Of a stretch of 64,000 nt of DNA, positions 1 through 64,000 are shown piece by piece. A program made the position numbers and the translations under genes. Origin of the DNA: Actinernus sp. WN-2022 (taxonomy: Eukaryota > Cnidaria > Anthozoa > Actiniaria > Actinernidae); the NCBI GenBank assembly GCA_030867875.1, contig JAOWCC010001634.1, positions 37,219,867 to 37,283,866 of the forward strand, written 5' to 3'. Below the pieces are notes generated by a model. The model was not told where the DNA came from. It ran no database searches and was given only the letters and a program-made list of their open reading frames with translations. Numbering within the stretch: position 1 is the first letter of the stretch; each line of letters opens with the position of its first letter.

Positions 1-490
1 GTTACCAGTGCAATTCCGAATACTATTCAAGATCGCTCTCTTGGTTTACAAAGCTCTCAAAGGCATGGCTCCGCTTTATCTGACTGAACTGGTGCGAGTT
101 AAGACTCAGGGGCGCTATGCCCTCCACACTTATGATGATCAGCTCCTCCTAGAGTTCCCCGGACGAGGTGCAATACTTTTGGTGATCGCGCCTTTGTTTA
201 TTCTGCTCCTAAGGTCTGGAATGCTCTTCCGCTGACTGTCCGCGAGAGTGGTTCTGTTGACTCTTTTAAGTCCAATCTCAAAACTCATTTTTTCAGAATT
301 GCTTTTAAATGTTAGTCTACATATATATATTAACATTGAAATATTTTATTTTAGATACTTTTAACTCAAGAATGTCTTTTTAATATAAAGCTTAACATTT
401 TTATATTTATTATAATCATAGTTCATGTAAAGCGCTTTAGAATATCTTTTTATAAATTAAGCGCTATATTATTATTAAATTATTAAAAAT
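1..490 (+). mobile_element. 3' end of a CR1/L2-like LINE, frameshifted
   Basis: The translation from position 8 has the C-terminal signature of CR1/L2-type reverse transcriptase ORFs (LLVYKALKGMAP, then YLTEL). After about 175 the similarity moves by one base into another frame, which reads GDRAF, APKVWNALPL and SFKSNLKTHFF and stops at 313-315. The copy therefore has a frameshift. A short AT-rich 3' UTR and an ATT-repeat tail at about 465-490 are typical of the group. The 5' part lies outside the window. Confidence 0.75.
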
Positions 491-2667
491 TATTATAGTA
501 TGGTGTATAACATGATATGTATCATGTGTCTGAAAATGACAAATATACGGCCATCTACAAAGTCAATACATTATGAATTAAGCCTGGTTACAATTTAAAA
601 TTATAGTGTGTTTTGGTTTAGATTGATAGTTACTTCTGGCATCCGAGCACTCTGTCTTGTCAATTCTAATTCATTGTAAAATATTTAGTATGTATATAAT
701 AATTATGAATGAAACATCTACATGTACATGTATCTTCAGAAATAACCGGTAAATGGTGATTTTGTTAATTTTGAGATTTCATAAAAGCATAAAGGCATAC
801 ATGTAGTATGACTAAACTGGGGTAATCAAATGAGCTCATTTGGAATTGTAATAATGACTGGAGAACTAACGACTGGAGTTTAGTGGCCGAAAGACAAGAA
901 TTTGACAATGTTAAGGTGAAATGAGTACAGAAATTAGACAGAATGTCAGAAGTTGAATTTAGGTATTATTAAACAACCATACATGTTCCTTTAGGCATTA
1001 CAATATTACTAAAGATCATGAAGGAAAATGAACATTGGCTAAAGCCCTCTTCGTTATTATGACTGGAAGCAATCAAAGTAAACTGTCCGATAACAGGTTG
1101 ACTAACATTATTTTGTACCTTATTACGGCCTGTTCACACTAGGCCAAAAACATTGGTTTTTCTCTAGGAAAATATTTTTGTAAGCATTTTGTTTTTCAAT
1201 TGGTAATCACGTTTGCACTTGAGACATCAAATTATTTGTAAACCGCAAAATTGGTTTACAAATTGAAATATAAACCCAAAGAATCCATTTTTTGCCGAGA
1301 CCAATTTGATGTCAGCTGTCATGAAAGAATGGAATCATTAAATAACCAGCTAATTCAAAAATGGAACAATGACCACATGTTAAGACTCTAAGTTGGATGT
1401 TCAGTGCCCAAGGCTGCAAACAGTGCTTGAGAGATCGGCTGACAGGAAATCCTGGCAACCGAACAGCCCAGCACAATGCGTCACACAAAAGTGAACAAGG
1501 GAGGGATGGAGGGAAAACCGTGAGCGATCACAGCAAGTTCAACTGACAAGTGGAACTCCAAGCTTAACGAGCAATAACATAAAAGCCCAGTCCCGGATGA
1601 AAACCAACCATGCGAGCGTGCCACAGGGCCCCCAGTAGTCGCTAGTTATTTAACCATGCCTAAATTGAAGGGCTGTGTGCAAAAAGTGGTCATTGAAGTG
1701 ACAATTTGAAAACTCTTGATAGCCAACTTCGCTTTTTGATTAAGAAAACCCGTAATTTCTAATCTAGAATGTTAGGATATCACTTGAAATCTCAAATAAA
1801 TGAAAGAATAAACAAATTAAGCAAGCCATCGAGTCATTTCTACAGCGAAAAGAGTAGTTATTGTTTTGCTATAATTCTAATAGGTGGGGGGGATAGGTTT
1901 AGAAAAACAAAATTGTCACGGCCACGCTCATTCGTTGTATATTGGGTGGGAAATTTTGTGGTCTGAGCTTTACAAAGATAGTCATGTCGGGCCTAGTCTG
2001 TGCTTTGCCTGGGGACTTAAGATGAAACCGTATAGAGTTTCCCTGTCAATTTTTTTGCTGTGTACCCATAATTCCTTTCGGCCCGTGTTAAGTCCGAAGG
2101 GGAGAAAACAGGTCTCGGGTCTAATCCTTGTCATGCCCCCAAATTCATTTTTTTCAAATCTTTTTTTATCATGATCGGCATTTTGACATACACAAACTTC
2201 ATAAAATTCGACTTCATTCTGCGTGAAAAATGTAAACGCAACCGTAAAAGTAAAAACGAAATCGAGCGACTCAAATCGTCACTTGATCAGTTTTGCACTG
2301 AGCTCTTCAATTACATTTAGTCTCGATTAAAATGTCGCATCTGCCAAAAAATTGGAGGCCTCCAAACCTGCTCTTCGGAGTCTTTTATACATTTGTATTT
2401 TATAGTAGTACTCGACAATATTTTGGTTTGTCAAAAAGGCATTTGCACTTTAAAATGTTAAAAAAAAAATTAAAATAGTTTACATGTATTTATTGCAAAC
2501 ATGTATTTATTGGCAGGTTGCACTGGCAGCCATGTTGGTTGGTAAGACCAAAAGAAACCACTTCCTACCAACCAAGATGGCCGCTACGTTTTTGTGATTG
2601 TATTCCCTTAGGAATGATTGCAACCCAAGAATTACGAACCAGAACCAGATAATAATAGGGAGCGATT
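491..2667. other. AT-rich non-coding stretch
   Basis: No open frame here resembles a protein and I see no splice-bounded exon. A short imperfect hairpin lies at about 2529-2582 (GCCATGTTGGTTGGTA with its near reverse complement), probably a tiny foldback repeat. A degenerate telomere-like AACCCTAACCCT occurs near 2737. Confidence 0.5.
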
Positions 2668-2871
2668 GCAGAATACCCCGCCACTTGGTTCATTAATAAT
2701 TCATTTTCTCAAATTCTCATACAAACCTTCTAAAACCCTAACCCTGAAATTAAAATAAATAAATAACCATTTTCAACCCCAAATCATTCATAGAACGAGT
2801 CTAAATACACATGAGCTAAATGGATAATTTTGCACAATTTGCAAGTCTTTCGAAATGGCGGGGTATTCTGC
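2668..2871. repeat. Inverted-repeat pair, MITE-like
   Basis: GCAGAATACCCCGCCA (2668-2683) recurs as its exact reverse complement at 2856-2871, enclosing about 170 bp of AT-rich sequence. The layout fits a very small non-autonomous transposon. No clear target duplication was found, so the class is open. Confidence 0.5.
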
Positions 2872-2891
2872 AAGAGTAAATTATATCAGAA

Positions 2892-3217
2892 GGGTTGGTA
2901 ACGTTACCTGACGTATGGGGACACCTGACATATAGGGACGCCTGACATATGGGGACGTTATATAGGAAATCATGCAAACACATGCATGGACACGTATTAT
3001 AAGCCAATTATAACAAGCGTGTAGATTGTTCGCAGATGAGTTGATATTGGGCAGTTGTTCCAGATAATCAGTGCCATGCCCAGGGAAAGATTGGGGGAGG
3101 GGAGGGGAGGGTAACTTTACCACATTACGTTACCTGACATATGGGGACGCCTGACATATGGGGACGTTATATAGGAAAACATGCGAACACATGGACACAT
3201 ATTACAGGCCAATTGAC
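2892..3217 (+). repeat. Left arm: tandem units with CTGACATATGGGGACG
   Basis: Two partial units start at about 2902 and 3127. Each begins with CGTTACCTGAC, followed by two or three copies of the 16-mer and a spacer ending near ATTATAAGCCAATT. A G-rich tract (GGGGGAGGGGAGGGGAGGG) precedes the second unit. Confidence 0.65.
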
Positions 3218-3218
3218 C

Positions 3219-3548
3219 ATGGATGACTATCTGGCCATAGTAGAAGTCAAAAATAAAGGCCTCCTTTATGGTGTGACTATCTTTTCGAAAACACCTCAGT
3301 ATAACTTCTTCATCGTCATCTTCCATGAGGAGGTAAAGTCCGAAGAACGAATGCTTGAGACAATAATCCATGAAATGGCGCATGTACAGCACAGGGCCTC
3401 AGATCGCCACAGCGCAAGCCACGGAAAGGAGTTTCAGAAGATTGCCAGGTGCCTAACCCGTGATGTCATTACAAGACAAGCAGAACTGCCGAAGCCTTTC
3501 TGTGACATTTGTATAAACAAACAGAACATCTTAAAGGCGAGCTGTTAA
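3219..3548 (+). CDS. SprT-like zinc metalloprotease domain protein (small)
   Basis: The frame encodes about 109 residues from the ATG at 3219; an in-frame ATG at 3141 lies in the repeat arm and is less likely to be the start. The middle shows HEMAH (the HExxH zinc and catalytic motif), then SHGKEF some 12 residues on. This HExxH plus HG-x-x-F spacing is the hallmark of the SprT/Spartan-like metalloprotease family, which acts on DNA-protein crosslinks in characterised members. A CDIC pair near the C-terminus could be half of a zinc ribbon. The protein is shorter than full SprT proteins, so it may be a fragment or one exon of a captured host gene. Family assignment rests on the motif alone. Confidence 0.55.
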   Translation: MDDYLAIVEVKNKGLLYGVTIFSKTPQYNFFIVIFHEEVKSEERMLETIIHEMAHVQHRASDRHSASHGKEFQKIARCLTRDVITRQAELPKPFCDICINKQNILKASC

Positions 3549-4325
3549 GCTGCTAATAGACTGACCTATGGGATCTTAATGCGTGCATAGTTAATAGAGT
3601 AGGATGGTTAGGAAACCCGGCAAACTTCAAAGGGGCTAACAAAGACTCTGCGATTTATGTTGCCAAAAGATTGTGCACGGTTATAGCTCATTAGCATCCC
3701 CTGAACGACTGAACCCAAACGTTTCTATTGGCTGTTTGATTAACATATTTCAATATCTGTTGTGTGAGTTTGTGCATGGCCACGGTTGAAAAAAGCTAAC
3801 AGAGTCATAACAAAGAAGGTCGCTGGGTTTCATAACCATCCCACTCTATTATTAAATGCTAACTGTAAAAAAAAAACATCAACCTAGCCATGATTTGATT
3901 AATATTATTCTTGTGAATTAGTAGCTTATTGTAGTTGAGTCAGTATTCATTATTTAGAAATTGTCTATATTAGTTTTGTGTTATAGCTTTGGTTATTTCT
4001 GTCTGTTATTTTCTATTTTTTTCATATGTAACTATATTTATATTATTTTCTGGGCCAAATTGGAAACCATCCCTTTATATATGCTGTATTTGTTACCCAC
4101 CATAAATTAAGATTAGTTTTATTATTATGATACTGTTTATGGCTATCTTCATCAAAGAAAGTTAAGCCAATCATATCGCAGTTTCCATTCTTAATTTAAT
4201 TTTTTAATATCAATTCTGCCTCAGTATATTTGTATTTCAGATTGTAACAAATATAGATTTTTGAAGGGGAATTTGACAATAAATATGGATATTGCGAATA
4301 AACTACGCACTGTTTTCCTATTTCA

Positions 4326-4927
4326 GGCATCCGTATGTCAGGTAACGTAATGTGGTAAAGTTACTAATCCCTCCCCTCCCCAATCTTTTCCTGGGCATGG
4401 CACTTATTATCTGGAACAGCTGTCCAATATCAACTCATCTGCGAATAATCTACGCGCCGTTTTCCTACATAACGTCTCCATATGTCAGGCGTCCCCATAT
4501 GTCAGGTAACGTAATGAGGTAAAGCTACCCTCCCCTCCCCTACCCCCAATCTTTCCCTGGGCATGGCACTTATTATCTGGAACAGCTGCCCAATATCAAC
4601 TCATCACAATTGGCTTATAATACGTGACCATGTTTGGCATGTTTTCCTAGTTTTCTATCGTCCCCATATGTCAGGCATCCCCATATGTCAGGCGTCCCCA
4701 TATATATGTCAGGTAACATAATGAGGTAAAGTTACCCTCCCCTCCCCCCAATCTTTCCCTGGGCATGGCACTTATTATCTGGAGCAACTGCCCAATATCA
4801 ACTCATCACAATTAGCTTATAATACGTGTCCATGCATGTGTTTGCATGATTTCCTATATAACGTCCCCATATGTCAGGCGTCCCTATATGTCAGGCGTCC
4901 CTACACGTCAGGTAACGTTACCAACCC
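4326..4927 (-). repeat. Right arm: inverted tandem units
   Basis: Three to four units in reverse orientation to the left arm start near 4330, 4495, 4700 and 4905. Each carries TGTCAGGTAACGTAATG, a C-rich tract and TTCCCTGGGCATGGCACTTA. The reverse-complement 16-mer CGTCCCCATATGTCAG and variants occur about nine times. Confidence 0.65.
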
Positions 4928-6795
4928 CGCTCAATTATATTATATTTTGAGGTTCCTATTTTGATTTTTCCAGTTGGGTGAACAGAGACCAACAGGCAAT
5001 TAACAAATTTACGATTGTTTACCGTGGTATGTCATACATGTACAATGTACATGTCAACTTGTTACTTTATTATTTAAAAACGATATATATAGCCTAGCCC
5101 TAGGATTATAGCCATATGTTGTTTCCAAATATTAACTTACAGTTACATTGTAGTTTTAGTTATTTCAACTTGATCGAATCAAAAATGGTCCATCCCAATG
5201 CTTCTCACCTCTCTTATTATATCTGGTGTTCATTCGATAGTCCTAAACTATCTAGACTATATAATTCACTTACCAGCGATTTCTGCAGAAGGTTTGTCCG
5301 CATCGTAATACTCGAAGTCGATCTCTGGTGTTGTGTCTATTTGGCCCTACAAGAGAAAGAGAAATAATTTATGATCAAGAATAAAGACATGTCTTGCTAA
5401 CTAACCTGTTATACCTCTGATTCTCTCCTCTGTCGGCGTAGAATATCTCGTAGTTTAGGAATGCCTCTCGGCTTTCGGTCGATGCTCCCCTCCATTTTGA
5501 AGAGAAGTTGTGCAGTGTAACCACTCCTACTGTCTAGGCCGTGCGAATCACACGGAAGACTGAAATGTACCACAGGTAGCCCAAACACATGCGACGCATG
5601 TTTTAAAAGTCTCTGTCTTTGAAAAAAGATATTCAAATCAGAAACTTGAAATTTCTGCTTATTTTATATTAAAAGCTAAAAAGGAAGATATTAAACGGAC
5701 CTATTGGATTCATCCGCCTACCGGTTATCTAAGTGGTTTTAAAAAGTGCATATACTGCCCTGGCTAATTATATTTCTTACGAAGAGACTAGATGCCATAG
5801 ACAAAGGACTCAGGAATAAAATAAATAAAACGTTGATTTGATTTATTTGTCATGGTGTATTGGCCGTTCAAAGGTGCCTAAAAACGTGTCATGGATTGCC
5901 TGTGGACGAAAATCAAGCGCGCAAGATATTGGCACTGGGTCTAGTTTGACGTCATCAACAGAACACGCTCGATGCGCCATTGCATGAAAGGCCTTGCCGA
6001 ATAAAGCTCTCCGTAACGTTTAGCGCGATATTATCATCTCTCGGTTATGTATTCAATTTATTATAATATTTTGTAAATAAGCCAACGCTTTTAACTACCC
6101 GCGCAGAGACGAGTTCTGTTGAAGACGTCACGTTTTATTCTCGTCCCAGTCCCCGAACGTGCGCGGAAATTATTCTAAATTTGGAAGTTTAGTCGCTAAA
6201 AAAAATTTGAAAACATTTTTATTTAAAAATTTCGGATTTTTTCCCCTACCTGCTAAGGTCTTGACTTGAAAATTACTTTACTTTACTTTATCCGCACCCA
6301 ATATCGCAACAGATTTTATTTAGTCAAGACCAAAGGTCGAGCCTAAAATTAACAGTCGAGAAGTCAATGGATGAATCCTATAAGTGTTTCATTATACCGA
6401 ACAAATAAGACCATTATTTGTAAGGACCTCCTGGTAAGGTATAATAAAGCTGGTTGCAAAGTCTGCTAATTAAGTCCGGATAATTTCTTCCATATTTTAT
6501 GCTCCTCGAATTTTTCAGAATCACTTATTTCCAAATGCTCGATCTTTCACAACGGATAATGTTTTGTTTGTGACTTATTTCAGAAACAGAGAGCCGGCGT
6601 GGCGCTTTCTCCTTTTACATCGAAGGCCCGGGTTCGCACCCGGTCATGCCATGAAGGCAGTGATTCTTCTCAAGATGTAAAAACCTGGTTCTCTACATTG
6701 GGAACAGTGAATCCTTTGTGGCTCGGATGACCACATAAAATGGCGGTATCGTCTCCATAAATGGGGACGTAAATGAACCACTAAGGACGCAAACA
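4928..6795. other. Non-coding stretch
   Basis: No recognisable protein. The short open frames at 5116-5367 and 5409-5636 show no known motif and no supporting splice structure. At about 6600-6660 a segment with a B-box-like GGGTTCGCACCC may be an old tRNA-derived SINE. Confidence 0.4.
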
Positions 6796-7060
6796 ACCGC
6801 CGCCCGGTTAGCTCAGTGGTCAAGCTCCGGTCTGTTGAGCGGAAGCCGGGTCACGAGTTCAAACCCAAGCCAGCATGCACTCAGGGTCTTAAAATAACTG
6901 AGTAGAAGGTGCTGCTTTTGTGAAACAACTGCAAATAGTTAGATCTTCACGTCTTCTCGGATAGGAAGTAAAACCGTAGGTCCACTGACGGAGGCAGCCT
7001 AGAAGGGACCTTGAGTCCTATTGTTTGTACTCCTGTGATCAGGCTCTGATCTGAATGTCT
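6796..7060 (+). mobile_element. tRNA-derived SINE
   Basis: The head has a pol III A box (TTAGCTCAGTGGT) and B box (GAGTTCAAACCC), followed by the body GGGTCTTAAAATAACTGAGT, then AAGGTGCTGC and GTCTTCTCGGATA. The same body recurs after the tRNA-like head near 8865. No pairable acceptor stem closes the tRNA-like region, so this is a SINE and not a tRNA gene. Confidence 0.75.
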
Positions 7061-7264
7061 CACTGATCAAATCAACTCAAACAAATCTCTGGCGGTGACC
7101 ACCCTGTGTGGGCAAATGAGGTCGACTTGGCGTAGTAATATTACTTCTAGGGCTGAGGAGCGAATGAGACCTCGACTTCCAAACTATAACCACAGTGACC
7201 AATCATAGCTAGTTCATAGCTGATAGAATGTGACCAAGTACCAACGCGATCCGGGGGGGAGGAG

Positions 7265-7790
7265 GGGAGAGTACTTGACCCATGTTTGGGTATAGTGGTG
7301 CCGCTGAAGGTTTGAAACCCTGATCCTGTTTAGGACAGGAAAACTCTAAATACCACCCTTTAGTTTGGGACCCTGTTTGGGACAAATGACAAAATACAGA
7401 CTCCACAGGTCAGAGGAGGGTTTCGGAGGGTTATTGCCTTGCACGATATTTTTTGTGTCTTCTGGGCTTCCTCCAAATTTTTTTAGGGATTTTCGGAACC
7501 CTCCCCATCAACTGTCAAATGGTCCATCCCTTATGTTCTTTATATAATGCTTGATTGGCGACAATGATCTTGTGGAGTCTCTGAAATGATCTAATGTTGA
7601 CTGATGATCTGTTAAAGACCGGTGAGACGAGGATAATCGTGCAATCAATACCCTGTTTAAGACAGGTTCAGACCCTGTTTAGGACAGACTCGCATGAAAT
7701 TATATACCCTGTTCAGGACAGAGAGGCCAAAAACCGTACCCTGTCCAGCGGAACGTCCCCGTATAGGCCATATAAGGGAGTACCCCTCGG
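7265..7790. repeat. Dispersed repeat with CCCTGTTTAGGACAG motifs
   Basis: The motif CCCTGTTTAGGACAG and close variants occur at least five times (about 7319, 7372, 7651, 7672 and 7709), in partly palindromic form. No protein is encoded. It is probably a degenerate non-autonomous element of unknown class. Confidence 0.4.
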
Positions 7791-8002
7791 GCAACGCGAG
7801 TACTATTGGATCTGTAAAACGATAACTGATAATTTGATTAATAAAATAATTTGCATCAATAATTTGATAGTAATTTTTCTCGAGCGAGGCTAGAAGAGAA
7901 TTAAATAAAATACCGCAAATGAGGAGAAAGGCAAATTATAGGACGATATGAAGAGAAAAAAAAAAATCCTTTGACTAGCTTGAATTGTGTAGAACAATAC
8001 AG

Positions 8003-8059
8003 TGACGTCACCATAATATATACGTCATCGTGTTGATTACCAATTGTTTGCGCATGCGC
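8003..8059 (+). promoter_or_regulatory. Putative proximal promoter: CRE and NRF1-like sites
   Basis: A perfect CRE palindrome TGACGTCA lies at 8003-8010, a related ACGTCA at 8032-8037, and an NRF1-type TGCGCATGCGC at 8049-8059, about 40 bp before the start codon at 8101. The sites and their spacing suit a TATA-less promoter. Caution: GCGCATGCG also occurs in unrelated repeats in this window. Confidence 0.45.
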
Positions 8060-8100
8060 TAATGAGTTGTCAGGACGATTAGTCAGTGTTTGTTTTCACG

Positions 8101-8164
8101 ATGCTGAGGAAATGCAGCACATGGCTTCTACTCGCTTTCATTTTTTTTATTCTTTATACACGTG
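8101..8164 (+). CDS. Exon 1: signal peptide exon
   Basis: ATG at 8101; 21 codons plus one base. The peptide runs MLRKCSTW then a strongly hydrophobic stretch (LLLAFIFFILY), as in a signal peptide or signal anchor. The donor G|GTAAGT is at 8165. Confidence 0.65.
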
Positions 8165-11100
8165 GTAAGTACAAACATCACTTCAACTAATGACTATTGA
8201 TTGATTCATATGAATGTTTTAGATCATGATATATTTAATGTCTGATTGAACATTTTATTTTGTGATGCGTGACCAACGTAGTTTTATGTATTTTCAGTGG
8301 ACACCTCGATTGTTTGCCGCTTGTTTTTCCCGTTCGTCCCACGCCGTTTTTGGCTTTTTTGTCATGTAATTATTTGTGTATGTGTTCCTTGATTTTATAA
8401 TTAAGTCCAATTTTTTTTTCAAACCAAACGAATTGACCGATTTAGCTTGAACATTTGTTGTCCCAATTCAAATCACCTGACTATTCCCTTGAGTAATATT
8501 TTTTTCTCTTTCCCAAGAGGAAATGTACCAATTTCTCTAATTGGAAAACAAAGCATTAAATCCCCTGGAGAGCTGTCACATGATCTGAATTGGGACAACA
8601 AATGTACAAGCTAAATCGGTCTATTGAAACCGCCGTAAGAATGTACAGTTGGGGAAACCGTAACTTCTGAAAAGTGCGCGCGCAGCCAAACTGAGTATTC
8701 AAACAACGGACGTTAGCAACATGAATGACAAATTTATAATAAGTTAATTCTGCTAACAAATTTCGTGCCAAGGGAGGCAAAAATAGGCAGGATGCAATGC
8801 CGTTTGCTGAGAATGTTTCCATTTTAATGAACCTAAGCATATTAGGTCTGGACCGCCCCCCGGATAGCTCAGTTGTTAGAGCGCCGGTCTTCTTGTGCGG
8901 GAGATCGTGGGTTCAAACCCCGGTCGAACCAACACTCAGGGTCTTAAAAATAACTGAGGAGAAGGTGCTGCCTTTGCTCTAACATCTGATTATTTTAATC
9001 CAAACGTATGAAGGTTCGCCATAGGCCTTTGCAGGAAACAGTCACGTGCTGATATAATACTTCGTTAACGAATGAATTGATCATGGGAAAGGCTTTGCCA
9101 TGAACGCTGTTGTAGAAAGATCGACAATCTATTGGAGTTAAAAAATAACATTTGCAAACATATTTTGCTAATAACACTACCGATCTCGTAAAAGTGCTTT
9201 TAAATATATGAATTAAGATTTTGTTGCTACCCAGTATTCAGCCACATCATGATTGCATTCCTGCAAAATGGTCATTCACAGGATTATACCACGGATCATT
9301 GCTTAAATGACTTTTTTTCTGTTTCTTTTCTCAAGCAAAGAATATATCGCCTATGTTCGCAATCGCGGGCCTATTTTTATTGCTTATTGGCACTTTATCA
9401 TAAATTTATTACTAATACATGGCCACCAAGAATTTCAAGAGTGAATTGTCAGCTTGCGCTAATTATATTTTATGAAAAAAATATATGTAGGATTAGCAGC
9501 AGGAAAACAAAGCCATGAAGTAACCGTTGATAGATATGAAAGCGCATTTCCTCAGAACAAGATCAACTTTTGGGGAAATGAACGAGGACAGTTACAACAA
9601 AACAGCAATCAGGATAGACACAACAATGTTCTTGGCTCTACTCATGAACGGCAAGCACGTAATATCTGTAAGTATAAAGACACGGCTACACCAGTGATTT
9701 TTTGCATGGACGACGAGACTATTGAAACACGAAGTTCCGGTATAAATAGGTTAGCTCCTCCTCTTTTCACATATGGCGAGCTCGAATTGCGGTTCTCCCT
9801 GCATGTAGGTAGACATGAATTACTACCAAATCGTATTGTGTTCTATTGTATTGTGTATTTCGTTCTATTGTCTTGTATTGTGTTAATTCTATTGTATTTT
9901 GATAGCAATTCGTGTACTGCCTACATGAAGGGACCACCTGAATTGCTGAGCAGTGAAGAGAGCAAGCGAGCATATCAGCCTCTCCTTTGAAATGCTAGAT
10001 TTTTAAGGTTAAAATTAAACAAGCCATAAAATGTGACCAGAGGGAAGATAGTTGTCCATTTATGACAGACAATGGTATTTTATGACTGTTTGCGAACTCT
10101 GTAGCCCTTACTCTGAAACCAGTTAAACATTTTTTTGTGTTTCATTTGAATTTCTCGCGATAACCAATCAGTAGGGAGCACTCAAGCGAGGCATCACACA
10201 GATGTTCGTCCCCAGCGCGCGGTGAAAATCGCACGTGCCGTGAGCCACACTTCCACAGGCGACGCGACTGCTGAAAAAATCTCGGGGGGTAAAATCGCGA
10301 CAAAAGTACGTAGTTGTCACACGTGTAGCCGCCCTAAACCATTTACCCCCTCACCAGCGACGCGACATTAGCGTATCAGTCGGACAATAAATCGGGGCAA
10401 AAGTCATACCCAATCTTTCATGTATAGCGTGGCCTTCTTCCAACATTTGTCGCCAGAGTTTGTCGTCCGTATATGAACTGAACTTAATATCGTAGGTGTT
10501 ACCTTCCAGCAGGACTGTAAATTCTCTCCTCGTGTAAGCAAGAAACTTACGGAGGCGAACAAATGTCTTTTATCCTAAGATCCCTAAGAAAAGAAGGGTT
10601 GAACCAGTCAAAAATCGACCACTTTTTAAATTCTATAATAGTAACTAAGATAACTTATGGCCTACCTGTATACTCAAATGAGTTAGAAAATCTAAATGAG
10701 AAAAATAATTTGAAATGGATTCTGGTAGTTGTAGTCAAATGACATATTTGCAATCCTAGGGATATATATTTCTTAATTTGCATATTCAATGACACTTGAG
10801 GTTTAACTAATACCCTATTCACACCAAAACTTAAACATGCTTAAAAGCTGTTTAATTTTAAAAATAAGTTCAAAATAATAGCTGTTTACACAGCATGCTA
10901 GTTTCCAGCTTAAAACTGACATTTGTTGACAAAAATTGCTGTTCGCGGTATAGTTTTAACCCTATGACTAAACACATTCAAGACAAGAAAAATACAAAAC
11001 AATACAAAACAAAAAGCTGAACCGATCCCCAACAAAATTTGAGATAAAATAAATTTATTTTATTCAATCTCAATCAATATTCGGGATTTAGAGGCTTACC

Positions 11101-12886
11101 GAGGTAGGCTTTTCGTTCATGTAAGTTTTCTTTTACCGTAATGATATTGTATTTTTTGCAAAATTGGTGTACTTATGACCTCCATTGCTGCTTGTTTCGT
11201 TTCTTAATTCGATCAATATTCTCTTGCCACCTCAATCAATTCATAGCCCAATATTAATTGGGCTACCCCGCCACTTATTTTATTCTTTGTAAGATTACTA
11301 TTTATATTTGTGGCAATCAAATTAAACTGAAATTAAACTGATTTCGTACAGTCGACGATGCCAAGGAAAAAGTCCAAGCCACAACAGAAACTCTGAAATG
11401 GGTGAAGAAGAATTTCCGCTACTTAGCGCTCATGGCAGGAGCATTCTTGTTCCTGATATTCAGCTGTATGGCGTACAGGAGGTTTACCAGAGATGACGAA
11501 GAGTAAGTAGTTGGTGTTGTTGTAACATATGTGGACTCGATCGTAAGCGTTGTCCAGTAATAAATATAGATGTGTGAACGTATAAAAAACTTTTGGGTTG
11601 GGAGTTTTACAGCCATAGGTATATTAATATATATATATTAATGAGGTCGCTCCCTCAATGCTTGATCGAAATTATATGCAGTATTTTCCTGGAACTTTAT
11701 TTATACACAGTTTGTTAGTCATGTTTGCATATTTGCGGCATTGATTTAACCATCACACATGTGCGTTGGGCTCAGTTCATATGAAAATCGCTAAAAATAA
11801 CTGTCTCCACAGCCAGGACTACAAATATAAAGGTCTTTCACCATGACACATTTCCTTAAAAGATTACCTATGCAAGTTTGCAAGTTTTAATAACGATGAT
11901 GAAGACGATTCTATTGATGATTATGTTCATGATAATGATGATGACCTATAGTAGTTAACAATCATTATAACAATTTTATTCAATATTCATTCTAAAACAG
12001 TTACGACGATGAAGACCCGGGCGTGAAATATATAGTAATGGGTGGTACAAGAAGTGATAATCTACCAACATCAACACAAGTCGCACCTACACCACCACCA
12101 CGTCCTCCACCACCACGTCCCCCGCCACCGAACACAACCAACACAACAACTAAAAAAAACAAATCTAGAAAACCGACCAAGGCAGCGGCTAAGAAGACGA
12201 CACGAGTGAAACCAAATCCACCGAAGAATAAACCTAAGGCAAACAAACCCAGAAATACCAAACCAACGATAGGAAGAGGCACAGGACTAAAAAATGTAAT
12301 CTGTGATTACGTATCGATCGCAATAACAACTGGCAGTGACGAAGAACGATGTGACACAATACACAACGTCACAGACGACACTGTCAACTGCGCATGCTCC
12401 AACAGTGGTAACATCAATGGGAAGATCTTTAGTGACGTCACTTTAGATGATAACGCTAAGGAATGCGCACGTGCAAATGATGGTTATTCTCTCGAATTCA
12501 TTTCAAGAATGTTCTCAAAAGTATTTGAGAAATCAAGTGAATCACGGCTCTCTTCGGATCTGAAGAATGGTGTTATCAGCATCGTAAACGAAGGCATTCC
12601 TGTATCATGCCACACCGTCATGCTACAAATGCATGTTGCAGATATTGACATGAATGGCCATCGAAGTGACTCAAGGCGCTATCTCTTCGAGACGAGAACG
12701 CTGGCCCATGAATTGCATGCTCAGGACCGAGCTTTTAACGGGAGTACGAGCCAGGGTCCGTTTCCTGTGTTTGGCGAGTTGAGGATTAACAAATGCTTAT
12801 CGGAATCGCTGCTAGAAAGGTGTTGGAAATATTATCCAAGAGCATCCACGATGACAAACCTTCCTATCACTGCTACAGCTTCGTGA
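8101..12886 (+). CDS. Four-exon gene for a predicted membrane protein (unknown family)
   Basis: Proposed exons are 8101-8164, 9491-9667, 11352-11502 and 12001-12886, total 1278 nt (425 residues plus stop). Every junction has GTAAGT-type donors and AG acceptors, and the phases (1, 1, 2) join without a stop. The N-terminus is a basic-hydrophobic signal peptide or anchor. Residues of about 23-80 are polar (Q/N-rich). A transmembrane helix lies at about 104-122 (core LALMAGAFLFLIFSCMA), followed by basic residues and an acidic patch (128-136). Next come a proline run (about 160-174) and a K/P-rich segment. The last 200 residues contain several cysteines and one NVT sequon. AATAAA follows 73 bp after the stop. 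I recognise no domain. If the first segment is cleaved, the C-terminal part is probably cytoplasmic, but topology is open. Exon 2 is symmetric (177 nt) and could be skipped. Further undetected exons are possible. Confidence 0.6.
8435..8621. mobile_element. Foldback MITE in intron 1
   Basis: About 36-bp terminal inverted repeats: the left begins GACCGATTTAGCTTG and the right ends CAAGCTAAATCGGTC, with one mismatch just inside that segment. The interior is only about 115 bp and does not code. Confidence 0.7.
8857..8990 (+). mobile_element. tRNA-derived SINE (truncated) in intron 1
   Basis: An A box (TAGCTCAGTTGTTAGAGCG) and B box (GGGTTCAAACCCC) are followed by the same body as the 6.8-kb SINE (CACTCAGGGTCTTAAA, then GAGAAGGTGCTGCC). 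The tail is cut short after the TTTGCTCTAACATCTG region. The acceptor arms do not pair, so it is not a functional tRNA gene. Confidence 0.75.
9491..9667 (+). CDS. Exon 2: symmetric phase 1-1 exon
   Basis: Acceptor TATATGTAG| and donor |GTAAGTATAAAG bound 177 nt with a single open frame that matches the phase left by exon 1. It encodes about 59 polar residues rich in Q, N, H and R without cysteine, presumably the lumenal or extracellular stalk. Being symmetric, it could be alternatively spliced. Confidence 0.55.
11352..11502 (+). CDS. Exon 3: transmembrane exon
   Basis: The acceptor TTTCGTACAG precedes TCGACGATGCC, and the donor is GA|GTAAGTAG; read through, the frame stops at once (GAG TAA). 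It encodes a charged lead-in, the single transmembrane helix and a stop-transfer RRF motif. Confidence 0.65.
12001..12886 (+). CDS. Exon 4: acidic, Pro-rich, Lys-rich tail and C-terminus
   Basis: The acceptor TTCTAAAACAG precedes exon 4, whose first base completes the aspartate codon split from exon 3. It encodes YDDEDPG, three proline runs separated by arginines, a K/P-rich stretch and a globular-looking C-terminal part with about ten cysteines. The stop is TGA at 12884-12886. Confidence 0.65.
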
Positions 12887-12958
12887 TGTGAGACCCTCAA
12901 TAATGCAGGATGCAGAGAATTCGAGAATGTTTTACCAAAACACCTTCAAAGAAGTTTA

Positions 12959-12964
12959 CAATAA
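12959..12964 (+). terminator. Polyadenylation signal AATAAA
   Basis: A canonical AATAAA lies 73 bp beyond the stop of exon 4, in the right place to end the four-exon transcript. Confidence 0.55.
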
Positions 12965-13074
12965 AGTGCGTGCTTTAAAATCAATTGTCCTGCTTTAATT
13001 TCTAAAGCCGATGATGTACGGTTCAATATTGTTTTGCCAACATCGTTCAACATTGTTGGCAACAAATGTCGAGC

Positions 13075-13450
13075 CGTGTCTCATACCATGTGGAATGTCT
13101 GAAAGAAGCGAGTCAACATGCTGAACCGTGTATCATACCATGTGGAATGTTGAAAGAAGCGAGTCAACATGTTGAACCGGCCGTGTATCATACCATGTGG
13201 AATGTCGAAAGAAGCGAGTCAACATGTTGAACCGTGTATCATACCATGTGGAATGTTGAAAGAAGCGAGTCAACATGTTGAACCGTGTATCATACCATGT
13301 GGAATGTTGAAAGAAGCGAGTCAACATGTTGAACCGTGTATCATACCATGTGGAATGTTGAAAGAAGCGAGTCAACATGTTGAACCGAGTCAACATGTAG
13401 AACCGTGTATCATACCATGTGGAATGTCGAAAGAAGCGAGTCAACATGTT
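13075..13450 (+). repeat. 51-bp minisatellite, about 7 copies
   Basis: The unit (GTGTATCATACCATGTGG, then AATGTTGAAAGAAGCGAGTC, then AACATGTTGAACC) starts at 13128, 13183, 13234, 13285, 13336 and 13405, with a diverged copy before. Because 51 is divisible by 3, long open frames appear on both strands; they are repeat artefacts and not genes. Confidence 0.9.
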
Positions 13451-14084
13451 CTTTAATCTTTAAATATGATAATTGCCTGGTAGCGGTGGAGCTAATCTGG
13501 CAATGAAATTGTCAGCGGTCGTGCAAGTACTGAGGTTACGGTGCAATAAGTGATAATAAGTTAAAGTATTATAGTGCATGGTGAAGTGCAATGTTCAATG
13601 TTCAATGACTAGTAATCAGAGTGCAAATGGCGGCAAAAGGATAAAAATAACCATTATAATAATAATTCATAAGCTGGTAAACAACAGCATGAGCTTACAT
13701 ATAAAGAGATAATGACTGCCGCCACACAGGCGTCTCCAGTGACGGTGCAGCTATCAATCGATAAGGGGCTCCGATGACAACAGCTACGCCGCCACCACAG
13801 CGCGAGCGCGACCGCAGCCAATATTACTAATTGGTTGAGATTACACATACATGGATACGCCAGTTTGGAAGCTATTCAAAGATGTAGCTGTAGATGTTGA
13901 ACGACGTTGCAACTTGTTGAACTGCTAGAATAAAGAATCTCTATTTCCTGCAACATCGTTCAACATGTTGACTCGCTTCTTTCAACAGTCAACGTGGTAT
14001 GATACCAGGTTCAACGTTTGTTGCCAATAAATCAGGCAAATGTTTCCGGTTGGCAACAAATGTTGAATGGTGTATATCATCGGC

Positions 14085-14948
14085 TACCCTGGGTACCAGA
14101 GGTTCTACTGTCTCCATTCGCTAAAGTTAGGCGCCGAGGAGCGAAGCGACGAGAACCTCTGGCGGCACGGATAGCCAATCTCACTTCCATGTTCGAATTT
14201 GGTACAGAATTTGTACCAGGCTTATTATTGGTTAGTTATAATTAGGAATGATATCCGTCGATATGACTGGCTAGATAACTTAGCGAACGAAAAACCGGTT
14301 TTAGATTTACATTTAATCAAGATGACGACAGAAGACTCCATGCAAAAGTATTTCTCTGAAGCAGTTTCTGTAACATTCAAAGTCACTTTTCCCAGAGATC
14401 GAAAATCTCAAACCTCAACAAGATTAGTCAATTTTGAAATTCACGCAGAAGATGTTTTTGCTGTGCTGCTTACTGGTTGGGGAAAGTCTTTGGTGTTTGA
14501 AATGATTCCCGCGTAGCGTTCGATTCGTGGTCTGCATTGTCCTCAGAAAGCCACTGTTATAGTTGCGTGTCCTTTAAATTCACTTGTGGAATCACACATT
14601 AGAGAGCTGGAGAGTCGAGGAATCAAGGCATGTTCGCTATAAAGCAGGTTTCGGTCCAGGTTTCAGTGGAGTCTTTTGCATTATCTGAATTTCGAACACA
14701 CAAGTAGTCGGCACGTGTAGCGCAAATCAGTGGTGCGGAAAAGTGTAAACATGTATTTGACACCTAACAGACGTCATGACTGCAAAACCGGTTATTTGAG
14801 AAATGTGATACTAGTTCGAACATGGAAGTGAGATTGGCTATCCGTGCCACCAGAGGTTCTCGTCGCTTCGCTCCTCGACTGTCGTCGCTTCGCTCCTCGG
14901 CGCCTAACTTTCGCGAATGGGACAGTAGAACCTCTGGTACCCAGGGTA
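14085..14948 (+). mobile_element. Mutator-like element carrying a RecQ-helicase fragment
   Basis: Terminal inverted repeats of about 115 bp begin TACCCTGGGTACCAGAGGTT; the right arm has a 22-bp internal duplication. Exact 9-bp direct repeats ATCATCGGC flank it at 14076-14084 and 14949-14957. A 9-bp duplication with long TIRs is typical of Mutator-like elements. Its cargo is a helicase fragment rather than a transposase, as in Pack-MULEs. A 98-bp element with the same ends lies at 26630-26727. Confidence 0.75.
14199..14642 (+). pseudogene. RecQ-like helicase fragment with in-frame stop
   Basis: The frame reads to 14516 and carries TGWGKS, a Walker A-like nucleotide-binding motif in the context DVFAVLLTGWGKSLVF that is typical of RecQ-family helicases. 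A TAG at 14514-14516 interrupts it, but the same frame goes on with ATVIVACPLNSLVESHIREL (helicase motif Ia region) to TAA at 14640-14642. The DExH box and all C-terminal motifs are missing. It is a captured, decayed 5' fragment. Confidence 0.7.
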
Positions 14949-15686
14949 ATCATCGGCTTGACATGTCTAAAACATGGTCAACGGCTTAGAAATGAAATTG
15001 CCATAAGTAAATGTACCTTTGAGGCAAAGCTCGAGGGCCCAGGGCGGTGCTGTTAATTATGCTACAGGCGAAAAAGAAAGAAATTCCCTAATTCCTCCCA
15101 AGTTTTATCCGTAGTTTCTAAGGTTTTTGAAAAAGCGATCTTTAATCAGGCGTACTAATATCTACTGGATAATGACATTCTTACTAAATTTCAATCTGGC
15201 TTTAGATCACTTCACTCTACGTTAATAGCACTCCTCGATACTACAAGTAATTGGTCCATCAACATCGATAATGGTTTGACAAATGCTATTCTGTTTATTG
15301 ATCTGATAAAGGCATCTGATACCATTGACCACGGAATTCTTATAAAGCCGGAAACTAGAGTGGTACGGCTTTAAGGCCAAAGCTTTGGAATTATTCAGAA
15401 ATTACCTCTCATGGAGAACGCATATTACAGTAATCAATAATGTAAAGTCAGATACCAGTACTGTTCGTTGTGGAGTGACTGAAGGATCTATCCTAGGGCC
15501 TCTACTATTCTTACTTTACATCAATGATTTACCAAACTGCGATCTTCTCTCGGAAGCACGAATGCATGCCGATGATACGAACTTGACCTATCCTGCAAAA
15601 GACCAAGACGAGTTTTTTTTCGGAAATGAATCATGACCTAGTCGAATTGAAACCGAATGGCTAAACGCCAACCGCCTTAGCCTTAA

Positions 15687-17184
15687 GGTTACCGGATACC
15701 TTCAGGGTGCGTTTCCAGTCTAAATTATGTAGCGCCTCGAGGAAACATCGTAGATAAATAATCCATGTATCATTTTAAAGCTTATAAAATTGGCTACAAG
15801 AATACATAAAAAGTTTTGAGTTCTTTAAAAATCTCGAATTTTCCGCCATCCCGTTTCTCCGATCTAGTGAGATGGCTTTCAGAAGTTCCGACTCCGAAAA
15901 TATTTTAAAGTTTAAAAATCTGTTTGCTTTGTCGCATTTCAGAGGAATCGTATTACAAAACCGTGTCGGGGAATTTCAAAATTCGATTTAGTTCAAAAGT
16001 TATCATGCTTTCCGTAAAAAGGCGAAAAATAATCCCAGTAGATATGCGTGAAACGTCGTCAAGAGCTCTCTTTTAAGAATTTCCCAATTCCCCGACACTG
16101 TTTTGCAGCTGAGATATCAATTGACATTTTGTGAAAATTTCGCACAAATCGAATACATTCCTCTTGAGTGGGAGCTTTTTTAAAACTCTATTTTGATTGA
16201 AAATCGAAAGCGAGAAAATAGCACTTCAAAAAATATACCCGTCTTGTCGTGCGTGAATCTGAAGTCCCGCCTCTCCAACAATTAGCAAGCTCTTGGCCAA
16301 TCATTTCTCATCACAGTTCAACTATCTGTCAAGATTTCCCGCCAATGTTGATTTCCGATCAAAGCAACGCGCCGATGTTTGTTCTTTTTTGTGTGACTTG
16401 AAAAATGGTAGCGGTAAGAGTCAGCTGGTTTCCCAGGCTAGAAAAATGGGAAAGACAAAAAGACCTCGAGGGGCAAAGCCAAGGTGAACACCTATAGAGA
16501 CGCCTTGAATGCCAGCATAGTTAGTAGAGGAGACAGCGATTTGCAGGCGTCTGAAACAGCACGGCAATAGCGGAGATCGTGGTTCAACCGATTCAGGGTC
16601 ACCGCCAAACTACGTTTCCATCTAAGCTTTCTTGGAAACAAATATTCTCTCGGCTGGCTCTTATCAATTCTACTTTATGTTCAGATGTGGACCAATCGGC
16701 ACTGTCTGAAAGTGAAAATACGAACGCTTGTCGGGTTTTGCGAGGACTCTTATTTGGCTTTGTAATTGTAGTCGTAATGCATTGTTTGGCCTCGTTTTGC
16801 TTTTCTTTTTTCTTTGTTTTTCAAGCTAAGGGTTTAGGGTTAGGGAATCCTGCTTGCTTTTTGTAAGATATAAGGCCAACATCCGATGGAATTGTGGAAT
16901 CGTGTGTGGAAAAACTTTTCTCAATAAACGTAAACATTGGTATATGAAATGATTTCCCACACCGTCGTTACGGGCGAGTGAGCACTTGTCATGTGTTTAT
17001 TGATCTGCTGTCAATCAAAAAGAACCTTTTACTTCCGGTTAAAAACTTCCTTTTGGTATTTCTCCGTCAATATAAATTTTATTTTAACGGAGTTTTTGGT
17101 ATATGAGACACTACTACTAAAACTACATTTCTGTGTGAAAAAAAAATAATTCCATCTTTTTCGTTTTGAAGGTATCCGGTAACC
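15687..17184. mobile_element. TTAA-flanked DNA transposon inside the LINE
   Basis: The termini are GGTTACCGGATACCTTCA and its exact reverse complement, flanked by TTAA at 15683-15686 and 17185-17188. Taking out 15687-17184 and one TTAA joins the LINE frame in register (NRLSLN into VKTKCMF). TTAA targets are used by piggyBac and Kolobok transposons. The interior holds only a decayed reading frame. Confidence 0.85.
16446..16765 (+). pseudogene. Decayed ORF inside the TTAA element
   Basis: An ATG at 16446 starts a basic peptide (MGKTKRPRGAKPR). After a one-base shift a second frame runs about 95 codons with one stop (contains YRDALNASIVSRGDS and YVQMWTNRHC). It could be the remains of the element's transposase N-terminus. 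I cannot assign a family. Confidence 0.35.
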
Positions 17185-17351
17185 TTAATGACGTTAAAAC
17201 AAAGTGTATGTTTATTGGAGCGCGACATAAAATCTCATCGCTTCCTTGTCAACCAAATATAATGTTAGCCTTGACGGCCATCAAATCGACAGGGTCATGA
17301 CCTATAAGTGTCTTGATGTCGACCTAGACGAAACTCTAACATGGAATTCAC

Positions 17352-18402
17352 ATTATTTTATTTAAACAATATTTGGTCAATACAATTACCCTATATCATT
17401 ATGACGTCACGGCTTGTTTATGAGGGGGACAGAATCGACTTGAACAATAGAATTTTGAACTAAATCTGCTCTGCTGAGGAAAATTTAACTTCGAATTGTC
17501 TGGTTTCCAGATATCAGCTGTATCAATGTTTATCCCACAATATTTACCGTATTTCTCAAGCATGTTAAGGCCTGGTTCAAGGGTCAAATTTTGGGTAAAA
17601 ACTGTTTTCCTTATTTCAGCACAGCCGAGTATGGTAAGTACGCCAAGTTTCTCACGATAATAGATATCGCCATTCTTGACTACCTTAAGTGGTTTGTGTG
17701 TAGTAAAACGTGTCACGTGGTCTGTCACGTGACTTAGAACACGAAATCAGTAAATCAAAAACGCGGCTCCGAGTTTAAAACACCTAGGACGATGAGTGGA
17801 TATGTTTAGTTAAGGTTGAAGCCTTTTACCTAAATCAACTTAGAAAAGATGACTACCATGTTTCGTTAACGAGTAATTAAGGCGAACATATGCAAAATAG
17901 GTCACCTGACTTTTTCGGTACCCTTAATATCTCCTTATCTTTACATGATAGCCATGTTTTCTAAGCGTGATCTGAAACCCTTCGGGAGGAGTAATGTTTT
18001 AGCAGGGTTACTTTATATCCATCTGTTATCGTCGCAGCCGCATTTCACTTAAACGATTTTATATAATTATGACGTCATCGATCACGTGATACGACAACCA
18101 TCCACTTAACAAAATTAAGGAAGTAGATATTAGTATTACGGTGTAATTAGCTTTTGTTTAAACTGTTATTTCTGTCAGAAAACATTTTTTAACGTACATC
18201 TATTTTCCGTTAAATGAACCAGGCCTTAACATGCTTGAGTTGGTGGCTGTTACCGCTATTCTACGTTCTACAAAATGCATTTGATAGCTATTTCCTTTGT
18301 GTTGTTGCTGTTTTGTCCCCCTCCCACGACCGTGATCCTTAGCGTTTAAACAATAGATTGTTTTGATTTGACGTCATAATGATATAGGTCAATTGCCCAA
18401 GG
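17352..18402. mobile_element. Second insertion in the LINE, inverted ends
   Basis: CCTATATCATTATGACGTCA near 17390-17409 is repeated in reverse at about 18368-18387. The LINE sequence GAATTCACAT occurs on both sides (ending near 17351, and at about 18403-18412), which suggests a 9-10-bp target duplication. Borders are approximate. It holds a smaller TTAA-flanked element. Confidence 0.5.
17569..18225. mobile_element. TTAA-flanked element at the centre of a palindrome
   Basis: The ends GGCCTGGTTCA and TGAACCAGGCC are bordered by TTAA at 17565-17568 and 18226-18229. The outer flanks TCAAGCATG and CATGCTTGA are also inverted, so the 24-bp arms 17556-17579 and 18215-18238 match perfectly. No protein is recognised. 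Confidence 0.65.
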
Positions 18403-19034
18403 AGAATTCACATACCTCTGAGGAGTCGCAAGTAAAGTGACTAAAGTTCTCGCAGCCCTTGGAAGACTTAAACCATTTACAAATCACTAATTAAACCACA
18501 CTTTGATTATTGTAGTACTGTGTGGGGAAATATTGGTAAAGGTCTTGCTCTCAAGCTTGAAAAATTGCAAAATAGGGCATAGTTACTGGATTCGACTGGA
18601 ACGTCAGATCATCCCAGATCCTTGCTGATCTAAACTGGCCCGCTAGCTTAGAAAAAATTGTCATGGTAAACACCATATTCACCAGCATAACTTACGTGTC
18701 TCAGAATATAATCTTTATGTTCCAAGGCCTAATAGTGAAGGAGCCGTTTTGTGGAATAGTCTGACACCTAAAGCTAAACTAAGATAATGCATGAATAGTA
18801 TATTAATGAGTATTGGTTATATATTATATATTAGTTTTTAATCATTATATATGTAGTTATTATTATATCAGTAGCATGCATGAAATCTTATTGTCTATGG
18901 TGATATATATCTTTTAACCATTTGTAACAATTTAGCTTAACATAGGCTAAATAGCTGATTACCCTTATTTTATTGCAGTTTTACACGGCTCTTTGGAAGA
19001 GCACTTAATTGTGAGAAATGGATTCCGTGACTCA

Positions 19035-19190
19035 ATAAAGCCCGGTTTCCATATAATCGTCCCTGTCGTAAGGATCGTCTCTGTCATTTCAGAATTTGCA
19101 AAGTGATCGGTTCGATCCCAGACGATCCTTGCGATTCCTGGTTTCCATATAATCGTGTCTATCGTAAGATCGCGCGGTTGAACTGGTTCC
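19035..19190. repeat. Repeat with TTTCCATATAATCG motifs
   Basis: GGTTTCCATATAATCGT is found at about 19044 and again at about 19139, each followed by a diverged GTCGTAAGATCG-like segment. A related TTTTCATATAATCGCC lies near 40619. This is probably the end of a short DNA element; its limits are unclear. Confidence 0.35.
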
Positions 19191-19469
19191 AACAATACTT
19201 ATCTTGGCGCCAAACTCGATACAAATTGGCGGCAGTCAACGTAATGCTTCTCCTCAATCTCCTGTGGCTAATGAATTGGTCTAGTCAACCCGCCCGGGAT
19301 AGGCACGGCATCTCCTCCCGAACCGGATGGAACGCTTTTGCGCTTTTTCAAGTATCGGCCAAAAGAAGTTCGAATGTTTTTATACTTTTTCTCGGCTTCT
19401 GCGGCCTTCATATAACTCGCGCTCCGTAATTATAACACAACGTGAGATACCGAATTTCCATACATTTAC

Positions 19470-19868
19470 ATACCAAAGTAGTGGAAGCCGTTCATAATTT
19501 ATTGCGGGATCTACCTCAAAATTGGTTTTGGGTTCCCTGTGGCTACAAATTGAAAGATCACCGAGAAATGATACGGAGTTAGATTTTCACTCCTGGAATG
19601 AAACTTTAGCGACACTGTGCTCTAAATATACTCTAGTTGTGCTCTAGTTGAAATACAATTCCATCCAAAGGTCTATGCTACAGAGACAAGATAGATGTCC
19701 TGTCAGGTTCTACAAAGTTTCAGAAGTCACCGTCTAGCCGAGTTCAATGTACGGAAGAACCATTTTCTCTGGCCGTCAACTACAAGCGAGTTCGAAACAG
19801 CGACATCGCATGAAGTCTCCACTCGGTAGAAACGGAATTAGAACATGGAGTAGTAATGTATCAGGTAA
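19470..19868 (+). repeat. Repeat family C, left segment
   Basis: About 19770-19868 matches the reverse complement of 46741-46860, and 19520-19640 resembles 22842-22950. In the 46.5-kb copy this sequence runs directly into the counterpart of 21677-21953, so 19869-21676 is a later insertion. Confidence 0.6.
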
Positions 19869-21293
19869 GATGGTTGTTACTCTTGTGGAATCTTTTTAGA
19901 TTTTAGTAAAGCCCGTTGACACCGTAAATCATGAGATTCTAATAATGAAACTTGAACACTATGGCTTTAGAGGAATTACAAAAGACTGGTTTTGCTCCTA
20001 CCTCAAAGACAGAAAACAAATTGTCTCAATTGGAAATGTTGTGTCAGATTATAAACAAATTTCCTGTGGGGTCCTACAAGGATCGGTCCTTGGACCACTC
20101 TTGTTTCTCCTATATATCAATGATTTTAATAATTCTTCTAACATATTTGATTTTCATCTATTTGCTGACGACTCTAATTTATTTTATGCCAATAAGAATT
20201 TATCAACACTGGAATTAACTGTTAATAAAGAACTACAAGAAGTTTACAATTGGCTGTGTGTTAATAAACTGTCTTTAAATATCACTAAATCTAATTTTGT
20301 TATTTTTCACCCGCCACAAAAAAAGTTAAATTACATAGTTAACTTGATGATCGATAAACAGTCACTAAAGAATGAAAAATATATAAAATATTTAGGTATA
20401 ATGATAGACTCGTATTTAAATTGGAAATCTCAAGTTAATTACATAACAAAGAAAATTAAAAGAAGTATTGGTATATTATCTAAAATTCGATACTTTGTCA
20501 ATTTAAACATTCTTATCAACCTATATTATTCTTTAATTTATCCATTTTTGATCTATGGAATAGTTGCTTGGGGAAATACATACATCTCCACTCTAAATCC
20601 AATTATTATACTACAAAAAAGAGCCATGAGAATTATAACCTTTTCCAATTATAAAGACCACTCTAATCCCCTTTTCAAAACCTTAAATATAATTAAACTT
20701 CTTGACCTTGTATTTTTACATAATGCATTATTTATGTATGACTTTAAATCAGGTAATCTGCCTCTGGCATTCAATAACATTTTTATACCAGTCAACAAAA
20801 TACACAAATATAATACAAGACTTGCTTCTAGGTCCTCCTACTCTCTTCCTTCAATAAGAACAAATTATGGAAAATTTTATATTAGATTTCAAGGTGCAAA
20901 AATATGGAACTCTATTAATAACGATACAAAATCTCTTAAGAGATTAACTTTCAAAAAGAAACTTAAACTTAACATTGTTAATACATATTAATTTTGCAGA
21001 TTACACTACCTCCTTTCTCTCTCATCCTCTCTCACGTATATAATTATTTATACTATTTTTTTTTATGTCTATGTCTTATCTTGATAAAAAAAAAATCCGA
21101 CTACTTGTTTGTTTGTGCCCTTGTTCGCTTTGACCATAAATCTTGTAATGTAAAATAATTAGCTGCCTGACTCGTCTAGCCCTATATGGTTATTTCAGGT
21201 AGCTAGTACCAGATTTCCAGAATTTCTCTTTCTTTCTTATGTTCACTTATGTAAATTTGCTATTTCATGGTACAAATAAAGCGTTGTTGTTGT
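19869..21293 (+). mobile_element. 5'-truncated non-LTR retrotransposon
   Basis: The element starts within the reverse transcriptase and ends with ATAAAGCG and a GTT-repeat tail, as in CR1/L2-clade LINEs. It sits between a TAA and the left end of the Harbinger-like element at 21297, so it entered beside that element. Confidence 0.75.
19945..20991 (+). CDS. LINE reverse transcriptase, C-terminal 348 residues
   Basis: This is a long uninterrupted frame of a CR1/L2-type reverse transcriptase. It shows motif B (SCGVLQGSVLGPLLFLLYIN), the catalytic motif C LFADDSNLF, the thumb signature KYLGIMIDSYLNWKSQ and the C-terminal TRLASRSSYSLPSIRTNYGK region. The upstream fingers, motif A and endonuclease are missing because the copy is 5'-truncated. 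It is the best preserved reverse transcriptase in the window, yet cannot mobilise itself. Confidence 0.85.
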   Translation: MKLEHYGFRGITKDWFCSYLKDRKQIVSIGNVVSDYKQISCGVLQGSVLGPLLFLLYINDFNNSSNIFDFHLFADDSNLFYANKNLSTLELTVNKELQEVYNWLCVNKLSLNITKSNFVIFHPPQKKLNYIVNLMIDKQSLKNEKYIKYLGIMIDSYLNWKSQVNYITKKIKRSIGILSKIRYFVNLNILINLYYSLIYPFLIYGIVAWGNTYISTLNPIIILQKRAMRIITFSNYKDHSNPLFKTLNIIKLLDLVFLHNALFMYDFKSGNLPLAFNNIFIPVNKIHKYNTRLASRSSYSLPSIRTNYGKFYIRFQGAKIWNSINNDTKSLKRLTFKKKLKLNIVNTY

Positions 21294-21296
21294 TAA

Positions 21297-21676
21297 GGCC
21301 ATCCTATTTTATTTTCCGTTTCTCATCGTCCGACCGACCCATTTTTGTGGCTTTTTGTAGAAATAAAAAACAAATTGGGGGGAGATGGGGATGGGGTTGA
21401 AGAAACCCTAGAGCAGCTCCTGGAAGCTTATGCTCGAGGGTAGGTTACAATAGTTTCGGCGGTGCATTTGTAATTCCATGTTTGTAGCGTATACGGACGA
21501 CGACATCGATGGTTTCGTCGTCCATGTTGGTTTGTAACCTCGCCTGTGCAACCGCGCCTTATTAGTTCCAGTCATTTCGCGCATTTTTTATTATTACTTT
21601 TTTTTTCTCACCCGACCGATCGACCCAATTTTTGAAAACCCCACCGATGAGAAACGGGAAAAAAATAGGGATGGCC
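21297..21676. mobile_element. Harbinger-like MITE with TAA target duplication
   Basis: Imperfect TIRs begin GGCCATCCTATTTTATTTTC (left) and GGCCATCCCTATTTTTTTCC (right, reverse complement), and both continue with CGTTTCTCATCG. TAA borders both sides (21294-21296 and 21677-21679). A 3-bp TAA duplication and GG-initial TIRs suit PIF/Harbinger. The uninterrupted site is seen in the copy at about 46735. Confidence 0.65.
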
Positions 21677-22290
21677 TAATGCAGGAATCAAAAATAACTG
21701 AACAATCCGACTCAATAAAGATAAACCTGCTAACGCTGATTCTGAAAGCCTCGTGGCTCTGTTGCCGGTGTTCACACGAGAATCGTGCGGGAGCCTCGAT
21801 CCGTGCAGTCCAGTGGAAGTAGTAAAACTACAAGACAACAAGTCTGCCCGCGACTATTACCAGAGTCAGAAGTCATAGTCCATATATTCAACAAGCAACT
21901 CCTCTGCAGCCGGCTTTCTTTCTACACTAGTTATCGGTTTTAAGAAATTTGTCTTGAATGACAGCCAACCAAGTTTGCCGATCAGGAGCAAATATCAGCG
22001 ATTGTCAGTTCCAGATTTTCCATGTCCCAGTCAAAGTTGTCCAGGATACAAACAAACAGCATATCATAGAACTGTCATCGCCGAAAGTGATCCGACGAAG
22101 ATGTCGATTTTTTTCGCCGACCACATGGCCTTGAGCGAACGGTTTGTTTTTCGAGTTGATTTAGTGGAAAATATGTTCTTTTCTGATCGCTTTTTCTACG
22201 AATTCCACCTTTCATGCACTTTGGATTAGCCAAGTTTTCTAATTTTGAATTGATTCTGACATCTGACATTGTATTTCCATTCATTTACGA
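21677..22290 (+). repeat. Repeat family C, right segment
   Basis: Positions 21677-21953 match the reverse complement of 46460-46740 with few differences (for example GATTCTGAAAGCCTCG and GAATCGTGCGGGAGCCTCGA). Beyond about 21958 the copies diverge. No motif is recognised in the open frames. Confidence 0.6.
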
Positions 22291-22299
22291 AGAGCTGTC

Positions 22300-22840
22300 A
22301 AATAGATCCACAGGCTTATAACCATCCTCTAGGTTGGGAGCACATTACACCGATTTTGCGCCAGTTACATTGGTTACCTATTAGAGAGCGAATTATTTTT
22401 AAAATTTGTTTAATAATTTTTAAGTCTATCCATTTGTGCGCGCCATCTTATATTAATGATCTAATTAAGCCTTATGTTCCTGGCCGTAGCTTGCGCTCCT
22501 CCAACCTGGGTCTTTTAACCGTCCCCAAATCTTTCTCTGCCACGCCTTTTCGATCGCAGGACCCAGGCTCTGGAATGCACTACCAGCTAGGATACGAAGT
22601 GCAAATTCAATAACTAATTTTAAGTCGTGTCTTAAGACACACCTTTTCAATTATAATTTAGAATAGTGTGTTTATTTATTGCTTCGTGGAACAATTTATT
22701 CATTATTATATATTTTAAGAAAAAATGTAAATCTCGAATCTTTTTAAACTAAGTACTGTTAAATTTATATTCATATTGTAAACGCATTGAGGCTTGCATA
22801 ATGCGTTCTAAGAACGGTTATTATTATTATTATTATTATC
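22300..22840 (+). pseudogene. CR1/L2 LINE 3' fragment
   Basis: The frame from about 22320 reads WEHITPILRQLHWLPIRERI, then APSYINDLI and SLRSSNLGLLTVP. A shift near 22535 moves it to another frame (AGPRLWNALPARIR, then FKSCLKTHLFNYNLE stop). The 3' UTR ends in an ATT-repeat tail at 22817-22840. Confidence 0.8.
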
Positions 22841-22841
22841 T

Positions 22842-23055
22842 CAAAATTGGTTTTGGGTTCCCTGTGGCTACGAATTGAAAGATTATACCGAGTTAGATTT
22901 TCACTCCTGGAATGAAACTTTAGCGATAATGTGCTCTAAATATACTCAAGAAATAAAGATTAGTAGTTATTGGAGTGTTGTGTGGTGTTGTCTCTACCCA
23001 AAATTCTCATTAGTAAACAAGTCCAAGGACTACAGAAAAGCTGATCGAACAACGT
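22842..23055 (+). repeat. Partial copy of family C
   Basis: CTCAAAATTGGTTTTGGGTT, then CCCTGTGGCTACGAATTGAA and CTCCTGGAATGAAACTTTAG closely match about 19532-19640. It lies directly after the LINE tail and runs into the Penelope-like element. Confidence 0.5.
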
Positions 23056-23379
23056 ATATATAGAGAATTCTACGATATTTCGGCTGGCCAAACCAGCCTT
23101 CTTCAGGTAGATCTTACAAATGAATATTTCACAATGGCAAGTATAAATATCAAGGTGATTACACAATCTAAGAGGAAAAAGGAAATGACGTAAGTAAAAA
23201 TATGGATTTGAGATAACATAAAAACACGGGTCTAAAAGATAACATATTAAGTTTCATCACGTTTGTTCATGCCGAGAGGTTCGAGAGTTTTAGCTATGTC
23301 GATAAGATAGGACTCTCTGGCTTTACGAATAGAGTCTCGCGAAGAATAAATTATTTTAAGGGGATAAGTTGCATGTCAG

Positions 23380-24200
23380 TATTAGAATGGTTAGAGCAGG
23401 AAAGGAAATGTTCAGAAACTGTGGTGGGTTTAGATTTAATATTAAATTTGTCAACTGCTCGTCTGTGTTAATTAAATGGTCTTTGAGCCGTCGTTCACCG
23501 ACGTATTGTAAGCGGCAGCGATTGCATTGTACCATGTCACACAGCGGTCAAACGTCTGCGCATGCGTCAAAAGTCTTGCAACAACAACCTATTCCAAAAC
23601 AAATTCAAAGCGAGCCGGCGGCCGTCACTCTTCACAAACCCGCTTTCAAACCTTGAGAACTTCTTTGGTAAATTACGAAACAATTGGGTAAACTCACAGT
23701 TCGAAGTATGTTCAATTTCCCGTCGACTGTGAAAATAAAAAGCTTAACTTTCACGTATTTTTCTTAACTTTTGGGGGTAGAAGTTCACTGTAATACGTTT
23801 TAAGGTAATTTTGCGCGGGAAATCTGACCGTAATACGCACGCGCAGACGTTTGACCGCTGTGTGGTACCATGTAGATAACGTTACTGGTGTTACATGTGA
23901 TGTGTGATTTAATGAAACGGGTTTCCCCGGTGGAAGAAAAAGTGTAGCTAACGAGGCCATGATTAATGTAAGGACAAGTGGCACAGTTTTTTCCGCAGCG
24001 GAAAGATGAGCCAGATGGAAGAGCAGGTTTGTTAGTCACATTACGTAGTTGTGATTTGACAAGTAGGTCACGAAGGTTAGGGCAACGGCGGTGAGCGACG
24101 AGAGGCAGGTTAACAAAAACGTCTTTACAACGATTAGAAGAAAACAGTATGTGAGAATGTTTACGAATCAGTGATGAAATGTTAGGTAGTGCTGGATTAT
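23380..24200 (-). pseudogene. Penelope GIY-YIG endonuclease region, split by a MITE
   Basis: The segment reads GSSFRCGKNCATCPYINHGL, then TGETRFIKSHITCNTSNVIY, continuing after the MITE as VQCNRCRLQYVGE and RRLKDHL. The linker cysteines and the IYMV...YVG pair match the Penelope GIY-YIG domain, which nicks target DNA. Stops follow, so it is inactive. Confidence 0.75.
23538..23864. mobile_element. Mutator-like MITE in the endonuclease region
   Basis: TIRs of 30 bp with one mismatch begin CACACAGCGGTCAAACGTCT. The 9-bp target GTACCATGT is present on both sides (23529-23537 and 23865-23873). Its removal with one target copy leaves the endonuclease frame in register. Confidence 0.85.
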
Positions 24201-24204
24201 ATGA

Positions 24205-24880
24205 AATAGATAAACTTTATTCCATATAAACACCAGAAATGGTACATAGGAATTCTTATAAAACTAAATATAAATCAGTCGAAGTACAATGAAATAACAT
24301 TCATAACTATCTCAAATTACTATTATTAAATACTGTAAGCAAACTGTAACAATATTTACCAACAACTTTTACAATTGTATCATCCTTCATAGACATTATA
24401 TATAAACATAATTCTCTCTTATTAAAACGCGAGAAAGAGGAATTAATACTTAATAACTCAGTCATAAATTCGTTTCTAACTTTAATAAAACTGGGATTCG
24501 AACAAATCATAAGGTAATGATATTCGTCTCCAATCACTCCCAAGTCGCATAGAGTACACTTCCGTGACTCATATGGAATATTTCCGTATCGGCCAGACTC
24601 AACAGGTAACTTATGTGCAGACACCCGTAGTTTAGTTGCTGCCTGACGGTGTTAACGTTTGAAGTTCGTAATAGATGAAAGATATTTTTCAAAACCTACT
24701 TTCGGTTTAACTTGACGAAAAGTACGTAACTTCCCGCCATAAATGTGGCTCTGCAGATCACTCTGATGAACCTGGTCCTTCCATATGTGACGACGAAAGG
24801 AAGGCATTCGGTTAGAATCTTGTGCATGTTTAGCCTGTAAAGCATCGTTACGAGAAATATTAGCAGCACGTTGTCAGTTT
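24205..24880 (-). mobile_element. LINE 3' fragment inside the Penelope element
   Basis: The minus-strand frame 24624-24307 reads MSAHKLPVESGRYGNIPYES, then RKCTLCDLGVIGDEYHYLMI, with a CxxC-H-C zinc-knuckle-like tail. It is clearly the same family as the large LINE ending at 63.7 kb. The upstream part (ending LRTFRQVKPKVGFEKYL) is frameshifted. An AATAAA on the minus strand lies near 24220. Confidence 0.75.
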
Positions 24881-24889
24881 GTAGATCGA

Positions 24890-25775
24890 GGAAAGAACGC
24901 TTATAACCTCAATGCGACGAATGCGGAGTGCTAAACTAAAAGGGATAGCCTTTTTAGTATGTAAAGGATGACAAGAAGAGTAGAGAAGGTGTTGGTGTTT
25001 ATCAGTAGGTTTGGTGTAGAGATCCGTCTTTAAAGATGACTGTGACATCGAGAAAAGAGATGTCGGTGAAACTGTAAGACGAAGTGAATTTAATGGTAGG
25101 ATGAAGAGCGTTGAGATAATCGATGAATACTTTTAAACGATTGTCGGAGACTAGCCATAATAAGACATTTAAAGCAAATGATCCGTGATTGACGTCAAGA
25201 TAACAAAGTAAAGGAACACGTAATATGATCAAGTGATAAGTGATTGTAGTAAAAAAGAGTTTTGTATTCGAAACCTGGTGAATAAATCTGCTTTTAAACG
25301 AACCCAAAAGTGAATTGTGTGCGGGTTTAGGGAGGCAGAATTCGCGACACGATCTTGGCCCTCCGTCCAAATCATAAAAATATCATCGATATATCTCAAC
25401 CAAGTGTGTGGTTTGTAAGGGGATTTGGAAAGAGCGTTAGTTTCAAAATTACCAAGGAATAAATTAGCAAAAGAGGGGGCCATACGGATCCCCATAGCTG
25501 TACCGTGGATCTGGAGATAGTGATTATTATTAAATGAGAAGTTATTCATAGTAAGGATCATGCGTATTAAATCAGAGAACGTTTCAGTAGGAATGTGTTT
25601 GTTGTTACGAGTTTGAAGGAAGTGACGGCATGCATCAATACCTTCGTTGTGAGGTATGTTAGTATACAACGAGGAAACGTCAAGAGTGACAAGCATAGCG
25701 TTAGCTGGAGGTTTAGCAAGTATGCGAAGTTTGTTAAGGAAATCGTTAGTGTCTTTAACGGCCGGTTGCTAGTTT
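24890..25775 (-). pseudogene. Penelope reverse transcriptase
   Basis: The core reads LVTLDVSSLYTNIPHNEGI (motif A), then HGTAMGIRMAPSFANLFLG (motif B), RYIDDIFMIW (motif C with YIDD) and FLDVTV, followed by [11 protein letters not shown] and [20 protein letters not shown], all diagnostic of Penelope-like elements. Several frameshifts split the frame, for example between 25229 and 25370. The N-terminal domain is absent. Confidence 0.85.
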
Positions 25776-25779
25776 GTTC

Positions 25780-26629
25780 CATTACCGTACAGCGTATCAG
25801 TAAATGTTTTTTTTTATATACGAGGCCTATATGTCGGTTGGGATTCTACCTGCGGCAAAATTCAGAAAAAGTCCCCGTTGCCGGTTCCCTCTGGTATCGA
25901 AGGAAAATTTGACTTGTATTATGCGGCATATATCGCTCGTTGTGTGTTACTCCCTCAAGAGTATACCTACAAGACAGAACCTGTGTCACCTTGTGTACAA
26001 ACGGTATAATCATTTACTTTTCCGAACCAATTGCAATTTTATTTAAATATATTTTTATTAGCGGCAACCAGATATGTACCCCAAAAATATCAACACGTAA
26101 TAACATAATTCGGCACGCTAGCTGTTAACATTTTTATGTATACATCACGAGTGAAGCACACAAAACGCGTAGAACAGAAGCAAAATATTTACAAATGAAA
26201 CCAGAGTTCTCGTAGATGTACTGCTCAACAATTTGTTAAAAAAAATAATATATGTATTAATTTTAACATATCCGCCATCCCTATCCGCGTCTTACAAACA
26301 CCCGATTTTTTGGCCACTTTATGTAATCTAAATAAACAATTTTAAAGCAGTATGACTGATAGGAGAGCTATGGGTGGTAAACTCTAATAAACATGTTTTC
26401 TGTGATAATTAATACCTTTGACCCTGACGTGACATGAATTGATACAATTTCTTGGTGGTCCGTTCATGGTCTGTTTTCTAGGACTGTATTTTCTCAGTTT
26501 TCGTGAGCTTACGAGTCAAAGATAGCCCGGGTTTACATGATTAGCTAGGGTAACCCTCCTAGCCGATCAAGTCAATGATACATGGCGAAAAATATTTTTC
26601 CAAATTTGCGGTTTGGACAAGGTACTTGG
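25780..26629. other. Non-coding stretch
   Basis: I see no recognised protein, repeat terminus or splice-bounded exon. The open frames at 25804-26128 overlap each other and show no motif. Confidence 0.4.
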
Positions 26630-26727
26630 TACCCTGGGTACCAGAGGTTCTACTGTCTCCCCTCGCTTCGCTCCTCGGCGTCCAACTTTCGCGAAGGGAG
26701 ACAGTAGAACCTCTGGTACCCAGGGTA
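26630..26727. mobile_element. 98-bp foldback MITE, Mutator-like
   Basis: The arms (TACCCTGGGTACCAGAGGTT continuing CTACTGTCTCCC) are almost perfect inverted repeats, and these ends are those of the RecQ-carrying element at 14085. The flanks GGTACTTGG (26621-26629) and GGTAGTTGG (26728-26736) are a 9-bp duplication with one mismatch. Confidence 0.85.
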
Positions 26728-27054
26728 GGTAGTTGGCGTCACGAATTCAATTTTTTCTTGTGGCCTCTGGGTATATTCAGACTAGTAAATCTAGCTAGCT
26801 GACCACAGGAGGTAGCGATCTTCTCTAGTATGAACAGTTTTTTCCGCCTTGGTGATTAGCTAGCTAGTGGTCGGTGGAATACTTTGAAGTTCCAAGCTAC
26901 GTAGCGAGGTGGCTTGAATAGGATCTAGCGCGCTAAAAGCCCATCGATGACAGATTTTAGTTATTTTAAAGTTTTGCAATGTACACAAATGTCAAGCCAG
27001 TGTTATGATCCGATCTAGCCGCTACGACCACGTTCAACTCGCTCCGAGGTAATT

Positions 27055-27140
27055 ACTCGGGCTGCCTGTGGCAGCGCCGAGTCTTAAAATGCAAGTCGTT
27101 ATTTTTTTTATTACTCGGGCTGCCTGTGGCAGCACCGAGT
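27055..27140 (+). repeat. Two tandem 28-nt hairpins
   Basis: ACTCGGGCTGCCTGTGGCAG followed by CGCCGAGT folds into a stem of 12 pairs with one bulged base. It is present at 27055-27082 and 27113-27140, 58 bp apart. The second copy differs (A for G) at the bulge. The hairpin starts family A; its left part also stands at 49569-49586. Confidence 0.75.
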
Positions 27141-28850
27141 CTTAAAATGCAAGCCGTTTTTTTTTTTTTTTGTTGGGTGTCGCAAAATTTCTGCGCATGC
27201 AAATTCACACCAATCAGATTGCACTGTGCTGGTCACGCAACAATCGCCAGGTTAATTTATTTACATAATTTAATACAGTAAAGCAAGATGGCGGAAGACC
27301 CGCGAGGAACTTTCTCTCTAATCTCTCAAATGTAAGCCAGTTTAATGTTTTATTTAACTTCACTCGTGCGAAAGCCTTCCAACAGGCTCAGGATATTTCA
27401 ACTGGCGCTATTGTCGGAGCCGAAGGACCGCGTTTTTTACCCAGATGGCCAGTGATTTTATATACGACACGTACGATGACCTGAAGCCAAAGAAATATAT
27501 ATTGGAATCTATAAGCCATCGGCTCGCTGTGCTGCATTTAAAACATCCGAGGAGAACATCTTATTTTGGGTGAAGGCACTTCAAGACCAATGTTATGAGT
27601 CTCTTAAAAACTGCCAGAGATTTAAATTTACCGTAAGTTGGATCAGAGAGTATCGAGATCAAGTTATTTCGTTCCAGCGAGGATATTGACCTAGCGGAAA
27701 CGGTACAAGCTGTCGAAGGATTTTACTTATAATCATCCACGTCTACTTAACAACAGGAATAGTTATGTGCCAAGGCATGGGCAAAGATAGAGTTTCCCAG
27801 ATTACGGATGAAAGTAGAGCACTTAATGAATGAAGAAACAGAGGTCACGCGCGACATGCTTGAGAACATGAACATGTTTAACACTTTATGTTATACTAAG
27901 AAAACAAAACAAGTTACAGAGCCTGCACGTTCACAAGTCAATGAAAAACCCCAAGAGCCTGTAGTTTTGTATCAACATATCCTCGAAATTACAAAAGCAA
28001 CATACACATTAGTCAAATTCAAACCGGACGAGACGGAATTCTTGAGATTCTTCACGAGGATATGTGTTAGCCCGCAATAAGAACTCTCTCGCTGATTTAA
28101 TGACCTTGATTTGTAACATGGAGGCTGACCTAACTGTATGCGTAATGAATTCTTACTTTCTTCACATCAAAACGAAACTCAGTCATTTGGAAGACAAATT
28201 AGTGCAGCAAGATAATATATACAAGACCGAAATCAAGATGCTGTCATCACATATTATTGACCTAGAAGTTGAAAATGGCGAGTTGAAAGCGGATATTTAT
28301 AATAAAGCTGAGATCCGACTTTCAAACTTAAAAAAAAATATCAAGAATACAAAAAAGAAGACAATGAAAGACCAAGGTCTCCAGTGTTCCGAGACTACCC
28401 AACCTACTAAAGCTTTAGCAACGAATCAGTTTGTTCAAGAGCCATCTACCCGATCCCTATTCATCAGAATACATTTTCTGTGCTAAATGACGAGAGTTTA
28501 CAATCACCTGACCGACAACCCACTACTAAAGAAAGGGACCATGAAGTACGGTAGTACGGTTAATTATCGGGTTCAAAACAATGAATATATGCCTGCTCAA
28601 ATGCAGTGTGTTAGACGAATAAGTAGTGTTTAAATTAAAAGGTCAACATACGAGAAAAATAAAAATATTAAATTACATATATACTAGGGGAGCAGAGAAT
28701 GAAAGTCACCGCGCTACCGGCCACTCCTAAAGACTGCTAAATTCAGCTAATAATTCTTCGCTTTGGTTATTACTAAGAGGATTTCAAATGAAAGTGTATT
28801 TGATCTTCAATCTCATGTGGCCCGAGTGTAAGCCCAGATGGGCTCTTGTT
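27141..28850 (+). mobile_element. Repeat family A, copy 1
   Basis: The 5' block has TTCTGCGCATGC, CACACCAATCAGATTGCACT and GTGCTGGTCACGCAACAATC. The 3' block has GGGGAGCAGAGAATGAAAGT, CACCGCGCTACCGGCCACT and ends GCCCAGATGGGCTCTTGTT with a small terminal hairpin. A decayed coding region lies between them. Copies 2 and 3 follow head to tail without spacer. A rolling-circle (Helitron-like) mode is possible, but no Rep/helicase is seen. Confidence 0.6.
27525..28486 (+). pseudogene. Decayed family A coding region with coiled coil
   Basis: The first piece (about 27525-27690) contains AAFKTSEENILFWVKALQDQ and ESLKNCQ, also present at 51480-51570. Then come a frame at 27808-28080 (RDMLENMNMFNTL) and one at 28064-28486 with heptad-like stretches (HLEDKLVQQDNIYKTEIKML), suggesting a coiled coil. 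Frames are shifted against each other. No catalytic motif is recognised. Confidence 0.4.
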
Positions 28851-30375
28851 TTTTTTATTCTGTGCAACAAGTCTTCTGCGCATGCGTTAAAGGTCAAATT
28901 CACACCAATCAGATTGCACTGTGCTGGTCACGCAACAATCGCCAGGTTAATTTATTTACATAATTGAATACAGTAAATAAAAATGGTGGATTCGATCCGC
29001 GAGCAAATCTCTCTCAAATTTGGAGTCCCATCTCTCAAATGTAAGCAGTTTAAATGTTTTATTTAACTTCACTCGTGCGAAAGCCTTCCAACAGGCTCAG
29101 GATATTGCAACTGGCGCTCTTGTCGGAGCCGAAGGACCGCGTTTTTTACCCAGATGGCCTGTGATTTTATATACGACACGACGCCGGACCTGAAGAGTGA
29201 AGGACTCAAAGATCCACACATATCGAATTGGAATTTAGCGTTTTCCTTTCTGCTGAAACCAAGGCTTCTTCGATAGAAAGGACAAGATGTTGTGTTTTTC
29301 GGAGGACAAAATATTTCTCGTTTAAGCTTCTCTTTCGGCGCCACGGCTTTGTTATTTGAATCTCTGTGGATTGGTATACTCAAAATTATATTATTACTGC
29401 ACAATACCATACAACTGAATAAGAAGTCTTTAACAAAGCCGAACTCAAACTCAAGAGCAAAGCTGAGAGTGAAAGTGAAACTGAACAGTGTCTTGTCAGG
29501 TCATGAATTAAGGTACGGTGAGGTTGAAATCATTGCGTGTTTATACAATGTATTTGCATTTCTTTGTCGATTTGTTGACCTCGTGGCGCTGATAGATTTT
29601 GCCATCCGTTTGAGGTACGTTTCGTCAGTAGGTTTTATGCCTCTCGGTCATAATACATACCAGCGCAAACACCGTGATCTGTAGGCCAACATGCACTAAA
29701 ATAATTTTGAGCGTCTGTCAGAAATACCCAGGAGAAATAAACAGTACCGTCGCACAGAATAATTTATGATGAGCGAAGCAATATTCAACTGACTCTCAAG
29801 GTCAACTTAAACAAGAATCCTCTCACGGCCGAGGTTTCGGTTCGAGAAATTAAAGGCTTCCAACAGTTCCCTTTATAGTTCTGTAATATAATGAGCAGAT
29901 CAGTTTTGGGAAGGAGGGTATATAACCAACAGGCATTTCAGTTAATAAATACCTGATATGGACGCGAGCTGCGATAAAGAGCCGCAGGGTAGAATGAACA
30001 GTAGAGCTAGAAATATATCATATGATAGCTCCATCATAGGTGGACAGGATACAACTTATAATATGGGACAAATATAAACATATATTTGAGACACTCATCT
30101 ATTAGTACTCTGAACCTGGAGAACAGTAGACTAAATTGTAAGCGTGCGGTACATGAATAAGTAGAGGTCAACTTCTTTAATTTGCATACACGAGAAATAT
30201 ATATACTTGGGGAGCAGAGAATGAATGTCACCGCGCTACCGGCCACAGCTCCTAAAGACTGCTAAATTCAGCTAATAATTCTTCCCTTCGGTTATTACTA
30301 AAAGGATTTCAAATGAAAGTGTATTTCATCTTCAATCTCATGTGGCCCGAGTGAAAGCCCAGATGGGCTCTTGTT
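28851..30375 (+). mobile_element. Repeat family A, copy 2
   Basis: It starts TTTTTTTATTCTGTGCAAC with the same 5' block and the segment AAGCCTTCCAACAGGCTCAG, and ends at the next GGGCTCTTGTT. The middle differs from copy 1. A short open frame at 29292-29684 has no recognised motif. Confidence 0.6.
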
Positions 30376-31989
30376 ATTTTTTATTCTGTGCAACAAGTCT
30401 TCTGCGCATGCGTTAAAGGTCAAATTCACACCAATCAGATTGCACTGTGCTGGTCACGCAACAATCACCAGGTTAATTGCTTTACAAAATTTAATACAGT
30501 AAATCAAAATGGTCTACCCGCGAGGGCGAAAGCCTTCCAACAGGCTCAGGATATTTCAACTGGCGCTCTTGTTGACCATAAAAATACATGAACAACAGGA
30601 GCCGTAATACATTCGATCAGCGCTGTTTGGACAGATCCAATGTACATTTAGAAACGTAAGCGAAATACAATATCCAAACACGTTTGGATATCAACGGGTA
30701 TCGAATTATAATCAAAGGCTAGATTTCGTCAGGCGCGCTCAGATAAGAAAGTTCAAAGCTCTCAGACTAGGCGAGACAAGGAGATATCACTTTCAATGAG
30801 TCATTGTCAGAAATCTATTCCATCGTGGGCGGTCTTGTACAGCTAAGGTATGTTTTACGACAGAATAACCAGAGTCTTTCTACTGGATTGAGAGCTCGAG
30901 ACATTATACATGTCGGCTAATATGGGGAAAACTGAAACAAAAAATGAACTTTGACGGCAGAAACCCTCAATTGAGCCAAGCGGAATATTTACATGATCCG
31001 CTAAGATTTTCAGCCTATGCCAACTGAAATGCGGAAACTACACGAACAAGAAGCATGAACTGCCAGCAAAGAGAGAGGAAAAAACTTGAAATGCACAGCG
31101 CTAGCTGAAATAAGGGCATATATATAATATCTGAGACGTTAAATTACGTTACTGTGAAGAGGATCAAAATTCAAGTTTTGTAGCTTGAGACTGTCTTCTG
31201 CCGTGACTCGTGAGAGAAATTGGAAAAGATCTAGCTGTTTCATTCAGACACTGGCAAATTTGTTGAAAGCTACGGGCTTACTTTATGAGATTATTATTCA
31301 TTGTGGAATGAAAGGAAACAGGTTAGCTGAAAGTTAAGTTCGAGGTAGGCTTCGACTTTCATTCCGATTCAGTGCATATGTGCACGAAGGTGGGATGCTG
31401 TCAACATTTCAACACTACCAAAAGATCCAAAACGAAAGTTCAGTTACGTAAGTACTGTAAGTAAACTCTTTTTGATTTGAATAAATTTCCTCTCAGTTTG
31501 TCTGTTAATGTACTTTTTCTTCTAATTATCGCTTTATTTAACATCTGTGATTTAGAGTATACGTACCTCAGAATAAATTATTTGAAAGGTGTGAAACAGT
31601 CTGTGAATTTGAGAAGCGGCTTAATAGAAGAGCTTTCTCATTTATAGGAATTACAATTTTTTTTTTGCTATGAAATTTATGTTTCATTTCACATTTATTC
31701 ATACAGTTTTAGCCGGACATTCCCCCGAATTTTTGATCTATTTTCAATCAAATTCAAAGTCTGAATATGTCATTGTATTGCATTTATACACTTGAATTGC
31801 CAGTATTCTGTTGTTCGAATCCTGCGTTATCATAGTCATGTCATAAAAGCGATTAATAGACCAGTCTGTTTTTATGACGTTCTCACTGGCGAATTAAAGC
31901 ACGACTTGATACTAAGAGGATTTCAAATGAAAGTGTATTTCATCTTCAATCTCATGTGGCCCGAGTGAAAGCCCAGATGGGCTCTTGTT
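30376..31989 (+). mobile_element. Repeat family A, copy 3
   Basis: The same 5' block (about 30384-30500) and 3' block (31905-31989) bound about 1.4 kb of sequence in which I see no protein. Its central part has no counterpart in copies 1 and 2. Confidence 0.55.
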
Positions 31990-32640
31990 TCTCTTACCAT
32001 GACAACTACCGGGTGCCATTGTACGTCAATTGAGCCATCATGGACAACGAGGATCGCCGAACACCAGTCATGCAGTAGTAGTTTTTCGCACAGTTTTAAT
32101 ATTTTGGTTGAAATTTCAATTGAGCATTTTAGTTGGTGATTACAAAACACTCGCGCCAAGGGCAGTTTAGACCACATTTCTATCTTTAAGAGATAGAAAC
32201 AAACCAAGTAGGTTTTACTTTTTGTTTACTAGGCTATCTAATGTAAGTCGTGGCACATATGGTACTGGGTAAACAAACTACCGGTAAATCTCTAAAGTGC
32301 TCAGATTACGCATACCAGAATTTGGTATGCAACACTGATTCAAGAGACAACCCTTTTAGCTGTATAATAATTTACGTTACTGTTTCGTTACCGTTATTAG
32401 TACGAATGACTGCGCGATGTCTAAGTGTCTAGTGTATAGGACAGTCATTAGCAGGAACTGCACTGTACACAAATTGTGTCACATGTAAGCCAATCAGAAC
32501 AATGAAACTGGAACATTTAATAATTTAGGATCACTCGTTATGAATACTGGACATTCATTAGTAGGAAAACAGTGCTAAAATTTGGTGTTGAAACGTTAAT
32601 TGCTTAATTAATAATTTTTTTTACACGTAGTTATCACTGG
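31990..32640 (+). repeat. Repeat family B, uninterrupted copy
   Basis: GAGGATCGCCGAACACCAGT, then GTAGTTTTTCGCACAGTTTT and CAAAACACTCGCGCCAAGGG recur at about 46876-46900 and 47818-48050. This copy lacks the 0.9-kb insertion seen there and so shows the empty site. No protein is encoded. Confidence 0.6.
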
Positions 32641-32661
32641 AACGTCATGGCGGGATGTAAC

Positions 32662-32692
32662 TCCGCACTCCGCACTCCGCACTCCGCACCCT
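32662..32692. repeat. 7-bp tandem repeat (ACTCCGC)
   Basis: ACTCCGC is repeated four times, ending at ACCCTC, just beyond the truncated end of the Penelope N-terminal fragment. Confidence 0.85.
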
Positions 32693-32699
32693 CATTTCC

Positions 32700-33470
32700 C
32701 ATCCAACCTCTAAAAAAGCATTTAAAGCAGCTGGCAGTGTCTCTATCAGCGGGAGGCGTCCAAGTGCTCTTAAGGTGAAAGGGATTAACAGGTTGGTTTG
32801 AATTAGAAGTGTTATAATCGTGAAAATATTCTGTTAAACGCATATGTCGAGAAAAGTCATGTATGTTGGCTGTAACTTAAGTATTAGGGTTTCGTCCTGA
32901 GAAAGTGGTGTCTGAGTTAAATTAATAACTACGGTAGTGTCGAGTTTATTATAAATGTTCTTTATAGCAGAAAGGTTGGGTGGTTTATTTTTACGTCTAT
33001 TGCGTTTCTTATTAGGGTTAGTCGTAGGAGCATTATTGTTAGCGTGACTGTGATTATTAGTGGTATTGGATGCGGTATTGTGCCGATTAGTTCTGTATTT
33101 TAAAAGGATTTCTCCTTTTTTGCGTCTTCTATTAGAAAATACGGACTCAAGAGATAAAGCCATAGAGTCAATCTTACCTATAAAATAAGTGTAATGTTCA
33201 CGAGTACAAGTTCTGAATAATTGTTCCTTATGGTCAGAGAGTTCCTGTTTAAGTGATTTAATGTTTTTACAGCATTCTGAGGATAGCAGTTTCAGGTGTC
33301 GTCGGGCAGCATAACACAAAATGTTTTTCCATTGTTTATAAAACCAGAAGTTGTTAGGTGTAAAAGCTGGTGTGCATTTAGCATAAGTCCATTTGGTATG
33401 GGGGCGGCCTTCACCTCCTCGGAACGTGGAATAGTACTGGCCACCGTACCTACGGTGGCCGGTATGGACA
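32700..33470 (-). pseudogene. Penelope-like N-terminal region (fragment)
   Basis: On the minus strand, KNIYNKLDTTVVINLTQTPL and SQDETLIL are followed in another frame by MRLTEYFHDYN, then FHLKSTWTPPADRDTA. These resemble the VINLS and LRLxEYF...KSxWxPPxxRD signatures upstream of the Penelope reverse transcriptase. The basic region upstream (NKKRNRRKNKPP) is also expected. No reverse transcriptase follows, so the copy ends at about 32700. Confidence 0.65.
33439..33460. repeat. Short palindrome at the array border
   Basis: GGCCACCGTA-CC-TACGGTGGCC has perfect 10-bp arms. The same border sequence follows the array at 46.06 kb, but there only the first arm is kept. Confidence 0.7.
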
Positions 33471-34159
33471 AAACACGATAACAAAAGCCACAACACGATA
33501 ACAAAAGCCACAACACGATAACAAAAGCCACAACACGATAACAAAAGCCACAACACGATAACAAAAGCCACAACACGATAACAAAAGCCACAACACGATA
33601 ACAAAAGCCACAACGCGATAACAAAAGCCACAACGCGATAACAAAAGCCACAACGCAAAAACAAAAGCCACAACGCAAAAACAAAACTCACAACGCAAAA
33701 ACAAAACTCACAACGCAAAAAACAAAACTCACAACGCAAAAACAAAAGCCGCAACGCAAAAACAAAAGCCGCAACGCATAAACAAAAGCCGCAACGCAAA
33801 AACAAAAGCCGCAACGCAAAAACAAAAGCCGCAACGCAGAAACAAAAGCCGCAACGCAAAAACAAAACTCACAACGCAAAAACAAAACTCACAACGCAAA
33901 AACAAAACCCAAACGCAAAAACAACAACGCAAAAACAAAAGCCGCAACGCAAAAACAAAAGTCTCAACGCAAAAACAAAAGTCGCAACGCAAAAACAAAA
34001 GTCACAACGCAAAAACAAAACTCACAAGCAAAAACAAATCCACAACGCAAAAACAAATCCACAACGCAAAAACAAAACTCACAAGCAAAAACAAATCCAC
34101 AACGCAAAAACAAATCCACAACGCAAAAACAAAACTCACAACGCAAAACGCAAAACGCA
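33471..34159 (-). repeat. 20-bp minisatellite next to the Penelope fragment
   Basis: Read on the minus strand, about 34 units of TTGTGGCTTTTGTTTTTGCG and variants change, near the Penelope side, to TTGTGGCTTTTGTTATCGTG. The unit has no stop in any frame, so cysteine- and phenylalanine-rich open frames run through it in all three frames. These are not taken to be genes. One runs on into the Penelope coding sequence. Confidence 0.9.
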
Positions 34160-34175
34160 GACAAGGCATGGTCAC

Positions 34176-36209
34176 TTGGCTCAACCTCGTTCCTATGTTC
34201 TTTTCGGGGAATGTGCCAAGATGGCCGTTTGTATGATCTTGTTTTTTCTCGCGATCGTGTTATATCAGTTTGGTTCGGTAAATACTTTGCCCGCATGCCC
34301 TTTTCTGTGTGACTTCGCTACACTTGAAGATTGTATACGTGCCTACTGGAGTATTGGCTACACGTTTGCAAGCATGGTGACGTTTCTTTATGTCTATCAC
34401 GGTGTTAATTGTACCATACGTCAGTTGAGATACCTTGTAAACGGTAAACCATAAATTTTCCCTGAAAAGAAGAGGAAACCAAACCGCGGTTCATGATATT
34501 AGGTGAGCCATCAATGCAGAATTAAATGGACCTGGACGTTTGATGGGTTACCGCGCGATGACACGATGTCTCGTCATAATATAAGAGTATCCCGAGATAC
34601 CGTTATGCAGCTTCTTAAAGAAGCTGACCCTGTTGGAGTAAACAACAGGAGGGCAAGACGACTACAAAGACGCGTTTACCGCTGCCCAGGCCCAAATGCT
34701 ACATGGCATATCGACGGCTACGACAAACTGTCTCCATTTGGTTTTGGAATAAGTGGTTGCATCGATGGTTATTCTAGAAGGATAATCTTTTTAGAAATTG
34801 CTCATAGTAATCACGACCCTTCGTTGATTGCTGGTTATTATGCACCTATCAATGTTAAGACGCAGGGGGGGGGGGGGGGGGGGGGGGAGGCCGGGCATAG
34901 GCGGGGGATTTGAACTGAGATGACTTTTTCTGTTCAAATGCACGTCCCCAGGGAAATTGTCATTGGTCAAAAGAGTATCAATTGCCCCGCCTCCAACAAC
35001 AGACATTTGTCAAATGAATGAACCAGAAAAAATACAAAAATATAATGTTTATTGAACAACGATCGTCAATTTCACGTTAACATACTGTGTCAGTTCGAAC
35101 TATTAAATTCATTTCATATGTACTCTGTGTGATTTGAATGAAATAGGCGATGAACTGCACTACTTTTCTAGCTGTAATAATAGTAAGTTAGACTGAGAAC
35201 TTAGAAATGTGTTTCTATAAAGGTTAAAAACTGAGTCATCACTCTATTTGAACGAAGGTCTTTCTTATGAGTGCTTCGAGATCGGCCATATCTCCACGTT
35301 GGATTACAGCCTCTTTCCGAGATTCGCCAAATTTAAGCAGCACCTATAACAAAATGCTAACGGTCAGACAAGAGCTGCTTTGTTATGCTTTGTTATGTAA
35401 ATGTTGACCTTTCAAAACCGCATCAATTATTTAAGTAAGTTTATTAAAAATGAAATAGGGTCAAATGTCAGTTATTTATAGGTCTAAAAAGATTTTAAGT
35501 CTTGCTTCGTTGGGACACTTCTTCAAATTATCCAGCTTGTTCGCAGCCATTTTGAAGCGTGACGAACCTACTTCCCAGCTGTCTCTGCGCCCTTAATCCA
35601 AGATGGCGTCTTGGTTGGGGCCCAGGCCTCCAACCGGTCAAAAGTCAAAAGACCCGACCCTGGGCTTCGACAGACGATCAAAATTTCCCATCACGGACAG
35701 ACTTCCTATGTCAAATCCCCTGCCTATGCCCGGCCTCCCCCCCCCCCCTGCGGCTTAACATTGATAGGTGCATTACATGAGTGGTGTTAGCCAGTTAGGG
35801 GGCTGTCCAAGAACTGTCCGGACAGGCTGTGGAACTGAAAATGTTATCATAGCAGCATTACAGCATGTTTTTCATGAAAACACCCCCAATACTCAAGCTC
35901 AACAAATGAATGGGCACAGGTATGGCACATCAACAGCTAATCAAAGGATAGAGGCATGGTGGTCCAACTTTAGAAAATCAAGGAGTGAGTGGTGGATAGA
36001 ACTATTCAAAGATTTAGCTGAGTCGGGGGCATTTTGCCATGGCAACATAATCCATGTTTACTGTCTAAGGTATTGCTTCATGGATGTTTTACAAAAAGAA
36101 CTGGACAATATTGCAAGTTCTTGGAATGAGCATCGCATTAGACAAAGCCACATGGCCGAATGTCCAGGGGGTATCCCTGATGAGTTGTTTTTCCTTCCAG
36201 AGAATTCAG
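34176..36209 (+). pseudogene. Integrase-core (DDE/rve) gene, interrupted
   Basis: Three blocks appear: an N-terminal piece (34317-34440, LEDCIRAYWSIGYTFAS, then GVNCTIRQLRYLVNG); the first integrase half (34515-34845, GPNATWHIDGYDKLSPFGFG, then CIDGYSRRIIFLEI); and the second half (35773-36209, LGGCPRTVRTGCGTENV, then STANQRIEAWWSNFRKSR). It resembles integrase-core proteins common in cnidarian and lancelet genomes. The first Asp (HID) and the Glu (QRIE) are present. The second Asp expected before CGTEN is Gly. An element at 34845-35768 splits the core, and the halves are out of frame by one. A possible donor CAG|GTAATT lies at 36210. It is judged inactive. Confidence 0.7.
34845..35768. mobile_element. 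Inverted-repeat element inside the integrase gene
   Basis: CACCTATCAATGTTAAG near 34843-34859 is matched in reverse at 35754-35770, followed inward by a G-run or C-run and GGCCGGGCATAGGCGGGGG (inverted at the right). TGCA lies on both sides (34841-34844 and 35769-35772), a possible 4-bp duplication. The left G-run is 23 bases (34865-34887). The interior does not code. Confidence 0.65.
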
Positions 36210-36289
36210 GTAATTTGTTTGTGCTATTGCTGGTTTGTATACATGTGTCATTTGATGTCATTACCACCATTTTGATTGATGTTTAAATA

Positions 36290-36894
36290 AGATGAACAAA
36301 TATGTTTTGGCAAGTACTGGTGGATGGTCGGTTTGGACTCGGGGGTCCGTCTGCTGCACACAGTGTCTAAAATTTGTGTAAAAATTACATAGTTTAAAAA
36401 TTACCTAGTTAAAAAGATTACCTGAGTTAAAAAAATGTACTGAAAATAATGACCTGCAACACATGCATTTTCATTCCCTTCTGTGCTTGGGGGGAGGGGG
36501 GGGGGGGGTTTGGATAATTTCTGTAACTACACAATTGAAAATTATTGTTAAAGTACTTTTAGAGAAACTTATTTACATGCAGTTACATAATTCCTCAAAA
36601 AGTAAAAAAAAAAGGCTGCAAAACAATTTTCTGTGATATACTTCAACCAAATTATAAGCAACAGATTTTATGGGGCCTGGGATGCAATTGTGACGTCACT
36701 TTTGTTAAAAGTGTGAAATTAGCAAACCAACACAAGAAATTTGGGCTAAAAAGGGGATGAAGTTCCAACAAGGAGAAAACTTGTTCTCATCACAAATATA
36801 TAGTTTGGCAAACTGAGGGGAAAATAATGTTCACTTCATATACATTGTACACTTTAATGTTTACTAATTGAGCCTGTGACTTTTCATTCATCTG
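36290..36894. other. Non-coding stretch
   Basis: No protein. A segment at about 36312-36350 (GCAAGTACTGG, then GACTCGGG and CCGTCTGCT) recurs at about 39917-39970, a dispersed short repeat. A G-run lies near 36490-36508. Confidence 0.4.
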
Positions 36895-36898
36895 TTAA

Positions 36899-37448
36899 AG
36901 TGCCTATCACCCTTTTGCAATTTTGATAGCTTATGAACCTCCGAAAAGTTTTGAGTACTTTTGTGAAGAAAGTTTTGGTTTAAAGTAAATACTTTATGTT
37001 CTACGCTTGTTTGAAATCGTGTAAATGTGACCTTTCCTGACCCATGACCGCGTAAGTAAAAGCCTGGGTCGAAACCTGGGTAGACGTCATCTTGACGTCA
37101 TATAATTAATTCGGCTTTGCAATCATTTGAAGAAATACTCAACGTGTTGACTAAAATGACTTTTTTCTTTATTAACAACTCAAAAACTGTGTATATTTTC
37201 TATGCATCGATGTTGTTGTGATAAAAAGGCGCCATGGAGAATAATGCATTAATGAGATGACGTCTACCCAGGTTTCGACCCAGGCTTTTACTTACGCGGT
37301 CATGGGTCAGGAAAGATCACATTTACACGATTTCCAACAAGCGTAGAACATAAAGTATTCACTTTAAACCAAAAATTTCTTCACAGAAGTACTCAAAACG
37401 TTTCGGAGGTTCATAGGCTATCAAAATTGCAAAAGGGTGATAGGCACT
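36899..37448. mobile_element. TTAA-flanked MITE with long TIRs
   Basis: The arms are about 200 bp long, starting AGTGCCTATCACCCTTTTGC, and include the near-identical inverted segments CCTGACCCATGACCGCG and CGCGGTCATGGGTCAGG. TTAA stands at 36895-36898 and 37449-37452. No ORF. The AGTGC start recurs in the elements at 38796 and 61068. Confidence 0.85.
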
Positions 37449-37452
37449 TTAA

Positions 37453-38391
37453 GGTGGAACAGACAAGCTGAAGTCATTGTCACCAGATATAATAGTGTGG
37501 GCAAAAACAAAGTGCAGCAGTCCTTCATCCATGAGTGGCAATGACGACTTTGATGCATATGCAAACTATGTCCTGCAAGGCCAAGGCATTTCCCTCCCAA
37601 ATACATGGCAAGATGCACTGGAGCTTTACTTCAAACTTGTTTTACTTGCTGCATGATGTGAGGTTAAAGGATATAATTAAGTTTTAGCTAGAACTAAACA
37701 GTGCATCAGACTTTATTACTTGCATGTACGATACATTCGACTTTATCTATGTTGTGGTTTCATTTTTATTAATTTTTTAACTGGTTCAATATTTTTTGAA
37801 CTGGGTCATTTTTTTTAATTGGTTAAAACAAATTTAACTGGTTATATTCTCAATGAGAAACAGAATTCCACCCTTCCGAACAAAAAATACACTCCTTTTC
37901 AGATTGATACAGCCTGAATATAAAAAATAACATCACCATTGGGTGAACTATCCTGGCATTCAGAGGTGTTGGTTCTCTTACTTACAGCTTTCATATGAAT
38001 GGCTAAACTACATGTTAGGGACCATTCATTATTTATGCCTGGGGGTGGGCTGGCAAGCAATAGGGGAGCCATCAACAATTCAAGAAACTGAGAGGGTACG
38101 CGTGGGTCATTGAAAAACATAGGAATAGAAAGGGGGGCTGCCAATTTTTTATAATTTTAAGACACCTCCAATAATGTTTAAAATATTTAATCTCATATTG
38201 TATATTATACAAGATACAGTTGAACAAGTCCCCCCCCCTCAAAAGGTGAACCTGACGAGGTAGCCTTTCCTAAATTGCTTATGACAGGTCCAGGCATTTT
38301 AATTTCAGCTATTGGATTTGTATTTCAATCAACATTGAAAAGCAACTGTGATTCTTATCATATATTTTTATACAGCACACAGAGGGAAAGT
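37453..38391. other. Non-coding stretch
   Basis: No protein motif. The short segment ACCATTCATTATTTATGCCT (about 38020) has a reverse-complement partner near 38653 (AGGCATAAATAACGAATGGT), so 38.0-38.7 kb may be one older inverted-repeat element around the foldback MITE. Confidence 0.4.
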
Positions 38392-38498
38392 CAATCTCGT
38401 ACCCAGACCCCATTTGTTTCTTACTGCGCATGCTCGACGAAATAATAGGGCATCGAGCATGCGCAGTAAGAAACAAATGGGATCTGGGTACGAGATTG
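38392..38498. mobile_element. 107-bp foldback MITE, Mutator-like
   Basis: The arms are nearly perfect inverted repeats starting CAATCTCGTACCCAGACCCC and including CTTACTGCGCATGCTCGA. The 9-bp target AGGGAAAGT is exact on both sides (38383-38391 and 38499-38507). A related 85-bp element lies at 56318-56402. Confidence 0.9.
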
Positions 38499-38795
38499 AG
38501 GGAAAGTGTGAGGGAAGTGAGTTTCGGGGGGAGCTGTATCATTATACCACTGTGTGCTAGTGCTAGGGGGTCATGATGTTTTTGTTTGGTTTGGAAAGGG
38601 GTCAAAACGTTTTGTTCAGTGTTGTGATCTTGCCAGTCACCCCCCCCCTTCAGGCATAAATAACGAATGGTCCCTTATTTGTAGTTTGTAACACAACATA
38701 GTCAGAGCCAGAACAAAATCTAATTTACACATGCAGTTATCAAACTGTTTAACTTTAGAACATCAAAGAGTTTTGGTAACATGTATATAAGATAA

Positions 38796-39557
38796 AGTGC
38801 ATATGAAGCAAAAATGAAGTTGATCTAATTTTAAAATGCTTTCGAAATGGGGAATAATGACATTTTCCATTTGTCAATATCTTATCTCGTTTCAGATTTT
38901 TGTAATATGCAAATGAGATTACCTATGATGTCATATTGTTTGCACAGCCTTGGAGACAAATCAGAAATGAAGAATATCTTCAAATATTGGATACAAACTA
39001 TTGAAACTTTGCACATATGTGGTACTATGGAAAATACACATCATTGTGCAAATTATGATGTTGCTATGGGAACACTCTGGCCCCAGGCTTCCACTACAAA
39101 TAACACAAACTTTCCTAATATTTCTCCTTTGTCAAACACAATGTTTTTGGTGTGGGTCCAAAATAAGATTTGGAACAATAGAGGCATTGTATGTGAGTAG
39201 CAACTTATTTTTTGTAACGGAAATAAATTGGAATTTTATGTTCAAGGTGAAAGGTGCGTGTGGCCATGAGAGTGGCCATGAGAGTTTCCATGGCAACACC
39301 ATCATTTTCACAATGATGTGTACTATCTATAGTGTCATACATGTGCAAAGTTTAAGTAATTTTTATTCAATATTTGCAGAGATATTCTTCATTTTGTGAT
39401 TTGTCTCCAGGCTGTACAAACAATATGACGTCACAGGTCATCTCATTTGAATATTACAAAAACCTGAATATCTCTGAAACGAGACAAGACTTTGCCAAAC
39501 GAAAGTGCCATTAGTATTTTAACATTAGATCAACTTAATTTTCGCTTAATATGCACT
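38796..39557. mobile_element. TTAA-type element, left target degraded
   Basis: TIRs start AGTGCATATGAAGCAAAAAT (left) and AGTGCATATTAAGCGAAAAT (right, reverse complement), followed by AAGTTGATCTAAT in both. The right border is TTAA; the left is ATAA. Inner inverted segments include TGGAGACAAATCA and TGATTTGTCTCCA. No protein is recognised. Confidence 0.7.
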
Positions 39558-39561
39558 TTAA

Positions 39562-41083
39562 GGTTGGCTGCAACTTTTACAGCATGGAAAAAAAGTCTTC
39601 ACAGACGTTTGTCTGAGTAGAGTGAGTCATAAACATGTGGTTTTATTACATCTGCAAGCACAAAGGACTTGTTAAAATTAAATCGAGGCTACATATATAC
39701 CACAAAGGTTGCGTGTAAAATGAAATCGGGGCTGAACAAATCACGATATTTTTTTTCACCTAGGTGCTTTGCTTGCTTCGCTCGCTGTGCAGCAATAAAC
39801 AAATTTTACCCTCTTGGTTAACTTAATTTTGAACCGGTTCAATATTTTTTCATTGACCAAGGTACTATCCCACTTTATAGCATTATACATGAGAGTTCAA
39901 TAAATACACGTTCTGCAAGTACTGGCATATGGTTGGTTTCGACTCGGGTGCATTCGGCCCCCTCCGTCTGCTCTGCTTATTGATGAAGGTATTACCCATA
40001 ACCCCACTTGATATTTTCGTAAATAATACAGGCGTGAGGTCCGGATGGGGCACGCATTCTTTTTTTCGTGTGCATATTTCAGGCTCGGTCAGGAATGCAC
40101 AAGCTTGGTTTATACGGTCTGTATATTTTGTGGGCTGTGGGCCGCTAAAAGAATCGCGAGCTAGAATATTTAAAAAAAATTCGATTATTATTTTGCATTG
40201 TTGGGAGCGAAAAACTATACCAAAAGGCAAAAAGAAAGAAGCGAGCGTAAAAATGTTCTGTTGTCAGTCCAAAAAGGGTTTTAACTTGACTAAAATAAAT
40301 ATTTCTTAACGTGAATTCCCTGCGTTAAATGTAGATCTTTGGACCATTCACTAATTTCCGTTACTTAAAAGTATTCTAAAGAAACACTCGCATAAAGCCT
40401 TATAGTCATTTTCTGTTGGATTCAAAATCGTACAAGCGTATTATCGCATCTCGTTTTCGGTATAACGTACACTTACGTATAGCGATGTTCACTGTACGTC
40501 ATGATCATCCAGTCATTAATGGACAACCAGCTAGAGATCCCATTGGTTCCTGACAGGTTGGTACATTATCAAAACAATTGAAATGTTTATAAACACGAAA
40601 CATCGCTATAGAGTCCGGTTTTCATATAATCGCCTCGATCGCTCAGCATGCCGCATAGACGCCATTTTGGAACGAGATGAAACGCAGTGCCGGAAAATGC
40701 AGTAATATGCGCAATTCAAACCTTTTGTGACCCCAAGAAACTCGGACGTAGCCACTTGTTTCCAGTTCTTGAGCGCCTGTTCAAACAAATACTGAGAACC
40801 CTGGAGAACTATTCAGTACTGTCTTGTGAGGACTCTTGAGTAAAACTGGAAACTGCAAAAACTAGTAAAAACTTTCCTGTGGAAAAAACTTCCTGCATTA
40901 GAGAGTTCCACCCACCCACCCCCCTCCCCTCGCTTTTCTAGAGCCGAGTTGGACAAAATCAAACGATATTCCTCACAGTCGAGCAGAATGAGTGATTTAT
41001 TTATTATTCAAAACAGTTGATTATAAAATTCATTTTTACTTGTACAGATAATATATCAAGTAAAGTTTAAAAGTTATAATTCA
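39562..41083. other. Non-coding stretch
   Basis: No recognised coding exon or element end. A motif at 40617-40640 (TTTTCATATAATCGCC) resembles the repeat at 19.05 kb. The open frame at 39929-40309 has no known motif. Confidence 0.4.
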
Positions 41084-42757
41084 ATCAAGGGCTCACTTAA
41101 CTGGTTCAAATCATATCATATTTGGATAGTCGCAAACAAAGATGCTTCGTAAATGGTGGCATTCCCCAGCGAAATATCCTAGGTCCTCTCCTTTTTATAC
41201 TTTACATAAACGATTTGCCCAAGTTTGCTAAATGTCTCTCTCATTCTCAACCTCGGATGTACACCGATGACACGCACTTAACTTTTGCCAGCAATGATAT
41301 CAATCACATAGTCGACCATGAGTTGAACCAAAATCGTGTGAGGGTTAGTGAATGGCTCATTGCAAATAAGCTCGCCCTTAATAAGTCCAAGACTGAGTAC
41401 ATGTTTATAGGGTCAAGGCAATTAAAGGTTAAGTACGTTTGACAGAGCTCCCTCTCTTTTTATTGATGGTGCCTCTGTTAATCGAGAAATCGACATCCAC
41501 AAAATGTCTTGGAGTGTATATTGACGAACACTTGTCTTGGAATGTGCACATAGACAAACTGTCAAAGAAAATTGCCTCTGGCATTGGCGCCCTGAAACGC
41601 ACGAGATCTTTTGTACCTTTGAAACACTCTTGTGTATCTATAATGCTTTAGTGCATGCAGCCCCATTTCGACTATTGTAGCGTCGTTTGGGGAAATTGCA
41701 ATAAAACTCTTGCCACCAAACTTCAAAAGCTACAAAATCGGCGTGCTGTACGAATTTTGACTTTGTCCAATAGGCGAATCCTTGTTTACGTTTTTTCCTC
41801 ATTAGCATACATCAAACTTCAAGCGACGTACATACAAACAAACAGAGTACATAAATCGAAATAGATTGTCACACTTGATAATCACCGAAAATTTGAGAGT
41901 GATATGATAAATATATTTTGAGGAATGAGCGTTTAAAAAGCTCAAAATTTACAATGAATGTATGGCTGTCAGCAACTCTTGCCCCCCAGCCCATTTTATA
42001 GTTTTGAAAAGTCAATTTCTCCGTAAATATTTAACATATCAATCTCAAATTTTCGGTGGTTACTCAGTTTAAAATTATCTTTCAACTGATATAGTCTGTT
42101 TGTTTGTAGCTTGAAGTTTAATTTATGCTAATGAGGCAAAAATGTAAACAATGACGTCGGCAAGGATTCGCCTATTACGACGCCAATGCTGATGATCTAT
42201 TCAAAAAACTTGGCTGGAGAAAACTAGACAACCAACGGAAAATTCTAACTACTACTATGGTCTATAAATCGCTAAATGGCCTGAATATCTTTGTTCAAAG
42301 TTCGCTGACCGTAGTAGCGTTTCGAGTTATTCTCTAAGGGACTCCGAGGGCAGACTAGCTATTCCTCCGCCCACACCAATTTTCTAAAGAACAGCTTCAG
42401 TGCTTTGGAATAGATTAATACCTGCCGAGCTGCGGCAAGCAAACTCTCTCACTTGTTTTAAATCTCGCTGCAGAGATTTCTTTCACAATTAGTAAAATTC
42501 ATTATACACATGGCATTCATGGAAAGAAGGCATCTCTATTTTATTCGTTTTTTTATTTTTTTATTCATAGTTAATATTAGTTAGATAATTATAGTCAGAT
42601 ATTGTATAGATGTAATAGTTAGATATTAGTTAGGTGCGTTATTCAAATTATTAGATATTAACATTGTACTGATTAGATATTTCAACTATTCCTACTTTTT
42701 ATAATGTAATCGAAGGCCTGATGTAAATACCGTGTATAAATAAAGTTATTACTTACT
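41084..42757 (+). pseudogene. CR1/L2-like LINE, 3' part, with an insertion
   Basis: Fragments in order are NGGIPQRNILGPLLFILYIN (motif B), MYTDDTHLTF (motif C with YTDD), then in shifted frames CLGVYIDEHLSWNVHIDKLS and LQKLQNRRAVRILT. The frame is broken by the insertion 41771-42174 and continues with DLFKKLGWRKLD. The element ends with ATAAAGTTATT and an ACTT-repeat tail near 42757. Confidence 0.8.
41771..42174. mobile_element. TIR element in the LINE
   Basis: The ends TAGGCGAATCCTTG and CAAGGATTCGCCTA match, followed by imperfect inverted segments (TCATTAGCATA; TATGCTAATGA-like). Removing it restores the LINE reading from TLSN to YDAN in register if an AT dinucleotide is the duplication. 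Class unclear. Confidence 0.7.
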
Positions 42758-45401
42758 TACTATGTTCATTCGATCAGCCGGACGCTGAACGAGAGTGGCG
42801 TCTTTGGCCAGAGGTGTTTTAATACTGACCAAGTTCGGGGGGCTAAGAAGGACTGAGAAAGTCTATGACCAAGTGTCCACTACTGTAATTGATATAATTA
42901 TTATAGCTTAACAACCAGAGCATTTTTCAATCAGGGATGTCAGTAAATAGCCAATCATCAACCAAAGTAACGTCATGATTGGTTTTAGAAAGGTAAACGC
43001 GATTGATTAAAAACATTGACTTTAGTGTGGCATTTGATTGGCTGACTTATTTGGATGGTCTATGATTAGTAGAAAAGTATTCAAGTAACCAATGTTAAAG
43101 TTTCGTACAGCTTTTCGCAGAGCTGTAATTGTTCAAGTTTTGTTCATATTGGATATACTGTTAGGAAATGCTAGCCACGTGGTCGTACTGTATGGCAAAC
43201 ACATCAGAAAGAAACTCGAAAGAGATTTGGTCGTGTTATTAACAACTGGCCTATTTGTAAATTATGTTTTCCACCTCCGATAGATTGTCGATGCGTTCTT
43301 AATGTGATGTATCAGCACGTGACTGTTAAATGCGTGATGAGTAGGAAATATTCTTCATTTACTGCACATAGCAATTTTGTAATGCGTGATTTGCATGATA
43401 GCATCATGATACTACAACTACCATAATTACTAATTAATTTAATTCAACTTAAACAATTTAATTTAGACCATTGTTTTGGTATTCTCAGAGGAGTTAATAT
43501 ATGAATAACAAAAATTCGAAAAGGATCGTACGGGTAGTTGCAGTATAATGTCATCATGCAAATCGCTTTTTCAGTTATTGGGTACATTTATTGCATAATT
43601 GCAAATAGCTTAACAATCATAGAGCGGTTTTCAATAACGGAATCAAGAAAAATGACAACTAAAGTAAAGTCATGATTGGTTTTAGAAAGCAACAACAAGC
43701 AGGGTAACCAGAAGGAAATTGCAAAACAATCACTGAATCACTTTAAACACACTGTGAAAACCGCGCTATTACAAATGTTGACATGCAACTGTGCTCCTTT
43801 GGAATCTGAGATCTACAAATTCAGGCCAGTCTAGTTTCCTTTTATAACAATACATGTAAAAAGAATTGATCTATCATTAAGCCAATGTACAATATTTATG
43901 AGTTTAAAATAAAGTTGCAGCCTATTTACGTTTTGATTGTGCAGGTTGTGTTGTGTTCTGTGCCATTTTTTTTTTTTCATTTTTTTGGGGGGGGGGGGGG
44001 GGAGGGGGGGAGATGTGTGGATGTGACCGAAGAGTTGTCAAGAGTTCCATGGCACGTTTTTTTCTTATTCTCCATACTAAAATAAATAGTACTAGAAAGT
44101 GCGAGAGGAGTATGTTGCATTGTTCGGATATACTCCGAACGAAAAACCGAATAAGTACCTGCTGATTATAAACCACAGATCGAAATAAAAGTTCGGGGGG
44201 TGAAGAAACATAGGGCCCCTAAGGGCAACTCGCTTATGATCAGCGAGCAATTTTGGCATATACTAAAAACACGTCTCCGATGAATAAAAGTTCAGAGTAG
44301 AAATTCAGAGTACGTCATCAGTAAGTGATTTATGGGGGGACCCAATACCATGCCTGTCCACGTTCAGTACCTGTCTGGCATAAGAAATTAGATATGGTAT
44401 GTATTTCAAATCATGTGACCGTTTACATCATCGTTGCGTCATCGCAACTAAATTATTGACAGGGATCCACTACCATGTCTGTCCAGGTTTGAGCCACCTG
44501 CAAGTAATCTTAAGCGAATTAGCCATGAAAATTTAATATCGTGAACATATTCTGAACATGGTACGAATTTTGCTAACATATATTACGGCATTCGGAAATG
44601 AAAATCCACCCAACCCCGATAACTCATCCTGCGCATGCGCACATCCACGAGTTAACACTGGGTAACCCCCCAAATAAACTCGTATGTTGAGTGGTTTCAC
44701 TTAACCGGTGAACCAATATCTAATAGTGTGTATCTAATAGTCGAACAGGAACAAAAGAAAACAATAGCATTAGGGTATAATATAATTGTGACTATTAGTC
44801 TAGGTTTAGTGAAATCACAAGTCACATGTGTGACGTCACTGGATCTGCGCATTTATATTCGTCTCCAGAAATACTACAAAATAAGTGCATTTTTGGGGCA
44901 ATTTTCAATTTAAATGTCTTACTTTGAGAAACCTTGACGGTGTCCATAATTTTTCTAATAGAAGCCTTGCAGTCACACATATTTTTACTTTTGTGAATAT
45001 AAATGTTGCAGACCTAGTGACGTCACACGTGATTAGCAGAACTTTAACGGCATAAAAATTGTCGTCTGATTTTGGCAATTATGCCTGACTTCGATACGAA
45101 ATAAAATTATGTTCACACTCCAACTGAAATTGATTTTAATTACACAAAATGGCTAAGGGAAGCCTAGAATTTAATAAAATAATAACGGTATCCGTTTTTT
45201 CATTTCATTGGCACTTTAACCCTGGCCATAGCATTTGAATTTCAAGTTCCGCTTTTGATAACGTTACGGAGGTGTTCTTGTAGTTAGATTTCATCAGATA
45301 AAAAAAAAACGGGCTTAAGTGGCGTTAAATGGATTTTTTTTCGCAGTGTATTTCATTGACTTTAATAATGGCTGCTTCATGCTAAGCTATATTTCAGTTT
45401 T
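42758..45401. other. Non-coding stretch
   Basis: No protein is recognised. A G-run with one A lies at 43987-44010. GGCACT-TTAA near 45210 looks like the right end of a TTAA element, but I found no matching left end. Confidence 0.4.
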
Positions 45402-46060
45402 TTTTGCGTTGTGAGTTTCGTTTTTGCGTTGTGAGTTTTGTTTTTGCGTTGTGGCTTTTGTTTTTGCATTGTGGCTTTGTTTTTGCGTTGTGGCTTTGTT
45501 TTTGCGTTGTGGATTTGTTTTTGCGTTGTGGCTTTTGTTTTTGCGTTGCGACTTTTGTTTTTGCGCTGTGGCTTTTATTTTTGCGTTGTGGCTTTTGTTT
45601 TTGCGTTGCGACTTTTGTTTTTGCGTTGTGGCTTTTGTTTTTGCGTTGTGGCTTTTGTTTTTGCGTTTTTGTGGCTTTTGTTTTTGCGTTGTGGCTTTTG
45701 TTTTTGCGTTGTGGCTTTTGTTTTTGCGTTTTTGTGGCTTTTGTTTTTGCGTTGTGGCTTTTGTTTTTGCGTTGTGGCTTTTGTTTTTGCGTTGTGGCTT
45801 TTGTTTTTGCGTTGTGGCTTTTGTTTTTGCGTTGTTGCTTTTGTTATCGTGTTGTGGCTTTTGTTATCGTGTTGTGGCTTTTGTTTTCGTGTTGTGCATG
45901 GCTTTTGTTATCGTGTTGTGGCTTTTGTTATCGTGTTGTGGCTTTTGTTATCGTGTTGTGGCTTTTGTTATCGTGTTGTGGCTTTTGTTATCGTGTTGTG
46001 GCTTTTGTTATCGTGTTGTGGCTTTTGTTATCGTGTTGTGGCTTTTGTTATCGTGTTTTG
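45402..46060 (+). repeat. 20-bp minisatellite, second copy
   Basis: About 32 units of TTGTGGCTTTTGTTTTTGCG and then TTGTGGCTTTTGTTATCGTG run in the direction opposite to the 33.5-kb array. They end at the same border (TTTTGTCCATACCGGCCACC). All three forward frames stay open for about 230-256 codons because the unit holds no stop. Just beyond lie short telomere-like CCCTAACCCT stretches (46089-46117). Confidence 0.9.
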
Positions 46061-46459
46061 TCCATACCGGCCACCGTACCAAACAATGCCTAACCCTGAA
46101 ACAATACAAACCCTAACCCTAAAACAATGTAATTCTTTGTCAGTGCAGTCCAACTGGGGTCCAATAAAATGCAAGGTTTTGAGAGGTGAAGAGCTGCTTT
46201 TGGTATGAGGCTATTGTCGGAGTAGAATTTATAGTTGATGAAATGGTGTTGGTATATAACGGACGAGTTTTAACTGGATGCGTTTAGTGGCGTTGAAAAG
46301 CACAGTAAATTTAGGTATCAGCAGGTTATAATCAGTTGCAGTGTCCATTAGAGTGCCAGGAGACGGACTAGGGCCAGGATTCAGTTCGCAAAACTCGCTA
46401 AATAGAAAGCTTTTACCCTAAAAAAACATTGTAATTGTAAACTGGACCGATACTTACTG

Positions 46460-46860
46460 ACATTCAAGACAAATTTCTTAAAACCGTTAATTGTAGAAAG
46501 AAAGCAGGCTGCAGAGGAGTTGCTTGTTGAATACATGGACTATGACTTCTGGCTCTGGTAATAGTCGCGGGCAGACTCAGTTGTTGTCTTGTAGTTTTAC
46601 TACTTCCACGGCATGGACTGCACGGATCGAGGCTCCCGCACGATTCTCGTGTGAACACTCAACTGAGCTGCGAGGCTTTCAGAATCAGCGTTAGCAGGTT
46701 TATCGGATTGTTCAGTTATTTTTGATTCCTGCATTACCTGTTACATTACTACTCCATGTTCTAATTTCGTTTCTACCGAGTGGAGACTTCATGCGATGTC
46801 ACTGTTTCGAACTGATTTTGTCTCGCTTGTAATTGACGGCCAGGGAAAATGGTGTGTATT
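46460..46860 (-). repeat. Repeat family C, uninterrupted copy
   Basis: This is the reverse complement of 19770-19868 joined directly to 21677-21953. The joint near 46735 (CCTGCATTACCTG) is the empty site of the LINE and Harbinger-like insertions at 19869-21676. Confidence 0.75.
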
Positions 46861-46871
46861 ATATTGGGTGT

Positions 46872-48120
46872 ATTGTACGAGGATCGCCGAACATCAGTCA
46901 GTGGTACGGCGTATCTAAAACGCAGGTAGCGGGTAACGGGTAACGGATAGATGAAAGTTTTTTGAAATTATATAAGTACAAAAATATTATCTGGCACCCG
47001 TTTACGGTGTGTATGGGGTGAAAAAGAGACAAATGTCTGCTTAGGTACACCATTATCAGCGTAGACTGATTATGTGTAAACGAAACGAAATACCAGCCAG
47101 GACGTAAGAAATAGCTCTATAATCCAATGCGCAATCAGTTGACAACTGTGTATGGAAGATAGATTATCCATGAACATTGTGCCCAAATATGTGGTTAATC
47201 GATGCAAGAATTGGTTATAACAATCTACGTCGAAATCCGTATCTTAGCTTTCTTACTGTGCCGCCATGAAACTACAATCTTGGACAATGATTGTGGACTC
47301 TGGTCGCTTTAATAGACTGTCCATTCATTTAACTCCCACTCCGGCCCCCCTTTGAACACCTTCAATCTGAAAATTGCTTCCATGGTTTGGGAAGCTGCAG
47401 CTGTGTTAACTTTGCGTTAGATATTAATTTTTATTTTCATATAACAGTAATTTTTGTTGACTGTTCCAACATTTTTTATCCATGATTGTAACTCCTTCAG
47501 AGCCGTTCTTAGCCTGGGTCGTCGCGTAACGCTAGCCGCCCCACTAACAGCTGCTTACCTCAGCCACACATCCATTTCCGATCATGGTTATCACTGGTAA
47601 TGGGCTCCTGTCACTGGTCAGGATAACGGTGTATATCAAAGCGAGTATTTTTTTTCTTTTAAAAAAAATAACACCGGACAATTTTTGTATTGTTCTACTG
47701 AACAAATAAATTTAACCTAGTCGTTACCCGTTACGCGTTACCCGTTACCCGTTACCTGCTACCCGTTACCTGCTACCCGTTACCCGCTACCCGTTACCTG
47801 CGTTTTAGACACGCCGGTCAGCAGTAGTTTTTCGCACAGTTTTAATATTTTGGTTGAAATTTCAATTGAGCATTTTGGCGGTCAATTATTTGTGATTACA
47901 AAACACTCGCGCCAAGGGCAGTTAGACCAAATGTCTAGAAACAAACCAGAAGAGGGAAAACAAAAACTGAAGTAAAACCTACTGTAGTTACTATGGTACT
48001 GGGTAAACAAACTAAATCTCTAAAGTGCTCAGATTACGCATCAGTACCAGAATTTGATCTGAACAGTACTAATTTATTAACTAGCTGCGAGGTAGGAGTT
48101 GCTGACAGATATCTCAAGAC
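46872..48120 (+). repeat. Repeat family B, interrupted copy
   Basis: Family B sequence at 46872-46900 and from 47818 on is collinear with 32028-32300, with an insertion between. The second part continues through CTAAAGTGCTCAGATTACGC, also seen in the 32.3-kb copy. Confidence 0.6.
46902..47816. mobile_element. TIR element with ACCCGTT subterminal repeats
   Basis: The left GGCGTATCTAAAACGCAGGT and right ACCTGCGTTTTAGACACGCC are inverted ends. Right-end tandem motifs (TTACCCGTTACC and CTACCCGTTACC) run from about 47722 to 47800, with a few inverse units at the left (GCGGGTAACGGGTAACGG). GTCAG is found on each side. The empty site is at about 32060. No ORF with motif. Confidence 0.7.
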
Positions 48121-48129
48121 TAGCTAGCT

Positions 48130-49565
48130 GCACGATAGTAGTCTGAACATAGTAGATTTATCAACAGGACGGCGGTGTTCGTTAAAGCGATCCTTAAGGC
48201 GACGTTTCGTTTCTCCGATGTATTGATCATTTACAGCGTTTGCATTGTACATACCATGTAAATGAGACTTTTAGAGTTACAGTTCATGTGATCTTTGATG
48301 CATCTGGTTTCGCCAGTAGAGTGAAATGTGTAATTAGTTTGGCTGTTGTTTATGTATTTACAGGTTACGCAATTGTTATCACAGCAAAATGAGCCACAGG
48401 GGTTATTAGGTTTGTTAGTGCGGAGTTTAGACCTAACTAAGATGTCGTGTAAGTTATTACTGCGACGGTAGGCTACGAAAGGTGCAGCCGTGAACACGTT
48501 AGCACATCGATGAGATGAAGAAAGTATGTTAAAGTGTTTGTGGATGACTGAAAATATGGGTGTTAGAGCAGGGTTATATGTTATTACCAGAGGGACTCGG
48601 TGGGGTTGGTTGTTAGTTTGCTTAGGTGTAAGTGCTCCTGTCCTAGAGATGTTGCGAACGCGATCTGTTTCCTTGTCTAGAAAAGAGCGATTATATAGCC
48701 ACGTTTGTTGAGGTAGGCTTGAGTTCGTTAGTGCGAGAATTAAAGGTTTTGTCTGAAGATACAATACAATACAATATTTATTTATTAGCACCTTGAAAAC
48801 ATATGAGTTACATTGGTGTATATCTAATAAAATAAAGAAATAAAAATGAAAATATACGATTTAGGGCTTAATCTGTGTAGTATATAACTCTATAAAAAAT
48901 GTTTTAATGTGGCACTAACATCGTCTTTCATAGATAAGATGTAGTAGAACAAAGTAGTATGGCTAAAGAATGAGAGAAGTTTCAGAGACTGAAAGGAATA
49001 GCGCGTTTGGTGTGCTTAGGGTGAGAAGATGAATGTAAGAGGTACTGGTATTTGTCAGTGGGCTTAGTATAGAGGTTTGTGTCGATGTTACCGTTATTGA
49101 TAGAAATATTAACGTCTAAAAAGGGTACTGAAGAGACGGAGTGAAATGAAGTAATTTGATTAAGATAAGAGGTGAATGTAAGGAGTTCGTTTTCTGTGTG
49201 CATCCAGATCATGAAAATGTCGTCTATGTAACGCCACCAAGTGTGTGGATGGCGTGGGGCGTGAGTGAGTGCATCAGCTTCAAATTTAGCTAGGAACAGG
49301 TTGGCGAATGAAAGTGCCATTCTAGTACCCATGGCAGTACCGTGTACTTGTAAGTAGCGTTCGTGGTTAAATTCGAAGTTGTTCATGGTTAAAATCATTC
49401 TAATGAGATCACAAAGTGTTTCAGTGCGTATGGTAGATGTGGTACGAGTGTTGAGAAAGTGACGACAAGCATCGATACCTTCGTCATGAGGTATGTTGGT
49501 GTATAGCGAGGAAACGTCGAGTGTGACAAGAATTGCGTGACAAGGAAGTTGGCCGAGTTGACCTA
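48130..49565 (-). mobile_element. Penelope-like element, third copy
   Basis: The minus-strand reverse transcriptase part (49560 to 48985) carries HGTAMGTRMALSFANLFLA and RYIDDIFMIW, then YTKPTDKYQYLLHSSSHPKH. After a LINE tail it resumes with PLVITYNPALTPIFSVIHKH and DILVRSKL, and the GIY-YIG region (TGETRCIKDHMNCNSKSLIY; after a frameshift QYIGETKRRLKDRFNEHRR). It is truncated at both ends. In motif B, MALSFANLF has L where the paralogue has P. Confidence 0.85.
48755..48985 (-). mobile_element. LINE 3' end inside the Penelope copy
   Basis: Read on the minus strand, it carries the end of a coding frame (TLFYYILSMKDDVSATLKHF, stop), a short AT-rich 3' UTR with AATAAA and an ATTGT-repeat tail (ACAAT repeats at 48758-48773 on the plus strand). 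It is strongly 5'-truncated. Confidence 0.65.
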
Positions 49566-49586
49566 GTTACTCGGGCTGCCTGTGGC

Positions 49587-51223
49587 TAGGCTTTAGCACA
49601 TTCTGCTCGAAAAAAAGGCTATTCTGCTCGAAAGAATTGCCCGAAAAAATGACTATTCTGCTCGAAATTATGCTCCAAAAGTACTATTATGCTCGAATTT
49701 ATGCTTCTGAAAAATTTGGGGCAGTTGCAGTCTTAGCTTGTACAAGCCGATTTTTTTTTTTTTTTTCATGGATTAGTACTAATTTTACGTACGAGCTATA
49801 GGTCGGACTTTTTCGGAGCCTGCAATAAAGTTAAAGACCCTGTGTCCGAGCCCATGGTGCTTTGCGCCAATGTTATGATTAGTTTGTTTATCAACGGCCG
49901 CATAAATTAAAGGCCAGCTTTTAGGCGAACTAAAATGCTCTCGATTGTTTATAAGTTTCATAAAAGAAGTACACATACACTTTTGGATAGCGAATTTCAT
50001 AATTTCTACCGGATTAAAAACCCAATCGAGCCGACGAATTTTCCCCGGATGCTTCGAATATGATTTTAACAGTACTCGGCAGGAAGCCAGTTGTTCTGTC
50101 TTTAGATTCTAATTCGATTTACGCTTGCGACTAATTTCACAACTCTACAAGCAAATAGATACTCTTGTTACCTTGTTTTTATGTCTCCAGTATTGCTTAG
50201 CTGTATTTGAAGATCTCTACTTTCCTTGCGAATGATATATTTTGAGTGCAAATTGAAATCTCGTACTCGCACTCGAGTCAAACTCACAGCGAAGTAACAG
50301 CTGAACTCGATCGGCAGATTGGAGTTTGACCCGCGATCGTAGTCAGTTGGTAGCAAGACTTTCTGGACGTACTGGAGGATGAAAAAGAAGGTTAATGACA
50401 TTGCTTTCTCTGCTAATAAAAATGCAAAACATATACAGATACAGATAAGTCGTAACACCTCAGTGGAGCCTAGCCGTGCGAAATTATAATTACGAATGTT
50501 CTTGATGCCAGAAGTGGTTGCTTTGTGCCGCTTTGTATTTCCATCGAAGCCCGCCGGTCCCTTGGTGCAGCAAATCCCCGGGAAACTCACGTAGTAGTCC
50601 TTTTGAACCACAAGTGTTCTCTTGTAGATCTAGAGAAAGTAAAATGTGGACTGCCGAAGGATTATTTGTCGAGTCGCTTCGCCTCGCTGTCTCGGTCCTT
50701 TCTTCGGCATTCCTCTACTCGCCACTCTAGATCGGGATTCGAAGAAATATTCGAACTAAAGTTTCATTTAAAAAAGTATATATACAAAAGTTAAGATAAA
50801 AGAAAGTTAGTTAAGCATATATACATATCAATAATTACACGATGGCCCAAACTAGGGATGGATTTCAAGAGATTCGGGAGTCACTAACAACAACAATGAT
50901 CTTTCTGATTTTCATAGCCTACGAAAATGATTTGCGCGCGCAAAGCACCATGGGCTCGGACACAGGGTCTTTAAGATAAGTTAAAGCATTGGTAACCAAC
51001 TGTCTTTCTTGTCCTTCATCGTCATGGTCAATGATTTCTGTTTGTTCCGCCGCCATCTTTGTTTTGCTCGTACCCAGCTCCCTCTCGTCTTCACTTTTCC
51101 TCATTCCCAGCCCCAAAAATATGCAAAATGGCCTATTCTGCCCCGATTATGCCCCAATTACGTTTTCTGCTCCTGAGGCCCTATTATGCTCGAAATTCTG
51201 CCGGCAGAATGTGCTAAAGCCTA
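49587..51223. mobile_element. hAT-like DNA transposon
   Basis: TIRs are TAGGCTTTAGCACATTCTGC and its reverse complement, with an exact 8-bp duplication CCTGTGGC (49579-49586 and 51224-51231). The YARNG-type end and the 8-bp target fit hAT. Subterminal ATTCTGCTCGAAA repeats occur on the left. A minus-strand ATG at about 51054 opens a short frame (MAAEQTEIIDHDDEGQERQL), perhaps the remains of a transposase start. No transposase core remains. Confidence 0.85.
49835..50970. mobile_element. TTAA-flanked element nested in the hAT element
   Basis: The ends AGACCCTGTGTCCGAGCCCA and the reverse complement are perfect for over 30 bp, with TTAA at 49831-49834 and 50971-50974. The interior carries a minus-strand frame at 50611-50168 with no recognised motif. 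Confidence 0.85.
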
Positions 51224-51691
51224 CCTGTGGCTGCCTGCATGCCGTTTTTTTTGTTCCGTGCAACACCATTTCTGCGCATGCGTTAAATTATGCATTAATT
51301 GTGATGGTCGTGATGTTTCTCATATTTTACCCATTTTTCTGAGTTCCTCCTGATCTTGGTTTGGGCCGAATGGATGAAATACGAGAAAAATATCATATCA
51401 AGTGCTTCCAAGAGAGGACTGGAAAACAAAGAAAGCTAAAATTCGAAGAAATAGATATTGGAATCTATAAGCCATCGGCTGTGCTGCATTTAAAACATCC
51501 GAGGAGAACATCTTATTTTGGATGAAGGCACTTCAAGACCAATATTATGAGTCTCTTAAAAACTGTCAGTGATTTACCGTAAGTTGGATCGACCACTTAA
51601 ATGAGGCAGAGACACAGTCAGAGAGTATTGAGATCAAGTAATTTCGTTCCAGCGAAGATATTGACCTAGCGGAAGGGTGTCTATAAAACGA

Positions 51692-51815
51692 AGACCTATA
51701 AAACGAAGACCGAAGACCGAAGACCTATAAAACGAAAACCGAAGACCGAAGACCGGGTGTCTATAAAACGAAGACCTATAAAACGAAGACCGAAGACCGA
51801 AGACCGAAGACCCCT
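51692..51815. repeat. Tandem repeat of AAGACC units
   Basis: Units of ACCTATAAAACGAAGACCGA and GAAGACCGAAGACCG are repeated in two blocks, with GTGTCTATAAAACGAAGACC starting each. A reversed, weaker version (GGTCTTCGGTTTTTCGGGGT) lies near 57930-57990. Confidence 0.75.
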
Positions 51816-51834
51816 CTTAGTAATAACCAAAGGG

Positions 51835-51960
51835 AAGAATTATTAGCTGAATATTAGAAGTCTTTAGGAGTGGCCGGTAGCGCGGTGACTTTCATTCTCT
51901 GCTCCCCTAGTATATATATGTAATTAAATATTTTTGTTTTTTCTCGTATGTAAATTATGA
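51835..51960 (-). mobile_element. Family A 3' block, reversed
   Basis: AGTCTTTAGGAGTGGCCGGT, then AGCGCGGTGACTTTCATTCT is the reverse complement of the family A 3' block. Directly after it begins the large LINE. With the reversed 5' block at 63888-64000 it suggests that the LINE sits inside a minus-strand family A copy. Confidence 0.6.
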
Positions 51961-52997
51961 GATATTATGAGATATTGGTTAGACTTGGGTAATAGGAACG
52001 AGTTTGTGGTCGATTGGCAAGATGCTAAAGACGCGGTGGGAGTCGTAATCGAGAGAATTGTTAAAATCTCCCAAATTCAAGAGGGCAAATCGGTAGCGAG
52101 CTCAATGTTTACCCTGACCTTTTACGAAACAAAAGGAAAAGTGATGATTCAAGGACTATTTCATGATCATTGGGTATCGGTAGAGTTTCCAGTTCTACAG
52201 AAAATGGTGGATTGTTTGGAAGAAGGGAAGCAACCAGCGGAAGCGTATGAAGAATGTGCTGGTATGAACATAACAGTGGCGGATGGCGACCTGGAGTTAT
52301 CGGATGCCGAGTCAGAACAAGTTACTGATGTGGATGTTTTAAATGCTTGGGGAGGATGACATTATTGATAACAAGGATCATATTAGTAGAAAGCCTACAA
52401 AGGGGCGCAGGAAACACCAAACGGTAATATCTTCGCCAGTAGTGTGGCGTTCACCTAAACAACTAGAATGCGCATCTCCTATTACATCGGTCAATATATC
52501 AAACGCTGTAGATAAACTTCTGACCGTGTCTGAGAGGATTGAAAAGCTAGAGTCGATAGTCGCCGAGGTTGAGAATACGTCAGCGTCACAGAAAATCGAG
52601 GAAATGAACTTTGACGAACGCATCTATGAGATTTTAGACAACTTTGAGAACTTCAACATGAGTTGGTTGTTGTTAAACGTCAAACGCAGCAGGAGATTGA
52701 CAGTTGGCGGGATATGGCTTCCAAATTGGAAGCAGATAATAAAAAACTATCCGCCAAGGTGACAAGCTTACAAGATCAACAATTGAATCTTTGTAAAAAA
52801 TTAAAGGCGATGGAAGGAGAGCAGGCTGTATGCAAGTCTAACAGTTTGGCTCTGAGTGATGCACAAAACAAGTTAGAAAGCTTGACTCCCGGCTTGACTA
52901 CAAGTTGCGAATTATTGGATGAGAAACTCGCAATATTGGAAACTAGTCTAAAGCCTCAGGAATTGAGTGATAACCATGAGTCACAGCACGTATCTCT

Positions 52998-53098
52998 AAG
53001 GGAGCCTCCAAGGGAGCCTCCAAGGGATACGGAGCCTCCAAGGGAGCCTCCAAGGGAGCCTCCAAGGGAGCCTCCAAGGGAGCCTCCAAGGGAGCCAG
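52998..53098 (+). repeat. 12-bp coding repeat (REPP)n
   Basis: GGGAGCCTCCAA is repeated about eight times with one interruption (GGGATACGGAGCCTCCAA). It gives a Pro/Glu/Arg linker between the coiled coil and the SGNH domain without disturbing the frame. Confidence 0.9.
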
Positions 53099-53493
53099 AG
53101 GCCCAGGCGATCCCTATCGTGGGATTTGAGGGGAGACGGCCTGCGTCACCAGTTGTCAATACGGATGCTAAATTTGATACGGATATTGTTCTACTTATGG
53201 ATTCTAACCGTAAATTCATTCATGGAAAGGGGTTATATCCTGGTCAGACAGTATCAATTTTAAAGTGTGGGAATTTAGAAACTGCAAAAAACATTTTGAG
53301 TAACCCACACTTCAATGCCCCTAAGAAGCTTGTAATACATGTTGGAGTGAATGATGTGGAATTCGCTTCAGTCCAGGACATTTATGACACTGGTTTTCAG
53401 GAGGTGGTTGCTTTAGCAACTGAAACCTTTCCGGATACAAAAATTATCATTTCAGAGATTACACCAAGAGGAGACACCCTGCAGGGGAACATT

Positions 53494-53652
53494 TAGCCTG
53501 CTTACAGGCTCTCGGGTTTTTTCGGAAATGTTAGTTTTCGGGTCGGGCTTGGGTTACCCGTGGGCCGAGCGAGGTCCACAGGTAACCCAACATTTCCACC
53601 CAACCCGAAAACTAATATTTCCGAAAAAACCTGAGAGCCTGTAAGCAGGCTA
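53494..53652. mobile_element. 159-bp foldback MITE, Mutator-like, in ORF1
   Basis: The arms begin TAGCCTGCTTACAGGCTCTC and continue CGGGTTTTTTCGGAAATGTT, near-perfect inverted. The 9-bp target GGGAACATT is exact on both sides (53485-53493 and 53653-53661). Removal with one target copy leaves ORF1 in register. Confidence 0.9.
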
Positions 53653-53737
53653 GGGAACATTAACCAAATTAATCGGTTTATTGGACACAATTTTGGTGAC
53701 GTTATAAAACATCCTGATATTGGCAGGGATTGTCTTT

Positions 53738-54788
53738 TTGATAACAAGAGCCCATCGGGGCTTTCACTCGGGCCACATGAGATTGAAGATGAAATACACT
53801 TTCATTTGAAATCCTCTTAGTAATAACTACCAAAGGGAAGAATTCTTAGCTGAATATTAGCAGTCTTTAGGAGTGGCCGGTAGCGCGGTGACTTTCATTC
53901 TCTGCTCCCCTAGTATATATACATGTATGTAATTTAATATTTTTGTTTCCTCGTATATAAATTAAAGTAGTGACCTTTACTGTAAACACTACTTATTCAT
54001 GCAACACACGTTTACAATTTAGTCTGCTGTCTCCTGTTCTGTTATACTGTACTACAGGTTCCAGTCGTACTAAACAGTCCGAATTTGACCAAAGTGAAAC
54101 GATCGAGCTGCTCGCGTCCGTAGATATATATTTCTTCGTTATGCACTTTTGACATGATATAATTCTTCAAATGGCACCATTGTTTTATTTCTTATGTTTA
54201 ATAATACAGTTCTCAGCTGTAAAAAAAATAGAACATTCTATGGAAGATTTCTTGTCCTAAAGTTTGGAAACGTAACACATGCATTTGACGCTAGAAAGTT
54301 CAGTACTCGCGGAAGTACGCAATTAGGTTAATTAATTTACTAGTGGCAGTTTACTAGTTTGCACTATCGGCTGTTATGGAATTGGAATGGAAACATACTT
54401 TCACAGCTAAATATGTATGTCGATTGGTCAGAAGGATATCTTGTTTAAGATGCTACGGTCCTTTCGGCATCAGGAAATTTTTAAACGGGAGTTTTCGTAC
54501 AGTATTTCAAGCTAGTTCAGTTAAGCCACAAATGTCCGTGAAACTAATACCGTGTTCATTATTATCGGTTTTCTCTATGGGTTCTCATGTATTCAATAAT
54601 TACTTCTGGAGCCTCATATGTACGTCGTTTGGACACAATGATTTCTTCTTTCAGTTTTTCCCTTTAGTTTGGACATTAGGGATATATCCTTGGAGATTTC
54701 GTACAGTTTAGCGACCGTGTGTCGAAAGTAGAAACGTTCGCTTGTCACGAAAGTGCGTAAACAAACTGTCACAAGCGGTTTCATAGAG
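53738..54788 (-). mobile_element. Family A copy, minus strand
   Basis: It begins at its 3' end (AACAAGAGCCCATCGGGGCT) and carries the 3' block to about 53950. The further 800 bp hold no recognised protein. It broke ORF1 at 53736. Confidence 0.6.
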
Positions 54789-56865
54789 GAGTTTGACTAA
54801 TGGTCGTGTGTCGTGGGTCGTGGGTACATGTCGTGCGTCGTGGGTGTGGGTAAAAGTCGTGGGTCTGGGTACAAGTCGTGGGTAGGATTTTTGTCTTTAC
54901 TGCCAATTACTGCCAATATTAAATGTTATTTTTATTTTATTAAATTCTGTACTGAATAACTGCGGCCGGTTTTTGCGAATTCTGAGTCGTCTAATTCGTC
55001 TAATTCTGAGTCGTCTAAATCACGGAATTCGGCATCTTTTTCCACACAACAGTTGAAATTAGTCAAACATCAAAATTAATTCCCAATAAATTTAAGTAAA
55101 CAAGAATTGGATAAAATCCAAATGTTTTTTTTCATGTTTTCTAAAACGACTTAAATTGCCAGGTTTTGGCCTGTAGTCTGTAGATTTTACTGACCACCAA
55201 GTGAAAGTTCATTGGAATTGAAGGCTAGATATACTACAAGAACAATAACTCAAATCGCTTGACATGATAGAAGTTATGTTTAGGATTTTAAAGTTAATCT
55301 AAACCTGACTAATTTTGGAGAAAACGTACATTTTGCGTGGTCTACAATAGACAGTCGAGTCAATGCATAAAAAAAATATTTCTAGCACTTCGATTTATGA
55401 ATTTATTTTGAAAGTAAAGTGCTGTTTTTGTGAACGGAAATGCCGTGAACGGAAATGCCGTGAACGATGTTATTTACCAAACTGAAATCTTGCCAATAAC
55501 GTGCATTTTATATCACAGATGGGAGACTTAATACAAAAACAATAATTCAAATCGCTTGACATTATAAAAGATACGATTCTGAAGTTAAGATCTCGCGATC
55601 GGTTAATTTTGGAGAAAACATACGTTTTCTGAGGCCTACAATATGAGCTGAAAATTAATACAGGTAATTTTTGATAGCTCAGTGATGCATACTACTTAGG
55701 CGGCGGTTTTCAAAATCATATGGCTTGCCTGATAGCGTTCCCTACCTTCTCTTCCCTCCTTCTCCTCATCCTCAAATAGAGTGCGGCTCCCCAAATAGAA
55801 CATCTGCATTGAAGGCTGGTCTGGCTAGGGTCTTACGGTCAAAATGTGTGCGGCTACACTTTCTATATTAATTTTACCAAGTCAATTATGAATCATTGAA
55901 TGTACTGGGATCAGTATGCCATCAAAATAAACTGAGGAGTTGACATGGAATGTAAAACATTTATTTGCATCGAGAAGCCATTTTAATTTTGCTCGATATA
56001 TGGTAATCTATGTTATATTCACACTTAATCCGCTCGACTGGATATACCAACGCTGTGCAGAATCGAGGGCCTCATATATTTCGCTTGACATGTAAACAGT
56101 TCCTTCGAAAAAAGGATTTTTCCTTTGCACGTGCGCGTACAAAAGAAGGTAGTATGTGTTGGTAAAGTCAGCACTGTATTGAAAATTGCTAGTTAATCCG
56201 TCTCTTCTCATTAGACTGCGGTCAATGTGCTTAATAACAATGTTTTTTTGGTGTACCTCTGTAGACATCAACGAATTCTGAACCACAACCATAACACTTT
56301 TTCACATTAGTCGGAAGCTAATCTTGTACCCATGCAGATCTTCCATTTTACTCACGTACTCTTTGGATATGAAACATGGGGTGGGATCTGGGTACGAGAT
56401 TAGTCGGAAGCTTTACGAGTTCATACCTGTGCGGCGACATACCAGAATTCCAATTTTGCATAAACGAAGCAACCGGAGGGGTTGCCGGAGTGTTGCTGTA
56501 TGCTGTATGCTGATTAGTATGTGTAGCGTTGAACGCAGGCACAGTAGGCATTGGTCCTGGGGCACGTGACCGAACTGTGGCTGTAAGTCATATGCTGATT
56601 AGTAGTGGCCGTCGGAATTCGGTATGGTCGAAATCCGGGTATGTTTTCATTGCAACTACCTTTTTCGCGAAAACCGGCCGCAGTTATTCAGTACAGAATT
56701 TAATAAAATAAAAATAGCATTTAATATTGGCAGTAGTTGGCAGTAAAGACAAAAACCCTACCCACGACTTGTACCCACGACTTGTATCCACCCACGACTT
56801 GTACCCACACCCACGACGCACGACATGTACCCACGACCCACGACACACGACCATTAGTCAAACTC
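54789..56865. mobile_element. Long-TIR element with CGTGGGT subrepeats
   Basis: The inverted ends, about 190 bp each, start GAGTTTGACTAATGGTCGTG and contain repeated GTCGTGGGT motifs; the inner end is CTGAATAACTGCGGCCGGTT. The interior has a direct repeat of about 140 bp (55200-55340 and 55500-55650), a tandem GTGAACGGAAATGCC and a minus-strand frame at 56292-56008 with no known motif. No certain target duplication. Confidence 0.7.
56318..56402. mobile_element. 85-bp MITE, Mutator-like
   Basis: TAATCTTGTACCCA and TGGGTACGAGATTA are imperfect inverted ends of the same family as 38392-38498. GTCGGAAGC is duplicated exactly at 56309-56317 and 56403-56411 (9 bp). It lies inside the long-TIR element. 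Confidence 0.85.
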
Positions 56866-56877
56866 AGCTCGATGTTA

Positions 56878-57310
56878 TAATAATCTTTATTCCTTTCACA
56901 CCAATAAATGGTACCTTAGAAATACAAACATAAAATACAATACTAATGCAGATAACACAAAATGTCAAATCACAAAATAGAAATACATATATTTCTCTTA
57001 CACTAAAATAGACTTATGCCTCAAGAATTTCTAAAACTAAACATTTCTAGGACACTATAACAATATTCTGCGACTAGACGTAGAATAGAAACATCACCCA
57101 TATTCATAATATATATATAAATATTATTTGAATTAAATAAACAGAAAGATTCGTTATAATCAAATAAACTTAAAAATATAACCCTCCGTTCTTCAAATTC
57201 CTTACTAGAACATTTCATCAAATAATGGTACTCATCGCCAATTACATTCAAATTGCAAAAATTACACTTCCTGTCCTCGTATGGAGTATGACTGTATACT
57301 CTCATATAGT
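56878..57310 (-). pseudogene. LINE 3' end, minus strand
   Basis: The minus-strand frame 57305-57021 carries SHTPYEDRKCNFCNLNVIGD and YHYLMKCSSKEFEERR, nearly identical to the C-terminus of the large LINE at 63490-63600. Its 3' UTR also matches (ATCTTTATTCCTTTCACACC on the plus strand). The copy is 5'-truncated. Confidence 0.85.
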
Positions 57311-58229
57311 CGATGATAATTTAGGTAGAGGTAAACTAAAAAAAAAATTCTCGCTGAAATGCGGCTTGAAGGCTCGCTCCAAGACAGACAAGAAACGACA
57401 GCTGGACAACATTTGATGTGGTATGTAAACTTTAATGGATGTTTATTATCATTTTCCATCAACTATATATACTAGCGATAAAGTTTCATACAAATCCTTA
57501 TATTGTCTTCATGTTGTGAGCCTGGGCTCCCTGTGGCGTAACAAAACACAACCCTGCAGACATTTGCATCAAAATAAAATACAACTTCGCAGTTTCTGGT
57601 CCCAAGACGTAGCTATCCTGAATCACTTGACATCCTAGTCGTAAAGAATCTGCTTCTTAGGCAACTCAAGGCTGCTAAAGTTGGCCTAGACTAAGTCTAT
57701 AACTGTATACAGCACTGGTTGAACAAGAAGGGCCGCCATGTTGAACTGCCTTCTCCACGAAGCCGAAGATCAAACATTTGGGCTAGAAAATGGAGTTCTG
57801 TATGGATTTTCACCAAATAAAAACTCTCTGAAACCTCTAGCGTATCCGTCTAAATTTCCAGCAAGACATTTTGGCTTAAACATACGATTTTCGACAAGGA
57901 AAAATTCACAACAGACTTCAGTTCTTCTCCGGTCTTCGGTTTTTCGGGGTTCGTTTTTCCGCCTGGGTCTTCGCTATTCGTTTTTCCGACAACCCTGAAG
58001 CTATCGCTGTACATCTACTAATAGCTCTATAAACTACAAGAAGTTGAAGATACTTTTTCCAAATCTAGCTGGTGGGTCAAAACTCAAATGGCCAACAAGT
58101 CCTTCGGCTTCGTGAACACTTCTTCATTGCATGCATCGCGCATAACTGCTATTTTTATTACAAGTGTCAATCAAATGTCATTGAACACCACTTTAGCCAA
58201 TCGGAATTTTACGTCTAAAAATTGAACGT
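57311..58229. other. Non-coding stretch with repeat debris
   Basis: No recognised protein. A weak reverse relation to the AAGACC repeat lies near 57930-57990. GCTCCCTGTGGCGTAAC (about 57529) recalls the family C segment. Confidence 0.35.
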
Positions 58230-58377
58230 TAAAAGGGAAAAAACGGGGGGTTCGTTGCAAGCCCTCCTTTCCCTTTTCCTCTCCCCATTCCTCCTCCCCT
58301 CCTCTTCCCCTCTCCTCATTCCCTCTCCCCTCTTTCCCAATCTTCCCCATTCCCCCTGGGCTTGCTACGCAGGCTAT
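58230..58377. mobile_element. Degenerate MITE with pyrimidine-rich interior
   Basis: The right end GGGCTTGCTACGCAGGCTA is a known type of coral repeat end. The left shows TTGCAAGCCC in inverse relation. Between them lies a long C/T-rich tract. It separates the two ORF1 remnants. Confidence 0.4.
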
Positions 58378-58635
58378 CCTAGACGAGATTTCACTTCAAG
58401 GAGAAGTCAGCACTCGATCGTCAGTCACAGGAACTTCCAGCATGAGATTAGGCGAGAACGCGAGCAAGAACGCAGTGCTCGGCCTGCAGCAGATGTCGGG
58501 AGTGTCAGTGTGACGGAGTTCAAGAACCAACTGACGGAGATAGCGAGTGCGTTAAAACAGTTAGTGCAAACGAATTACAGTAATCAGCAGCCTATTCAGC
58601 AACGTGTTCTTTCCCGCCCATGCTACCAGGGGTAG
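58378..58635 (+). pseudogene. LINE ORF1 C-terminal remnant
   Basis: The frame reads RRDFTSRRSQHSIVSHRNF, then EIRREREQER and TEFKNQLTEIASALKQLV, basic and coiled-coil-like. It lies just before the endonuclease, where the end of ORF1 is expected. Assignment rests on position and composition. Confidence 0.45.
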
Positions 58636-58796
58636 GTTTTTATAATCCGCAGTTTGGTCTTCCCCAGCAACAGGCCAGGGTATCCGTTTAATTTTATTCA
58701 GAAGGTTTTGGTGGGGTTGTTTTGGTGTCTGTATTAGGTGTTCATTTTTATTTTTATTTTTTATAAGTGTTGTCTGTGTGTCTTTTTATTTGACTG

Positions 58797-59649
58797 TTAT
58801 GGGCGAATGGTTACTTCAATTATTATGCCAGTAGATACAAATTTTCTAAGGTTTTGCTCTTGGAATATTGAGGGTCTTTCTTTGAAGCTTGACAATCCTG
58901 ATTTCCTTTCGGAAATAGGGAAGTTTGACTTGATTTCGTTAGTGGAAACGTGGTTAACAAATGGCAGTGAGATTAATGTAGCCGGTTTCTTTTCATTTTC
59001 TAAGTGTAGGAAATTACCAACCAATGCTCGCAGGAATTCGGGTGGTTTTACAATTTAATTAAGTCGTCCCTTCGAAAAGGGGTTAAAATGTTGGATCAAG
59101 AGAGCTGTGATGAATTTGTTTGGTGGAAGCCGAGATAAGAGTTTCTTCCAAATAGAACAGGATATTTTTATCTGCTCGGTATATATTCCACCTAGTAACT
59201 CCCCTAGGGAGAAACGCTTGAATGTGGACCATTTCGATCGTCTTCAGGAAAGTATTTATAGGTTTTCTAATTTAGGTGAGGTGCTTTTATGTGGTGATTT
59301 TAATGCACGAATGGGCAAGTTGCCGGATTTTGTTGAGGATGATTTGTTTTTGTCGAATGATAAACCATGTTTAATCGATCGGAGAAATACAAGGGATATG
59401 CATGTGAACGGGTACGGGCGATCTCTGTCGGAATTGTGTTGTGGGAACGGGTTGATTGCGTTGAATGGTAGGTCTAAGGGAGATTTTCGTGGTCAATTTA
59501 CATGCCATACGTATAATGGAGCGAGTGTGGTTGATTATGCCATTGTATCTCATAATCTGTTTCCGCTTGTAGGGCATTTTATAATTTCCGCTCCCACAGA
59601 ATTTTCACATCATTGTTTATTATCGTTTGGTCTTCAGGCTCCGCATTAG
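58797..59649 (+). pseudogene. LINE AP-like endonuclease
   Basis: The exonuclease-endonuclease-phosphatase fold motifs appear in order: FCSWNIEGL, LVETWL, CSVYIPPS, LLCGDFNAR, VDYAIVS and FSHHCLLSF. The last block normally reads SDH; here Asp is His, which would damage the active site. Frameshifts lie near 59050 and 59135. This enzyme nicks target DNA to prime reverse transcription. Confidence 0.8.
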
Positions 59650-59696
59650 CACTTGTTCGATGACCAACTTTTAGTTCTAATTACATCTCTAGGACG

Positions 59697-61067
59697 TTGG
59701 ATGATTTATTTTATTCATGCGTCGGGAATAATGTAGATCTCGATCTCGTGGTGAGCAAATTCACAGGAGTAATTATTGACATCACTAGTAAAGTGATTCC
59801 GGTAAAGCGAAAACAGAGATCTAGTAAATCGAAACCAAAATCCATGCAAAAACAAAAATGGTATGATATGAGTTGTCATATGTTTAAGAAAGAACTACGC
59901 AGTCTAGGGAAATTACTTTCAAGATATCCAAATAACCCTTATTTGAGGCACAAATTCTTTGCGACAAACTGAAAGATTATAAAAAACTGGTGAGGAAATT
60001 GAAGAGAAACTTCCATAGTAAAATTTTGGATAAAATTAAAGTTATGTCTGATTCTAACCCAAAGGAGTTTTGGAATCTCGTAAATTCTATCAAGCAAAAT
60101 CGTTCAAATGGTGCTTCTGCAGATATATCTTCTGAAAAGTGGTTTAATTATTTCAAGGATCTTAAAAAGTTTAGTATTTCTTCTGAGTGCGTTAGGCTCT
60201 TTTCGTTAAGGATTTTCAATTATGGGCTGTTAAGAGTGACGAATTTCTTGACAAATCTGTGTCAATTGAAGAAATTTATGAATCAGCTAAGAAGCTCAAA
60301 GACAATAAGGCTAGTGCAGGTGACTCTATGACTAATGAGATAATCAAGACTTCCATTGGAGTTCTAGCACCTTACTTTGTCAAACTTTTTAACATAGTGT
60401 TATCAAATGGTGTTTTTCCACGTGCATGGTCGGAAGGTTTTATTGTGCCTCTCCATAAGTCTGGAAGTAAAGATGACCTTGACAACTATAGGGGAATTTG
60501 TATTAGTAGCTGTTTAGGAAAGTTTTTTACATTAATTCTTAATCAACGTTTAAATTTATTTCTGAAAGAAAATAATATTTTGAAAAGAAGTCAAATAGGT
60601 TTTAGGCATTTGTTAGTTTTGAAAACTTTGATAGATTTTTACTGAATCCAGGCGTAAACCATTGTTCGCTTGTTTTATCGATTTCAGAAAGGCTTATGAT
60701 AGTGTTTGGAGGGAAGGGTTATTCTTTAAGTTGATTAAGTATGGTTGTAGCAGGAAGTTTGTGGGTATTCTATTGAGTATGTATTCATCAGTTAGGTCGG
60801 CAGTAAAACTAGATCAGGATTTAACACCTTTTTTTCAGTCGCACATTGGGGTGAAGCAAGGATGCAATCTTAGTCCTACATTATTTAATATTTTCATCAA
60901 TGATATTCCCAAGTTGTTCTCTTCCGATTGTGACCCAGTGAAACTTGGGGATACCAAGTTAAGTTGCCTTTTGTATGCGGACGATTTAGTGCTTTTGTCT
61001 GAGTCACAAGTAGGATTGCAATGTGGTCTCAAGAAACTTGAGTTGTACACTCGGAAATGGAAATTAA
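59697..61067 (+). pseudogene. LINE reverse transcriptase, first part
   Basis: Blocks include NRRSNGASA-like linker, KKLKDNKASAGDSMTNEIIK, PLHKSGSKDDLDNYRGICIS, CFIDFRKAYDSVWREGL (motif A), GVKQGCNLSPTLFNIFIND (motif B) and LLYADDLVLLSES (motif C with the YADD pair). Frames change at about 59970, 60200 and 60640. The frame is then cut by the TTAA element at 61068. Confidence 0.85.
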
Positions 61068-61661
61068 AGTGCCCCTACGATCAAATTTTGACATATCAAT
61101 GTTTTTGCATATTCAGAAAGTAGAGTTCATATATTATTACCAGTTCAAATTGTTTTTCGATACAACGACAGGAAGTCTTATTTTTTTATCTCCGAATATT
61201 GAATCTACACGTCCGCCATTGCTGGAAGCCGTGCCCTTTGTTCAGCTTTAAACAAAGGTTTATTCACCGGAAGTGATGTCATACACTTAACGCTCGCCTG
61301 CAGAACACAACGCCTGGAGGCATATTTCTACTAAAAACGTATTCACGTACATAAGAAGAAAGTTATATTTATCTTTGCGAGGTTGGCTACTTTTTTATGC
61401 ACGCTATTTCGCGCCACGAGGTTGTCGTGTTAAGTGTATGACATCACTTCCGGTGAATAAACCTTTGTTTAAAGCTGAACAAAGGGCACGGCTTCCAGCA
61501 ATGGCGGACAGGATTTTACCGGTAAACTCTCCTACAATTTGTGGTTTAAGATGCCCATTTGGGAATATATTTAACTACTTCGGATATTTCTAATATTGAT
61601 TGACCTATAGACACTGAAAAAGTGGCAAATCGAAATGGTAAATTTTCGTCGTAGTGGCACT
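61068..61661. mobile_element. TTAA-flanked MITE in the reverse transcriptase
   Basis: The ends AGTGCCCCTACGATCAAAAT-like and AGTGCCACTACGACGAAAAT (right, reverse complement) are bordered by TTAA at 61064-61067 and 61662-61665. A long inner inverted repeat (GGAAGTGATGTCATACA, and the reverse at about 61436) includes TTGCTGGAAGCCGTGCCC. Removal with one TTAA leaves the LINE frame in register. Confidence 0.85.
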
Positions 61662-62070
61662 TTAAGGGTTAATCTGAAAAAAAAATAATATTGATTTTTG
61701 GAACACAGACACAAAGGCGAGTATATCTGTCGACTAGGTGGTTTTTCGGTAACGATAATTTGGGTTGTATTGATGAATACACATATCTTGGGATAACTTT
61801 ACATTTCGGTGGGAATTTTAAAATTGCTTTGAAAGTATTATATAATAAGGCGTTACGAGCATTGCCATATCATGGTTTATTGAAAAAAATATCTAATGTG
61901 GAGAATGTGCCTGTTAAGGTATTGCTAAAACTATTTTCTTCGTTAGTAGTCCCGGTTCTGTTATACGGGTGTGAGGTTTGGGGAGTGTTTTTGTTGGGTA
62001 AAACTTCCTCGTTTGAAATGTTTAAACAAAAATTCTTCAAAGTAGTCAGCGATTTAGAAAGGTTACACGT
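61662..62070 (+). pseudogene. LINE reverse transcriptase, thumb part
   Basis: WKL continues as RVNLKK; a run of nine A (61677-61685) then shifts the frame by one. From 61691 it reads IFGTQTQRR, then CIDEYTYLGITLHFGGNF and LVVPVLLYGCEVWGVF, typical of the region after the palm in LINE reverse transcriptases. The next insertion cuts it at 62071. Confidence 0.8.
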
Positions 62071-62980
62071 CACCAGCAATATGAGACATTTGAGCCGCAG
62101 TCAGCGCCGTTGCATTTCGTGACGCGTAACACAAGTCGTGTACTGTCGGGATCGGTTAGGAACCGGTTTCCATACGATATTTTAAACAGTATATCTACAG
62201 CTGATTGTTTTGAGTCTCGAAAGAAAAAGCGAAGATCCAGCTGTGGAGTTTTTGAAGCAAAAAGACTGATAGCATGTCGAAAAAAATTCAAAGATTTATT
62301 TACAGTCAAAACCAAGCAGGCACTGCTCAATTGCTGGTATCGGAGAGGACCTGGAAACTAATTTACATCCCACAAAACAGTGCATGGCTAAAGAAAATGG
62401 CGGAGAAATCGAACGAGAACTCCGAGAAAGTCTCTACGCGATTCATTATTTTCTCGCCTTATTGTTGACTTCGAGGCCCTTTAAAAATGGCAAAAGGAGG
62501 CTCGTGAACTGTACTTGAAGTGTGCTGTCTTTAACTGCAAAAGGAACCACTTTGGAGCGACTATTTAAAGGATATTTTCGGTTAAACTTGTTCAAAACAA
62601 AGTATACTACAGCAATCGAGGAGGCCCAAGTTGTGATTATGAACTGTGTGTACGGTAGGCTGGCCTATATTATTGCATTTTTGACAATTTTAGTGCATTT
62701 GTATGTAATGAAATGGACTCCTCACTGGAGTTTTCAACTTATTGGGGAACCACTTTATCGCAAGAAGATTCGTCAGAGTATACAACAGAAAGAACGGTCT
62801 TATTCATGTATTTTAGAATCGAGCGAGCCAAACTGCATTGAATCACTCTTTGAAAATAAATCGCAGATTTTTATTTTACCGTCATACATTTACTGTTATA
62901 TTATAGCCGCCATTTTGAAAGATTTTCGACGTTCATTGAGCATGCGCGACGCCATTTTGTCCCATATTGCTGGCAACGGC
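62071..62980. mobile_element. TIR element in the LINE C-terminal region
   Basis: CCAGCAATATGAGACA at the left is matched in reverse by TGTCCCATATTGCTGG at the right. On both sides the LINE frame continues (LERLHV into FYKRILGV-like). A TTAA stands at 62981-62984; the left counterpart is degraded. The open frame 62522-63064 has no recognised domain and contains one hydrophobic stretch. Confidence 0.6.
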
Positions 62981-63738
62981 TTAAATTTTACAAACGTATT
63001 TTGGGGGTTCATAATAAAACTACAAATTTGGCAGTTTATGGTGAGCTGGGTAGAAGTCCTTTAATCGTGCAAATTTCTTCCCTGGTAGCAACATATTGGG
63101 TTCGAATAACTGATAGTTCTTATGACGATACTCTTGTGGGCAAAGCTGCAAGAGCGTGTATCCAAAATAAGTACCAGGCGGTATCGTTTACGAATTATGT
63201 GTTAGAATGGTGTGAGTTGAAACCACTAGTTGATATTCACATACCGCTTAAACAGTTGAAAAGTTTAGGTAGCTTCGTAAAAACAAAATTATATGAATTG
63301 TTCTCTTCCTTCTGGAAAGACCAAGTTCAACAGGGTCGTAATTGTGGCAAACTTCGAACGTTTAGTCAAATAAAGACAAATTTTAGGATTGAACGATGTC
63401 TGTCAGAAATTCAGAATGTGAAGCATAGACAGGCTGTTTCAAGGCTGCGTATGTCAGCTCACAAGTTACCTGTTGAATCTGGTCGATACAGTCATACTCC
63501 ATACGAGGAAAGGAAGTGTAATTTTTGCAATTTGAATGTAATTGGCGATGAGTACCATTATTTGATGAAATGCTCTAGTAAGGAATTTGAAGAACGGAGG
63601 GTCATATTTTTAAGAAGTTTATTTAATTCAAATAATATTTTTATATATATTATGAATATGGGTGATGTTTCTATTCTACGTCTAGTCGCAGAATATTGTT
63701 ATAGTGTCCTAGAAATGTTTAGTTTTAGAAATTCTTGA
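62981..63738 (+). pseudogene. LINE C-terminal domain
   Basis: From about 63004 the frame reads GVHNKTTNLAVYGELGRSPL to the stop at 63736-63738, about 245 residues without interruption. It ends with LPVESGRYSHTPYEERKCNF and CNLNVIGDEYHYLMKC, a CxxC...HxxxxC zinc-knuckle-like motif. Fragments of this tail also lie at 24.3 and 57.1 kb, so the family has been active repeatedly. Confidence 0.8.
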
Positions 63739-63887
63739 GGCATAAGTCTATTTTAGTGTAAAGAAATATGTGTATTTCTATTTTGTGATTTGACATTTTG
63801 TGGTATCTGCATTAGTATTGTATTTTATGTTTGTATTTCTAAGGTAGCATTTATTGATGTGAAAGGAATAAAGATTATTATTATTAT

Positions 63888-64000
63888 AATTATTATGTAA
63901 ATAAATTAACCTGCCGATTGTTGCGTGACCAGCACAGTGCAATCTGATTGGTGTGAATTTGACCTTTAGCGCATGCGCAGAAATTTTGCTAAACGAAAGA
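63888..64000 (-). mobile_element. Family A 5' block, reversed, cut by window end
   Basis: AACCTGCCGATTGTTGCGTG, then ACCAGCACAGTGCAATCTGA and TGCGCAGAAATTTTG is the reverse complement of the 5' block of family A (for example 27190-27275). It adjoins the LINE tail. Confidence 0.75.

What the first reader, a model, noticed from the sequence alone, without database searches (positions are those of the whole stretch)
8101..12886. Uncharacterised four-exon membrane-protein gene
Four exons join with correct phases, consensus splice sites, a CRE/NRF1-like promoter and a polyadenylation signal. This is the only apparently intact multi-exon host gene in 64 kb. The product (signal, Q/N-rich stalk, one transmembrane helix, acidic patch, proline runs, K/P-rich stretch, cysteine-bearing C-terminus) matches no family I know and could be lineage-restricted.
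Basis: partly seen in the sequence, partly recalled or inferred. Interest (0 to 1): 0.75.

Follow-up and report, generated by a model that had tools for sequence, protein, structure and literature searches.

The report
Orphan sea-anemone-type membrane protein gene
A real-looking four-exon gene from a sea-anemone-like animal encodes a small membrane protein with no recognisable relative in the collections searched; it is probably one of the many lineage-restricted genes of such animals, and its function has not been shown.

Summary
The four-exon structure is present as described: 425 codons, three GTAAGT donors, matching phases, upstream stop, AATAAA. Such a chain appeared in 0 of 1000 simulated sequences and 0 of 224 other real tiles. 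Exon 2, exon 3 and the cysteine domain found only themselves in the 1.39 Gb genome, so this is no transposon frame. A 280-bp piece at exon 4 recurs in four tandem ~9-kb units 170-197 kb downstream, ended by a stop codon. No family matched in Pfam, PDB, 5.8 billion proteins, viral or prokaryotic contigs; no animal genomes could be searched. Two corrections: a second host gene, the start of a STRIP1/2 orthologue, lies head to head; and the source has sea-anemone-type mitochondrial gene order, not that of stony corals. Best reading: a lineage-restricted, signal-peptide, single-pass membrane protein with a polyproline docking tail. Topology and function are inferred. Interest is modest.

The parts
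8002..8059 (+). Promoter-proximal words: CRE palindrome GTGACGTCAC (8002-8011), TACGTCA (8021-8027), NRF1-like GCGCATGCGC (8050-8059)
   Evidence: factor names are recalled, binding not tested
8101..8164 (+). Exon 1: start codon, signal-peptide-like MLRKCSTWLLLAFIFFILYTRG; donor GTAAGT
9491..9667 (+). Exon 2: 59 codons, Q/N-rich; length divisible by 3, so skipping it keeps the frame (366 aa); extra in-phase acceptors at 9497/9500/9503; in-frame ATG at 9472 just upstream
11352..11502 (+). Exon 3: membrane-proximal segment, TM helix (residues 104-122), first part of acidic patch
12001..12886 (+). Exon 4: rest of acidic patch, PPPRPPPPRPPPP (residues 162-174), K/P-rich stretch, 199-residue domain with 8 cysteines, stop 12884-12886
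11978..12257 (+). Segment (23 bp of intron 3 plus 5' part of exon 4) that recurs at 72-81% nucleotide identity in four tandem ~9-kb units at G000:C685:37401.9-37430.2 kb
12960..12965 (+). AATAAA polyadenylation signal
5415..5495 (-). Neighbouring host gene, head to head: exon 1 of a STRIP1/2 orthologue (MEGSIDRKPRGIPKLRDILRRQRRESE)
5274..5346 (-). Exon 2 of the STRIP1/2 orthologue (GQIDTTPEIDFEYYDADKPSAEIA), donor GTAAGT; a frame with an N1221 match lies about 6.8 kb left of the window

Best explanation
This is a functional, probably lineage-restricted nuclear gene of a sea-anemone-type hexacoral. Shown: four exons with consistent phases, a signal-peptide-like start, one further hydrophobic helix, a DDEDYDDED patch, PPPRPPPPRPPPP, a K/P-rich stretch and an 8-cysteine domain found once in the genome. 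Inferred: exon 1 directs the chain into the secretory pathway and is cleaved near residue 24; the Q/N-rich segment of about 75 residues faces outward; residues 104-122 stop the transfer; the remaining ~300 residues lie in the cytosol. There the acidic and polyproline segments would dock SH3-, WW- or EVH1-type or profilin-like partners, and the C-terminal domain would carry the specific, unknown activity. In short, a small surface protein tethering a scaffold tail.
For: Intact spliced frame. Chain of this kind in 0 of 1000 simulations and 0 of 224 real tiles. Open frame longer than the longest in each of 200 null sequences, and period-3 signal in exon 4. Exon 2, exon 3 and the C-terminal domain match only themselves genome-wide, so not a repeat frame. 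The copies in the tandem units stay open in the same frame for 76 codons, with dN/dS 0.63-0.78 against the gene. Signal-like and TM segments by hydropathy. No family match.
Against: No transcript evidence. dN/dS 0.63-0.78 over 74 aligned codons of low complexity is weak and not far from neutral. The exon 2 acceptor is poor and exons 2 and 3 have alternative in-phase acceptors. Exons 2 and 3 on their own show no strong period-3 signal. The topology is disputed by the protein itself: the flank before the TM helix is at least as positive as the one after it (4 against 3 K/R in 15 residues, net +3 against -5), and 8 cysteines and two N-glycosylation sequons in the last domain would suit an extracellular domain. 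The structure prediction of the C-terminal domain had mean pLDDT 31.9 and says nothing. Ligands of the polyproline run are inferred from general knowledge only.
Confidence: 0.45

Rival explanations
1. Same gene, opposite topology: the start codon at 9472 just before exon 2 (an isoform without exon 1) gives a type II protein with the Q/N-rich part inside and the T/P/K-rich stalk and a disulfide-bonded 8-cysteine domain outside, as a ligand, adhesion or matrix protein.
For: ATG 9472 is in frame and gives a 410-aa protein without a signal peptide; 8 cysteines, an even number, in the last 199 residues; sequons NVT and NGS there; more positive flank before the TM helix; weak exon 2 acceptor.
Against: Exon 1 has a strict GTAAGT donor, correct phase, an upstream stop and a typical signal-like sequence, which would be wasted. 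The sequon count after the TM helix (5) is near the shuffled mean (3.7).
Confidence: 0.3
2. The gene has orthologues, for example in other sea anemones, that are too divergent for or absent from the collections searched, so it is not lineage-restricted in a strict sense. This does not exclude the two readings of the topology; its odds are counted apart.
For: No held collection is a set of animal genomes; the window's own assembly has no relatives in the tool. The control search found reverse transcriptases at up to 76% identity, so some related DNA is in the protein set, but not necessarily hexacoral host genes.
Against: Nothing at E up to 10 with either half of the protein among 467 and 120 candidates, no Pfam or PDB match.
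Confidence: 0.5
3. A decaying or non-functional locus, or chance frames joined by eye.
For: A partial copy of exon 4 exists elsewhere in truncated form; the surroundings are rich in repeats; weak acceptor of exon 2.
Against: Intact over 425 codons with three strict donors; 0 of 1000 and 0 of 224 null chains; long frame.
Confidence: 0.1

Closest known systems
Taxonomically restricted ('dark') genes of cnidarians
   Same: No recognisable domain, host gene structure, membrane/secretory features; such genes are described as common in sequenced genomes and as many in stony corals (PMC6158316, start of abstract in listing; PMC13044578, abstract and outline)
   Different: Restriction to a lineage was not testable here; PMC13044578 concerns conserved dark families of stony corals, this is one gene of another hexacoral group
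Single-pass receptors and adaptors with polyproline cytosolic tails (recalled, general class)
   Same: Signal peptide, TM helix, acidic juxtamembrane patch, PPPRPPPPRPPPP
   Different: No sequence relation to any found; the best PDB hits cover the proline run only (Rho GTPase-activating protein 1, E 0.22)
Minicollagens (cnidarian capsule proteins; recalled)
   Same: Signal peptide, polyproline run, cysteine-bearing end
   Different: No minicollagen cysteine pattern and no Gly-X-Y run; a TM helix is present

Membership tests
Intact protein-coding nuclear gene | Continuous frame over phase-consistent exons with splice consensus | tested here: met
Intact protein-coding nuclear gene | Transcribed and spliced | not testable with these tools
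   no RNA data on hand
Intact protein-coding nuclear gene | Purifying selection on the frame | tested here: inconclusive
   dN/dS 0.63-0.78 over 74 codons of low complexity
Taxonomically restricted gene | No homologue outside a clade | tested here: inconclusive
   no match, but no animal genomes were searchable
Transposable element frame | Many copies in the genome, or known TE domain | tested here: not met
   exon 2, exon 3 and C-domain match only themselves; no TE domain
Minicollagen | CRD with C-x3-C-x3-C-x3-C-x3-CC and collagen Gly-X-Y repeats (recalled) | tested here: not met
Type I single-pass membrane protein | Cleaved signal peptide, one TM helix, C-terminus in cytosol | tested here: inconclusive
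   hydropathy supports signal and TM; orientation ambiguous by charge and cysteine content
STRIP1/2 (neighbour gene, not the finding) | STRIP N-terminal motif and N1221 domain | tested here: met
   PDB chain 7k36_I, striatin-interacting protein 1, E 0.0015; N1221 at E 2.4e-4 in one further frame, but below Pfam's own cut-off, 20.8 of 27 bits; two family searches of the genome did not complete

The most novel reading that the evidence does not exclude
The 199-residue, 8-cysteine C-terminal domain is a new fold or at least a new domain family born in the sea-anemone lineage, displayed by a membrane anchor next to STRIP1/2; the linker part of its exon was once copied from genomic DNA and later amplified as a tandem array.
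Probability: 0.15. Interest if true: 0.45.

Novelty: new member of a known kind. Interest (0 to 1): 0.25.

Why it matters
Genes without recognisable relatives are common and some are tied to lineage traits. This one is well delimited, found once in its genome and has a conserved neighbour (STRIP1/2) that gives a synteny anchor to look for its orthologues even if the sequence has diverged beyond search. On its own it is an ordinary orphan gene.

Tried and rejected
Transposon frame: rejected, exons match only themselves. Minicollagen: rejected. Viral or prokaryotic origin: the exon 4 frame found no relative in viral contigs or genome contigs (close relatives only, by six peptide patterns); PHROGs gave nothing better than E 0.11 for the C-domain and 0.03 for the exon 3 frame. 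Mito_fiss_reg, E3_UBR4_N and YiaAB, E 0.02 on the exon 3 frame: below the curated cut-offs, taken as composition matches. Rho GTPase-activating protein 1 and others in the PDB: E 0.22 or worse, mostly proline-run matches. Fold of the C-domain: mean pLDDT 31.9 from a single sequence, so no fold search was made. A coding gene in the tandem units: the best tblastn matches of exons 1, 2 and 3 in the 60 kb were E 0.36, 0.89 and 0.32, no DNA match outside the exon 4 segment, and the copies stop after 76 codons; taken as fragments. RNA gene: no Rfam family at the gathering score and no tRNA in the window. Naming the species: the mitochondrial length of 15,968 bp equals that of Solenosmilia variabilis in a table of PMC7693180 (passages), but base composition (42% G+C against 34.7 in the table) and gene order do not fit, so dropped. 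A DNA search of the whole genome with exon 4 was sent 12 times and never answered, so further decayed copies cannot be excluded.
Full report
The observation. They join into 1278 nt, 425 codons plus a stop, phases 0, 1, 1 and 2, each of the three donors GTAAGT and each acceptor AG. A stop lies in frame at 8080, upstream of the start, and AATAAA at 12960. The CRE and NRF1-like words are at 8002, 8021 and 8050; such words occur elsewhere in the window too (5 GTGACGTCAC, 3 GCGCATGCGC), so they add little. Factor names are recalled.

Chance. In 200 first-order Markov sequences of 64 kb the longest open frame averaged 156 aa and never passed 236 aa; exon 4 lies in a frame of 296 aa. The window holds other frames of similar length, among them a retroelement frame and simple repeats, so length alone is not enough. 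I therefore asked how often a first exon with ATG and two internal exons of 90-300 nt, all with GTAAGT donors, form an open chain that ends in the phase exon 4 needs. The real 4.1 kb upstream gives 33 variants of such a chain, 21 with a signal-like and a TM-like stretch; 0 of 1000 simulated regions and 0 of 224 real tiles (window and 60 kb downstream, both strands, tiles at the gene left out on its strand) give any. The rule was set after seeing the gene, which flatters it, and it misses genes with weaker donors such as the neighbour below. Period-3 composition: 12 of 1052 windows exceed exon 4, one of them overlapping it; exons 2 and 3 are exceeded by 6% and 10% of windows, the C-domain by 3%. 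Weak points are the purine-rich acceptor of exon 2 and in-phase alternatives at 9497, 9500, 9503, 11373 and 11379. Exon 2 can be skipped without loss of frame.

Copies in the genome. The window is C685:37219867-37283866 of a 1.39 Gb assembly in 1772 contigs; C685 is 149 Mb long. Frames with exon 2 and exon 3 match only themselves; the C-domain has one further hit at E 0.36, not significant. The exon 4 frame has four further matches at 73-81% identity, from its residue 2 to residue 77-84 of 296 (the tool calls such counts lower bounds). They sit in a tandem array with spacings of 8.95, 8.95 and 9.99 kb, whose units are 94.7-99.4% identical in the pieces over 500 bp, 169-197 kb downstream of the gene. 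Each holds a segment related to window 11978-12257, that is 23 bp of intron 3 and the 5' part of exon 4, at 81% identity in its first 248 columns and 72% in the overlapping rest. Because intron bases are included, the copy was probably made from genomic DNA and not from mRNA. In the copies the frame ends at a stop after 76 codons, and no counterparts of exons 1-3 were found in the 60 kb (best E 0.36, 0.89 and 0.32). The copies were aligned to the gene as codons, so gaps of whole codons are by construction; dN/dS is 0.63-0.78 with 9.5-10.5 synonymous and 20.5-22.5 nonsynonymous differences: compatible with weak constraint, not proof. A DNA search for more decayed copies did not complete (12 tries, the last).

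Relatives elsewhere. Pfam gave only sub-threshold matches for the whole protein, none for the C-domain alone and a sub-threshold one (YiaAB, E 0.02) for the exon 3 frame. The PDB gave matches at E 0.22 or worse, the best over the proline run, and none for the C-domain up to E 10. Two searches of 5.8 billion proteins, one with residues 220-425 (467 candidates) and one with 1-152 (120 candidates), found nothing at E up to 10. As a control, a reverse transcriptase frame of the same window found 5257 proteins at E up to 1e-20 among 7984 scored, the best 76% identical, so related DNA is represented to some degree; it does not show that hexacoral host genes are. The exon 4 frame found nothing in prokaryote genomes or viral contigs and the C-domain nothing below E 0.1 in PHROGs. 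No collection of animal genomes was searchable, so 'lineage-restricted' stays an inference.

The host. The assembly's COX1 lies on a contig with two copies 15,968 bp apart and 133 of 133 tested bases repeated at that distance, taken as the mitochondrial genome in concatemer. Reading the frames by eye, with names from recall except COX1, the order is cox1, nad4L, atp8, atp6, nad5 5', nad1, nad3, nad5 3', a tRNA with tca anticodon (Trp in this code), nad2, a gap for the small rRNA, cox2, nad4, nad6, cob, tRNA-Met, a gap for the large rRNA, cox3. This is the order given for most Actiniaria in PMC9213748 (passages). In stony corals cob, nad2 and nad6 usually lie within the nad5 intron (passage of PMC10167242), which is not so here. 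That other hexacoral orders share the Actiniaria order is recalled. Against a plain sea anemone: the mitochondrial genome is shorter than the 16,389 bp given as the smallest there, and its 42% G+C is nearer to the 43.9% of zoanthids than to the 38% of Actiniaria (protein-coding genes, PMC3989238); but zoantharian genomes were estimated at 286-678 Mbp (PMC10586311, passages), far below 1.39 Gb. So the source is a sea-anemone-type hexacoral; order and species stay open.

The neighbour. On the minus strand, head to head and 2.6 kb away, two exons (5495-5415 and 5346-5274) encode MEGSIDRKPRGIPKLRDILRRQRRESE-GQIDTTPEIDFEYYDADKPSAEIA. They match STRIP1 of PDB entry 7k36 at E 0.0015, and a frame about 6.8 kb left of the window matches the N1221 domain of that family at E 2.4e-4, below Pfam's cut-off.

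The protein. Residues 1-24 look like a signal peptide (n-region MLRKCST, h-region WLLLAFIFFILY, possible cleavage after GLA; judged by eye). Residues 25-99 hold 16 N/Q. Residues 104-122 are the TM helix; 123-137 hold 8 D/E; 162-174 read PPPRPPPPRPPPP; 174-226 hold 17 K/R and no D/E; 227-425 hold 8 cysteines with spacings 15, 12, 1, 22, 47, 61 and 8. If the signal peptide is cleaved, the C-terminal 300 residues are cytosolic and the polyproline run would be a docking site. The cysteines, the two sequons and the charge on either side of the TM helix would also suit the reverse, and an in-frame ATG at 9472 would provide it. I prefer the first at 0.45 and give the second 0.30. A single-sequence AlphaFold model of the C-domain has mean pLDDT 31.9 and is not used.

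Verdict. The structure is confirmed and very likely a real gene; it is an orphan within what could be searched; its function is open. Papers: PMC13044578 abstract and outline; PMC9213748, PMC10167242, PMC3989238, PMC7693180 and PMC10586311 passages only; others in search listings only.

Noticed in passing
window 5274-5495 (-): First two exons of a STRIP1/2 (striatin-interacting protein) orthologue, head to head with the finding; a further matching frame lies left of the window.
   Followed up: yes
window 3138-3548 (+): SprT-like metalloprotease fragment (Pfam PF10263, E 3.9e-7) flanked by inverted clusters of the 17-bp unit CCTGACATATGGGGACG (2907-3166 and 4473-4912), which suggests a mobile element that carries it.
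   Followed up: partly
window 13020-14085: Element with a 51-bp minisatellite (about 6 copies) and inverted arms 74-91% complementary, just downstream of the finding's polyadenylation signal; outer ends judged by eye.
   Followed up: no
window 14085-14948: Foldback element with arms of 28 nt 100%, 39 nt 97% and 63 nt 98% complementary.
   Followed up: no
window 8862-8960 and 6801-6920: tRNA-derived SINE-like sequences with a similar tail (read by eye); one lies in intron 1 of the finding. ARAGORN calls no tRNA in the window.
   Followed up: no
G000:C685:37399655-37435722 (loci L006-L010): Tandem array of ~9-kb units, 94.7-99.4% identical, four of which hold a fragment of the finding's exon 4.
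   Followed up: partly
window 34503-34910 and 35768-36286 (+): Two pieces with an integrase core domain (Pfam PF24764, E 5.9e-14 and 7.5e-16).
   Followed up: no
window 33622-34454 and 45386-46208: Long simple-repeat arrays that keep several frames open (QKPQRKNKSHNAKTKA / CGFCFCVVAFVFALWLLFLR).
   Followed up: no
G000:C144 (loci L019-L023): Mitochondrial genome with a repeat length of 15,968 bp, 42% G+C and an uninterrupted COX1 frame, shorter than the 16,389 bp given as the smallest of sea anemones in PMC9213748.
   Followed up: partly
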